From assembly GCA_947561395.2 (NCBI GenBank), contig OX387182.1:2800001-2864000 (forward strand): 64,000 bases of DNA. The letters are read 5' to 3'. This DNA is from Buxus sempervirens. Lineage: Eukaryota; Streptophyta; Magnoliopsida; Buxales; Buxaceae. The notes beneath the pieces were generated by a model. That model was not told the DNA's origin. It made no database searches and saw nothing but the letters and a program-made list of their open reading frames with translations. This document shows positions 1-64,000 of the stretch, piece by piece (positions within the stretch are counted from its first letter, which is position 1; each line of letters starts with the position of its first letter). The translations under genes were made by a program, and so were the position numbers.

Positions 1-1580
1 AGTAATAATAAGTTACTCTATATGATTACTCAACTGTGGTAGCTAGATAGATAGATTGTCATGTATGATTTATGTTTTATGTTCTCATTGCTTTCTAGCA
101 TTTCTTCTTTTTGCAAGTTGTGCCCCTTCGTACCGTCTTTTATATGAACAAATAGTTCTCATCTTTTTTTTATAAACTGAATGATATACATTCACCTCTT
201 CTGAGGTGATGTTTTGATTCCTTCGCCTACTTGTGTATTTTTGGTCACTTATGAATAATTTAATAATTGATTTTGCCCCACTTAAATTGTCATGGAGAGG
301 GAATTACCAAACTACAAATGGGCGTTGTTTATCTTGGGCTTCCTAATAAAAAGATTAGATTGGATAATGAGTTGGAGGAATGTTACATAAGTTATTGCCG
401 CGCATTAGTTCCCGATTAGTCAAGCCATTGTTATGCAGCACAATATTTATGATACACCGAATGTTGGGTTACACTTGTAATTTCCAGGTGATAGCTGAAA
501 ATGAATTTTAGTAATGCAACTGGAAGCATGGCCGGTAAGCAGGAAAGGGAAACATTGAAATATTAGAGTTGAGGGTTTTTAGTGGGATGTTGTTTTAAAA
601 TAGTGTGCAATGACTTTTGCTCGATGACTATAATAGGAAATGTGTTAGTTGCTGGAGACGCGGATGAAGGAAAGTTTTCATGGATATAGGAAGTTATGTT
701 TGGGATTGAATAATAATGATAATTATAAATATAATAACAATATCATTATCATTATCATAATTATATATATATTTGTTTTTGTTTTTACAGTCCTGCCAAG
801 ATTCAAGCATGTTAGGTCTCCGATGATGCAATGCAATAGCTAGTTAATAGTTATGTGTATCTAAGGCTCTTTGAATGAATGGTTGATAATGGCAAATACC
901 TGAAATTAGTACTGGGGTTTCATTTGTGACAAGTTATGTAGTTTCTGGGAGACCATCAGATAGTTAATCAAGCAATGAAAGAAACTTAACTTATTGATGT
1001 TGAGATCCTCTGGATGGAGAAATTACTCAATATCAGGTTGTATATGCATACTTTTCTAGGAACTTACCTCACTCATCTGCAATGTTGCTTGGATATGGTT
1101 TATGCTAACACTTGATGCATATCCTAGGTCGATTTCAGTTGATTGCACATCTACTAGTTGCATTCATTGAAGATAACTTTTCCTATACAGAGACATGGCA
1201 TATGCTAAAGCTTTCATGCCTGTAAGGTATCGATAGATATATTTTCAGCAGTTATAAGCTGAAGCCACTCTTTATTTATTTATTCTCCCTCATTTTTTGC
1301 TTGTTGGTTTGAAGTCTTTGCTGTTTTTGTAAAGTTTTGCTAGTGTAAGTATGTTTTTTAACGAGACAAATAAAGTTCTAGGAACCTTAAGTTTATGTTA
1401 TTGTTTACCTACATTATTACATTTTACCTCACAAGTCACATTAATTTGTTGGCTGATTGTCTACCAGTGAATCGATGGCTCACAATTGATGCAGAGTTAT
1501 GCATGTGTTTTAGTTGACCAAATTATGTAGTGAGGAAAGCAAACCTAGGTTTGTGGAGAATCAACAAGCTTCAAAACAAT
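1..1580. other. Gene-free AT-rich spacer
   Basis: No convincing coding exon is seen on either strand. The only long open frame (near 649-843) is a low-complexity Asn/Ile run caused by an AT-rich ATT/AAT tract around 715-775. There is no recognisable transposon domain. The left part could be the distal 3' flank of a gene to the left of the window, but nothing proves it. Confidence 0.5.
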
Positions 1581-1589
1581 TCAAGACTG

Positions 1590-1965
1590 AGATTCCCAAA
1601 AAATCTGTCATCTTGGATTATTATCCACAAAGTGGATATTGTTGATGATATTGGTTTTATAGTTAAAGCACTATGTGTTAAGTGGGGAAGTACTTTTAGA
1701 GCATCATGTGGCCAATGTATTCCACTCAAGATAAAGAGGAAAATGTCGATGCAAATGTTAGGCCTGTTGCGATGAATGGAGCTGAATTGTGGGCAGCAAA
1801 GTAATATCTCCGTAGGACAGTGTAGATGAGATTTTGATGTTGAGATGGCTGTGTGGAAAGCCTGGAAAAGATGAAGTAGAAAAATATTTAGGAGCGTCTT
1901 GCAGTGGCCCCAATGGGTGATGGAATGCAAAGGAGTAGGTTAGTGGTTCAAATGTATATAATGGA
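1590..1965 (+). mobile_element. RTE-type LINE remnant, 3' part of reverse transcriptase ORF
   Basis: Broken plus-strand reading frames recall the end of plant RTE/BovB-like LINE ORFs. The first is a Trp-Gly-Ser...Cys-x-x-x-Ile-Pro-Leu-Lys-Ile-Lys stretch near 1680-1745. Next comes Val-Arg-Pro-Val-Ala-Met-x-Gly-Ala-Glu-Leu-Trp-Ala-Ala-Lys around 1755-1803. The last is Met-Leu-Arg-Trp-Leu-Cys-Gly-Lys near 1838-1865. The family usually has VRPAMLYGxECWAVK followed by MLRWMCGK, so order and spacing agree. Frameshifts and stops make it a fossil. The same domain end occurs at about 63,075. Confidence 0.6.
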
Positions 1966-2194
1966 GAACTAGAGAATTATCTTTGTGCAGATGTAAAGGG
2001 TTTTATATTGCAGCATATCTGAAAGGAACAGAGGATTTCAGAAAAGACTCTGATATAATCCATCATAAATGAGTTGAGAACACATTTTTGGACTGAAGGT
2101 GTAGTTTTCTGCATGTTTCTGGTGAATTGACCATTTGTTGCTTGTATCTATCTTTAAATTTTCTCTTTTAGTTGTAAACAGTCAATAAAGACAT

Positions 2195-2450
2195 TGAAAG
2201 CCAGATGGCTATCTGGGGAGATTTTATGGCTTGCAACTTGGCCTTACTTGGGTTGGAGTTTGAGCTTTGGGACTTGGTAGTTGCTCTTGTATCCTCTTCA
2301 AAATCGCTTCTAGGTTTTACGGCCATCTGGAGAGATTTTATGGCTTGCAACTTGGCCTTACCTGGGGAGATTTTATTGCTTGCAACTTGGCCTTACTTGG
2401 GTTGTGAGTTTAAGCTTTGACTTGGTAGTTGATCTTGTATCCTCCACCGA
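2195..2450. repeat. Short tandem duplication
   Basis: The phrase 'gagattttatggcttgcaac' followed by 'ttggccttacttgggtt' occurs near 2218 and again near 2332. A shorter third copy near 2365 is followed by the same 'gacttggtagttg.tcttgtatcctc' stretch. The unit is about 115-130 bp. No coding function is visible. Confidence 0.7.
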
Positions 2451-2769
2451 AAGGACCTTCCATGATGTGATTATATTGTTGTTTCTCCAGGCTTGGTTTT
2501 CTCTTCAAGGTTTGACCTAAAGGTTCTTGGAGGTTTGAGCCTATGGGCTCTTCCGTGGGGTCTTTGTCATCTCTGTTGAAAAACTTAATTCTCTAGGGTA
2601 CTTCATTGATGTAGCTGATGGGGCTAGCCAAGAATGGATTGAGGAGGGAGTTCATTTTTGGGGGGCTCAATTGCCAGGATGTGTAGAGAGGGCATGTATC
2701 TGGTCTCCTTTTTGTCTTTCACTTTTCTGTTCCTTTTTTCATTTTTGTCACTTGTTACCGTGATGGCCA

Positions 2770-2905
2770 CTTGGGTCCTGTTATTTCCCTCTTTCCGTTG
2801 TATCAAGTTGACCTTCCTAATTGCAACATTGACTTTGGTCCTGTTATTTCCCCATTTCGGTTGTTTCAAGTTGACCTTCCAACTTGCAACATTTACTTGG
2901 GTAAT
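2770..2905. repeat. Two-copy ~66-bp tandem repeat
   Basis: 'ggtcctgttatttcccc' followed by 'tttcaagttgaccttcc' and 'ttgcaacatt' appears twice in succession (from about 2775 and from about 2839) with a few substitutions. The open frames across it are a by-product of the repetition. Confidence 0.7.
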
Positions 2906-2959
2906 ATTGTATAAAATCTGATTTTTCACAGGGGTATATCACATCATTGAAAGAATTAC

Positions 2960-4360
2960 TCAATAAGTCTGTAATTTTTAATTTTTTTGTAACTATTATG
3001 GGACAATCTGGAACTATAGTTCAGCAAAATTGTAGTTTTGAAAATTTAGAAATTCTGAAGAAATGCTTGATCCATGTCAAACAGAACTTTTGTGTTGATG
3101 TGTTCTTAGGGCCACAGAAACATAGCTTGTAAGTATAATTTGCAGGCTATAAAATGAGTTGAATACTTTAGTTGAGGTTGAGTTAATCTCCCTAATAAAT
3201 ATTAGTGATGCAGGAGCATATTGACCTTTTATTTTTAACTAGTTAAGAATCTCTTATTGCAGGCCTATTTTAGGATCCTAGTTTCTTTAACGAGTCATGT
3301 GAGTACTTTAGTTGAGGGTGGTTCTGTTTTTTCTGTCTAGGGTTACAGCAGCCTTAATACGTATAAATACATCTTATTAGGCTGTACTACAGTAGGTTTT
3401 TTTTTTACAAAAATAGAAACCATCATATATGAGATTCTTTGGGTTTGGAGAAACCTTAGAATCAGTTATTTAAAGTTCCACTTTAATTAAAAACCTTGTT
3501 TTCTTCTTTAATCTGTGACTTGCTGTTACTTTACGAGTATAAAAACTTCTCTGCACCAATTAGGCTGTTCTCTTCTTTAGTTTGTGCTGCCATATGTATT
3601 GAAGTTTTTTGGATTGCCCCTTTTGGTCATGCTGTCTCCTTAACCTTAATGCCTCACCAAAGCCTTTGCTGGCCCGGGTGAACCTCAAGAGAGAATCTAG
3701 TAAGCCCCCGGACACTGATTGCTTTACAGCCTAAAATAACCAGAACCATGAAAAATAACATCATTCCATGAAGGACAAGATAGGAGAGTTGGATTGTTGT
3801 TTTTATTTGTTCATCATTCCTGATATCTTCAAGGTAATTGATTAGCAGAGACCTGGAATCATGCTTTTGCTTTTTGTTCATTTTGTGACTACTAGTCTAC
3901 AATGCAATACACCAATAAATAGATTATAGCACCGACTTTGATGGGACTGCTGTGTATTCTTTCCTTTTAAAAGGAAACCTTTTTTTGGGGCCAGTTTTGT
4001 CGATATATGCTTTATGTGCTGTGTTACTGTGTATACCTAGTTACCCTTTTTCATTTTTCAAGTCATATCAATTCATCCATGTCTTGGGCCCCAGTTGATC
4101 CCATTGGATATCATTTGATATCCAACTGGAGCCCTCGTGTGTACTGTACTGCAGATCCCAGTTGGGGATTTTTCAAATTTGTTGTACCATGTGATGATCA
4201 CTTGCTCTCCATATCTTTTCTTTTAAAACTTTCCCATGGATCGGAGAGACTACTTTTCTTATTTGTTATCCGTTATTCTGGGAGAGGGTAGAAAGAGCTA
4301 TTCTGGGTCTGGGTTGGTAATAACTGGCCTTTCAGCTGACGTGATACCTTTTAAGCTTTA
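2960..4360. other. Spacer without recognisable genes
   Basis: Short open frames of 60-94 codons occur here but have no motif, no splice-compatible partners and no typical plant coding bias. I see no transposon domain. Confidence 0.4.
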
Positions 4361-4362
4361 AC

Positions 4363-5000
4363 CCTTTTTTTTTTTTGGTAGTCAAGCTTTAACCCTGCAA
4401 TCGGTGGTAGTGGTGGCCTCGTGATAATCTCATGCTTGGGGTTGGTTGCCAAATAATTTAAACAAAGGTGCAAAAAGCAACCTGTGATGCATGGAGATAT
4501 GGCCCTTGCCCCGCAAATGCCCCCTCTTTTTCTTGGGGGGGTGTAAAAAAGTAGTAACATTATGTTTGACCTCTGCGTCCCTGTCCCACGGCTGCGTTTG
4601 GATATGGAGAAATTATTGACCTTCCTTTACCAAGGCTGTGTTTGGATATCTAGAAATTGTAGAGGAATTTAGGAAACGGTGTCATTTTTTTTTTCCTTTT
4701 TTTCTTATCTTTATAATGTATTAACTCAATTACTTATATTATGCGTTATTGGGGACTAGCATAAAGTGGCAAATTGAGCAACTTGTGAACTCTCAATTGG
4801 AGGCAAGCTCAAGCAAGGTATAGCATGCAGTGGCAATCAAACTTTTTTTTTTTTTTTTGTAATCAAACTTGTTCCCTTTTATTTGGTGAGATCGGGGGTT
4901 TGAACCTAGTCCTTGGTCATGAACGTTTACTGTCATCTCAAAGACATACGTCTCTCCATAAGATGGGATGGGATGGTGATGGGAAACAATAAAGGTGAAA
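4363..5000 (-). repeat. Two possible SINE-like 3' ends with poly(A) on the minus strand
   Basis: Two poly(T) runs (about 4366-4378 and 4843-4859) each precede a similar short word on the plus strand ('gtagtcaagctt' and 'gtaatcaaactt'). Read on the minus strand they look like two copies of one 3' end followed by poly(A). Upstream of the second, the minus strand carries a 'ggttcaaaccc' word like a tRNA box B (about 4893-4905). No clear box A or target duplication is visible, so the SINE call is tentative. Confidence 0.3.
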
Positions 5001-5195
5001 GAGGAAAAGCCATTAAAAATTGGACTAAAATGTAGTGGCACTCCCACGGGAAGAACATGCGGTTTCTTTATGTGTAAATGCAGCCTAAAGAAACTAAAAA
5101 GGAGGAGGTAGCAAAGATGGGACCTCCACATTATTTCTTTAAGGAATAAAATATTTTCTCGTATGGATCTTGATGTCTGTAAAATAAACCCACGA

Positions 5196-6090
5196 GCATG
5201 GCAAGTTTGATTTGTTCACAAGAAAAGTTTGTCTGCTACTAGATTCTCATCTCTTTCGCCCCCTCCATTCTCGCACTCTAGACAAGACAGCTTCATCTTC
5301 GTTGGCTTCTCCCTGTTCGGATTTCAAATATTTATTCACATATTGTTTATTTATCTGCACCTTAAATCTATACTATTAAGAAAGAGAAGAGGGAGAATAT
5401 TCCCTCAGATTATGGTCTCTTTTTTCTTTTTCCAAATATTGCTCTTCCCAAACAAAACAATCCTCTACTATTTTAAACATGTAACTATTTTGGACTGTTT
5501 ATCTAAATGGGTCTACGTTTTCTATGCACATAGCGCGTGTAACCCCCTAGTTTTATTTTTAAGCAAAAAGAAATTGATTTTTTTTAGTGATCTAACCAAT
5601 TGTAGAACAGATACATGACTTTGAATAGGTGCAAACAATTATATCCTTAACGACAAAACTTCGATGGTCAAAGTCTTGCTGATAAGTTATTGACTCTTGT
5701 GCATGGACATAAACCCATGAATAGAATGCATTTCCTCTAGTGCTAGAATCATATGGTACCGTGATACCACCAGCTAAGATGGAGTATGAAAGTGTAAGGG
5801 CCCCTCGTGACATGGGCATCTATCAGTGCGTTTAATGGTTCCACTAAGTGGCACCTAATGAAACGCTTATGGCAAGTTTGATTTGTTCGGAGCAAAAATC
5901 CATCTTCTCATCGCTTTTGCCTGTTCCATCCTCGCACTCTGAACAAGGAAGCTTCATCTTTGTTGTCTTCTTCTCATCAAGTAGCAAAGAGAATTACGTC
6001 CTTAACGACAAGACTTTAATGGTCAAGGTTTTGCTGATAAGTTTATTTACTCCTGTGCATGGAAATGAGTTCATGATTTGGATGTAAGAT
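5196..6090. repeat. Diverged direct duplication, first copy interrupted by a mini-Helitron
   Basis: The block beginning 'ggcaagtttgatttgttc' near 5201 recurs near 5872, including '...tcgcactct.gacaag..agcttcatctt'. A second shared block, 'tccttaacgacaa.act' followed by 'ttgctgataagtt', lies at about 5643 and 6000. In the first copy the two blocks are about 300 bp further apart, partly because of the 5367-5550 insertion. This gives a relative age: duplication, then Helitron insertion. Confidence 0.65.
5367..5550 (+). mobile_element. Non-autonomous mini-Helitron (184 bp)
   Basis: It starts with TCTATACTATTAAG, preceded by A, and ends in CTAG followed by T. This is the A|TC...CTAG|T arrangement of Helitrons. 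A GCGC-rich segment ('cacatagcgcgtgt') sits just before the end. There are no terminal inverted repeats and no target-site duplication, as expected. A second copy of the same family lies inverted at 9258-9435, with matching ends and a similar interior ('ccaaatattgc', 'cccaaacaaaacaat', 'aaacatgt', 'tttatctaa.tggg'). No Rep/helicase is encoded. Confidence 0.7.
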
Positions 6091-6094
6091 ATAG

Positions 6095-7060
6095 CTCTTG
6101 ATCACCTTTTTTTGGTTTATTTAAATTAGATACCGTTTATAACGGTGTAGGGTCAGTTTGGCCAGTTTAGGCTTGACCAGACTCTAAAATCAAGAGAGAC
6201 GAATTCTCCCAGCAAATAAGTGGGAATTGAGAGGTTGTGATGAATAATATATGTTGATGTGATCCTAATGTGACTTGAGCTTTGACATTGTTGTTTAATT
6301 ATATTTACTTTTTTCTTTTCTTCCCTTTATTTAAGTTTTTTTTTTAATATGCAAGTTATATGTGCTTTGACCTAAAAGTCTCCAATCTTTTTTGATATGT
6401 GTAGGCGGGTCATTTTTTTTTGTAGATTTGTTACAGGCAATTCCCACCCAACACATACAAATACACACATATCACACTTATTTTTGGCTTTAGAGCGTGC
6501 TCGTGAGCTTGTATACTATGATAACTCGAATGGTTCAAAATCACTCAATTAAAGATGGCAGTTGAGCACTCTCCTTTTAATTTGTTGAAGACAGACTTTG
6601 AAACGAAGCTTTTGATATAAACATTATGAGGCTTAACTTTCCAAAAATATATACTAGTTTGCCTTATATATCTTTGATAAAGCATTCTTTAGACACAAAA
6701 CACTAGTTATCTACTCCTTCAAAAGGAGCGTTCTTTCCCAGAGAGGGCTTTGAGCTCACAACTTTACTATATCTAATTTACGCGTTTATGACAAGATTTC
6801 TCTTTAGTCGTTAATTTGTGATTTAAGAGATTGCCTCCCAAGGCAGATGATTCAGATTGCTAATATTTAAATAATTATATATTATGATTGTATCGATAAG
6901 GATTGAAAATTTGTGCATGAACAATTAAATGATCAATTAGCCTCTTGTTGCTTAGTTTCGTGTTCTACGACTTAAGCAATTAAGCATTCCATTAAAAAAG
7001 ATGTCCACCTGGAGCATACGGTGGTTAGTTAGCATTTATTTGTATTAAGGGTGTATGTGC
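6095..7060. other. AT-rich spacer
   Basis: No coding region, RNA gene or transposon terminus that I can support. Poly(T) tracts and short AT runs only. Confidence 0.4.
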
Positions 7061-7064
7061 TATG

Positions 7065-9070
7065 TGTTTGTGCTCTCTTGTTGAGAATCGTGCAACAAAA
7101 CAGTAAAAGAAAAGCGAGAGAAGAAGAACACACAAATTTTAAGTGGTTCGGCGATGTGCCTACGTCCACTATATACAGCAAAATTTCCACTATATGAAAA
7201 CGATTAGTAGAGCTGTAAGTAGGGCAGGCTGAGTTGGGTTTTAATGAGTTCGGGCTCAACCCTAACTAAAATTGGTGAACCCAAACTCTCCTCGGCCCGC
7301 CCTAACCCAAGCTCTTTGAGCCCAAACCCAACCCTAAAATTATTTCTTGAGTTCGGGTTGGGTTTAGGCCAGCCAAAACTTTTTTTTTCTACTTGATACA
7401 ATGATACATTCACATATATAAGACTGCAATATTTCGATATATATAATCAAGTTTATTGGTATACATTGATTTGTTTGTGTATTAGGTTAAAAAATGATCT
7501 CTATAAGTTCACCAAACTTTTGATGTGTGTAAAGAGCCTTAGAACAAAATATTCGCTAAGATATTTATGAGTTTCACATGTCTTCCAATCTGATGCAACC
7601 ATCCATCATAACGCATGGAATTAACAGCAAGACAACAAATACAATAGCAGAATTAATCCTAACAAGGCATCCTCTACTCTCAAAGAAACAATAGATAGAA
7701 CATGATTACTTGATTAGCAAGGCATTCCTACATTTCCCACTCAATCACTGTTTCACAAAAATTGCAATGTTGCATACAGGACCTACCCCATTTGAAATTT
7801 TAGAATTAGTTTCATTGCATTTTCACATTGTTTAAGTATTCAAACCTTAATCTAAAAATAATACCTTATACAAAATCAATCAACTTTTGTAATTTTAAAT
7901 AGACTTAATATTCATGTTTCCTATCTCTTCCAATTACTTTAGAATCTACGTTTTTTTTTTGTTTGAGTTAGAATCTACGTTTCAAATATTAGAACCACGA
8001 AATTATGTAAGAAAGCACATGAATCATTTGCATATGACCAAACAAGAACAATAAATCAAGATTTTAGGGGATATATATTGATGTTAAAAATAACATAAAA
8101 TAAAATACTACTAAAATAACAAGATTTTATGTTTTGCTACCTTATTGGAAATCAAATTTTAGTGAAATTTTGCATCCAGTAGTAAAAGACTGGGGATTGA
8201 AATATCTGAACTAACTTTATAGTCAAAGAGGGGTAAATTGTTTTAGATTATATGGTGCATAGTTGAGGAAGAGAAACAAACCCTCCCAAGCATACATTAA
8301 TGGATCTCATCCAGATCAAGTATTAGAAAAGAAAGGAATTAAACAGTACCTGAAAGCAGTGAACAAATGGGGAAAGATGAGATGCCCGATTTAAAGAGAG
8401 ATGCCCGATTTGACAAAAATAGCAATCGCAAATCCCTTGTGACTTGTGAGCAATGAAACTGTATCACAAATCTCTTGCTGTGGGAACTGTATCCCACTGT
8501 ACTGATGGCGACGTCGACGGCAACTGTATTGCTAGCTCCTGTTGATTGAGCTCCTTTGTTGGGGGTTTCTCTAGCTAGGTTGTCTTTGAGATGTGAGGTA
8601 TTGCTAATAAAAGAGAAGGACAGTGAGTCAGTGAGAGGGGCGAGCAATTCCAACTTCCATGGTAGAGATATGGGAGAAGACAACAAACTCTTAGGTTTGT
8701 AGGAGACAATCCTATGGAGGTTTGTAGGAGGGGGTTTTAGTGGTATATATATTTTGGGTTATTCGGATTTTTTCGGGTTGTACCTTGTAAGCCCGAGCCC
8801 AACCCAAACTCAACTTCGGGCTCAAGATTGAGCCTGGCCCAAACTCAAACCCAAACTTATTTCTTAAATTGGGCTATTATTCGGGCTGGGTTGGGCGGGT
8901 TTCGGGCGGTCCGGACCAAACTTACAGCTCTAACGATTAGGGTTACAACAATATACATATACAATCCTAAACCCGGTAATTTTTGAAAACCTAAAAATAC
9001 CCTTTACCGTACCGCGGGGGGCCTTAGACTCAGAATATGAGCCATCATTTCCAACATCTCTATATCTATT
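7065..9070 (-). mobile_element. Probable copia solo-LTR remnant interrupted by a hAT element
   Basis: The left flank (about 7065-7207) contains 'aagtggttcggcgatgtgcctacgtccac', a phrase recurrent in plant copia LTRs. A related phrase, 'gttgtgcctacgtccagg', occurs near 21085 beside copia RNase H. The right flank (about 8933-9070) contains 'gggttacaacaatatac', 'aacctaaaaatacccttt' and 'gactcagaatatgagccatc', which usually belong to the same kind of LTR. The two parts become contiguous if the 7208-8932 element is removed. LTR borders are not defined, and the family call rests on recall. Confidence 0.45.
7208..8932. mobile_element. Non-autonomous hAT-type DNA transposon, 1725 bp
   Basis: The ends are perfect 13-bp inverted repeats, TAGAGCTGTAAGT at 7208-7220 and its reverse complement at 8920-8932. 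The flanks are a perfect 8-bp target duplication, ACGATTAG at 7200-7207 and 8933-8940. An 8-bp duplication with TAG...CTA ends is the hAT signature. Subterminal regions are rich in GGGTTTGGG/CCCAAACCC words, typical of the family. No transposase (no hAT dimerisation or RNase H-like block) is recognisable. The 115-codon minus-strand frame at 8339-8686 has no known motif. The exact duplication points to a relatively recent insertion. Confidence 0.85.
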
Positions 9071-9257
9071 ATCTTGTAAAGTTGCACATGAAGAAAAGTG
9101 TTAATTAAGCTTTTAGATGCAAGGATTGTTTAACACCAACAAGTTAAGAACAAACGAAGCTACAAAGACAAATTTTAGGGGATAAAATCTTTTGCAATGC
9201 TTTACTACATTGCTTTTTATAGTAGTCACATGGTCAGCGTCTTCTCTTAGCTATAAA

Positions 9258-9435
9258 CTAGGGGCTACACGCGCTACGCGCATATAAAACGTGGGCCCAC
9301 TTAGATAAATAACCCACAACATGTTTATAACAGTGATAGATTGTTTTGTTTGGGGAAGGCAATATTTGGAAAAAAAGAAGGGGTGCCAAAATTTGGAGGG
9401 AATATTCCTCCTCTTCTCTTTATTAATGGTATAGA
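9258..9435 (-). mobile_element. Non-autonomous mini-Helitron (178 bp), inverted copy
   Basis: On the minus strand it begins TCTATACCATTAATAAAG at 9435 (preceded by A) and ends CTAG at 9258 (followed by T). Just before the end is a GCGC-GTA-GCGC stem ('tgcgcgtagcgcgtgtag'), the short 3' hairpin expected of Helitrons. It aligns throughout with 5367-5550. The hairpin is better preserved here, so this copy may be younger. Confidence 0.72.
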
Positions 9436-9445
9436 TGTTTCTAAA

Positions 9446-9636
9446 GGGTTAGCCTGGTGGTCAATGCTTAGGGCCTGGGGATATGCTCGCTCCAAAGTCT
9501 CAGGTGGTTCGAACTTTCTTAAGCTTAACTATTTGGGGGTACCCTCATTGTCTTTGGCTTGGTAATAACCCAGCTTCTGTGGGACGAGGGACTACACAAG
9601 CCTCTGGGATTTTCTTGAGTTCCAAAAAAAAAAAAT
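9446..9636 (+). mobile_element. tRNA-derived SINE
   Basis: A polymerase III box A-like word ('tagcctggtggtcaatgc', about 9450-9467) is followed about 40 bp later by a good box B ('ggttcgaac', 9506-9514). After roughly 110 bp of tRNA-unrelated body comes an A-run (about 9624-9636). This is the standard SINE layout. The tail is followed by a second 'gagttccaaaaaaaa', suggesting slippage or a tail duplication. It directly abuts the inverted mini-Helitron. Clear target duplications were not found. Confidence 0.65.
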
Positions 9637-9639
9637 GTG

Positions 9640-11438
9640 TCATGAGTTCCAAAAAAAATTCGTGTGGGGTCACTTACCATGTGATTCTATATATAGCAAC
9701 ATCTCGTGACCACGAGAATAAGTAATGCACTCAAGCATTGCATAAGATTCCCCTCTAAATTATACAGCAAGAATATGGGTAGGATTCTAGATAAATAGGG
9801 TTATCCACTTCAAAGTGTTAGACATTATAGACCGTCTTTTTACGAGATGCTTTGTTGTAAAGCACTTTTTAAGTCCAGCTCGCATGTCGCATGAATCGTA
9901 TTTTAATGACATGCAGTTGGTGCACGGTGTGCTGCCACTCGGCCCGCCACACTAAGATCTGGTCAAGTCAAACTAAAGATGTCGGGCATCGGGCATCTTT
10001 GTAATTATGATGATAATCACGGGCGAAGGTTTACAAAAATCCAAAGGCGCGCGGCTGGCGCGCAACGAACGCCACCTACCATATATTCTCTAAGAGGGTA
10101 GTCTCGTGATTGCGGTCAAATCCGATGGTATTTTGGCGTTCCCTTTCTCCTACATTCTTAGCTCCTCCACGCTCACTGGGGAAAGCGAGCCATTAAAGCT
10201 GTTGCTCGCCTCGGCTGCAACCTCTTCCCTTGCTCCGACGGTCAAATTTCCGGCGCCATTGTCGTGAAGCGAGAGTTCCGGCCGTCTTGCGTTTCGTTTA
10301 CTCTGACTGTTCTCTCGAGGTTTTCTCTTTCATGTTTTCGTTTAGGTTTCTTGACTACTATCTGCAACTGTTTCTCTTCGTAGGTTTCTTTTCGTAAATG
10401 TGTTTTTTGGTTTGCGTTTCTTTGGATTTTTAGGTTTTTCTTTTCGTTTATGCTAATGCAAGGTGACCGCTTGTACATCTTCGTGTCGCGTAGTTCTTTC
10501 GAGATGGAGTCGTTTGTGTAGTTGCAGAACTGCTACTGCTACTTCTGGTCTGCTTCCTTGTGTTTGATTTTGAAATGTGTTTTTACAGTACCAGTTCTTC
10601 GACCTAGGGTTTCGTTTTTCAGATCTCTCTGTAATCGCATAGGAAATGTAGGACTTGTTCTATGCCTAGGGTTTCATTAACTTCCATTTTTCTGCCAAGT
10701 GTTAAGCTTTCTTTCTTTCTTTCTTTCTTTCTTTTTGTCTTTTTTCCTCCCTTTTCTTTCCCTTCGTCTCAAGCTTCAGTGTCAGCCGAGTAGCTGACTT
10801 ATTTGACAATCGGTTTCTGTGAGATTCTGTCGATTTTAATGGTCTTTTTGTCCATTTTCTACCTTGAAGACTGTTCCGTCTGCAATATCTCTGTTTCCAG
10901 TCTCGCTTTCAACCTCTGAAAGCGATCTGTGCTTTCGAAATGGAAATCGAGTTGGCCTAAATTGGGTCCCATATGAGCCAAACTTTTAATTTCCTTATTC
11001 CAATACAATATTATTTTCTTTTCGTTGTTCCTTCTTTGAATGTAATTTACATTGGCCATTTTTTCAACTGTTTAGGTCAGATAATCTGTTACTCGTCAAT
11101 TTGTTTATGCTCCTCGTTTGATTATGAGCTCAGCATGGTTTCTCAACATGGCCGCCGGAAGTCTTCAGTCGCCGCCGCTTCATCTTCTAAGGTTTTCGAC
11201 CATCTTTCGTGTGACAAGGTCTATATGTCTGCGTGTTCCATCTTCAATCCTATATATTTGAAATAATCTTAGAATCCATGAGACCTGTAAACTTTTCAGC
11301 CTGCTTCTGCCTAAAAGCGATCTAACTGTGGTCTGGGCTTTGATTGTTTTTTACTTGGCCAAGTGACATCCAGAGGTCAGATTAGAAGTGCACATTCTTC
11401 TCATTGTTCATTATCTGAAACTCTAAGCATCCTCAGAG
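9640..11438 (+). promoter_or_regulatory. Upstream region and long leader of the SD3-1-like gene
   Basis: From about 10,020 the base composition becomes more GC-rich, then runs into a T/C-rich leader (10,130-10,800) with a (TTTC)n microsatellite at about 10,706-10,735. This is typical of plant 5' UTRs, possibly with a leader intron. I cannot place the transcription start. An upstream open frame at 11135-11266 is listed separately. Confidence 0.4.
11135..11266 (+). other. Upstream ORF (43 codons) before the SD3-1-like start
   Basis: An ATG at 11135 opens a 43-codon frame that closes at 11266, about 170 bp before the main start. Its first part is GC-rich and codon-like (Arg-Arg-Lys-Ser-Ser-Val-Ala-Ala-Ala-Ser-Ser-Ser), unlike the T-rich leader around it. 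It could be a translated uORF or a leader exon ending near the AAG|GT at about 11218-11220, but whether it is expressed cannot be judged from the sequence. Confidence 0.35.
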
Positions 11439-13979
11439 ATGCTTAAACTGGAGATATATTTCCCTAATTCACCTCTGCTACTCTGTGTTGCCATTGGATG
11501 CTTGTTTACCCAGGTGGTTTTTTCGCATATCCCTCTTGGTTCCAAGCTTTCTGTATCAGGAACCGACTATTGGGTCTCTTCAAATCGGGATTTTGCCTTT
11601 GGGTTCTTCAACCGTTCTGATCAGCCTAACCAGTATAGTGTGGGGATATTTTTCAATTCGCAGTCTGTCCCGGTTGATAAGCGAGCTGTGGTTTGGGTTG
11701 CAGGAGGTGATGTTTCAGTTGGTATAAATTCATTTGTTGAGCTTACTGATACTGGGGATCTTGTTCTTTTTGATTCCACAAAGGGCTCTGCTGCTTGGAC
11801 CAGCAATACGAGCCAGTCTTCTGTTGCTTCAGCTGTTCTTGGTGACAATGGCAATCTTATTCTTCTGAATGGAGACCAAATTGCTGTTTGGGAGAGTTTC
11901 CAGACTCCGTCTGACACGCTTCTTCCTGGCCAGAATCTCTCTCTCACCCAAATGCTTCGAGCTGCCAGCAGAAATTCTGTGTCAAGTTACTATAGCCTTT
12001 TTTTAGACATTTTGGGCTTGAAACTGCGGTGGGAAAGTAGTGTCATTTACTGGATAAGTGGGAGTGCTTCCAAATCAAATGTTAGAGCTGTTCTCACTTC
12101 TGATGGAGCTTTCCAACTTCTCAACAATAAGGACAGACCAGTCTGGTCGGCATTTGGAGAAGATCACAATGATTCCTCTGTGAGTTACCGCTTTCTTAGG
12201 TTAGATGTTGATGGAAACCTTAGAATGTATTCCTGGATAGAATCATCAAAGTCATGGAGATCAGTGTGGCAAGCTATTAAGAACCAGTGTGAAGTTTTTG
12301 CTACTTGTGGCCTATGTGGTATATGTGTCTTTTCTGAACAAGGTTCTCCTGTCTGCAAATGTGCATTTGTACCCGGATCGACCGCGGACTCCAATTCAAA
12401 ATGTTTGGCACCCTACACTGAGAATTGTAATTCTGGCAGCACCATGGTCATGCTACCCCATACATATCTTTATGGAATTTACCCACCCAATGAGTCAGTC
12501 ACACATACTAGTTTACAGCATTGCAGGGAGTCTTGCCGAAAGGATCCACTCTGCACAGCTGTAACTGTAGTGAACGATGGCACTGCACAATGTCGAATGA
12601 AGCAAACCCGGTATATCTCTGGCTATGCACACCCATCAGTAATGTCTCTGTCCTTCGTAAAGATGTGTTTAGATCCGGTTGCTACAGTGCCCAGAAATTT
12701 TCCAGCATCTTTGCCATCTTCTCCACCTCCTGTCCTTAAAGGATCACGCGGCTTCTGCATTCCTTGTCTGATTGGGGCATCCTCAGGTGCAGTTGTTACG
12801 TTTGTTGTGATTCAGTTTGCTATTGGCTTCTGCTTCTTCAAAAGAGGGAAATCCATGAAGAAGACAGCAAATTTGGCTTATAAGGACCCCAATTTGAGTG
12901 GATTGATCATGTTGTCCTACGCTGAAATCAAGGATCTGACAGAGAATTTCAAGCAGCAGCTGGGGCCAAAGCTGTTTAAGGGTATGCTTACACATAAACA
13001 AGAGGTTGTAGTAAAAAATCTGGAGGCATCCATAGAACAAAAGAAGTTCAGAAATGCAGTTTCCATCATAGGTAGCATTCACCACAAAAACCTGGTGAAA
13101 TTGGAGGGCTACTGCTGTGAGGCAGGGCACAGGTTTCTTGTCTATGAACTTGCTAAGAATGGTTCTGTGGATAAATGGATTGATGATCCTAAGCTCAGCA
13201 AGAGGCTAACATGGAGAAAGAGGATGGAGATTTGTTTAGGAGTGGCAAGGGCCATTGCCTATTTGCACTCAGGGTGTAGGGAGTTCATAAACCATGGCAA
13301 TTTGAAATGTGAAAATGTTGTTTTGAATGAGGAGTTGGAGGCTCAGGTAACCGAATTTGGGCTTGGGAGAGTAATTGATGGGGCCTGTCACAGTGGTGGG
13401 GCTGCAGAGGGGGATACGGCAAGCTTTGGTCAGATGGTGATGAGGTTGATATGTGGCCGTAGATTGGTTGAAGATATTAGTGAATGGGCTTACAAGGAAT
13501 GGATGGAGGGGCGAGCAGAGAGTGTCATCGATGAAAGGATGGAAGGTGGGGTGGATGCGGAAGAGCTAGATAGGGCATTGAGAATTGCATTTTGGTGTAT
13601 GCAAGTCGACGAACAATCAAGACCTTCAATGGGGGAGGTAGTGAAGGTATTAGAAGGTACATTAACAGTTGATCCCCCGCCGCCCCCTTATATTTGCCAG
13701 AGACTACCGGAAGATGAAGAGCTATCAAGGCCTTCAATTGGAGAGGTAGTTGAGGTATTAGAAAGTACCTTGACAATTGATACCCCACCGCCTCCTTACA
13801 TTTGTCAGAGACATCCGGAGGATGAAGATCTATCAAGGCCTTCAATGGGGGAGGTAGTGGAGGTATTAGAAGGTAAATTGACAGTTGATCCCCCGCTGCC
13901 TCACATTTATCGGAGCCCACCGGAGGAGGAAGAGCTGTCTGAATCAGAGCACAAGCCACAGAACCCGAAAGAATTATGA
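11439..13979 (+). CDS. SD3-1: G-type lectin S-receptor-like kinase, SD3-1-like (predicted pseudokinase)
   Basis: An intronless gene for an 846-residue type I membrane receptor. In order it has a signal peptide (about 1-29), a bulb-type mannose-binding lectin domain (about 35-155), a Cys-rich EGF-like segment (about 281-313), a PAN/apple domain (about 322-412) and one membrane helix (about 442-467). A cytoplasmic kinase-like domain follows (about 490-755). The VAIK lysine is kept (Lys526), but the catalytic-loop HRD is His619-Gly-Asn, the DFG is Glu639-Phe-Gly and the glycine loop is degenerate. Phosphotransfer is therefore unlikely and a scaffold or decoy role is inferred. The last kinase helix plus a Pro-rich tail is repeated three times at the C-terminus. 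The start was chosen because it immediately precedes a clear signal peptide. SD3-1 of Arabidopsis (At2g41890) is the likely counterpart, named from family recall. Confidence 0.9.
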   Translation: MLKLEIYFPNSPLLLCVAIGCLFTQVVFSHIPLGSKLSVSGTDYWVSSNRDFAFGFFNRSDQPNQYSVGIFFNSQSVPVDKRAVVWVAGGDVSVGINSFVELTDTGDLVLFDSTKGSAAWTSNTSQSSVASAVLGDNGNLILLNGDQIAVWESFQTPSDTLLPGQNLSLTQMLRAASRNSVSSYYSLFLDILGLKLRWESSVIYWISGSASKSNVRAVLTSDGAFQLLNNKDRPVWSAFGEDHNDSSVSYRFLRLDVDGNLRMYSWIESSKSWRSVWQAIKNQCEVFATCGLCGICVFSEQGSPVCKCAFVPGSTADSNSKCLAPYTENCNSGSTMVMLPHTYLYGIYPPNESVTHTSLQHCRESCRKDPLCTAVTVVNDGTAQCRMKQTRYISGYAHPSVMSLSFVKMCLDPVATVPRNFPASLPSSPPPVLKGSRGFCIPCLIGASSGAVVTFVVIQFAIGFCFFKRGKSMKKTANLAYKDPNLSGLIMLSYAEIKDLTENFKQQLGPKLFKGMLTHKQEVVVKNLEASIEQKKFRNAVSIIGSIHHKNLVKLEGYCCEAGHRFLVYELAKNGSVDKWIDDPKLSKRLTWRKRMEICLGVARAIAYLHSGCREFINHGNLKCENVVLNEELEAQVTEFGLGRVIDGACHSGGAAEGDTASFGQMVMRLICGRRLVEDISEWAYKEWMEGRAESVIDERMEGGVDAEELDRALRIAFWCMQVDEQSRPSMGEVVKVLEGTLTVDPPPPPYICQRLPEDEELSRPSIGEVVEVLESTLTIDTPPPPYICQRHPEDEDLSRPSMGEVVEVLEGKLTVDPPLPHIYRSPPEEEELSESEHKPQNPKEL
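13617..13940 (+). repeat. In-frame 108-bp tandem triplication at the SD3-1-like C-terminus
   Basis: Three consecutive copies start at about 13617, 13724 and 13832, a period of 108 bp or 36 codons. Each encodes Ser-Arg-Pro-Ser-(Met/Ile)-Gly-Glu-Val-Val-x-Val-Leu-Glu, then a Pro-rich Cys-Gln-Arg-like segment and an acidic end. The first copy is the normal end of the kinase fold and the other two are extra. Silent and replacement differences show the duplication is not brand new, yet the frame has been kept. Confidence 0.92.
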
Positions 13980-14452
13980 TGAAACCCATTTGTTTGCAGG
14001 AAGACTAACCACAAAGTAATTCCATACACAGCGATAATCTCAGCGTGTTAGGGATTCACATGTCATTGAATGTCTTCTTTTTTTTTTGAGAAAACATGTG
14101 TATGTAGAGTATGGAGGAGTGAAATGTCTTAGAGTAGGGGATACTGTCTTCCCAAGTTGTGATCATGGTTGCAAAAAAAATTTGTAGAGAGTAATTTGTA
14201 AATTGTCTTTGTAATATGTTCTTCATCTAACTATTTTTTGTTCTAATCTTTTACTTCAATTGGAGCATGTGTATTGATTCATAATCTGTATGTTTATGGT
14301 AGCCGAGTAGTGCAGCTCAAACTGCGCGAGCAATTGAATGGGCCAAGGATACTAATATTCTTGTATAAAATCAAAAAAAGGAAACATGAAAATGTGCTCC
14401 TCGTGGTTTGACTTTCTGTGCTTCTATGTACTTTAAGTAGACTGTAATTGTA

Positions 14453-14792
14453 GGCTCTGTTTCTTTTGATGGAAAATGTTTTCTTTTGAAAAATGTTTTT
14501 AAGAAAGTTAAAAGTTTTTCAACTGTTTAGATAGACATTAGGAAATAAAGTTGAAAATGGGATTTTTCGATGCTAAGTTGTTAAATAGATATGGTTCGTA
14601 CTGAATGCGATATGTTTTCCAGAAATTTACATACGGGATTTTCGATTGTGAGTGCTTTTTCGGAAAATAGCTAATTTTTGGGAAACCGCTTTTACACGGT
14701 ATTCTATTTTACATTGAAACAAAGACTACGAAAACCCCATTTTACTCCGAAAACATTTTCCGCATTAGATTTTATATCAAACAAACGTAACA
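14453..14792. mobile_element. hAT-like MITE downstream of the SD3-1-like gene
   Basis: The left end reads 'ggctctgtttcttttgat' then 'ggaaaatgttttc'. The right end, on the other strand, reads 'acgtttgtttgatataaaat' then 'ggaaaatgttttcgg', giving imperfect inverted termini. Flanking words 'gtaattgta' and 'gtaatcttta' may be a decayed target duplication. No coding capacity. The same 'GGAAAATGTTTT' type of terminus appears at about 24,200-24,310. Confidence 0.55.
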
Positions 14793-14799
14793 GTAATCT

Positions 14800-16330
14800 T
14801 TAGAGTTCTTACAGAAGCGGAAGGAAAACTTATACATGCACAAAAATTTTATATGAACGGATGCCAGAGCTAATCGTCCATTATTTGATGAACAGGATGC
14901 TTGAATTGTCTTTGCCCATCAATAAGATTAAAGAGTTCAGTCTTTGCTCGCTGCCACCCCGTTGTTCTCGTAGGTTCAACAACTCTAAATCTTTTCTTGA
15001 ATTTCCAATGAAATATGGCTGTGGAAATTTGACTAACATGGGAATTTGGCTAATCAGATAGCCGGTTATGGATAGTGGAAGCTGATTACAAGTGCACAAA
15101 ATTTGAAGATGTCACTGATATTCTATGAAAGCAAGGCTCTATATGGGACAAAGATAAACTAAATCATGCACGAGTATAGAGAGTGAGCATGGAGTGGGAT
15201 TCCTATGTGAGATTTTGGAATCCCATATTATTTCGGGAGGAGAGAAAGTAAAGATCCATATATGTAGGCTTGTGACAGTCTCAAGCAATGAAGCTTTTGG
15301 GGGTAAAACTCGGAAGAAAAACCGGGAAACCCAATGGGCAAAAGCATACAATATCATCATTGCTAGGATCTGGGCCTTATACCTTATTGTGTCGAGAATG
15401 CTCATATTCATTTCTATACTCGTGGATGATCCAGTTTGCCTTTCTCCCATATTCCTACTTGCAAGCAAAGCTATCATCCATTATTACAGTACTTGGAACA
15501 TCTCATCCTTCTTCTTCTGCCTTATCCGTCGCCTTGGAAACTTAGTCAACCAGGGAGCTCCATTGATAAATCCTGAATCTCCATTCCATTTTCCAAGCAG
15601 GTATGGTATGCAGCACTATTTGATTTGTACTAATATATGTTAAAGCTTTCCTTTGTTCCATTTTTTCCTTATTTCTTTGATGCTTCTTCTTCTCTCTTAG
15701 CATTTAACTTTGTTCTGTGCATGGAATGCCATTCCTTAATGTTATGAGAATGCACACCCGTATATATAAAGTGAACCTAAAAGATTCGGACCTAAAATTT
15801 TCTGCATGAATTATCCCTCACTTTCAGTTTTGTTAACTTCCATCTAAGTTCGACAAAGTATAATTCTTTTGCCATGTGCATCACGAGTGCCTTCCCCTAT
15901 TTTTTTTAATCAAAAGTTCTGCCTTAAATTCACCATTCATTAAATAATCTTTATTAATCTAAAAATCTTAATACTATAGGTTTGGCGTAACACATTTCAT
16001 TTAATGTATTAATCTTCGTCCTTTTTCAAAAGCATCAACTTTTGGTTTCTCATTACTTAGAGGCTGTTTCGTAAATTTTTTTTTCTGAAAACAAATTGAA
16101 AACTTAAACCATTTCAAATTGTTTTTTGTGTTTTTTTGGGAAACATTTATTGAAAAGTTAACATGCATGTTCATAGTTTTAGCAAATAAGGGGTCCAATA
16201 TATTAGTCCGGTTGCGGGGTCTGATGGGGTAATGTACTCCGTCCGATCAGCAACACCTTTGGAAAGCTTTGATGTGCTTAGTTGTAAAAGAGTTTGCTCC
16301 GCGGGTAATAGCTGGTATGGCGGAGTAGGA
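14800..16330. other. Spacer between SD3-1-like and FRA10AC1 genes
   Basis: Open frames of up to 149 codons (15194-15643) cross this stretch on both strands, but they overlap each other, have no recognisable domain and show no plant coding bias. I regard the region as intergenic. Confidence 0.4.
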
Positions 16331-16348
16331 TAGCCATATTGAAGAACT

Positions 16349-16351
<3 letters not shown>

Positions 16352-16384
<33 letters not shown>
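16352..16384. repeat. (TA)n microsatellite in the FRA10AC1 promoter region
   Basis: About 16 TA dinucleotides lie roughly 115 bp upstream of the FRA10AC1 start codon. Being in the proximal promoter or leader, length changes could influence transcription, and the tract may hide the real TATA element. Confidence 0.85.
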
Positions 16385-16387
<3 letters not shown>

Positions 16388-16500
16388 TCGGGACTTGGTC
16401 GGTGGGACAATTCTGGTGATGTAGTCTGAGATGGACGCAACGTTCTTCTCAAGCTTTCTGTAAGAAACCGAAAATTAGGGTTCGTTTGAAAAGAGATTAC

Positions 16501-19500
16501 ATGGCGTCATTTGGCTCGCTGAAATCGGCGATCTTCGAGAAGGAAGAGAGGAAGCAGTGAGTTTCTATTGAAAAAAATCTCTATAAACGTTTTTATTTAG
16601 AAGAAAATCGCCTAAATTGATGTTTGCAGACAATATCAAGCACATATTCGAGGTCTCAACGCATACGATCGTCACAAGAAATTTGTCAAAGATTACGGTA
16701 AGAACGTATTCGTAATTAATTATCCGTTCTATTTGAGTTTGGACTTCCTATCGATTTTCCTTTTTGTGTGGAGTTGCTTGTCAAGCTAAATCATCTTATT
16801 GGATACGTCGATTGAAGTTGTCATCTCATTGGAGGATTATGTTAGGTTGGAAAGCTCTGCAGTATATGTCTAAGATTTTGGTGTGAGAGAAAACAATACG
16901 CCTCAATCGTGCCACCATGTGTTAGTTATGTAGCTTCTGTTTCAGGTTTCATTAGATTATGAGTTTCGTTCATCGTTGTATTGATCATGCTGATACTAGG
17001 TTTGGATTTCTGTGTTGATGACTTGGTGTTAATTTAGGTTTTTTCAGTTTAACCCACTGAAAATATTAACCACTAGTGCTGATTTAAAAATATATGGCTC
17101 TTTACGGCTGTGGCCGTGACAATTCCAAACATATTTAGCATTATGAGTGTTAGGCATTGTTACTGCTGGATCTATCATTGAGGTTATTATAATTCAGATA
17201 ACTTTTGTGGTATAAATTTATATTTTGGTATAATGATTTGAGAAGCTCTATCTTTATGTTGGACAATTGAAACAAGTTCTTTCGTGTGACGTGTTGTGTA
17301 GGCTAAGAGTTAGATAATGAAGCAAAAAATAGTAGTGTACTGGAAGCTTTTGCTGGCTGCAAACTTGATCGGTTTTATTGGCCTTTACAAATGAGGAGAT
17401 CCACATGGGGCTCATAACTCTAAGAAATCTGTGCCTTCAAATGGGATGAAAATCATTAAATCATGAAAGCTCATTAACCGGATTAGAAAGGCAGCAGATA
17501 CATCAGTCTGTTAGATGATTGTCAAGAAAGAAGGTGTATGGTCTAAAACAAGTGTGGCCTAAATTGTAAAATTTAGAAGACAATTAAAATTTATAAACTT
17601 AAGAGGTTTAAATCTCACAAAATTCAAAAGGAATAAATTCATTTCAAACCAAAATCTACTCATCTTCTGCTATGTTATCATATTTGCCTCACTTGCATCC
17701 TTGTTTCCAGGAATCAGGCTGTTCTGCTCTTTAAAGTTTATCACAGTGAGCTTCCATTATCACTTATTATTTATGTCTCTGTGTTTTTTTGACTTGTATG
17801 TGCACAACCCTAGTCCATCAGCTTCAAAAGGCTTTAATGGAGGTCGATAGATGCCTATGCAGAACATTTAGTGCCCATTTCAATTCCTTAATTCGGTAAC
17901 CCGGAGACTAATGGTTTGGATGTGGTTTTGGTGATAATATTTGGTTTCACATTTTTCATTCATGTTTCTGATTGTAAATGCTACTCTTATTTTTCACCCT
18001 TTCTTGGGTCCTATTTACTCTTTTTTCATCTTAATAAAAATATTCTCTGTTCCTAATTTTTTTTGGTTGGAAAAATGGACCCGGATAAACTGCAAATAAT
18101 GAGCTCTTTATTTGTCTGATCCTACTGTCCTAAAGCAAACGGATGATGAACAATCCTCTCCATGAAGCAAGGAAGGGGGCTACACACATCCCAACATTTT
18201 ACTATGATTAAGAACGGGCAACAAGTTTCCTCATCAGATTGAATGATAGTCACATGGCTGCAAGCCTACAACAATATCATTTATAATACAATTTGATGAC
18301 ATTATCAAATATGCAACTAGTATGTACTATTTGGTACATGAAGAGGCCTCGTTCACACTCTTGTTTTCATCCTTTCTCTAAGACCAAAATGGTCTTGCAA
18401 ATATCTCCAATGTAACCTCATATTTAGGAGGATGCTATTGATCCTTCATGATTTTCGTCTGAAATCTAGTTATTCATTTTGATTGATTTAGTTGTCTTTT
18501 TCATCTCATTGTCCAAGTGTTTGGAAGTGTTGATGTGGTTTTTATCTGTGGTTAGAGAGAGATTGAGAGCGAGGGCGAGGGACCTATGAAGGCTTGAACC
18601 TTGATTACACAGTTTTTTCCATATTGTTGTGTATGATAGGGAAATGTGGGTTAAAAATGCCTGATAGGCAATCAAGAGTTAAAGTTCAAGAATAAGAGAT
18701 CAAAGTATGGAGTTAGTGCCTCCAACAACTCCTCAGATCATGTTCAGAGACAGCATCTTAAGGTGCCACTCTCATCCTTGCCAAGTCTCTTTGTAATCTC
18801 ACTCTTACAAATTTGTCTAAGATATCCCTGTACTGAGAAGTTCTGCTCATATCTCCAATCTCTATTCCTTTTGAGCCAAAGAGAACCTTTCCAAATCAAC
18901 CTATCCAAGATTTTTATAGGTAAGGAAGATCTTCATGACATAAGGCTGGTGGGGATGATATCCAGTATCATGCAAATAATGCAACTGAGTTAGTATTTAG
19001 GAATTGCACTGCTTTTAAAACACAATTTTGTCTTTATTGAAGAGGTGACACCCTCTTAGGTTTGCTAGACTTGTTGAATTGTTTTAAATTCCTAGATCTT
19101 ATGTTGATGGCTAGAGTCCACTTCAGCCATCAATGGCATCCATGCCCATGATTGACACACCTTAAAGATTGCCAAAAAAAACCTGCTAAGTGGATTTTCA
19201 TTTTGACCCGAGATGACAATAATGAGATACTACAATTAAAAATAATAAACAGGTTTGAAAAATTAATTTGGAGCATGATTAATGTTGGTTAAAGTCTTGC
19301 AATGTTCGAACAGAACACGGATTTATAAGCATCAAGGCCTCAAGTCTTTCTGCCATGAAATGCCAGATGCATAGGTGTTGAGAACACCAAATTCCAGCTC
19401 AAGTGTGTATATTTCATTAATATTGGAGTGAGAACAATTGGATATGATTTGCTAAAGCTTAAAGTATTGGGACATACAAACGATTGTAGTTGTCAAAGTT

Positions 19501-20180
19501 GGATAAGTCTCCAGTGTGAACAAGAAAAGACATGCTTACACTTGTGCCGTGCTGAACTTTGATTGGGAAGTTATGGACTAAGTAGTCACCTATTTTGAGC
19601 TTAGCTTATAGTTCGTAGTGTCCTAGTACCATGTGGCAATGATTGATTTGCATGTTCTTTGGGATTTCCTAGCTGCATGAATTTGATCAGGTGAAACTCT
19701 ATTTATTGGTTATATTTGATGTTATCAACCAATTTATGGAATTAGCCTAGGGATTAGGTGAAATTCAGTGTCTGTAGCCCTCCCTCCAGAAGGAGGTGAT
19801 GAGGGGACCTGGCTGCAATTGACAATGGTGGTAATTATGTGGTGAGTTCACGTTTGTTAAATACATAATAGCAGTGCTATCTAGTTTCTTAATTTGCCTT
19901 GATTGTCATGTATGAAATCTGCACTAGCATGTCAATATCTCATCTTTGTGGTGTTAAAAGTGCATGTTCGTGGTGATTTCTTTCATAGATTTGCCAAATC
20001 ATTCAACAGAATCATGCCACCATCTTCTGATATCTGAAAGGGGATTTTTTTCCACTTTGGCACTCCTCCTTTGCCATAAAGATGGCTAATGGCAATTTTC
20101 ATGTATCGTGATCTGTTCACTGCGTTGAAAGATCTAGCCTTGTTTTCTCTTTTTTTTTTTTTTATTATCATTAATCAATG

Positions 20181-20248
<68 letters not shown>

Positions 20249-23200
20249 GATAGATTAGTACATCAATTTTCTCTTGGTCACAACCTTTCTTGCACATATG
20301 TTTTTCAACGTTCTCCTCTTCTGATGTGCACCTTGCTTGGAGGACCTTTGTCATTTTATTACCATAGTGATGGGTTTCATCGTTCTAAAGGGTTTGTATT
20401 GAATCTTAATGGTGTGCTTTATCAGGCTAGATGGTTCTCTTCAAGAACAATGCAGTTTCCTTTAGTTGCAAAAACATGATGTGGTAATTCACTTGATATC
20501 TCTATTTTTAAAATAGTCTGTATTCAAATAATATTAGATTCAAACAACTAAAGTAGATAGCATTGAACTTTAATAAAAAGATAACCTCCCGATTCCACTG
20601 ACCAACATGTGGCAATGTAAAGACATTGTATTGACTCTCTTGATGAAATCCACTGGCTCCTAGCATGTATTCTATTATTTTGGCTATGGTAGATGAGAGT
20701 GGTCCCTTCTTCACTAGAAATAACTCTTAGAAAAAGGCTCATTCCATCACTTCTAGGGAATGGGATTAGCGTAGCTTGAGGTTCAAGTGCCACATATGTT
20801 CTTTATCTAACAATGTTTTGAGAATTCTCTCAATTATAAATCCTTGTTAAAGGAGTAAGTGTTGAAGCAGTCTACAAAACAAAACATGTGCTCCTTCAAT
20901 TTCCCAGGTTTGCTAATGTAGTTGGATAGCTTTGATGGCACGTGATCCTTTGGTGCATCTTAATCCTTTGGTGCTTTTACATGAGATGTGTATTGGATGC
21001 AGAAGACTGTTGATTATTGAACTGTGCGATGATAAAGAAAGATCAATAAGAAACCATGCATACAAATTTACGTATTTCCGAGTTGTGCCTACGTCCAGGG
21101 GGGAGAGAAGGATCCACTATTCTGAAAGAAGTCTAAATCAGTAGCATCGCAACTTATGTCGTACACCCAAAACCCTTTAACACCTCTAGCTCTGGTATAT
21201 TAGACAAATTTACTACCTAGACCCCCCAACCATTGGTTTGAATGGCAAAAAGCAAGTTAAACTATCCAGGGGAGGGGTCTCACCCCATGGGCTTCATTGG
21301 TGGGTTCCCTCAGGCCCCTCCCAGTTTGACCTAAATGAGAGTATCACTTCACCTGTAGCATATCTGAAGAAATAACCTTTGTCAACATATCTGCTTCATT
21401 TTCCGAAATGTGAACCTTCTCAAGCATCACTTCACCTGTGGCAATCAGCTCCATTTTCTTATAAAATCTCACATCTATGTGCTTGGTTCTTAGCATGATA
21501 AACCTGGCCATGTAGACAATAGTTGGTTTTTTTGTTGTATTCCTCCATTTTCGTGTATTTTTTGGTTTGGCAAAACTCTTTTTTTTTTCTGATCGGTAAA
21601 AAGAAGAATTTATTGATAGTAGGCTAAAAGCCAAGAAAGAGGAGAAATGGTGTACAGCACATCAACTACTAATACAGTCATAACAGAATATTAAAACTAG
21701 CACACTGTATGAGTTGATGAGAGTTCAAGGCTTTGCAAGATTCCACATTAGACGCCCAGAATAAGATTAAGTCTGACATCTGAATGAATGATGACACTCT
21801 TGGGGCTACAATGATCCTTCAAGATCCTTTTGTTTCTCTCCCTCCATAGAGCCCTAGCAATCCATAGTAATTGCATCTGATCTGATTTTTTATTCCTTCC
21901 CCAAAATTCCAAGACTTGACCATTTCCTTTCGGCTGAACCCAATACATCTAGAACTTTGTAAGGAAAAAAGACCACACTTAATTAGTATGTTTGACACTT
22001 TAAATCCATGTCTGGCATTTTTCGGAGGATATGCAAACTATAGTGTCATATCTGCTAAGGCATTTGCTTATGGGCTTGCTAAAGGTTTTTCCATAACAAC
22101 AAAATATGCAAGTATCATGTTATAAATAATGCCAACTTGGCAATCTTAAGGTAATGGCATGGCATTTCTTTGTCTTGTAAAATTTAATCTAATTATATGC
22201 GTCGATACAAAATGGTCATCAACAACCGTAATGCTGTTGGACACAGCACCTGAACTTCTTTTACACAGGATTTCACATTAGGGATTTCCTTTGTTTGTAC
22301 ATGAGTTTTAATGCGTGGCATTACATCAATTTTTAGAAGCATAATTCATTGTTTTGCATCATCACACCAGTCTAATATTTCCAGATTCATATACATAATT
22401 AAATTTTGCTGTAACTGTTTTCTAACACAAGATCTGCACATTTGTTCCATTTTCTTCTGATTATCCAAATAAGAAGTTAAGCCTGTGCCTTCTAGGAATA
22501 AAAGTCACTGTATTTCTATGCTGGATTTGTAGCTGGAAACAGTCTGGAGATGTCCAAAAGTTTCATTTGATATGTAGCACTGTCTAAAGATATCATTGCT
22601 TTATGTTTACTTGTTTTTTTTTTCAAAGATTCGTTACATCTTCTGCAATATTTTGCTTATTTCAACTTTTTATTGTGTATTTCATAGTTGACTTCTATGG
22701 AAAGGAAAGAAATAAACATGCAAAGTTGCCTGTTAAAACTGATCAAGACACTCTGAGAGAGGGATACAGGTGTGTGGCCGTCTTTTCACTTGCATCAGAC
22801 TCAAAACTACGGACTCATTTATGAGTTCTATCTTCCAGTGTTACTGTCATCCTTTAGTTTACTAAACAAAAAGTGGAAGCTATTGTATTTATAGTTTATC
22901 ATCTTGTTGTGTATGGATTGTACGCTGCTTTCCAAGTGGTCTAATTGGATTTAGGTATTTACAGAACTTATTTGATGTTTTTACTCTTTTTTTTTCTTCT
23001 TCCCTTTTTGGTGTCATATAATGAAAGTGAGTCATGGGAAAGCCTATTTGAAATAAATATTTTAATGCAGCATGATTGAGAGAGGAAAGTTGCCCCTTTT
23101 TATTATCTAGGGCGTGGATCTTGTTCGTATGGACAAGAAGGAAGCCATTTGAAATCAAGGCTCTATTTGTTGTTTTTGTTTTTTGATAATTAATCAAGGC

Positions 23201-26200
23201 TGTATTGTTTTGATGTATTACATGAATTTGATTTCATAAAAAATATGTGGTTATTCAATTGTTTGGTTAGAATCGTGAAAACATATTGAAAAAAAGCCAT
23301 TTGAATTAAAGACTATCCATTTACTTGGATTAAAAAAGGTAGGAAAAAAGTTTAGATTTTACAAGCTATGATAGTTTTAGTGGTTATTATACCTAGTGGT
23401 GAAATGACCCCACCAGAGGTGATGGTGATGAAGATGGTTCAATACGAGAAGTAAGCTCTATTCATTTACTTGGATAAAAAAGGGTAGGAAAAAATTTTAG
23501 ATCTTACAAGCTATGATAGTGTTAGTGGTTATTTAGTGATCATGTGGTTGTTATAGCTGGTGGTAAAATGACACCACTAGAGATGATGGTGATGAAGATG
23601 GTTCACTACGAGAAGTAATCATAATGGTGATATCCCTATTAAAAATAATGGTGATAATAACAATAATATAAGTGATACTGTTGCTATATCTGATAATTAT
23701 GTTGAAGGTGGTAGTCACAGCCACTTATTGGTATTGTAATCGTCGATGGTGGTTTTGACAGTGTTGGAATTGGTGGCATGACATTGGTGATGGTATTGGT
23801 GGCATTGGTGGTGGTGTTGAAAGAGGTGGTATTCCAGTGATGATGGTGGTGGTGATGGTGATGGTAGTAGCAATAACAGAATCGCTGATATGTTGGTAAT
23901 AGTAGTGGTGGTGAAGATGGCTGCAGTTGCTACAATAATGCAGGTGGTATTGTTACATCATGTGATATTTTATTGTAAGTGTCCATGTGCCGGTGGTGGT
24001 ATGGCACCACTGCTAAATGTGGTGATAGCACTGGTGTAACCACAGGAGGTTTTGGTGATGTTATTGATATTGGTGAAGAGAGTTGTTGATGCTGGTGATG
24101 GCATTGATAAGACAAAATGAAAGGAAATACCTTTGAAGGGTGTTGCCTCAATCAATTTTTATTTTTTGGAAAATGTAATTCGAAGTTTTTGAAGGCTCAG
24201 AAAATTGACTTTTTTTTTAGAAAATAAAATTCATTTGCATGCAGTTTTACATTTAAACAATTTCTTTTGAAAATATTTTCTGCATCTCATTTTACATTAA
24301 AACAAATGGAAACATGCAGCATTTTTAAAACAAGTGGAAATTGTTGCTCGCCTTTTGGGTTAGTATGGAGAAAAAGGACTAGCTAGTTGGAAGAAGTTTT
24401 TTTAACTTTTTCTGGGAACAGTCCATTGGCCAGTATTCCAAGTTATTCAATTTCTATTTTAAGAATGCTGGTGTAGGTAGTTAAGAAAATCTAGAGCTTT
24501 TATACTAGAATTTGGTCAAGGAGAGTGGAATAAAGAATATTTCATTCTAGTTAATTGGGATATGGGGTTTCCAACCAAAGAATTTTTGTGATCCGGGCAC
24601 AAAAAATTTGACATGAAGCACAAATCAGATGAATCTGCTGTCATGATTTAGCCGGTTCCAATGCTCTGTTAGAAGTCAGAACCTTGGCACTTACTCAAGC
24701 ATGAATTCTTAGGAAGAAATGGATAGGATGCATCTTTTTAGAAAGACCATAAGCATAGATATTGAACTCTTCTTGAAATGTTACTTTAACTGGCCTTTTA
24801 AACTGTTATTGCAAGTATAGATGTGCCCTTTTATGTTAGATCTTCCATGGATTATAAGAGCGACATTTAATTATGGAAAGTCTATTTTCATATGTGTATC
24901 ATGCTTTATGTTTTGTGAAATTTGAAATTATACATCATTTTTCTCTTTGTTGCTGTGTAATTAGTATATTTTGTTTTGAAAAGGTTCATCCGTTCTGAGG
25001 AAGATGATATGGACACATCTTGGGAGCAAAGACTAGTGAAGCGTTATTACAATAAACTTTTCAAAGAGTATCCTTGACAAATAAATGCTGCAAAGTTTTC
25101 CTAATTGTTTTTGTTATGTTATCCAGATGCTGAGATACTAGATGATTTTGACTGCTTTATATTTAATTATATGATTCTGAATAATTGACACTTTATTTTA
25201 TACTTGCATTTTGCTGTGAATTGGTATATTTTATAAGAAGGAACACAAAAGTGAATCTATTTCGCTATTGTTTAAATTTTTTGTATGGGCTAAGATTTTG
25301 ATTTGAAGTTTGCTTGACTTGCTAAAATAGAGCTATTGAGGTGAAGTATTAATAGGAGAAAAATAATTTGTGAATGAAATCTTAGGGATGGCATTTTAGA
25401 AATCCATATGTAGGTAAACAACTATGGTGTGGTAACCACCACAAAATAATGCCTTATCCCACCTAGTTGGATCAACATTTCCATTGGCGACAAGCATGTA
25501 GAAAACTGAAAAGGACGTTCAGTTGGTTCAGTGAACAGTGACAAATCAGAAAGTAAACTATTAAAAATGATTAGAATACAACTAGGATGATAGAAGCACC
25601 ATAATTATATGCATCACAGTCCATGTCAAGGGTGTGTGTGTGTGGGTGGGTATGGATGTTTGCATGCATGCATGTTTGGACTAGTAAATTTTGGGTGGGG
25701 TGTGTGTGTACATGTAGTTGTATGGATGAAAATTTTCATATGTTTATACAAGAGCATGATACCTTGTTATTGTTATTAACAACTTTTGGTTCTGCATGGG
25801 ACCAAGTCTTTGAAACATTCAGAGGAGATTTGAAGTTTTATTGGAGAGAATAGATCATTACTTTTACACCATGTGTCCAACCATCATGGTCCCAAAATAA
25901 CACACCAACACCAAATCACCAACCCTTAATAAACAATTTTAAGATGCTTATACATGAAGTAAAGTATTTTACACGACCCAAGTGTGATTTGCAGGCCTGA
26001 AAAATACGCGTTTACATTGAGAAAGTAGAAATATAAAATAAATAATATATCAATATAAATATGAAATATGGGTAAATGCATCATGAAAAGGATACTGCAA
26101 GTTAGTACTTAATTTTTTTGACATCTAAGGGCGAACAGTTAATGTGAAAAAAAAAACCTTAAGATAGTCTAAGATCCTTAAATAAATTAAGTTAATTAGG

Positions 26201-29200
26201 AATATCAATTTAAAATGTCACAATATCATTAATTTTGATTAACTTTTTTAGTCTATGTCCTAATTCACTTGGTGTATGGGGTGCAAACCCAAGATATGAG
26301 ATGGCCTGTAAGGCCTAAGTCTCATGTAAGCCTCACACTTAAAGGAATGAGCATGATGGTTAAGTATTAAAGGTGCAGGTGCCGCACTTGAGCATCAAGG
26401 TCTTTTTCTTGAGCTTGTCTTGAGCAAGCCTAGTGACATCTAAAAGCTGTTTGCATGTGTGTTAAATCTGTTCTATTGGACAAAGATCAGTGTTGATCAG
26501 TGGTTGACAAAGAAAATCTTTTTGACGCTGTTTAACATGATCTTCCCTGATTTACAAATTCAAATCTGCAACTAGCATTGAGAAAACGTGATGATTGCTG
26601 TAGCCTAATGCTTGATTGATCTAAATGACTCAACAGTTGCATTCCACAAGCTTTCTGGGGAATCAATAACCTAGGATTCTTTGATAATACAAACTCAAAT
26701 TATTTAATCCTCGTCATGTAAATTTGAGAAACATCAATAGATCATGAAAGACAATAGCTTTCTGTAAAATGTAATTTTATTCCAGTTCTTAAACGAGGTT
26801 GTCTTTTCCAATGCTGTAGAGGTGTACTAGGGTTCTATGGCACATGATATCTTCATTATACACCTCGACAAAGTGATCCATGCCTATAACACCAACACTA
26901 TTCCTATTTTACTTGTTAGATGTAACAAAAATTGTTAAAAAATTATGTCTTGTTCTTTTCATAAGATGTGTCTTTATAATTATTACAAACAATTGGTTTT
27001 TAAACATAACATATAGGTGTATAATATTTTTTGATAAGTAATGAAATTCATTCATATCAAAAGGAGGGAACACCCACAAGAGATGGGCGACCATGAAGTT
27101 CAACAAAACAAAATATCTACCAAAACATGACAAACCTGATACAACTACATCTAAACAATAGAAGACCAATTTCTCACAATATCAGTAGCCAGATAATTAC
27201 TGAAATCCTTATGGGCTGATGCCCAGGTAGCTTCCAATGATACCACCTGATCCACAAGTCCGATTTTAGTAATCCTTCTATCTTAAAAAATCCTCTGATT
27301 GTGTGCCAACAAAATATTCCATAAAGTGGCAAAAACAAGACTTTATAAAGCTTCCTCCCTAACCTGCTCAGATCCACGAACCTCCACTGAAATGCTAAAT
27401 CACGGATAGAAGAAGGCAACAGTTAGGCGTATATGTGTTTGAACATTATTCTTCATGTTAATCAGCAGATTATTGAGGAAGCTTCTTGCCAAGGTTGGTT
27501 CTGTGGCAATTCTTAACCCTTAAAAACAGAGAATGCTGTGGGAAATTTGGAAATTTGTGAAATTGAGGAAAATTAGGATAAAGGAGAGGTTCTAGTGAAA
27601 ATTTATGAAGTGTTATAACAAGTGTGTTGACATACAAATAAGTAGAAATACTACAAAGCCTCACATTTATGACATCATTTTGTGAGTTTTCTTTATGTAG
27701 GCTTTTTAATTATTTGTAAGTTCTCTTTGCAATGAACTATGGATTCAAATCCTCTATGGCCGAGCCCATAAAGGTGCTCAGCAGTACCCAGTAGTTGGTT
27801 ACCATGTCTACCCAATCAGGGCAGATTCTGGGCGGATTCGGCTTTTACATAATTGTAGCAGTAAAAAAGCACTTTTTTTGTATTTTTGACTTATTCACTT
27901 ATGATACAACCCACAGTTTTTTGGAGCATCAACTGCAGACGGAGTTACCTGTCGAGGCAGGTAACTTACTTATGGAAGATTATTTGATCTCTTTCCTTGT
28001 CTAAAACACGAGAAATATTAAAAAATTGGATGGCTGTTGATACTTTTGACAGGACTTCATACGTGTATATTATATCTTATATAGTTCAGATATTGTCTAA
28101 CTGGCTTATCTTGAAGATATTCTGTGAAATGAACAGGGCCAATCTTCCACATAGCTTATTCTGGTCTGTTGCAACTTGCAACAGCCAATTAAAGCTGTTG
28201 GCTTCTTTGACAGAAGGATTTTGAGGACATGGCTATATATTTCACTTTTATTTATGCCCTATAATTTAATTGAAGGTCACATCACAAGGTAAACTGCTAT
28301 CATCATTTAACTGCGCACCTGAATCATCCTGAGATTTGATTTTATCAAAAATTAATGTACTACTAGCTTTTCCCAAGTTTTTCTACAATAATGCTATTAA
28401 TTTTTGAAGATTCCAGATGCACCAAATCTTTAAATAAGTTTTAATATTATCTATGTCTATGCGATCTGATTGTTGTTTAAAAATAAAATTAGCAAGTTAA
28501 CTTTTCAAAACCTCTTTTTTAGAGAAGATTACAGGACTATAGTTTCTAGCTCTACTCAATTCTTAACCTTTTTTTATTTTCAGTATTATGTTCTACAACC
28601 AATGTTTATACTACCAAAAAATATGCTTGAATCATGTCTCATGCTTCTTGTTTTAGAAAGTTGTAGTTTTCCTGCCAGAGTCAAATGATATTCTGGGTAC
28701 TTTTCTACACAAGAGAATTACGCCTCATTCCATTTGAAAATGCGGATATAATCTGGATTCCCCTTTTTTATATTTCAAATACACTATCTACCCTCTACAT
28801 GTTTTATGTTACTTGATTTGGTTAATTGTGCGAGTATAGTAATGGTTTTGACAGTAGTAAAATTTTCTTTGCAACATTCTGGATAGAATCAGATGCTTGT
28901 TCCTTGTTTGTATCCTTAAACCTGCTGAAGATACTGCTTAGCTGACATGTCACAGTACAAAAGTGGCAAGGTACCTGTTATCATGATCCACAGATTTATA
29001 AATTTAGTTGTTTCAAACAAATTTTTAAGGATCATTTGCTCCAAATTTTCTGTATGAAAATCTTATTCCTAATGTTTAATAGAAACTGTTCAGTTCACCT
29101 TATGTATTTCCCTGATAAAAGGGTTAATTCTTTATGTTTTGTGCTCTCGAAATTAAGAAGGTTGCTTAATTCTCTATGTTTTGTGCTCTCAACATTAAGA

Positions 29201-32200
29201 AGGTTGCTTATTGTATGGTTATCATGTTAAAATTTCTGAGCATGGTAAATTTTCTCAAACATGAGTGCAACATCAGAGATGGTAACAATCTATAGCATAG
29301 TAAATTTGTTCATCTTCTTTATGTATGTTTTTTAGCCCATATTTGTCATTAATAAGAACAAGGCAGATGGCTAAAGTTGTACCAATTGACATAGAACGAA
29401 GCTTGTGAATTATGCTGAAATTTGGGCAAAGAATGATGGAGCAGAGAGATGGATGTCATAGATGATATTAATCAATTTGGTTTTTTACCATGAAGGTCTA
29501 TCATTTGGTGTATCTTTTCGAATTGGACAATTACTGGAGGATTTCAAAAAGAAGATAACAAACTTCAAATGATGCGTATTTATATGTAAGAAAGAACATG
29601 TTAAAGTATCTAGAGAATTAATTTGGTGGGGTTGAGGCAAGAAAGTACCAAGAAAATGAATTGATGTTATGAAAGATGTATAAAGGAGCATAACATGTGA
29701 ACAAGCACTTATCAAAGGATCAAGAATCAACTATGAGCCCTTATCCATTTGCATTGGTTATATATGAATACACAACTTATATTCAAGAAGAAGTGCCCTA
29801 GCGCATGTTACGATTTCTATATGTTTGGGAATAGTAGAGATTCCACCAACAAGCATCTTTTTCTGCTCATTCAGTTTCTTTTCTTATTAGCAATCTTCTG
29901 AAAACATATTGGATATCAAATAAAAATATTGCAACGATGATATTGCTATAATTTATATTTTCAGTTAAAATATATCTTCTTTATTTTATAATTTTTGCTC
30001 ACAGATTGGTCTAAGATGGAGGACAGAAAGGGAAGTCATGTCTGGAAAAGGTGACCAAGAAGGCTCTATATTTTCAAATATTATTATTATTATTTTTTGT
30101 CTTTGATTATTAAAGCTTCACTTTGGTGGCTCATTACAATGAATTTGTTTTTGTTTGCAAGAAATATTTCTTGTTATTTGACAATCAACTATTTTTTCTA
30201 CCCTTTTTGTTTATTTTATTTTATTTTCTCACTCTTTTTACTTGCTATTATGATTCCTATTAATGAATGAAATTCAATTCACTAGAAATTTTGAGTTCCT
30301 CGTCTAATAAGATGTATTGAGAACATGAGCAGAATTGGAGTTAGTTTGTTAGCATACAAGTTATTGTCTTATATATGCGTAATTATTTATTGTTTGATTC
30401 TGTATTTTTGTGGAAGCTTGATTATCTGAATCATAAGAAATTGGGTTCAAAAATCTGATTTCTTCTGCTTGTGTTAACCACTAGTGGTCCTTTTTTTCTT
30501 TCTTAATGAGCAGTAAAGAGCTTGCGTTCTGTAGGCATAACTAGTAGGGATGTGGATGAGAATATGGTATTGGTACAGGAATACCATATCTAAATTTTTT
30601 TTTGTTTTTGATTGGTAAATAAGATATATTATATTTATAGATAAATAGAAGCATGATTCCTAGGTACACGAACAGTGTACCTATGATACATATTGAAATC
30701 AAACATACAAGTCTCGAGGGTAGTTTTACATATTCAAATACTCCTACTCCCAGTCCCACTCCCCTCCTCTGTTGATGTCAACAAAACAATCCTCATATCT
30801 GCTGCTGGACTTCCTACCTAATTTGGAAACATGTGATAAAGGACCAGGTCTTGAAACTGCACATCATTCATCATGCCATGAGCTGCCAGCCAATTATGCA
30901 TGAGTCTCAAAACTTTTCTTTCTAGATTTGGCAGACCTCGCTCTATACTTCTAAAAATTCTATTGTTCCTTTCTCCCCAGATTGCCTAAGAGATGGAGGC
31001 AGGAGCAACATTCCACAACAAGTTCTTTTGAGAAGTCCCTTTCTTTACACTCCAAGCCTGTAAAACCTTATCGAAGCTCTTTTCCTGAACCCACATTATT
31101 CCAAACCTTCCAATAATTCTGTTCCATAGGTTGTTTGTAACGCCCTGGACTCGGACATGTTCATTAAAGGTATATGCCGGTTCCTTAACAACAGGAGAGG
31201 TCCTAGAAACGCATTCCTAAGTTTTAAAATTAACCAAAGCAGTTATATTCTAATCCTAAAATTTTCAGAAAAACGGCTATATAACGCCTGTATTTACAAG
31301 AATGAGCTAAGCCTCCAATACTTGATAATCACAAGATAAACATATAGACAATATACATCCATTCCAAAAACTAACCCATCAAACATACACATATTTAACA
31401 TAAAGTTCACTAAGGTTCTCACTCTCTTTCTCTCTCTCTCAATTACAATTTATACAAGATCCAAAAAAATAGACGACTACAAAAAATATGCTGCCCAACC
31501 CTATCCAGGATAATAATAATCCTCAGGGTGGTAGTCGTCATCAGGTTCGTTATTTCTGCCTACCCCAGTTTGTGCTCGCTCTGCAGGTCTATCTGAAAAC
31601 AAATCGTTAAAACAAAACTCGTGAGACTAACGTCCCAGTAAGCAGCATAATGCATGATAAGAACATTTTATGCAGTTTCAATCATTAAAGTAGCATAATA
31701 ATGTAATATACAATCAAACTCTGGCAACTCATGCTAAAACCATATCAATATCATGTAATAACATTACTTTGAATTCTGTGGAATCATAAAACAGATTAAT
31801 CCAAACCACGATCTCAGCAAAATCTCATGTAATAACAATGATTTAATTCACTTGTCCAATTCGCCACCTCACAACTTACAACAGAAAGATCTAGCTAGGA
31901 TCACTCTTCCAAAGCGGAACACTCAAGCATGAGACATGCATGAGCTGGCAAGTACAACCCGGTCCAACCATAGCAAGTTAGCGATCTCTTCAGACCATCG
32001 AGTTAGTGATCTCACTGAGACCATATAGTTGACTTTTCGGGTTGCTGTGGCACATTCCGAGGAGGATGCAAGCTCACAACCCTCGGCCCCTCATGAGCTA
32101 GGGTGAACGGCAATCCACTACCCCAAATATAATATCATGGTTATTTAAATACCATAGACTAACTGCCTTACTTAAGTATGCCTTATGTTACATACTTTAA

Positions 32201-35200
32201 CAATGCAACCAACTTCGACTTAACCCACACACGAGAAGCCACTTCTTGAACACAAGTTAGAATTTACCAATTTAGTACTTGACAAAGGCCAACACAAATT
32301 ATTTACACTTTGTTTGCAGTTGCTACTTACTATGTAAATCTGAATTTAACTAGTGAGTTGAATACTAAACCTGATCCAATATATAAGGAATTGGTATGTG
32401 TGCCATATATCGTTGGAAAGATCTACGAATCTAGTTTCCAACGCAACAAACGGTTCGTGATTCGGAGTTACTTACAGGAAGTTATGGCTGTTTTACTACA
32501 GGTGGTTCAAAACAGCCGCGAAACCTACTGGACGGAAATCATCAATTTTTCTGGATTTTTCTTGCAATACCTCGAGTTCCAATTGGTCCTAAACCAATTC
32601 CATTCAACTACAAATACCCTAAACTCAATTTTAGAATACTAATATAAATTTTTACGCAAAGATTCCTAGCCTTTGCAAGCCACCGAAATTTTAGACTACT
32701 GACCTCATCTTAAAGTTCTGTAACAGAAGGTCGCCTACTCAAATCTCATTTCCTCAGTTCCATTTCAGAATCTAAATCAGTATTTTTCTTATGCCAAATC
32801 AAACCTAAAATCAAAACTAAATTAACACTCTCATGCCGAATCAAGACCGAAATTAGAACTCTAATCACAAATAACATCAAAGAGATAAACAATGCAAGTT
32901 CTTCAAAATTCTGCATCCCATATAACCAGCAGGACAAATTCCCTTTGTAACATGTCCGAGCAAAGCTATACTCAACTAATTTATCGGCCAACCTAAATGT
33001 CTCAGCTTAAGCTAGAGTCCCTTCCTACAACCTGTTTCAGGTAAACAGTAGATTTTATCCTAAGCTATACCAACAAACCCTTAATCCAAAACATGCTTAG
33101 ATCAAACAGCTATCAATACATGCTTAGATCAAACAGCTACCAATACATGCTTAGATCCAATAGCTACCAATACATGTCAAATCCGAACCTAGCCTCAGCA
33201 CCTATTCTTCTCATGCCAACTCAAAACCTAAACATATTGAAAATCATCAATACTTGTTTGAAATCTTGAGCATTCCAATCAGAACCACTCACTACATATT
33301 CTTAATCAATTTACCACGACATGGTCATTAAAAGATCATAAACGAATTACCCATAACAGGCATGCTTCATTACCAACTACATCCACCAAATTTTGTCACA
33401 AGATTCCTTGGCAAACTAACTTATTTAAACAATACAATAACCAGACAGCCAATTAGGATTTTCTTTCTGTCTCAACAACTAACAGCAACTTAAATGGAGC
33501 ACAAACAACCAATTAGGATTTTCTTTCTTTCTCAATAACTAACAGCAACTTAGAATGAATATAAAGAACATGTCTAGACGCACGACTGCTCTACTTTGAG
33601 CGTTTATTTGCAAACAGTAATTGATTATACTCAAAAGAATATAAACGAAGTCATAAGAAATAAATAGTAATCGATCAAAACCAAACAATAATCGATCAAA
33701 CAAATAGAAATCAGAAAAACAAAACCCAAGCAGTAATCGATCAACCAAAAAAATTGCTACTTACCGATTTGAACGAATCCAAACGCCCAAACCCTCTTTT
33801 CTCTTTTCCTTTTTCTTTCTCATGCGGCTAGCCCTCACACGAACGACCCCCCTTTCTTTCTTCTTCTTCTCCTCCCTCCTCCTGCGTTTTCCCCGTTCTT
33901 CTCAAACCCCAATGTCCCCCTTTTTCCTTGGATGAAAGAACCGTAACGTTTTTTTTTTAAACCATTGAACCGGTTTAACCACTTGAACCAACTCATTTAA
34001 CCTACCAATTTAAACCATTAACACTCACTAAACCAACCCAACTAAATAAACCAACTATTTTATTTTTCCAGCATGTTTGATAAAAAGGGAGATTCCTCTA
34101 AAGAACCACATGTGAGAGAAGAGGATCCCAGGGAACACTGGAGTGAAGAGGATCCCAGTGAGCACTTGAGTGAGGAAAAAGATCTCAGTGAACCTCAAGC
34201 TTCGATTAGCGAAGAATCAAAAGAAAGAGAACTAATTGAGATCACATCAATGGAAGAGGACCCTAGTGAGGAGAATCCACCTGAGGAAGATTCTGATACA
34301 CCTCAGGAGGAATCGTCTGAAGCACGATTCGTATATGAAGGAATCATAGGATGTACATTACTGATTGGGGGTAGCACAGCAGTTTGTCTCTGACACAGGA
34401 GCCCAATCATCTCTAGCGGATCCTGAATTCTTAAGTACCATACATTCTTATTCAAGGATCACTGAGAGTATAAAACGTATGAGTACGATTGGAGGAGAGT
34501 TGGAGGCAGTTCGAAGGACATTTCACGACTGCAGTGTTCAGATGGGAGATATACAAATGACAGTAGATTTAATGGAAATCCCGATGTATGACGAATTTAA
34601 GGTGATCTTAGGGATGGATTTGATGGTTAAATACCATGTTGTTCTTGAACTTTTCAAGCATTTGAGTTCAAGAAAGTCTGCCCACTTTAAGCTAATGCAT
34701 TCACAATTACTCGTCACATGAAAAGTTCAAGCATTTGAATTCAAGAAAATATGTACCTCTGGGATCCTGCTTTTGCCGGGATCTACATGGGGTTTTAGTG
34801 CTTTTTTTAGAGCCAAGCATGTAAATGTCACTTGTTTCTTGGTAAGTTGATTTCTATTTCTCTCTGTTATGGTCTTGTATCTTCTAACTCTATAATCTGA
34901 CAGAAAATATCTTTATAAGTGATGTATATGGTTTAGAGAATAATTTGTTAACCTTCTTCAACAGGGCAATTCATATGTGGTAACAAGCAATGCAATGAAA
35001 AAGATGGCTTAGCAAGCTATGAGGTAAATATTTGCACTGGATATCAACTTATTCACCTGCAAAATACAATGTAAGTAGGCTTTTGATAACATTTTTAATA
35101 GTGCTCATGATTCAACAATTGCAAGCTATAAAATCATTATATGCTTATGTTTCTATGATATTTCAGTCAACCAAGGGCAGAGGACCCTTGGTTGTTAGTC

Positions 35201-38200
35201 TAGTTCCATCCATTTAGAATTTTTGACCTTGTGCATTCACATTCTGGTTACCTGGAGCAGCGGCTAGCAATTTTTTGTATGCAAGAGAAATCTTAGTTTA
35301 TAGTTATAGTTAAAAAATTCATAAGATGGAGAAAGACATAATACCGAACAATTAAAAAAAATTCCATTTTCAAGAAGTAAAAAATTTTAGAAGATTTCCG
35401 AAAAATATTTAAGAGTTTTCAAGATCTTGTCCAGAATAAGATGTACGTGCTTTTTGCCCTAAATGCTTTTAATATAGCTGGAAAAAACAAAAACAAAATT
35501 TTCACAGCTGTAAAAATTTTCAGGACAAAAAGAAAAAAAGTGAACATTTACTCCCTGTGGTAGTTGCAAAATCAAGCCATTGAAGCTCTTTGGATTTATT
35601 TTAAGAAATTACTGTAGGAAGTCTTGTTGATGATCAACAGTGAGTCAAACAAATGCAAGCAAGTAGCTGATGAATGCATAGATCATAATATATATATATA
35701 TATATATATTATCTTCCCAAAAATAATAGCTTACAACTGCATAGATCATAATATTTATATTCAATGTACCAGGGTGATATTTCTTGTCTCTGTTTTTGGA
35801 AGGGGAAGGGGAAGTTATTGAAAAAGAAAAGAAAATTCTAAGGTAAAAAGTGAGTCTTGATTTGGCCAACTTCATCTATTCTATTTGACCATTGAGGTTC
35901 TGATGAGCTCGCAAAGATGCTGCAAAAATTACTTCCAAGTGCAGAAGCTTATCAATTATACAAGGGTGAGTCCCAAGGTCATTTTCCTCAGGGACATGGT
36001 TGTTAGAAGTAACTCAAAAATTAAAAATTGAAGATGCTAGGGAATCAAAGAAGAAAAGAAGACAGAATTTACATGAGCTAAGTGACAAATTGTTGCCTAA
36101 AATTTGAAATTAAACTAAACTAGTCTTAATTCTAAAAGCAAAATTAATCAAGGTAAACTAAACTCCAAATCAGATTTTAGGGATAGAAAAAGAGTAGAAA
36201 AAAACCAGTAGAGTCAATGAACAAGAAATAAAAGCAACATATACTAAATTGCAAGGAGTAACCTAAATGAAGGTAAAAAAATTCTCTAAGGACAAGTTAA
36301 TCAAACACCTGAGCTACAGGTTTTGCTCAAACATGGACTGTATCTCTCTTCCTCTTAAATCCTCTCTTCTTCAATTACCAACTCAGTCATGAGATTGATA
36401 ATCGGATGCTTAAACAATGCAACCTAAACTGTAATTAAGATAAAATTGCTTAAGGAAATTGCAAAACAGATCTGGAACGAAATTTCAGATAGAAAAACCC
36501 AATTCATAACTCAAGCATCCGCTGTGCCACTGCCTATTGTCGACAGTGGATCAAGGTTTGTTGGAGATCTCCTTTCAAAAATAATAAGAATTGCTCTACA
36601 ATTTCTAAAGCCTTCAACACAAAACCAACATGAGGATGTGTTGCCATCATTTCCGGCTTGGCTCGGGGACGCGTGAGTGCGCGGGCGTGCCAGCATCTGT
36701 GCCGATGCAAGGAAGGAGTGGAAAACTTTTGACCCCGGCGCTGTTTGTACGCAAAACCAAACGGGTTGCGGTTTGGATACGACCCGGCCGCCTATAGATT
36801 GGAAGACTTCTGATCCGGCGATTGCTAAGACGGTTGGGGTTTGTCCTCCAAGGTTCTTCCCCCAATTTTATGGCAATATTGATGACGGCCACGTTGGTGG
36901 TGGCCGTTTGATGTAGAATCTGCAAAAATTGAGGGCCGTGTGGGATGACGGCCGTTTCAAGGATGGATGGGCCATGTGGGGTGACGGCCGTTTCAAGGAT
37001 GGATGGTGATGAGAATCAATAAAAGGTAAAAAGAAAACCAACAAAATCTCGGTATCTGCCGCCTGTTTCCTTATAGCTGTGATCGGAGTATAGAGAGAAG
37101 ATATCGGGGACTACCTTGAAGATTACTGGTTCCGGGGTGCACATCGTGACTGCCCTTAGCCTTTCTTGAAGGGGTAAGTGAGATCGTACCTAGCCGTGAT
37201 CGGAGTAGGGCGTATCTTAAGATCATACCTAGCCGTATCGGAGAAGGGCGTATCTTCTTAGCCTTGTCTAGGAGTAAGGGGGATCTCCATGTGTTGTTGC
37301 GACAGGAAGCAACAGGATGATAGACTACTTCATGCTACGAGGATAGCATGAGAGTAGGGTGGTCTGAGAAAACCAGATGAGAGGTCTAAGGAGACCGTAA
37401 TAACTAGTGTAGTTGTGTGTTGATCGAGGGATCTCTTTCCCTTGTCTGCAGGTCCCTATTTATAAGCTGTTTGGCTTGATCACAGAGTTTCCCAACTACC
37501 CACTCTTAGGAAGTTGAACCCCACCTTTACACAAACCACCCACGCTTACAGAAAGTGGGGGACCCCACTTCCCATGTTCTTTTAGAGAGTCCTATCTTGT
37601 GGTCAACCTCCTACGTAATGGAGGGTTTCTTAACAGACCCCACTTCCATAGATTGAGGGATATTTATAGCCACATAATATTCAAGTCTACCACCAGGCTA
37701 CAACGGGTATAAACATTGCCCTCCCACTTTCTCATTACGTCGCTGCAGTAAGACGTGATGAGGAAGTGATAATACACTTGTCATGGGACCAGCCTTATGA
37801 TGGGTCTCACTTGACCCGTATGTGGTAAAAAATCGGCCAAAAGTTGTATTTGACCGTAAAACAATATTAGCATCACTTGATATGGCCGGATGATCATTTT
37901 GTAAAAATATGAAGACCGGTTGACTATTTAATGCCATGGATGTTACCAGTCAACACATACGGCTCGACTCAGCCAAAAGATGCTAACTTCTGGGTAGAAG
38001 TTATAACTAAATGTTATATAACTAAAAGACGTTAACTTGATATTTGTTTGATGACTTCAACCGAAAAAAGAGGCCATGTGCCTATTTTTTAATTATTTGA
38101 CTATTCACGGCCGAAAAGGCTTGTTTTTAATCAAACATGCGGCTGATGACTATTTCTTAATTACTTTAGTAATCATGGCTGAAAAGGCCTGGTTTTAATC

Positions 38201-41200
38201 AAACATGCGGCCAATGACTATTTTTTAATTATTTGAGTAATCATGGCCGATTGCTTTTTCAACCGCTTTTCAACGGCCGATGGTCATTTTCTTATGACCA
38301 AACTTTAAATAAATTAATCGGCCGTTTGTTTATGACCGCTTTACGTAACATCCGGATGTTACGTAAATTGTAAATTGGCCGAATGGCCATAGTCTGTCTT
38401 GTCTTCCCCACAAGTGTTATGGCAAACAAGATGACAAACGGCCGATTAATTTAAAGTTTGGTCATAAGAATGACCATCGGCTGTTGAAAAACGGTTGAAA
38501 AAGCAATCGGCCATGATTACTCAAATAATTAAAAAATAGTCATTGGCAGCATGTTTGATTAAAACCAGGCCTTTTCGGCCATGATTACTAAAGTAATTAA
38601 GAAATAGTCATCAGCCGCATGTTTGATTAAAAACAAGCCTTTTCGGCCGTGAATAGTCAAATAATTAAAAAATAGGCACATGGCCTCTTTTTTCGGTTGA
38701 AGTCATCAAACAAATATCAAGTGATGGGACGAGTCCCATCAACTGGCAACACGGCTAAATATAACATTTAGTTATAACTTCTACCCAGAAGTTAGCATCT
38801 TTTGGCTGAGTCGAGCCGTATGTGTTGACTGGTAACATCCATGGCATTAAATAGTCAACCGGTCTTCATATTTTTACAAAATGATCATCCGGCCATATCA
38901 AGTGATGCTAATATTGTTTTACGGTCAAATACAACTTTTGGCCGATTTTTTACCACATACGGGTCAAGTGAGACCCATCATAAGGCTGGTCCCATGACAA
39001 GTGTATTATCACTTCCTCATCACGTCTTACTGCAGCGACGTAATGAGAAAGTGGGAGGGCAATGTTTATACCCGTTGTAGCCTGGTGGTAGACTTGAATA
39101 TTATGTGGCTATAAATATCCCTCAATCTATGGAAGTGGGGTCTGTTAAGAAACCCTCCATTACGTAGGAGGTTGACCACAAGATAGGACTCTCTAAAAGA
39201 ACATGGGAAGTGGGGTCCCCCACTTTCTGTAAGCGTGGGTGGTTTGTGTAAAGGTGGGGTTCAACTTCCTAAGAGTGGGTAGTTGGGAAACTCTGTGATC
39301 AAGCCAAACAGCTTATAAATAGGGACCTGCAGACAAGGGAAAGAGATCCCTCGATCAACACACAACTACACTAGTTATTACGGTCTCCTTAGACCTCTCA
39401 TCTGGTTTTCTCAGACCACCCTACTCTCATGCTATCCTCGTAGCATGAAGTAGTCTATCATCCTGTTGCTTCCTGTCGCAACAACACATGGAGATCCCCC
39501 TTACTCCTAGACAAGGCTAAGAAGATACGCCCTTCTCCGATACGGCTAGGTATGATCTTAAGATACGCCCTACTCCGATCACGGCTAGGTACGATCTCAC
39601 TTACCCCTTCAAGAAAGGCTAAGGGCAGTCACGATGTGCACCCCGGAACCAGTAATCTTCAAGGTAGTCCCCGATATCTTCTCTCTATACTCCGATCACA
39701 GCTATAAGGAAACAGGCGGCAGATACCGAGATTTTGTTGGTTTTCTTTTTACCTTTTATTGATTCTCATCACCATCCATCCTTGAAACGGCCGTCACCCC
39801 ACATGGCCCATCCATCCTTGAAACGGCCGTCATCCCACACGGCCCTCAATTTTTGCAGATTCTACATCAAACGGCCACCACCAACGTGGCCGTCATCAAT
39901 ATTGCCATAAAATTGGGGGAAGAACCTTGGAGGACAAACCCCAACCGTCTTAGCAATCGCCGGATCAGAAGTCTTCCAATCTACAGGCGGCCAAGTCGTA
40001 TCTAAACCGCAACCCGTCTGGTTTTGCGTACGAACGGCGCCGGGGTCAAAAGTTTCAAACTCCTTCCTTGCATCGGCACAGATGCTGGCACGCCCGCGCA
40101 CTCACGCGTCCCCGAGCCGGAAATGATGGCAACAGGATGACTAAAAAGAAGATACATATCCAATTCAGAGCTCCACCTGAGCTCAGGGATTTATTTACTC
40201 ACACATGGTGCTGGACATGATCCATTTAGTCATGAAAGATTCCATTAATTCAATAAGATTAAACAGAAACAGAGAGTGAAATTCTGAAGTAAACAAACAC
40301 TGATCCATTTGAATTCTCTAAACATGCACAATTGAAACAGAAATTGAAATCAATCCACTAGAACTAGTGAGACAACTAAAATTAAAACAACAAGAGGGAT
40401 TTACTAAGAAGGAAATCTTCTTGCCGACAGAAATCAGAAATTGTAAGCAAACAGAAACTCCCTGATTCGTCCACTGTGTCCTCTGATCATGAATTATGAG
40501 AAAACACCTTGGAAACGATTAATGTTGTATCTTTAAAGCTAACTCAAGAGTAAGAAGACACCGAATAGAAAAATAAATGGAAAAATACAGAAGCCAAAGA
40601 AAACGACTCTCCTCCTCCTCTCGATCCAGCCCTCTAATGCCGAATACCCCCTTCTTGAATGACCCTGCTCTCTTCAATCTCCTCCGAATATTCCTCCTCA
40701 AACGCTCCTCTCTCATTCGCTGATCTCCAACGGCCTTGATAGGCCATTAGCCTACTCAGCACCAAGCCACTTGAATTTTTTATTTCCCATTTTGTCCCTG
40801 CAAACAAAATAAATCCAATTAGTAAGTGAGGGACAATAAGGTAATTAGCCAAATTTAATGTTCTCATGAGATGGCAATGCAAGCTTATGCAACTTATTGC
40901 ATCCGATTTAAAATCCAAATCAGAATTTAGCTCATTTAACCCATGCCTAATCTCAAAATATTCTCAAATTGATGCAAAGACACTTCTTTACCCAAAATTA
41001 ATCAGAAAGTTCTCAAGTAAATCCATTTCACATTAAGCACACTTCCCATGCACAATTAACCTAAAAATTCAATTCAATGCTTAGGCCATGAACATAAATC
41101 AATGAATGATTAAGCAATTATTAAAGGATTTTTCTGTATTTTTCACCTCAATAAGTGGCTTAAATATACAATTTAACTACTCAATCAGGTTCCATCCGAT

Positions 41201-44200
41201 ACATAATACATTTCTCTCTGAAATGGATGCAATTTTCCCTTTCCATGTTCCACTCTTACTGATAACATATGAATGTCCTGTTTTAGTCAAGGTTTACAAT
41301 TTTGGCGGCATGCCACGGCGTGCCGCCGAAATTTTGGTACAGGGACCCCCGGCGATGCGTTTCGCCGGGGGAAATCGTTCTGGGTGCATCGCCAGCAAAT
41401 CACCGAAATTTCGACGATTTGTCACCGGCACGAACGGCGTGCCGAGCGGCACAGACCGGCACGAACAAAACAGAAAAAAAATCAGTTTTTATACATGAAT
41501 CGGAGCGGCACGGAGCGGCGTGCCAACGAAATTTCCACCGGCACGAAAAAAAAACCCGATTTTTGCCTTTTTAATTTTCCGCCATTTCGGCCGATGGGCC
41601 GCCGCCCACCGGCACCGAAACGTAAAACCTTGGTTTTAGTGTCACACAAGTAAAAGCTCTTCAATTTCAATATGGGTTCATCGATACTAGATCTGTGCTT
41701 AACAGTGAAGCATGTTCATGGATATGGCATCTATCTTTTAGGTATTTATGCTTCTAGGTTGACTCAATGTTCGTGGGACTTTGAGTAATTACTTCTATGG
41801 GAGAACTTATATTTTTAACGAGAAGAATAATCCACAAATTTTGTTATTTTTTGCATTTCTCTCTCTTGTATTTGACTTTCACTCGAAGAAGAAAGAAAGT
41901 GCTAAAACATTAATAGAATAGCACTGTCTGGAGAGCACTGGAGGGGCTGGGTATAACTAGATCGAACAAAAAGAATGTTACATGGGGATTATAAGATGCT
42001 CTGATTTGGGTTAAAAAATGGTAGCATTTGAAACAATTATTTTTTCTGGTGAAGAACCTTACTGCAGATGGAAGTTGAGAATAATTGAGCATGGTAAAAG
42101 CAACGGTTCCTTTTGAGTGCTATTAATTTATTGTCTACTACCCCAAAGAAAGTAACTCTTAACGCTAGGGAGCCAACTGATAAAAAATTACTCAAAAAAG
42201 ATGGCATTAATTTTAAACAAGAGAAAAAAAGGCTGCTTGCTTATTAAAAGAATAAAATTCATGTCAAATATAGATCATTAAATTGATCCAATTAATTCCT
42301 TGGTGAGCACATATCTTAATGACTGAAGATACAGTTTTTGATAGATTAGGATGGAGGAACAGGATTTATTTTTTGGAGCCCCACAAGTTGGTTTAAGTCA
42401 TTATTGATAAGGGAGTTAAGGAGGCAATTGCTTTGGGCCTTGTTTACCTTGACTTAGAAGGAGACTCTGCCACTGTCGTTCGGTGCTAGACAATTCCAAA
42501 TCTGTTCCATGGAGATTTTACCATCAGGTCAAGGCTATATTGGCTTCATTTGATGGGTTAAATTACACCTCCCCTCGTATTAGCAGATGTAAGAATATAT
42601 CTGGCAGATAAGCTGGCCATGAAAGGAGCCAGTATGGACATCTGTTTTTTCAGGTCTTCTGTCTCAAGAGTGGTGGAAGATTTTAATTGAGAACCCTGAC
42701 TGGATTTGGTGTGACTCAAGTTAGGGATTGGGTGTTGTTGTTTTACTTTTGTGACAGGTAGGTATTCTTTCGGATGGACAGCTATTTGTTTGTTTCTTTT
42801 TTTGCTTTTTCTGGTGTCCTTCGAGCAGTTTGCCATGCTTCTTTGCTCTCTCTTTTCTTCTTAATTAATTATCACCAATTAAAAAAACTGAGACTCAATC
42901 TCTGATTGTTAGTACTCATGACGAAAATCTTGTTCTTCATATTTTGAGTTTCTATGTGATGAGCAAAGTTAACAATTTTAACATGTTTGGGATTCTATGT
43001 GATGAACAAGAAACACATAATGTAATTTTCTTATTTTTCTTCAAAATAAAAAGGAAAAGGAAAAGAAAAAGAGAGACTGTTAAGAAAAAAGAAAAAGTGA
43101 AGCTGTTCCATGGTCCTAATGAAAAAAAATGAGTGTAGCTCATATTGGCCTTTTAACAATGTTGCTTTGTCTATATGCATTTTACCGGCTATGGATCTTA
43201 ATTATGAATTTCTCTTTCATATAATAGGAATCTTTCTAACAAGCTAAGTGTTCTAAGTTCTGCATTTTTTATCATACAAATCTTTGTTTTCATGATTACT
43301 AGGCCATTTTGTGAAAGTATTGTATTTCGTCCTTGTCATTTTGGCAGGTGAATTTCTCTTATTTTGAAGCAGGAGAAAATAAGCAGGCACTTGTGAAATT
43401 GGTAGTCTGTGAGAGGTGAGTTTGTATCTACTCAATTTTTCAATCAGTGCTAACTATTACATGCGCTAACAATATTTTAAGGAACATATGGCTCTTCTCA
43501 ATCATTTATGCATCTATCATGGACAAGTTGGGTTTTTCAAATTAGCTGCAGTACATGTGATATCCATGTCTCACCAGAAATTTTCAGTCGAGCATTTCAC
43601 TGCACAATATGCATTCCTAAGTATAGCTGAATTGTATTGTTGTAGTTCACTTATTCTATATCTCCCCTTCCTTCTTCCCCTTCATTTTGCCGGTGGTTAT
43701 GCTAGGCTCTAATGACTGACCATATTCATGAAGATGTGCCAAGAAACTTGCATATAAAAAGCAGAAAGAGAGGGAGCAAACAGAAAAAAGAGAGGGACAC
43801 AGAAGAAAGAGGTGCTGTTTGAATCGTCTCTGCTTCTGTTTTATGGGCTTTTATTTACTTTTGTTTGAAATGAAACTAAAATGGTATGGGGTTTTCACTT
43901 CTCTCTAAAAGCTCATGCATGGGTCATTTTTCAGGGGAAGATCAAAAAGTGATGATAATACAGACGATGAATACGAAATGAATCAAGAGATAAGGAGAAG
44001 AGGTACCCACTTCTCACTGATTATGGTTTTTGTTTCACATTTTAGGAAGAAAATTTCTGCCTGCGCTTTTCATATGTTTTTTTCTTTTGACCTGCATTAT
44101 GCTTATGGTGCTACGTTATCCCTTGGCAGTGGTCACAATTGTCTACTGTTTTGCTTGTGTTCCATTTTAATTTGTAGGAATTACATTGGAGATTTATCTT

Positions 44201-45988
44201 GTACGGAGATTTATCTTGTGTTCCAGTTCATTTGTCTCAGGATATAATAGTATAAACATTATTTATTATTATTTTTATTTTGTTATTGTTCTGATAATAT
44301 CATGTGGTTATAGAAGTGAAACGAAGAACTTATTTTTCAGGCTAAGAAATCAGCAATCTCACTAGCACTTTGAAGGTTGTTGAGCTATTCATAAGGATAC
44401 TGATTGCTTTAAAATGACTTTTCCTTCTCGTTTATTTATGGTCTTGAACTTGATGACTTGTTATTTATTATTGACTGTACGCTACCCCATTGATGAGACA
44501 TCCAAAATACACACTTCATAGACCCAATTTACGGACTCAAGCTGCTGAAAAATCTTACAATGAAGCTTCAAAGTAACTATTGAAGCAATGATTATCCTCT
44601 TAGTTCTCCTTAGGAGCTCGTTGGGAGTACTATTATGTCACCTCTTAGATTGGATGTTTAACGTGTGTAAAACTGCGAACAAAATGATTTATCCAGCATC
44701 GTATATGAATGCAGCTTTGTGTTTTGATATTTTAATGCTTCACAATTTAACTTACCATGGTAAATATATAACAACGAAAGTAGGCAAAAGATTTTCTGGA
44801 TTGGCTGGTCTAGTTTGGTTTTCTATGTGATGTCAAGATTTCTGCACGTGGAGGGTTGACAGAATGACATGGCCAATCAGAGCAACCTTGTGATAGGGGA
44901 GCCTCTCCATGGGACAAGTGGACAAAACCCCTTCATCCATGTATGTTTTTGCATAAGCCACTGAATTTTTTTGTACTTGTTTGGTCTTTTAAATTAGAAG
45001 GACAATAACATGAAAAGGGCTCCTCCCATGTGGATATGTTTTATCTTTAACATTGGCATGTGAATCCCCTAAAGGAAAACCTGGACAAGATTTGGTCGTC
45101 AACAGAGCCTGCCACATACTAAACTGGTGCCACATCAGCAGTCTTAAAATGGTGCATCTTACCATCTGCCTGTAATGCTTTTGCCTTCACAATTAACTGT
45201 ATACTTGTATAGAAAAATTTGGCATTGTCCAAAGTATTGGGATATATATACATGACTACAAAGGGGCAAAATTAATTAACTATGCATCTTGTCACTTCCA
45301 AATTATACCTGAACATTTCTGTTTCTTCCTTTCAGTTTATTATTTTCGATGCTGTTCAACTTCTTCATTAATAAAGGCCACTTCATTAACGGAATAATGA
45401 TTTTTGTGTATGTTTTGTGTCTTTATCTCTTTCCATTTGTGTGCGTGCGTATCGACACATCTAAGAATTGACTTATCAACTGCTCCTTCCAAAGGCGTCA
45501 ACTAATGTGTTACGGAAGTCTCCTCTGTTGATCAGAACGTGTTGTTCTTAATCCCTGTATATCATTGGTGTAATCCTCTAACCCCTTCTGTTCGGCAAAT
45601 CAACTCTTACACTCTTATCCTTCCAACTGATACTTCTACCTTGTAAATTGTCAATTATCAGAAACATTGTTAATTGTTGGTTTAAACACTTCCCAAACAG
45701 CTTATTGTAGCAAAGTATTCCATGGGATGAGTTTCGTAGGTTATCAGTATATTATTATAGTTATTGCTGTGGATTTATGCTTCCTTAATAATAACTTCAT
45801 TTTGCTGAAGGTAATGATAGTGACACTTGTATGTGATACTATTCAATGATTTATCCTCCTAATCCCAAGTATCGATGGAAAGATTAATTTTGTGTATGTG
45901 GGCAGGAAAAAAGGCTTCAGCGGTAGATGATCACAAGACTGACACAGATGAAAACTTCGATGAGTTTCTTGAAGGAATGTTCCCATGA
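16501..45988 (+). CDS. FRA10AC1: FRA10AC1 homologue, spliceosome-associated protein (11 exons)
   Basis: The exons I read are 16501-16556, 16630-16697, 22688-22769, 24984-25067, 28931-28970, 30005-30050, 34965-35023, 43348-43415, 43734-43811, 43935-44002 and 45906-45988. All introns are GT-AG. Every phase joins and the coding total is 732 bases (243 residues), a strong internal check. Family hallmarks are a basic N-terminus with HIRGLNAYDRHKKF (24-37), TLREGYRFI (63-71), SWEQRLVKRYY (81-91), LRWRTERE (113-120) and four cysteines (130, 135, 166, 169) that could bind zinc. A Lys/Arg-rich stretch and an acidic tail ending EFLEGMFP follow. The human orthologue is a nuclear protein of the fragile site FRA10A, reported in spliceosomal complexes. 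Coding sequence is about 2.5% of the locus, the rest being transposon-filled introns. Confidence 0.93.
20180..20242. repeat. (TA)n microsatellite, about 30 units
   Basis: Uninterrupted TA dinucleotides of roughly 60 bp inside FRA10AC1 intron 2. Likely polymorphic in length. Confidence 0.95.
20990..21540 (-). mobile_element. copia LTR retrotransposon remnant (RNase H end plus LTR part)
   Basis: On the minus strand, about 21530 to 21344 encodes TKHIDVRF, then GEVMLEKVHISENEADMLTK. This is the C-terminal end of copia RNase H (family pattern TKHIDVRYH...VHTxxNxADxLTK). The frame is broken. Downstream on that strand is a G-rich polypurine-like tract ('ctgggaggggcctgaggg', about 21313-21330), then LTR-like sequence containing the 'cctacgtcc' phrase near 21090. 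It is antisense to FRA10AC1. Confidence 0.75.
21575..21955 (-). mobile_element. L1-type LINE 3' end
   Basis: Minus-strand frame 21948-21748 reads WxxxRALWRERNKRI, the zf-RVT-like C-terminal region of plant L1 ORF2 (pattern W..W..RN.RIF). It is followed by a 3' UTR and a T-run at about 21581-21589 that is the poly(A) tail. Strongly 5'-truncated, as is usual for LINEs. Confidence 0.75.
23310..23625. repeat. Tandem duplication of about 145-150 bp in FRA10AC1 intron 3
   Basis: 'ccatttacttggattaaaaa..ggtaggaaaaaa' through 'cttacaagctatgatag', 'gatgatggtgatgaagatgg' and 'tacgagaagta' occurs at about 23316-23455 and again at about 23460-23620, with small indels. Confidence 0.75.
23560..24110. repeat. 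Degenerate GGT/GAT-rich low-complexity tract
   Basis: Over 500 bp of loosely repeated GGTGAT/GGTGGT words, with no stable period. Strand asymmetry is strong (G and T on plus). It looks like an expanded and decayed trinucleotide repeat. A similar tract is at 53,650-53,870. Open frames on the minus strand (His/Pro-rich) are artefacts of the repeat. Confidence 0.8.
25625..25720. repeat. GT-rich microsatellite patch
   Basis: Interrupted (GT)n and GGGT words with a TGCATGCATGCATG stretch, within the U12 intron of FRA10AC1. No gene is implied by the Cys/Trp/Val-rich open frame across it. Confidence 0.7.
26990..27420 (-). mobile_element. L1-type LINE 3' end in the U12 intron
   Basis: Minus-strand reading gives the end of a plant L1 ORF2 (...LVDQVVSLEATWASAHKDFSN-like, with shifts) after LFLPLYGIFCWHTIRGF. 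It is followed by 'aggtttgtcatgttttgg', 'tttgttgaacttcatgg' and a tail of A/T words near 27020-27060. It is 5'-truncated and antisense to FRA10AC1. Confidence 0.65.
30590..31130 (-). mobile_element. L1-type LINE 3' end in FRA10AC1 intron 6
   Basis: On the minus strand from about 31130 the frames contain Trp-Ala/Gly-Asn-Leu-Gly-Arg/Glu-Arg-Asn-like and Leu-Met-His-Asn-Trp-Leu-Ala-Ala-His-Gly-Met-Met-Asn, which close many plant L1 ORF2 proteins. After a 3' UTR the element ends in a T-run at 30596-30605 (poly(A) on the minus strand). Frameshifted. It abuts the LTR that starts at 31136. Confidence 0.7.
31136..34730 (+). mobile_element. Ty3/gypsy LTR retrotransposon remnant (long LTR plus protease region)
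   Basis: An LTR-like start TGTAACGCCCTGG at 31136 is followed by nearly 2.9 kb of LTR-type sequence ('gagactaacgtcccagtaag' near 31623, 'cgttggaaagatctacgaat' near 32411). A Glu/Ser/Pro-rich frame then opens (34073-34393). After a +1 shift near 34375 comes a retropepsin-like domain: Phe-Val-Ser-Asp-Thr-Gly-Ala-Gln-Ser (34384-34410 region) and Val-Ile-Leu-Gly-Met-Asp-Leu-Met-x-Lys-Tyr-His near 34600-34640. Gag, reverse transcriptase, RNase H and integrase are absent, so this is a truncated dead copy. The LTR's right border and any target duplication were not found. Confidence 0.7.
35684..35711. repeat. Short (AT)n run within a small direct repeat
   Basis: About 12 AT units, embedded in two copies of 'gcatagatcataatat' (about 35676 and 35738). 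Confidence 0.8.
37457..37464 (-). promoter_or_regulatory. TATA box, left arm of the palindrome, facing outward
   Basis: TATAAATA on the minus strand within 'cagcttataaatagggacc'. It mirrors 39314-39321. Transcription would run left, toward the 36639 end. Confidence 0.55.
38061..38250. repeat. ~68-bp tandem repeat in each arm of the palindrome (left copy)
   Basis: Units contain 'ggccgaaaaggc', 'tttttaatcaaacatgcggc' and 'tgactatttcttaatta', starting near 38110, 38178 and a truncated one near 38246. The mirror copy lies at about 38507-38696. The GGCCG-core words recur through the middle of the element. Confidence 0.75.
38340..38367. repeat. Perfect 28-bp palindrome at the centre of the foldback element
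   Basis: TTTACGTAACATCC is followed directly by its own reverse complement, with no spacer. It lies inside the 104-bp non-duplicated centre, so it is separate from the arm symmetry. It contains two TACGTA cores (each ACGT, a bZIP-type core) and a central TCCGGA. Confidence 0.9.
39314..39321 (+). promoter_or_regulatory. TATA box, right arm of the palindrome, facing outward
   Basis: TATAAATA in 'cagcttataaatagggacc', followed about 30 bp later by a T/C-A-rich stretch suitable for a start site ('ctcgatcaacacacaac'). It is the mirror of the left-arm box, so the element carries two divergent promoters pointing to its ends, like U3-R boundaries of LTRs. Confidence 0.55.
41288..41632. mobile_element. 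GC-rich hAT MITE, 345 bp, with perfect 8-bp target duplication
   Basis: The ends are CAAGGTTT (41288-41295) and AAACCTTG (41625-41632). The flanks are GTTTTAGT at 41280-41287 and 41633-41640. The interior is far richer in GC than the surroundings, with many 'ccggcac', 'gccg' and 'cgtgcc' words, which explains the overlapping open frames (130, 126 and 90 codons) that I do not take as genes. A degenerate relative ('ggcacaacggcatg...gcagcacgagcggcatg') begins at about 63,908 and runs off the window. Confidence 0.85.
42330..42720 (+). mobile_element. Chimeric LINE relic (RTE tail joined to an L1-like RNase H fragment)
   Basis: 'gatagattaggatggaggaacaggatt' (about 42342-42368) encodes the Trp-Arg-Asn-Arg-Ile close of RTE ORFs and matches 63343-63370. 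From about 42410 the frames read EAIALGLVYLDLEGDSATVVRC, the RNase H-like domain of plant L1 LINEs (LGL..v.vEGDS..vv). ADKLAMKGASMD-like sequence follows after a frameshift (about 42600). It is in the sense direction of FRA10AC1, intron 7. Confidence 0.6.
44003..45905 (+). other. FRA10AC1 intron 10 (1903 bp)
   Basis: Starts GTACCC and ends GGCAG. I recognise no transposon domain or second gene inside. The small open frames are unconvincing. Confidence 0.75.
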
Positions 45989-46531
45989 GCGCAGTATAAT
46001 TTAGATGTTCTACCTGAAGGTACCCTTCTGTATACAGTTACCATGTTAGTGGAATGCAGTAATTAGATTATATAATCTGAAACCTAAATTAGATTCTTAC
46101 TTAAGTCACCGACATTGCACGCAAATCATATCATTTTACTTTTTCTTTTGGAGACAATTATGTAAATTTGTCAGTTTAAAATATTTATGTGCAATCCGAA
46201 GAAACTGAAAAAAAATTTCTGCCTGCAAATCGTATCATTTTTTTTTCTTTTGCAAACAAGGTTATGTAAATTTGTCGGTGCAAAGAATATTTCTATGCAA
46301 TGTGAAGAAACTGACAAAATTTTGCTGCTTCCCTTTGTATAATTGCCTCAATAATTTGCAGAAGGATATGGAAACTTGGATGATCCGAAATCATTGGTCA
46401 GAAATGTTTCAATTAATCAACATTTATTTCAGTGACATTTGTGTAAAGCAGCTTTCTTCTAACTTTGTGTAAATTAATTTTTAAATCCTTGCAATCACAC
46501 TTCTTCACTGTATATGTGATCAGCTAGAACA

Positions 46532-46532
<1 letters not shown>

Positions 46533-46583
<51 letters not shown>
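46533..46583. repeat. (CT)n microsatellite, about 25 units
   Basis: Uninterrupted CT dinucleotides, about 50 bp, downstream of the FRA10AC1 stop codon. Confidence 0.95.
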
Positions 46584-46589
<6 letters not shown>

Positions 46590-47465
46590 CATATTCTTGT
46601 TTTTCCACTATTGATAAATACAGGACTCATTTTGGGTGCTTAATCTCAGTAACCCGGCAATCTCCACATCTACATTTAGCCTGTTGCAGGAATTCTTAGC
46701 TCCCTCATTTGTTTCATCAGTAACAGGTATGCATTAGTACAAAGACCAAATGGATTCTTGCTGGTTGATTTATATAAGAATTGGTTGATTCATTTACCCA
46801 TGAATGTGAACGCAAGAAATGGATTTATTTAAGAACTGGTGTTATGGCCAGAGTCATGAATGCTGGAACTTAGGATTCCTTTTCTGTGGGCCATTCTTGT
46901 TTTGGACTTTTTGATCTTCCCAAAAAAAACCCGAAAATTTTGATCTCGAACCGTCCAAGGAAGTCTTTGATAAAAAAAAATGGATCAAACAAAAACCTAA
47001 TAATTTTAGGTCGTGTCAATCATTTTTATCGATTTTGTGACATGAGCTTCCCAACAAAGGGAAAGCACAAAAACATAAAAGCTCAATGTGTGAAATCAAA
47101 TTAAACATGTGAATAAAACTGGCCCCATGCTCACTCGAATTCCATTTGTCTCGAAGTGCCTGCTTAGAAGATAATTCGGTGGGGTTCCACCTTCCCTGGA
47201 AATAGTCAGCTTCATGGATGTCCATTTTTACTGAATTCAAAGCAGGAAGATGAGAAGAATTATTTATGTGATCTTCATCTCCCCAATTATTATTTAACGG
47301 AATAAATGAATCAAACCCATTAAAATTTCATAAAGATAAAGCTACGATGATTTAAAGCTCCTGATAATTTGGTAATTAAGAATGATATCGTCTGCACCCA
47401 AAATTAATTTGGTAATTATGAATGACATTGTTTGCACGCAAAATCATACATTCTTATAACCCATT

Positions 47466-47645
47466 AGGGTTTGCTCAGTTGGTAAGGGGAGAAACATAGG
47501 ATGAACTATAAACCCGGATCTTCTGCATTCAAAATCTCCTTCTAACTTAAACGATACATAGGCCTTGCGGGTGGATTCATGTATCTGGGGGTTTACTTCT
47601 CTAGGGTGGGTCCAATTTAGGCACTGCCTAGGGCTTCCTTAGGAA
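47466..47645 (+). mobile_element. Possible Au-like SINE
   Basis: 'ttgctcagttggtaagg' (about 47471-47487) matches a tRNA box A. A weak box B ('gcattcaaaatctcc', about 47525-47539) follows at tRNA-like spacing, then an unrelated body ending 'cactgcctagggcttcc', which recalls plant Au SINEs. No clear tail or target duplication. Tentative. Confidence 0.4.
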
Positions 47646-48162
47646 AAATAAAACATTTCATGAGAGAGATTATTTCTTAAGTTGAATGCATGAATAACAT
47701 CAGAAGTGCAAAAGCGGTGTAGAATTTTGGGTGCAGACAAATTTTAAACGTAATTTACTAACAAGAAAACTCATGAGCAAACAAGTCGAAGTATATCTAT
47801 TTGGTATACTATTGCTAAATTAATTTCATCTTTACCACCAATTTTTACAAAATAAATTTAATGGGGTAGATCCAAAGTTACAAAAGGATTTGTCAGTAAG
47901 GGTGGATCTTGAGAGTACCTTCGTATATATACAAAATAATTCAATTGGACTTGATTAATTAACTAATAATTGACCATGTTTGAACAGGCTAGTAACTAGT
48001 TGCGACCAAAGATTCCATTTTGCGCCACTTTGCTTTACGTGACAATGCCGGCCACTGGTCGTTAAACTGTCCGTTAAGAAAGGCTGAGAAAGGGCCCCTT
48101 TTGACCGTCCATTTTTAAAAAAGATTAACCGTTCCACGGGCAGCGGGTAGGCCTGCCCGGTT

Positions 48163-48170
48163 CATATAAG
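48163..48170 (+). promoter_or_regulatory. Candidate TATA element for the SMR gene
   Basis: CATATAAG within 'ggttcatataagccttcac', about 620 bp upstream of the start codon, followed by a T/C-rich leader. If it is the true TATA box the leader is long. A closer start site in the 48,400-48,750 region is possible. Confidence 0.35.
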
Positions 48171-48789
48171 CCTTCACAAGCGCTTGGCACAGGTGAAAAA
48201 AAATGAAAAATTATATATACAAATATTTGACAAACCTGTTTCTTTTAGGGTTCAGTGTGCTGATGTATTTTCTTGCTTGCCTCCCTACCTCTCTTCCTCT
48301 TAGGATATTTCAAACTCTGCTTTTTTTTCCTTTTTCTTTTATTTTTTTCATGTTTTACAGCCCTTTCAGTAGAGTTTCTTGTGTTTTCATAACAGAAGAA
48401 ATTTAAGTTTTTCTTCAGGAAGGGGTTCTATAGGTAGGATCATCAGAGATTTGCATATGTAAGTGGGTTCTGGTGTTCTAGGGTTTTGAGAAGTCCACTG
48501 TTCAACTCTTAGAGGCAGAAGCACTTGTATTTTTGCCCTTTTCGGTGTACTTGATAAGTTTAGCATGATCTTTTAAAGATTTGAATACCCATATATTGGA
48601 TTGTTCTTTTGATCAATCCTTAGATTGAATTTTCAGTTTTTTCAAACTTCTACCACTTACTTCAGTTAAATTTAGCTTGTGTTCTAGCCCAAGTTTATCT
48701 CAAGCTCTAAAGGGTTTGCTTCCAAAAGGAAGTTTGAAAGAGGTGGTTACTTGCGTTCAACTTAGTAAAGGAGGTCTTAGCAGAAGGTC

Positions 48790-49143
48790 ATGGCCCCATC
48801 TGGTGGAAGAAAAAGAAAAACCCAACGCAGGCGGCAACTTTTTCGTTCAAAGAACCAAGAAGAACCAACGAACTTGTCTTGCAACTCCACCACCACAAGC
48901 TCAGATCTACCCTCCAAGATCACTGACAGCGAAGAGAGCAACTGTGTCAACGCATCTACAATTGGATGCTGTACTCCTAAAGCTAAGAAATTCCGGATAC
49001 CTGAGATCCTGACATGTCCTCCGGCTCCCAAAAAGCAAAGAGTGGCTTCAAACTGCTCCTCACAAAGGTCTTCCATAGCCTTTTTTGCTCCTCCTGATAT
49101 AGAGCTCTTCTTCTTCTTTGCACTTCGTGGTATCTCAGCCTAA
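48790..49143 (+). CDS. SMR: SIAMESE-RELATED (SMR) cyclin-dependent kinase inhibitor
   Basis: An intronless gene for a 117-residue basic nuclear protein. Plant SIM/SMR proteins bind and inhibit CDKA/CDKB-cyclin complexes and drive the switch to endoreduplication, often after stress or in differentiating cells. The diagnostic blocks are present: CTPKAKKFRIPEI (61-73) followed by CPPAPKKQR (76-84), and the C-terminal FFAPPDIELFFF (98-109), matching the family FFxPPDLE.FF motif. The N-terminus is Arg/Lys-rich (RKRKTQRRRQ). Length agrees with the usual 80-130 residues. The start at 48790 is the first ATG in frame with the motifs and keeps the basic N-terminus. Which SMR paralogue it is cannot be decided here. 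Confidence 0.93.
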   Translation: MAPSGGRKRKTQRRRQLFRSKNQEEPTNLSCNSTTTSSDLPSKITDSEESNCVNASTIGCCTPKAKKFRIPEILTCPPAPKKQRVASNCSSQRSSIAFFAPPDIELFFFFALRGISA

Positions 49144-49199
49144 AATGTGTGTGAAAGAAAAGTCATGTAATTTCTAGTGTTGATGTTACTGGGTTTTTT

Positions 49200-51900
49200 T
49201 TTTTTCATTTTTTTTCCTTCACTCTTTTGAGTTATAGTGTGAGAGTTTGATGCTTTTAGTAAGTAATATTAGAGAATAGTAGCTTTTTCTGTACTAATTA
49301 ATTTTACTTGGGATTTGTATTGTAAGACGGAGTAATCAGCTAATTAGCAAAATTAATTAAGCTGAGGACCGTCCAACTAAGGGTAGCCCTTTATTTACCG
49401 TTCTAGTTAATAAGTTGTTTTATATGTTTCTGACTACTTTTGGAGATTAAGATGTGGTAGCTAGGAAGATATGAGGTTGTGTGTAATCTCATTAGCAGCT
49501 TTTGTTTGTTAAGTCAACCTGAGAAAGGCAAAAGCGCAAGCTCCATTTTAAGTGTGACAACAATTGTCTTTCTTCTTCTCCTTCTTCTTCTTCTTCTTTT
49601 GCACTCTTTTCCTCACCTTGATAATGATATGTGATATGGGTATTGTTTATATAAGATATTTATCAGATCTAGAACAAAACAAAACATGCATTATATATAA
49701 ACTACCTGATTAAACTCATAATTAATGGATCCCTCCACCCACAGAATCTAATGAATGAGCCGCTTATCTGATGTGGGGTTTTCCAAAATCTCACTCTGAT
49801 CAGATTATAGTGGTAGTGTGACTCATCTTTTGGGGCCTTTCAAATATTGGAACAACCCCATTATGCTGTTCTCTCCATAAATCTTAGTTTAATCTTTAAA
49901 CATAGAGATCCTCCCATGATTATACTTTTGGTGTTAGGGTTAGAGAAAAGGCAGTGGATTAGGGTTTGTACAAAAAGACAGCAGCTTTGTTTTTATATTG
50001 GATATTGTTGAAGAGATAATTGTGTCAGGGACTCAGGCGTGGGTCTGGTGTTCGTGTGTCTGATTTTAGCAGCATGTGTAAGAGAATCCAATGAAAGACT
50101 CGTGCGGGTGGGCGATCATTTCGGGTGTAGAATCTGATGATATTTCTCGTGAATTTCTCACAATATCCGAGAAAAATGGATCTTGAAAAAGTGGGAGGAA
50201 CAATCTATCATGTTTGAAAGATCATTTGTGCCGTACAAGGTGAGATCAGAGATGACATAAAAGAAACACTCAAATATCGTGAGTGGTTGGAGAATATCTC
50301 ATCTGCTAAAGCTTTCAGCTTTCAGCTTTCAGGAGTATAATATGCAAATGCAGAGAGAGAATATCTGAAAGTACAGTGGGCATTCATTGCAGGGGCCTCA
50401 TTTTCCTTCTCCCTAGAGCTTACTTTCATGCTATGTTGTGGCAATATATATGGCCCATTCTTTGTTGGTTATGTATCATCTATATGTCATGGCCATATCA
50501 TGATCAATAGCATAATGTCTACTGTCTACATGCACATATGAGAAATTACTCTTGAGCATGAACTTGATCAGCATGGGTTTTCATTCCTCAAGTGTGTGGA
50601 GAAGTTATGGTGATATTGATGATATGGGTCTCTCTCTATAAATAGTTCACTGTCCGGGCTGTCCCCTTTCTTTCCTTTCATTTTTTTTCCACTGGGATGT
50701 AGAGAGAGGGTGAAGTGGGAGGATAAAGTACATTGGGATCTATGAAGAGAAAGTTAATGTTGACATGGGATTTGTGTAAATGTGGCAAGTTGTAGACTCT
50801 TTTCAAAGCCAATATGTGTGTGATGGGGGGAGAGAGAAGGTGAAAGGGAGAATGAGATTCCTTGGAGGTCTTGAAATGGGGTTTGGTGTGATAGATTGAA
50901 AATTAACAAGCATGAATTCCATTTAATTTTCCAAGAAAGGGAATATAGATTGATGGCTTTAAGTGGGAAATTTTTTTTTCTTTGTTTTTTTTGGATGAAA
51001 AGTGAGGAAGTTCCCTTTGCCAATTCCAATGATGTCACATCTCTTAGAAACATTTATAGACTTTGCTCTAAATATTCAATTTACTACATGTGTCCAGTTG
51101 CCAACTTTTCTAGAATCCGAGGTTGCTCTCACCTCGTTCACAAAGGAGGTGACCTCTTCATGCCTTGAACAGACATTCATGGTCTTTTTGTCCATATACA
51201 TACTCCTCATCAAGATAGCATTGGAAATTTCATGTTCTCATATGAGTTCATTCTTGATATACCAATGACCCAACTAAGTCTCTCAATAGCCCTAGAGAAC
51301 CAATGGCATGGTCTGTATTTTAGACCAAAAATCACAGGCCCACAGTTCAATGGTTCTGATTAATTAATCAGATCAGTGACTCAAGGGTAGTCGAAAGCAA
51401 AGATTTATGGCATTATTTTGGGTCTTTGAATGCTAATGCACCATCCCAAAACAAAACAATTTAGGCCCACCCACGAATAACTGGACCCAAAGTTGATTCC
51501 ATTGTGTTGATGAACCAACAAAGCAACACCTGTTCATTTCTTATTGACCACAAACACCATGAGTCTCCTGGTTCTCTTGAAGGGCCCATGTCTTTCAGCC
51601 TCTTTTGTTTGGGTTTTGCAAGCTCTATGGTGGCTGTCTCACAAGTCACAATACTCAAAACTTTGGACTTGGGTCCAGGCTTGTGATTTTGGTTGAGAAT
51701 ATTGCATTGCTTTCTCCAGCCCAAAGCTGAATTACTTAATGTACTTGAACAATGTATTAATTACTTCACTGGTGTGTTTATAGTATTAAACTTAGTACAA
51801 CCTGCCTACCCAAAAAAAAAAATTTAGTACAACCTGCCTTTGTCTTGATCCATTTGTTCAAGCAAACAGTGTAAAATCCCTGATTTAGTTCCTCCCCAAA
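49200..51900. other. Long spacer downstream of the SMR gene
   Basis: Holds a (CTT)n patch (about 49571-49600) and a possible promoter at about 50,634 (listed separately). No protein gene is supported. Open frames at 50754-51268 and 51461-51724 lack motifs. No known plant microRNA sequence was spotted by eye. Confidence 0.4.
50634..50642 (+). promoter_or_regulatory. TATA box-like element without an obvious gene
   Basis: CTATAAATA in 'ctctctctataaatagttc', followed by a pyrimidine-rich stretch ('tgtcccctttctttcc') that resembles a plant leader. No coding frame follows. A non-coding transcript is possible. Confidence 0.3.
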
Positions 51901-51947
51901 ATGTGCCCAAAGTACATCTTGTAAGACACTCTCTTGTTGGCAATATA

Positions 51948-52166
51948 TCTATATATATAAACGCGAGGTGTTCCTTGGGAAATGCGCCAACCAAAAATGT
52001 GCAATTTTCCAAAACAACCCTTAGACATCATTATAAAGATTCATTAATAAAAAGGTATAATAGTCAAAACTACCTCAAAATTTAAAAAACTTAATAATCA
52101 GTTGCAAAATCGTTCCCTCCTTATCTACTTCTTTCTTCATTTGTGCAATATTGCATGTGCACTTGG
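51948..52166 (+). mobile_element. Degenerate mini-Helitron, second family
   Basis: The start TCTATATATATAAACGCGAGG (after A) is close to the 5' end of the 53433 element (TCTCTATTATATATAAAGCGAG). The interior has 'ttggcaaatgcgccaaccaa'-like and 'aaaggtataatagtcaaaac' words, also reminiscent of that element. The 3' end is decayed ('gtgcaatattgcatgtgcac', then 'ggctat'), so the right border is approximate. Confidence 0.4.
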
Positions 52167-52204
52167 CTATTATAGAATTAGGGCATGAAAGAAGAAGGGG
52201 GTGG

Positions 52205-52510
52205 TTAATTCATCAAACAAACCTATCCCAATCTATCCCTAATGGTTAAGATTTCTTAATTCATTAATTAGTTTAAGTTTACGTTAGGGTTGGATTTTGA
52301 TTTGGTCCAACCCAACCACAATCCACCCAAACCTTCATATAAAATATTTTAATAGAGACAAGTTAGTCCTTTTGTCTTTTATTTTCTAAAAGATTCCCCT
52401 TATCAATTTTTAAACCCTTACATGCCCTCAAACACAATTTACTCATGTCTCCCCCTTCATTTGCAGTCCCTATGCTCATATAAAAATATATATTTTTATA
52501 CATAGATATA
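52205..52510. mobile_element. Degenerate hAT-like terminus, related to 63456-63660
   Basis: 'ctatccctaatggttaaga' followed by 'acgttagggttgg' and 'catataaaaatatatattt' parallels 'ccacccctaatggttaggg', 'gagttagggttta' and 'catataaaaatatatattta' at about 63,500-63,650. The GGGTTxGG-type words recall hAT subterminal repeats. No ends or duplications are definable. Confidence 0.35.
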
Positions 52511-52689
52511 TTAATTATTTATATATTTTATTCAAAAGCACTAGTATATTAACACTTTATAACACAATTAGATCAACTTGGTCTTTCCTAATACCAATCT
52601 TACATAATAATCATCTGGTTTGTCATCGCCTAGACACATACGAGCCGTAAAGGGTGTGCCAAAGTCCAACACCAGACTACGAGGCCATA

Positions 52690-52816
52690 TCACCTGGAGC
52701 CCACATTGGAAGATCTACTAGTCCAATAATGAATGGGGTTTATATGTCAACATCATTCACATACATATACACCCCGTTCACCGTTGGACCAGCACATCTT
52801 CCAGCGAGGGGCTCCA
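52690..52816. mobile_element. MITE-like imperfect hairpin, about 125 bp
   Basis: The left stem 'ctggagcccacattggaaga...tagtccaataatgaatgggg' (about 52694-52740) pairs with the right stem read on the other strand, 'ctggagcccctcgctggaag...tggtccaacggtgaacgggg' (about 52770-52816), with scattered mismatches. The loop is about 30 bp. No coding potential and no clear target duplication. Confidence 0.6.
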
Positions 52817-53432
52817 GCCAATTTCAAGTCACCAAACGACCTATAGAATGTGTTGTGCTAACATCGATTGGGATGGAGTTAGTGGGTGTGGGCCCCCTAT
52901 TGACAGGGCATCCATCCATCCGTTTCACTCTACTACCATGGAGTGGCACTAGAGGAAATGGATTACGACAAGCATTCAAGCGGATGTAACATGTCATTGA
53001 CTGGCCTTTCAATTTTTATTTATTTTTTGCCACATGCCATATCCAGGTGGTGAATAAAACCCCTAGATACCATCCTCGTGTGTTGCCACGTGGCAGGATG
53101 GGAGTCTCTGTCACGCGGATTACGCGTGTCTTCCAACCTTGGGAAAAGGGATCTTGGCTGCTTCCTGAGGTGAAGACAGTGGGGTCCTCTGCTGACGGCA
53201 CGCGCCGCTTTCTCCCGGTTAACTCACCTACTACACTGCGCATGCCAAGTTACTTGAATTTTGAATTTAACAACGCTAGTTGGTGGCTAGCTAGCAATGA
53301 TATGATATTTCAACTAAAACGTGACTTGTGAGTTGTGACTAATTAAACTAAACTAGTTCTTGCAGAAGTATTTGGGTGAAACACTTCATGAAGAATTACT
53401 TTTCAAATATATCTCCATCTCTAATTCTCTAA

Positions 53433-53635
53433 TCTCTATTATATATAAAGCGAGACGCCTCTTTGGGAATCACACCAAGCATTACATGCAACTTTCTACA
53501 CTTGCCTTTACGTACCACAACCAAGTTTCATTAACAAGGGATAAAATTGCCAAAATTGTCACTGAACTTCCGAAACCAAACAATTGGTTTTGCAATTGCT
53601 TTCGAACATGCAATAGTGCACGTACACCCTTCTAG
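53433..53635 (+). mobile_element. Non-autonomous mini-Helitron (203 bp)
   Basis: 5' end TCTCTATTATATATAAAGCG preceded by A, 3' end 'caatagtgcacgtacaccct' then TCTAG followed by T. Ends and insertion context (A|TC...CTAG|T) are Helitron-like, there is no terminal inverted repeat, and no protein is encoded. The interior differs from the 5367/9258 family, so this is a separate subfamily. Confidence 0.62.
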
Positions 53636-53644
53636 TTTTAATAA

Positions 53645-53870
53645 AAAAAAGGTGAGTAGGGGCGGTGGTGATGGATGAGTTGGTGATCGTGGTGAGCATG
53701 ATGGGTGCTAGTGGTGGTGGTGGGCGGGTGAGTCGGTGGTGTCGATGGTAGTAAGCATGATAAGTGATAGTGGTGAGAGTCACGAGCTAGTGGTGCTAGG
53801 CATGACAATGGTGAGTGGTAGTGATGGTCGAGGTGTGAGTGTGGGTATGGGTGGTGGTGGCGGAATTATA
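53645..53870. repeat. GGT/GAT-rich low-complexity tract
   Basis: Loosely repeated 'ggtggtgatgg', 'agtggtggtggtggg' and 'gtaagcatgataag' words with strong G/T versus C/A strand asymmetry. Same character as 23,560-24,110. The Thr/His/Pro-rich minus-strand frame is an artefact. Confidence 0.75.
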
Positions 53871-53893
53871 AGATTCTGAAAGTAATTTTTATA

Positions 53894-54059
53894 GGATTTA
53901 AATCCCTTGCTGGGCATCCAGCAGCCAATGGGAATCCCCCAGACAGGGCCACATCACCGGCAGCCCTGGCTTGTGTCAGGGCTGCCGGTGATGTGGCCCT
54001 ATCCCATTGGCTGCTGGATGCCCGGCACTGCTGGGCACCAAGCAGAGGATTTGAATCCA
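53894..54059. mobile_element. Strong-hairpin MITE (166 bp) with 8-bp target duplication
   Basis: TTTTTATA flanks both sides (53886-53893 and 54060-54067). The ends carry GGATTTAAATCC and GGATTTGAATCC. Inside, 53912-53933 pairs exactly with 54002-54023, and 53945-53968 ('agggccacatcaccggcagc' plus 'cctg') pairs exactly with 53977-54000, leaving an 8-base loop. The transcribed RNA would form a long, nearly perfect GC-rich hairpin. The 8-bp duplication suggests the hAT superfamily. It lies about 1.15 kb upstream of the NF-YA start codon. Confidence 0.85.
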
Positions 54060-54119
54060 TTTTTATAATCAAAGGATATAATCGTAACAATTTTTTTTGC
54101 CAGGGACAAAACATCACTT

Positions 54120-55204
54120 CATTGGAAAAAAAAAACCTGAAATAAAGGTTTTTTTTTTCTTAACTTATTAGAAGATAGACAGCGACTTTTGTGTGACTGA
54201 AAATAAATAAATTTAAAATATTTATATACAATTCGTTCGACCTAAAATCAAGAGTTATCCTCTGCCTGTTATATCTCTTTTATAGAATTACGGATGGCTG
54301 GATTTACGGAACAGAAATCTAGGCTTGTTTTCACTGTTTCGAAGTAGTAAGTGTTCTTAGCGACTTCTATTTTGATTTGTTAGTTGCTTTACTCTTCTGT
54401 TTTGATTGGTTAGTTGCTTTACTTTTCTCACTTTGATTTTGGTACCGAGATTTTTCAACGATTAGTGTTGTGATCAATAAATTTTACCGTTTTTCTTTTG
54501 GGGACTAGGGTTTTTTGATCCGGATGGTGAAATCCATATAAATTGGCATCGAAATTTAGGTTTGGTTGTGGGGGATTTTCGTGCCGTGGTAGGATTTATC
54601 TTTGTAGTGTTGATCTTGCATTGATGACTATCTCTTATTGATGGTTTTATTTTTGAAATTCTTATGCATGTACTTGGCCTTGTAATCACTGCTTTTTTAT
54701 AAGGTTCTGTTGTTCTAGGTGTTTTGTTTACATGAAACTTGGTGGGAATTTTATGGATTTTCCTTGTTCTTTTTACCAAGTTTTGCCTCGTTTGCCTGGT
54801 GTGTTACTCAGCTTATTGATGGCTTCACTTGGTTTTGTTGTTTTAATGTGTGAGACAGGACTTACTGATTTGTGAGTAGCTCGTGAGTTTCCATTAAAGG
54901 ATTTTTAGTAGATCTGGTTAGTGGTGATTGCTTTGTTATCTATCTAGTGCCTTTATATTTCCCTTTTTCAATAATGTTAGCTTTGGTTCATGTAAATTTT
55001 CCAGTTAGTAAGTTTTGCATATATTCCTTATGGTTTTTTAGTTTTCAGGTTTCAGTTTATATTGTAATGTCTCATGTTCTTATTTTCTGATGATTGTTTA
55101 TGCACTGCATCGATGTTATGGGATTTCTTTTCTTCTTCTTCTTCTTCTTTTTTTTTTTTATAATACCTTTGTCATCACCGCGTCAGTTGGGAATTTTCAG
55201 AAGA
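54120..55204 (+). promoter_or_regulatory. Promoter/leader region of the NF-YA gene
   Basis: T-rich sequence between the MITE and the first coding ATG. NF-YA genes commonly have a leader exon and an intron in the 5' UTR. The 'ttttcag' at 55194-55200 just before the coding ATG would fit as the acceptor of such an intron. The leader exon itself (perhaps 54,250-54,350) cannot be set. A TTC run lies at about 55,131-55,148. Confidence 0.4.
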
Positions 55205-58200
55205 ATGCAATCAAAACCGGAAAATGCAAATAGACTAGAAGCAAATGCACAGAATATTCCACCATCCACAACTTGTGCACAGCCTTGGTGGCGTGCTCTT
55301 GGGTATAATGGCATCTCCCCAGCTGCATTAGGAGAGGGCACTGCAAAATCATCATCAATAGAAGAAGCAAACACCAGTACGGGAACCAATATTAGCCAAT
55401 CACATGCAGATGTTGGTCTGGATGAAGGAGCTGATTTTAATAAAGGACGGACTTTGGTGTCGCAGCAGTTAGGTGAATCTCTTCCGTACTGTTATATTAT
55501 ATTTATCATATAAAAGTATTCTTATACGACTGGATGTTAAAATATAGAAGATCTTTTATGCCTGAATTGAAAAAATGGTTCTCTATATTACTCTGTTTTG
55601 GTGGACTTCTTCATGAGATTATGACTAAAATTTTCATTTTTCTACGATTAACTTATTTCCTATAATTTGGAAAAAGAGGGAAAGATTGCCTTTTTATATT
55701 TTAACTGAGATGATATCTTCTCATCAGTGTATTAGTAAAAGAGGCTATAGATATTAACAAAATGAGCAAGACGGCTTTCCTTTTATAGATTTTACTTTGA
55801 TCTCTTGATACCTTCCATTGGTACTTTACTTTCTTTAATCTTGTAATGATTTTTGTAGCTGTCTTTCACAAATTTTTTTTTTTTGGGTACAAAATTACAA
55901 GAAGTATGTATTAGAGAGAACCCATGAGGTATGGGTTACAACAACCTGAACCCAAATGCCTAAATAAAAAGGATGCACAGAAAACAACAATATAGAAAAA
56001 TACAGGTTACTCCAATAGAGCTATTGGAGTCCAATCCTTTAGAATGTCGCTTAGCGGATTGTGTCTGGATTCCTTCTTAATTCTAACCCAAGAGCAGACA
56101 AGTATCAAATTGTCTTCAAGAATCTTCTGTTTTTGTATGGCACCTCCTTCAAAAAATGCATCTATTACGAGCTAACCAAATCAATCACCTAGACGCAAGA
56201 TAGCATGAATAAACAGCTTCCCTTTTCCATTCAGCATAGGCAATCTCCATCCCCACTACCTTGCAAGGTCAAGAAAGATTCGAGGCTGAACCCAACATAA
56301 TCCTAACGAGCCCAGAAAGTTTGACGAAAGGAACCCAGCCACCTCAGTATGGATAAAATTGTGATCCAGAAATTCTCCTTATCTGAGGCATAAAATGCAA
56401 ATATTATGCGAGATAGCTAAGAATTTCCTTATCCTTTGAAGGTTGTCAAGGTTTTTAATGCCATTATGAAAAATAATTCATAGGAAAGTGAGGAAGGAGT
56501 GGGAGCATTCCAAAGAATCCAGGGGGAGAATAAAGGAGGGTCAAATCTAAGGTTGGAACAAAGATGGTCGAAAAAGGAACAACTGGAAAAGGATCTATGA
56601 GAAGAAAGAGTCCAAGTACATCTATCAGGCAGAGAAGCATTAACTATTACCTGAGAATGCTCTTCCAAAAGAAAACCAAGCTCCTCCATTTCAGAAGAGT
56701 GTAAATCACAAAGGAAATTTAGGTTCCAATTTTAACCTGTACAGTCCTAAGATAGAATATCTTAAACAAATGGATCAGCCAAGAGACGCAAATGATAAAG
56801 TATGGGGAACTTATGAGAAAGTGTGGGGAATCCAACCAACTGTCAACCCAAAACCTCAAAGAAGAACCCGAATGAAGCATGGTTTTCACGAAGGAATAGA
56901 ACCGAATGTACATGAAAATATAACAAATGGTCACCTTCGGATTGGCTTCCCACTTGGTTTTATGAATACCATACTTACGATATTTTTTGCCTCAAGGATT
57001 CCTTTTCCTTTCCAAACCTCTATAACCATTTCATTAAGAGGTCTGAATTCTTGAAGTAGTGATTACCCAAATTTAGACCCCCAAGATCTACTCAAACAAA
57101 CCTAACTATAAGTCTACAACACACTAAATGATCCTTTTTTGTTTTTCTTCCTTCCCACAGAAAATCCCTTTGCAAACTTACCAACATGTTTATCACCTTT
57201 GTAGAGGTCCTAAAAAGAGATAGAAAATAGATAGGAAGGTTCATAAGGGTTGCCTTGACCAAATTAATTGTACCCCCAGGAACAAGTACGTCCTTTTACA
57301 AGCTGCTATCTTCCTCTGTTTTCTCCATTATATGATCCCAAAAGCTTCCCAACCTCGGCTTTGCCCCCAACAATAAACCAAGGTATGTGATGGGCCCATC
57401 TTGTGACTTATACCCCATCACCCGTGTGCAATCATCTAAAACATCCCTATCCACCAAGATCCCTAAGATACTGTTTTTTCCAAGATGTACTCTTAAGACC
57501 ATAAAGTCGCCCAAAGCTTTTTAATATGCATTTTACCCGCTCAAAACTTTTTAATATGCATTTTCCCTAAAACACTGGGTCTTTAGAGGCCTCTAAAAAT
57601 AGGATGATATCATCTGCAAATTGTAGATGTGATTCTAGAATTCTGGATCTACTAATTCGCAGTCCTCTAATGTGACCAACACTCTTCCCCAGAGAGAATA
57701 GACGGCAAAGAACGTCGTTCACCAAAATGAATAGAAAGGGAGATGGGGTTCCTTGTCTTAATCCTCGACACGAGGGGAAATACCCCGCCACTGATCCATT
57801 GAGGATAAAGGAAAAAGATATATTTCTTTAACATCCGCTGATCCACTTACACTATCTACCAAAACCTTTTCATCGAAGAATTGAATCCAAAAATCCCTAT
57901 TTAACTTGATCATAGACCTTTAGAAGATATAATTTATAGCATAATTTATAATATATTTCTTTAACACCCGCTGTCTAGGATTTGTTTTCCTTTAACGAAA
58001 GCACTTTGATTCTTTGATTAACTAGCCCTATGACCTCTCTCAATCCTACGGATAACACGGTTGCAATTATCTTGTATAAGCTGACTGTTAATTTGATGGG
58101 TAGAAAATTCTTAATTTTTGTAGCCCCTTGGTATTTTGGGATGAGACATAGGAGTGTGATATTTGTTACTTTGTTCACTATACCATATTCATGGGATTCC

Positions 58201-61200
58201 TTAAACACAGCTTCAAGATTTTTACTCACAACATCTCAGCAATCCCAAAAAAGACCATTTTGAAACCTTCCGGACCCTGCGATTTATCTTTTCCTAATAA
58301 ACAAATTGCTTTCTTGATCTCATTCTATTCAAAATCCCGTTCAAGCCATCTACATTTCTCCTTAAGTGAATAGAGATTGAAATTGGCTAATTGTACTGCC
58401 AACCAACCATGGGACATCCGAGTCCCAAATGGCAACCAAGCCACCTGAACTCCCTGAAGAGGGTCAAAACATCCATTTCCTTCTGTTATTCCCCTATAAG
58501 AAGTGATCATCCTTTCTGACATTGATTCCTTTTTGGTTTCTTGTAAGAGGAGAACTTTGGGCCTTGCATTTCCACGTGCTTTCCTCATTGCCTGCTTCTT
58601 TTAAGACTCACCTAGACCTTTAATGTTCCAACTGAGGATACTAATCACAGATTATATTTGATTCCTCCGTTCCCACCAACTTTACGACCGCTGGATTTAT
58701 ATTGGACTGACCATTCTAAGTTTTCAATTCCATAGAAAGGAACTTATTTCTCACTCCCTGATCTACCCTCCTCCTAAACCGATCCATCGTCTCACTGACA
58801 GAAACTGTTTTAACTATTTTTGTCTCTAGCATACACTATAAACAGTGACAAATTTCCATCCCGTTCCATTCTGATCTAGTTACCCCTCTACTAGACTCCG
58901 TAGCAAAGCTCCTACTTCAGCCCTTGCTAGGGTCTTCAGTACGGTCCTCTCTACTCACAGCAATTCCAACCTGACAAATGGGGATGGTACAGGGAGTGGT
59001 TGACACAGGAAAAGGGATCTATGTGGCACTCGATCCAGAAGTATTATTGGGACACAAATTAGGGCAGGAAGGAGTGTGGTTCACAGAATTTGTTACATAA
59101 ATTTTAGTTTGAGTTAAACTTGTTCCAAGATTTTCTTCAGTGAATCTTTATGGCAATTTCAATCTGTTATCCTCACCTTAGTTTTAACTATTTTGGGTCA
59201 GCTGTACATATCTAGTTATGCTGTTCCACTTACATGCATTGACAACCTGGCATATACATATCTTTTCCTCTTTACATAAACTAAACCATTTGGATTTCGA
59301 AGTTCATCTCATATTTATGGGTCAACCTCTAGGAATTTGGTGATTTCTCCTGTTGAGGATCTTGGTATTTGTGTTTCACATAATTAGTACGTGTTAACAA
59401 ATACAAAGACTATAATGAACAGGATTGTTAACCCAACTGCCTCTGCATAACAAATGGTTGCTATTTACATTAGTCCATCTTATATAATGAGTACCCTTGA
59501 GAACCATATTATTGTTTTGTGGGTGCCTTGGTTTGGAAAGGATTTTGGAGGTCCTTGGTTTGAGAATCTGAAGGATTCTTTCTCTCTTGGACTCAGCTTT
59601 CTCTCAGGTTCATATTGGCAATTTCATCTTCATTGTCTCCCAATATCTGGCTCTCGCTCCCTTGATGGAAGTCTCACTCTCTATGTGTTCTCTCTTCCGA
59701 AAGAGAGAAACTTGACACCTTCTTCGTCTCTTTCTCTTTTCTAGAACCAACGAATGACTGTTCGAACTGAATCCAATTCTCTCTTCTTTCCCCCCTCCCT
59801 TCCTCTATTTCTCTCGCTCTCTCTCGGTTCTCTCTTTTCCAAACGAGAGAGACTCAAGACACTCTTGGTCGCACCGTTTCTATCTGTTCCATGAAAGGCT
59901 AAGCCTGCATCTTCTGGTTACTGACATCAAGAGTTCATAGCATCTCATTTTTGCACGTAGTTGCGCCAAGTTCCGAGTTCAAAGGTTGGTCTCATGGATT
60001 TCCTGCTGCTTTTATTTTCCCAACCACAATTGGCTAACTGTGTTCATCCATTGGAATGGTAATAGGTTGAAGAGTTTAGCCTGATAATGCATGATATCCA
60101 GAGATGAGCCATGGTTGATTTGTCAATTAATGTATTACTGTTAAGGCATATGTATTCCATTAATCAATCATATATATAGAGAATTTGATTTGCGGAATGC
60201 ATCTTACTGAAGCCTATTGCATTTATTTCATTAATTTTTTATATACTGTTAAAGTAGTTCCCTGATTTCAGGTTTCTTGCTTTTAGACATATCAGATCAA
60301 TGTGGTTAATTCAGATATTTGTATGGAAATTTTTTTCTCTAATTTATATTAGGCTCTATTTTCACTTATATCGTCTTAAATGTATGTGCTTAGTGGTTTG
60401 TGTACATTTTCAGTGCTCCTCATCCAATCTACAGAAACTTTAGGTACTTGTGAATTTTTAGAAATCCTAAAAAATTTAAGATTTAAATTTTTTATAGAAC
60501 TTGAAAATTTTAGGATCTCTAAGATTTTAGAATCTTTAGGAATTTAAAACTCATATAGATATTGTAAATTTGCAATTTTAGGTTCCTTAGAAACTTGCCA
60601 TTTTAGATGTAAAATTGTAGGAATATTATATTTGTAGTTTAGAAAATTGGAAACTACCTTTTTTGGAATTTGTAAATACAAGTAATTTAGTAATTTTAGA
60701 AATTTTAAATAAATTGTGTGAAATTCTAATAAGGTAATTAGTTCATTGAACCAAGGGTGGCAGGTGCATAACACCTTCCCAACCACTTAATTGAACTTCC
60801 TGACCCGAATATCTGAGTGGATAGGTTTTGCCATTAGACCCATGGATGGTGTCGACTGCTTTGATCTGAATCAAACTGCTAGATTGCATTATCACAAGGA
60901 CTAACATCGCTGATGCCTCTACATATAATGTCTCTAAAGCAAATTATGCTTTTGCTCATTTCATATAAATTATTCTAAAACCATGTTGTATTCTTTATGG
61001 ACCTAGTAGCTAGTGTGTATGTTTCATATTCCTATCTTTATTTAGCAGTATATTGATTTTATTAGCTGGAGAAGATATGATGTGTTCAGGATCAGATGTG
61101 AATGGTGGACAAGAACATCAGAATATGCAACATGTATCATCGACCATGCCTCAAGCAGTGAATGGATTCCTTGCACCATCTACCCAGCTGGAACTTGTTG

Positions 61201-62077
61201 GTCATTCAATTGTAAGAGCTGTTTTCACTGTCTACAGTTTCTACTACTTGGTGTTTGAAGCATAATTTTTTTGTTAACCAATGGAACTGAGGGTTTTTCG
61301 TTTACACACTTTTGGAGATGAAGCACTACAGAAGGGGGTCTTAAATGTCAATCTTTTGGCAGGCATGTGCACAGTATCCATATTCTGATCCATACGTTGG
61401 AGGAGTAGTGGCTGCTTATGGACCTCAAGCTCTGGTATGAAACCTGTAGTTTCATACATGTTTGATAGAAACGGTGATGTGTCTGATTGTTTATTTTGGA
61501 TTAATCAATCATTTATTTCAGTTGTGACCTGTGGAATTATTGGTCGTATATGAGGAGATCCAATTTTCTAGGCATTCTGTTTCTATGTTAGTTTAAAGTG
61601 TGTACAACTCTAAATCTGATTAATTTTATTCTAATTCTGATTATTAATGTTTGGCCATTTCATCAGAACTCATATGCCACGTGCAAGAGATTGTTTAACC
61701 TGCTAGTTACTGAATCAGATTTCTGGAATAATGTAGGAAGATTAATTATGGAGATGATAGTTTAAACTTTATTTTCCTTGTTGAGTGGTAGATGTGGATG
61801 TCTTCATTCTTATATCATCTTTCCGTTATGCAACCCTGCATGGAAAAATTTTGCCAGACAGATGGTTTTGGGGTCAGAGGTTCCTTCCTAAAATTCTTGG
61901 CAATCCTCTCAGGTACATCCTCATTTGATTGGAATGCATCATGCGAGGATGCCATTGCCCTTAGAAATGACAGAGGAACCTGTTTATGTGAATGCCAAGC
62001 AGTACCGTGGAATTCTAAGGCGAAGACAATCACGCGCAAAGGCAGAGTCAGAAAAGAAAGTTACAAAAGTTAGAAAG
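55205..62077 (+). CDS. NF-YA: NF-YA (CBF-B/HAP2) transcription factor subunit, 3' end outside window
   Basis: Coding exons are 55205-55472, 61066-61211, 61363-61434 and 61913-62077, all GT-AG with matching phases (651 bases, 217 residues so far). Near the N-terminus is [18 protein letters not shown] (26-43), typical of plant NF-YA. Exon 3 encodes [20 protein letters not shown]. Exon 4 encodes [19 protein letters not shown] from residue 183, the A1 helix that binds the NF-YB/NF-YC dimer. The A2 DNA-contact block (HxxRRxRGxGGRF) should follow in the next exon, which is not found before 64,000. NF-YA gives CCAAT-box specificity to the trimer. Many family members are targeted by miR169 in the 3' UTR, which is also outside. 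Start chosen by the MQSKPE beginning usual in the family. Confidence 0.93.
55868..58640 (-). mobile_element. Decayed L1-type LINE inside NF-YA intron 1
   Basis: On the minus strand the parts follow ORF2 order. An endonuclease start ([10 protein letters not shown], then [12 protein letters not shown]) lies at about 58,630-58,530. Reverse transcriptase pieces follow: [21 protein letters not shown] at 58,150 and [19 protein letters not shown] with [11 protein letters not shown] at 57,790-57,590. Then come [13 protein letters not shown] (57,390) and [13 protein letters not shown] (56,850), and a C-terminal [17 protein letters not shown] (about 56,070-56,020). A T-run at about 55,870-55,883 is the poly(A) tail. 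Many stops and frameshifts. ORF1 is not recognisable, although 58,640-59,100 may belong to it. Antisense to NF-YA. Confidence 0.9.
59560..59900. repeat. CT-rich tract with internal duplication in NF-YA intron 1
   Basis: Pyrimidine-rich on plus. 'ttctctcttccgaaagagag' (about 59,689) recurs as 'ttctctcttttccaaacgag' (about 59,828), each followed by an 'aaacttgacacc'/'gactcaagacac' type word, about 140-155 bp apart. It resembles a plant promoter or 5' UTR stretch and could be an intronic alternative start region or a piece of an unknown element. Confidence 0.4.
60420..60720. repeat. AT-rich quasi-repeat of TTTTAG/AATTTTAG words
   Basis: About 300 bp in which short words such as 'aattttaggat', 'attttagaatc' and 'tttttagaaatcc' recur with irregular spacing. 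No coding content. Confidence 0.5.
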
Positions 62078-63060
62078 GTAAATGAGATGAGATGCATTTG
62101 TTTATATACTAAAAATTTTTGGAGTCACAGTGATTGTTAATCCTTGGTTTTTTTGGAGGTTCATTTCAATTCTTGTGATTAAATATGGTGTGTGAGAGCA
62201 AAAAAAAAAATGCAATGAGGTTGATCTACTTAAAAGCTAATCTGCAATATTTATCATTTTGTTCTGATGTGTAATAAGATTCAGGAAACATTGCCTGTGA
62301 TGTACTTGTTTAGAAATGTTTTTTAAACATAAAAAATTAAACCATAATGTAAGAGGACCTTCCATTGTCATATTTAAATTTATTTCACGTAGCCCCTAAT
62401 CAAGAAAATTTTGTTTGTTTGAACACAAAATATGATTTGGATACCATGGTCATTGTAAATGGATTTTACAAGTATGGCATCATAATTACTTCCATTATTA
62501 CTAATACGAATGATTATTATCATTGTCATCTCATGTGATTATGCTGTCACTCTCATCATCTACAATATAAACATCAGTTTTAATAGTGGTCCATTATCAC
62601 ATAGTATCTTTGACTGAAGTTGCATATAAGAGATACCTGTAAACTAGTGGTTGAAATCAATTCAAATGGATACTAGAGGGAATAGTATCTTTGAATGAAG
62701 TTTCATATAAGAGATACCTATAAACTCATGGTGAAATCAATCCAAATTTTGGCTGAGTCAACAATCCTCTAGTATCTTTAAAACTACAAGTAAGTTCGAA
62801 GTAATTGTAGGCTTTAGTTGGTGGATCTTTCAACTTTCCCATTGTATCCATCTCAGATGTGACGTGAAATGAGTAAAATTGGTGCAGGACATATATGGCT
62901 GACATTTTCACATCAGTTTCCAATTAGTAAATGAAAGTTTTGTTGTTTTATAGTTATCATTTATGTAGTTTATAATTGATATTTTGTTGGTGGTTGAATC
63001 ATGAATAAAAGCTAGACCTTTGATTTATGGATCAGAATGTTAGATAACCAAAAAGTAACA
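62078..63060. other. NF-YA intron after exon 4, left part
   Basis: Starts GTAAAT. A diverged direct repeat is present: 'tagtatctttga.tgaagtt.catataagagatacct.taaact' at about 62,602 and 62,687. No exon for the NF-YA DNA-binding block is seen here or up to the window end. Confidence 0.6.
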
Positions 63061-63069
63061 TATGCATAG

Positions 63070-63425
63070 AATGAACGTTGCTAAGACACAGATGTTGAGA
63101 TGGATTTGTGTTAAGATAAAGAAAGATAAGAAATGAAAACAGTCGACAATTGCGTGGTCCCAAAAAAGTGATGAGAAATGAACTTGGCTTAAGCATGTAA
63201 TGAGAAGACCTTAGGAGGCAGCTGTGAGAAGGTGCGCATTTAAAGATTTAAGACAGCGACAGGAAGATAAAAAAGAACATAGATATAGTCTTTTAGAATG
63301 TATGTAGGTACTCATAGGCTAACTGAAAATTTTTTCTTTGATAGATTGGGATGGAGGAACAGGATTCATGTTGACCCCATCATGGGATAAGGCATTCGGC
63401 TTTGATTGATTAATTAAATGAATGA
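63070..63425 (+). mobile_element. RTE-type LINE 3' end
   Basis: Frames on plus read MNVAKTQMLRWICVKIKKDKK, then WLKHVMRRP with EAAVRR, and finally Trp-Asp-Gly-Gly-Thr-Gly-Phe/EWRNRIH-like, followed by 'accccatcatgggataaggc'. This is the standard close of plant RTE ORFs (MRMLRWMCGKTRKD...HVQRRP...EWRNRIH...). Stops and shifts show it is dead. Same family as 1590-1965 and the start of 42330-42720. Confidence 0.75.
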
Positions 63426-63455
63426 TCCATGACACTTCTTCGTCGAGTTCCCATA

Positions 63456-63660
63456 TCTAGGGATGGCAATGGGGCTTGTTAATTGGATAACCTACCCCGA
63501 TCCACCCCTAATGGTTAGGGTTTGGTAGTTCATAAATAAGGTTCGTTTCGAGTTAGGGTTTAGTCTAACCCTACCCTAAGCTGTTCGGAACCCGACCATA
63601 ATCCATTAAAATATATGTTGTTCACATATATCCCATATAAAAATATATATTTAATAAATA
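63456..63660. mobile_element. Degenerate hAT-like terminus
   Basis: Begins 'tagggatggcaatggggc', a common start of plant hAT elements, followed by GGTTAGGGTTT/CTAACCCTACC words. It is similar to 52205-52510. The other end is not recognisable before the window closes. Confidence 0.4.
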
Positions 63661-63711
63661 AAAATAGTATAGTGCTATTATTATATGCCTAATAATATAA
63701 TTACTATATAC

Positions 63712-63715
<4 letters not shown>

Positions 63716-63762
<47 letters not shown>
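63716..63762. repeat. (TACA)/(TA)n microsatellite
   Basis: A few 'catacata' units pass into about 18-20 TA dinucleotides, then 'cacacacg'. Inside an AT-rich stretch of the NF-YA intron. Confidence 0.9.
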
Positions 63763-63904
63763 CACACACGTATATGTATCTATCTTTATAGTTATTATCA
63801 ATAATAATATATCATTATCATTATTTTAGTAGCAAATTTTTAATTTTTATAATATTTTTATATGTTTTTATAATTTGTTTGATTTTTTTTATAATTTTAT
63901 GAAT

Positions 63905-64000
63905 CTTTTGGCACAACGGCATGAAAAATGTGGCAGCACGAGCGGCATGTCATCAAAATTCCAACAAAATGGCACACGGGGCCCTAACATGCAGCATGGC
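63905..64000. mobile_element. Partial relative of the 41288-41632 GC-rich MITE, cut by the window end
   Basis: 'ggcacaacggcatg', 'gcagcacgagcggcatg', 'catcaaaattccaac' and 'ggcacacgggg' resemble 'ggcatgccacggcgtgcc', 'cggcacgaacggcgtgcc' and 'gccaacgaaatttccacc' of that element. GC content rises abruptly at the boundary. Only the first 95 bases are visible. Confidence 0.45.

Follow-up and report, generated by a model that had tools for sequence, protein, structure and literature searches.

A long palindrome in Buxus sempervirens read as the single insertion of an inverted cDNA dimer from a short LTR retrotransposon

A palindrome in the 64,000-nucleotide stretch of Buxus sempervirens DNA analysed here (the window) is, judged from its sequence, very probably the single insertion of an inverted cDNA dimer from a short non-autonomous LTR retrotransposon. 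The preliminary description of TG...CA ends, a 104-bp centre and exact GGATG duplications is confirmed, with a left arm at 36639–38329 (1691 bp), an inverted right arm at 38434–40134 (1701 bp), an asymmetric centre at 38330–38433, and termini reading TGTTGCC...GGCAACA. The exact 5-bp target-site duplications (TSDs) of GGATG lie at 36634–36638 and 40135–40139, with the flanking DNA dissimilar beyond them; one such duplication encloses the whole palindrome.

Comparison with ordinary copies of the family shows that each arm consists of one LTR, a polypurine tract (PPT), and a 3′ internal region. The left arm lies in antisense, with an LTR of 1077 bp at 36639–37715 (LTR start TGTTTATACCCG; U5 end, sense GGCAACA, outermost), the PPT and CAA at 37716–37730 (sense AAAGTGGGAGGGCAA), and the 3′ internal region at 37731–38329, including 68-bp tandem repeats at 38079–38250. 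The 104-bp centre, by comparison with ordinary copies, is a single-copy internal segment that continues the left arm without a break and is likewise antisense. The right arm lies in sense, with the 3′ internal region at 38434–39047 (68-bp tandem repeats at 38507–38678), the PPT and CAA at 39048–39062, and an LTR of 1072 bp at 39063–40134 with its U5 end, GGCAACA, outermost; TATAAATA boxes, read by eye, are found in this LTR at 39110 and 39314, pointing outward. Judged by sequence appearance, a PPT stands just before the 3′ LTR in both window arms and in other copies, with a similar G-rich...CAA preceding the LTRs of the latter. The two LTRs are thus inverted and outermost, both outer ends of the palindrome being LTR 3′ (U5) ends, and the insertion itself holds neither a primer binding site (PBS) nor a 5′ LTR. 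The suggestion of a head-to-head fusion of two LTRs, inserted as a single DNA, came close; the fused units are instead cDNA halves of LTR plus 3′ internal region, arranged with the U5 ends outside and a 5′ internal segment in the middle.

Many ordinary copies of this short LTR retrotransposon, which lacks long ORFs, are present in the host genome (676.5 Mb). A genome search with an arm as query gave 739 candidates, the best 40 of which were scored, and the limits of the LTR are given by 29 of 49 matched stretches that span query positions 1–8 to 1082–1089 of 1667. Two direct LTRs or LTR pieces occur in seven of the ten loci retrieved (L009–L011, L013–L015, and L018), and in all seven a PBS-like motif follows an LTR end (TTTTTGG, or TTTTTGT in L018), with the tRNA-type PBS of ordinary copies, TTTTTGGCACGCCCGGTGGGACC, fitting the 3′ end of host tRNA-Arg(TCT) genes. 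Among six copies with both outer ends visible, the TSD is 5 bp and exact in L011, L017, and L023, matches at 4/5 bases in L009 and L010, and is absent as a 5-bp duplication from L012; a related solo LTR on contig C9 has an exact GGAAT duplication. The expected sign of an LTR origin, a single-LTR copy bounded by TG/CA, was also found, for example in L017 (GTTAC/GTTAC). The ends of the palindrome are LTR ends of this family, and the earlier reading of the termini and 5-bp duplication as the work of a retroviral-type integrase is supported. At eight loci (L009–L011, L013–L015, L018, and L030), ORFs within the element reach at most 182 aa, and a putative autonomous partner would have supplied the integrase in trans. 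No close parent of the palindrome was found among the best 40 of 739 candidates, the six best other places being 86–92% identical.

The family resembles the Ogre/Tat/Athila superclade in its tRNA-Arg PBS, PPT, 5-bp TSD, and lack of any long ORF seen, suggesting a candidate lineage of non-autonomous Ty3/gypsy elements; unlike elements of that superclade, the window insertion is inverted and without PBS and 5′ LTR. According to the sections available of PMC6317226, the primers of non-chromoviruses include tRNA-Arg alongside other tRNAs but not tRNA-Met, and TSDs of 4 bp (6.2%) and of 6 bp (0.4%) are exceptions; by implication, 5 bp is the norm.

The 104-bp centre stops 46–49 nt before the 5′ LTR, as measured in 4/4 ordinary copies, and the left half runs like an almost complete minus strand to that point. 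Beyond the left half, at a microhomology of 3 nt, the sequence passes over to the opposite strand, re-entering the 3′ internal region and continuing out to the second U5 end. The microhomology is a shared ACA (38434–38436), leaving the exact breakpoint uncertain by 3 nt. A perfect 28-bp palindrome at 38340–38367 mimics a zero-spacer centre at 38353/38354; it is near-perfect in all four ordinary copies read there, and as it is native to these copies, the true joint lies at 38433–38437 and the 104-bp centre holds. A reading of each arm as a single 1.78-kb LTR, joined U3-to-U3 at 38353/38354, was rejected, as the LTR is ~1.08 kb and the symmetric point is the native small palindrome. With it falls the idea that a GGATG at 38353/38354, matching the TSD, was causal, and an arm alignment ending at that point (39 mismatches) is superseded by alignment of the true arms. 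A search for sequences spanning the joint gave 61 candidates, and among the best 40 of 61, which were scored, the window alone spans it. The palindrome is therefore, as far as seen, a one-off cDNA product, and a palindromic family is rejected; there may be other palindromes, or other copies of the joint, beyond the 40 candidates scored per search. A second copy with the same ends, sought to establish a mobile palindromic family, was not found so far as searched, while the ends themselves recur as LTR ends of the family.

We infer the following route to the joint. A minus strand close to completion may have primed from its 3′ end on a minus strand, either itself or a sister in the same particle, in an event that would have replaced plus-strand transfer at the PBS; alternatively, the joint may have arisen by end-joining of two broken cDNAs. 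Integrase provided in trans by an autonomous relative would then have brought the two U5 ends together and integrated the dimer.

A second palindrome, of 12.3 kb, is located on another contig (C4:13348200–13360467), with exact 5-bp duplications of GTTGT at its ends. Both of its outer ends are U3 ends, and within the joint lies a 50-nt stretch matching nt 27–76 of the primer tRNA-Arg(UCU) (98% over 50 nt). On this palindrome, A2 and A4 are 93% identical over 500 nt, with no other full-length match in the best 40 of 509. A unique pairing of the U3 types A1/A3 was rejected, this type being common (at least 39 other places at 89–93%, A1 itself not among them), so that only the A2/A4 pairing carries weight. 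This palindrome reads as the mirror product, in which cDNAs were joined at their U5 ends with a copy of the primer tRNA and inserted via two U3 ends. Both cases are best read as products of reverse transcription that were joined in inverted orientation and then inserted by integrase via like ends, U5/U5 in the window and U3/U3 on C4. Palindromic clusters of copies account for two of 129 among the matches listed; a third inverted pair, at C9:26814744/26820711, was rejected, as it consists of two single LTRs separated by ~4.6 kb, of which one has a GGAAT duplication to itself.

The C4 palindrome also bears on an alternative that is possible, if doubtful, for the window: a head-to-head fusion of two full-length cDNAs at U3 was inserted via their U5 ends, and microhomology repair later deleted the unstable centre, with the loss of the two 5′ LTRs and a portion of one internal region, to leave the 104-bp asymmetric centre. 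The C4 structure suggests that full-length cDNAs can fuse and insert in this way, the joint has its 3-nt microhomology, and the centres of long palindromes are prone to deletion; however, an extra event is required, and the end of the left copy near the PBS, 46–49 nt from the LTR, is where a minus strand awaiting transfer would end anyway. Inverted duplications also arise in genomes through fold-back repair or template switching, and an ordinary insertion made palindromic by a later chromosomal event of this kind (fold-back repair or a replication template switch) is highly unlikely, as it would require the left end of the duplicated piece to coincide precisely with the U5 terminus next to the left TSD, exact GGATG copies enclose the whole palindrome, and the C4 palindrome is equally exact. 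Long-read hairpin artefacts yield zero-spacer palindromes, and an assembly or sequencing artefact, whether a hairpin read or mis-joined haplotypes, is scarcely credible given flanks that differ on each side and yet carry exact duplications, a 104-bp asymmetric centre between true arms whose alignment shows 18 mismatches and 5 gaps, and a second case on another contig.

Foldback elements form multi-copy families with long inverted arms and usually 8–11-bp duplications, while Ginger elements, a family with its own integrase-like transposase, have TGTNR terminal inverted repeats and short duplications. Such a DNA transposon with long inverted repeats shares the long inverted arms, and both the TGTTG ends, which fit TGTNR, and the 5-bp duplication would suit the proposed Ginger-like identity, but this reading is close to untenable, as the duplication is 5 bp rather than 8–11 bp, the ends are LTR ends and the arms hold the LTR and PPT of a retrotransposon family whose ordinary copies have direct repeats and a tRNA-type PBS, no Pfam domain was found in ORF 36511–36867 (the sole element-overlapping ORF scanned), and the joint occurs in one of the 40 scored candidates (best 40 of 61), the window itself; a non-autonomous hairpin element is likewise not supported.

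Similarity between the arms is uneven: there are no differences over 1225 bp at 36795–38019 (antisense; mirror 38759–39983), while the outer 156 bp contain 10 mismatches and one 5-bp indel. When 18 events were placed at random 200,000 times, no placement gave a clean run of this length (bound about 1.5e-9). In a segment of the right arm at approximately 38723–38758 (sense), the right arm has the version of the ordinary copy L009, and the left arm a local rearrangement. Among the outer differences, three columns show a state found in none of the 25 other U5-end stretches compared, which come from 24 distinct copies, with the remainder recurring in some other copies; being only partly private, these differences could predate the insertion, and conversion is unproven. 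It is nonetheless likely that later gene conversion between the arms homogenised the middle 1.2 kb, with the 1225-bp block a recent tract.

In the usual description of integration, the U3 end of a molecule is paired with the U5 end of the same molecule. The two insertions seen in this genome, U5/U5 and U3/U3, each with exact 5-bp duplications, suggest that a plant retrotransposon integrase accepts like ends in vivo. Excerpts of a study of Rev-A integrase in vitro (PMC3790719) likewise name U5-end oligonucleotides and report 26 colonies of concerted products with a 5-bp duplication, and their wording suggests that both ends were U5; that system comprises a purified retroviral enzyme and short oligonucleotides, whereas here the insertion is genomic. 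Complex LTR retrotransposon insertions attributed to abnormal template switching are treated in the accessible text of Sabot and Schulman 2007 (PMC1950507), where, as here, two copies fused in reverse transcription were inserted once with one 5-bp TSD outside. In those cases, as that text presents them, two cores share a third, internal LTR and the outer LTRs match; the window, by contrast, has no two same-orientation cores sharing an internal LTR, its halves being inverted, its LTRs outermost, and its outer ends alike (U5/U5, as U3/U3 on C4). The word “inverted” occurs nowhere in PMC1950507, and no inverted like-end LTR retrotransposon insertion with a target duplication appears in the titles and abstract openings among the matches listed, from a literature that takes in few subscription journals.

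The chances seem evenly balanced that replication of plant LTR retrotransposons repeatedly yields inverted cDNA dimers as a by-product, insertable via U5/U5 or U3/U3 ends, and that each event founds a long palindrome in the chromosome whose arms then recombine and undergo gene conversion with each other. Joints could keep replication intermediates, for example a primer tRNA whose copying stopped just before G26, and genomes would thus preserve failed reverse transcription as a fossil record. Like-end insertions would give rise to long palindromes in genomes; such palindromes are recombinogenic and, where transcribed, could produce hairpin RNA. The C4 joint records the extent to which the primer tRNA was copied. 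An Rfam scan of 30000–46000 and a pattern search of viral contigs each gave 0 matches, and among 20 further ORFs of the window scanned against Pfam, one had matches, to a remnant of a retroviral-type protease.

The near-perfect palindrome with TG...CA ends and a 5-bp duplication placed at 36634–40139 by the preliminary description is present there, its arms (36639–38329 and 38434–40134) being inverted copies that differ by 18 mismatches and 5 gaps, separated by a 104-bp centre, ending in TGTTGCC...GGCAACA, and flanked on both outer sides by exact copies of GGATG. A search of the host's own genome (676.5 Mb) with the left arm returned 739 candidates, with 29 of the 49 matched stretches in the best 40 spanning query positions 1–8 to 1082–1089 and stopping there. 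This block is an LTR, antisense on the left (36639–37715, 1077 bp) and sense on the right (39063–40134, 1072 bp). Its first bases are TGTTTATACC, replaced by TGTTTACACC in most other copies, and its last are GGCAACA. Inward of the LTR, both arms carry a PPT, made up of a G-rich tract and CAA, followed by ~0.6 kb of the 3' internal region, within which lie 68-bp tandem repeats. An ordinary LTR retrotransposon insertion has one U3 (LTR 5') and one U5 (LTR 3') outer end; here both outer ends are U5, and one 5-bp duplication encloses the whole structure.

Two direct LTRs, or pieces of them, are found in seven of the ten copy-bearing loci fetched for reading (L009–L011, L013–L015, and L018), with a lone LTR in two (L012 and L017) and a single LTR with 3' region in L016. 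The ordinary order of parts, read around the 5' end of L009, L013, L014, and L015, runs from the LTR through the PBS (TTTTTGGCACGCCCGGTGGGACC, slightly varied between copies), the 5' segment, a 28-bp small palindrome, and the 3' region to the PPT and second LTR, with the 3' region of L014 diverging shortly after the small palindrome. In eight copy-bearing loci, no ORF within the element exceeds 182 aa, the longer ORFs falling in or mostly in the flanks; the copies look non-autonomous, and integrase would thus act in trans. Duplications of 5 bp are normal for the family, being exact in three of the six copies with both ends visible (L011, L017, and L023), matching at 4 of 5 positions in two (L009 and L010), and absent from L012, with a related solo LTR on contig C9 flanked by an exact GGAAT duplication. 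Going by PMC6317226, the tRNA-Arg PBS hints at a non-chromovirus Ty3/gypsy lineage. The small palindrome around CATCC|GGATG lies at 38340–38367 and, in near-perfect form, also in L009, L013, L014, and L015, 117–153 nt inside the 5' LTR and near the PBS in ordinary copies; as an idea only, it could be an RNA dimerisation site favouring strand switching.

On the + strand, the parts from the left LTR and PPT through the 3' region and small palindrome to the 5' segment keep the order of an ordinary minus strand up to 38433, or to 38436 since ACA is common to both sides of the joint, and this run ends 46–49 nt from the 5' LTR end of ordinary copies (four of four measured). The joint sits close to a minus-strand end; beyond it comes the 3' region in sense, continuing as far as the second LTR end. 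With 38290–38500 searched against the own genome and the best 40 of 61 candidates scored, left-side matches of other copies stop by query 147, 3 nt beyond 38433, as predicted from the shared ACA, far-side matches, where present, lie on the opposite strand, mostly starting at query 145 and once at 135, and no other copy spans the joint. Found once, the joint points to a single product, within these searches, rather than a palindromic element family, and present evidence does not make it a new transposon family. The palindrome is a real, unusual structure from an ordinary parent, a variant of the known complex cDNA insertions.

An inverted pair on contig C4, which turned up among the own-genome matches and was read piecewise, is a second palindrome (C4:13348200–13360467), with arms of ~6 kb (91–93% identity in the three longest collinear alignments) and outer ends that are both U3 (TGTTTACACC...GGTGTAAACA), flanked by exact GTTGT. 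This complementary U3/U3 case adds interest to the U5/U5 palindrome of the window. At the C4 joint, a sense LTR end leads into CCTCTTTT, then 50 tRNA-like nt, and then the end of an inverted LTR, with the 50 nt matching (98%) nt 27–76 of a host tRNA-Arg(TCT) gene, CCA included, in antisense. A PBS-plus-T-loop pattern, at ≤1 mismatch, occurs three times in the genome, in this joint and in two real tRNA-Arg(TCT) genes; one of these genes (C4:7233829–7233904) has a genomic CCA directly after it, and the one at C1:61273807 has none. The copy in the joint starts directly after G26, a commonly methylated position at which reverse transcriptase is known to stop. Most simply, it comes from plus-strand DNA into which the tRNA primer had been copied, linking the joint to reverse transcription.

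Each half of the C4 palindrome holds two different LTR types, with A2 (left, inner) and A4 (right, outer) sharing one U3 type (94.6% in a gapless alignment of the first 260 nt) and A1 and A3 another (95.1% over 246 nt, 28 gap columns). The latter is common in the genome; a 500-nt A2 query gave no full-length match besides A4 in the best 40 of 509 candidates. The pattern fits the joining of two different cDNAs followed by an inter-arm crossover, or an exchange of strong-stop DNA between the two. Each arm also contains one more LTR, internal and of the type found in the window (84% identity for the left one), indicating an already composite source. In the left outer LTR (C4:13348200–13348306), the LTR start TGTTTACACC is present in two copies at a distance of 96 bp, and it is likewise doubled in a C9 solo LTR (L037, positions 2245 and 2341).

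Before insertion, the minus-strand 3' end may have switched template onto a minus strand, its own or a sister's, or two cDNAs may have been end-joined; integrase acting in trans would then pair the two like ends and insert the dimer. The insertion of a full head-to-head dimer that later lost its centre is also compatible. In vitro support comes from a study of Rev-A integrase that lists U5-end oligonucleotides and counts 26 colonies with concerted integration and a 5-bp duplication (PMC3790719). Sabot and Schulman (2007) attribute to abnormal template switching complexes in which two cores share an LTR, with one 5-bp duplication (PMC1950507); the window palindrome resembles these in its one duplication around the whole. 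No report of an inverted, like-ended insertion was found in the literature surveyed, which was thin on subscription journals, and priority is not claimed.

The window arms do not differ over 1225 bp (36795–38019). Their outer 156 bp contain 10 mismatches and a 5-bp indel, and their inner part has a local rearrangement, small gaps, and 8 mismatches. Under random placement of 18 events, with the rearrangement counted once, a clean run this long has a bound of ~1.5e-9. Inter-arm gene conversion after insertion best explains this unevenness; recombination of two different parent RNAs during reverse transcription is possible. Three outer columns have a state absent from 25 other U5-end stretches (24 distinct copies), the remaining differing columns recurring in some copies. 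For the rearranged segment, the left arm seems to have the derived form, as the right-arm version is that of L009, the sole copy in which it aligned.

Five genome searches gave 203 places, forming 129 clusters at 20-kb spacing. Both orientations occur together in three of these, namely the window, the C4 palindrome, and a C9 pair, rejected as a palindrome since it comprises two single LTRs. The two palindromic clusters of 129 are a description and give no rate, the best 40 candidates per search having been taken with queries from the window and C4 loci.

Elsewhere in the window, an ORF ~2 kb left of the palindrome (34365–34721) that resembles retroviral aspartyl proteases (Pfam PF13650, E 9.9e-07) is either an unrelated retroelement remnant or a host protease gene. 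A (TA)n run, read at 20182–20242, is paired by self-comparison as an inverted repeat with ~63690–63809, the latter known by self-match alone. An 846-aa ORF at 11439–13979 encodes a G-type lectin S-receptor-like kinase (SD3-1-like); its closest proteins, which point to an early-branching eudicot as host, come from Tetracentron (71% identity) and Nelumbo (66%).
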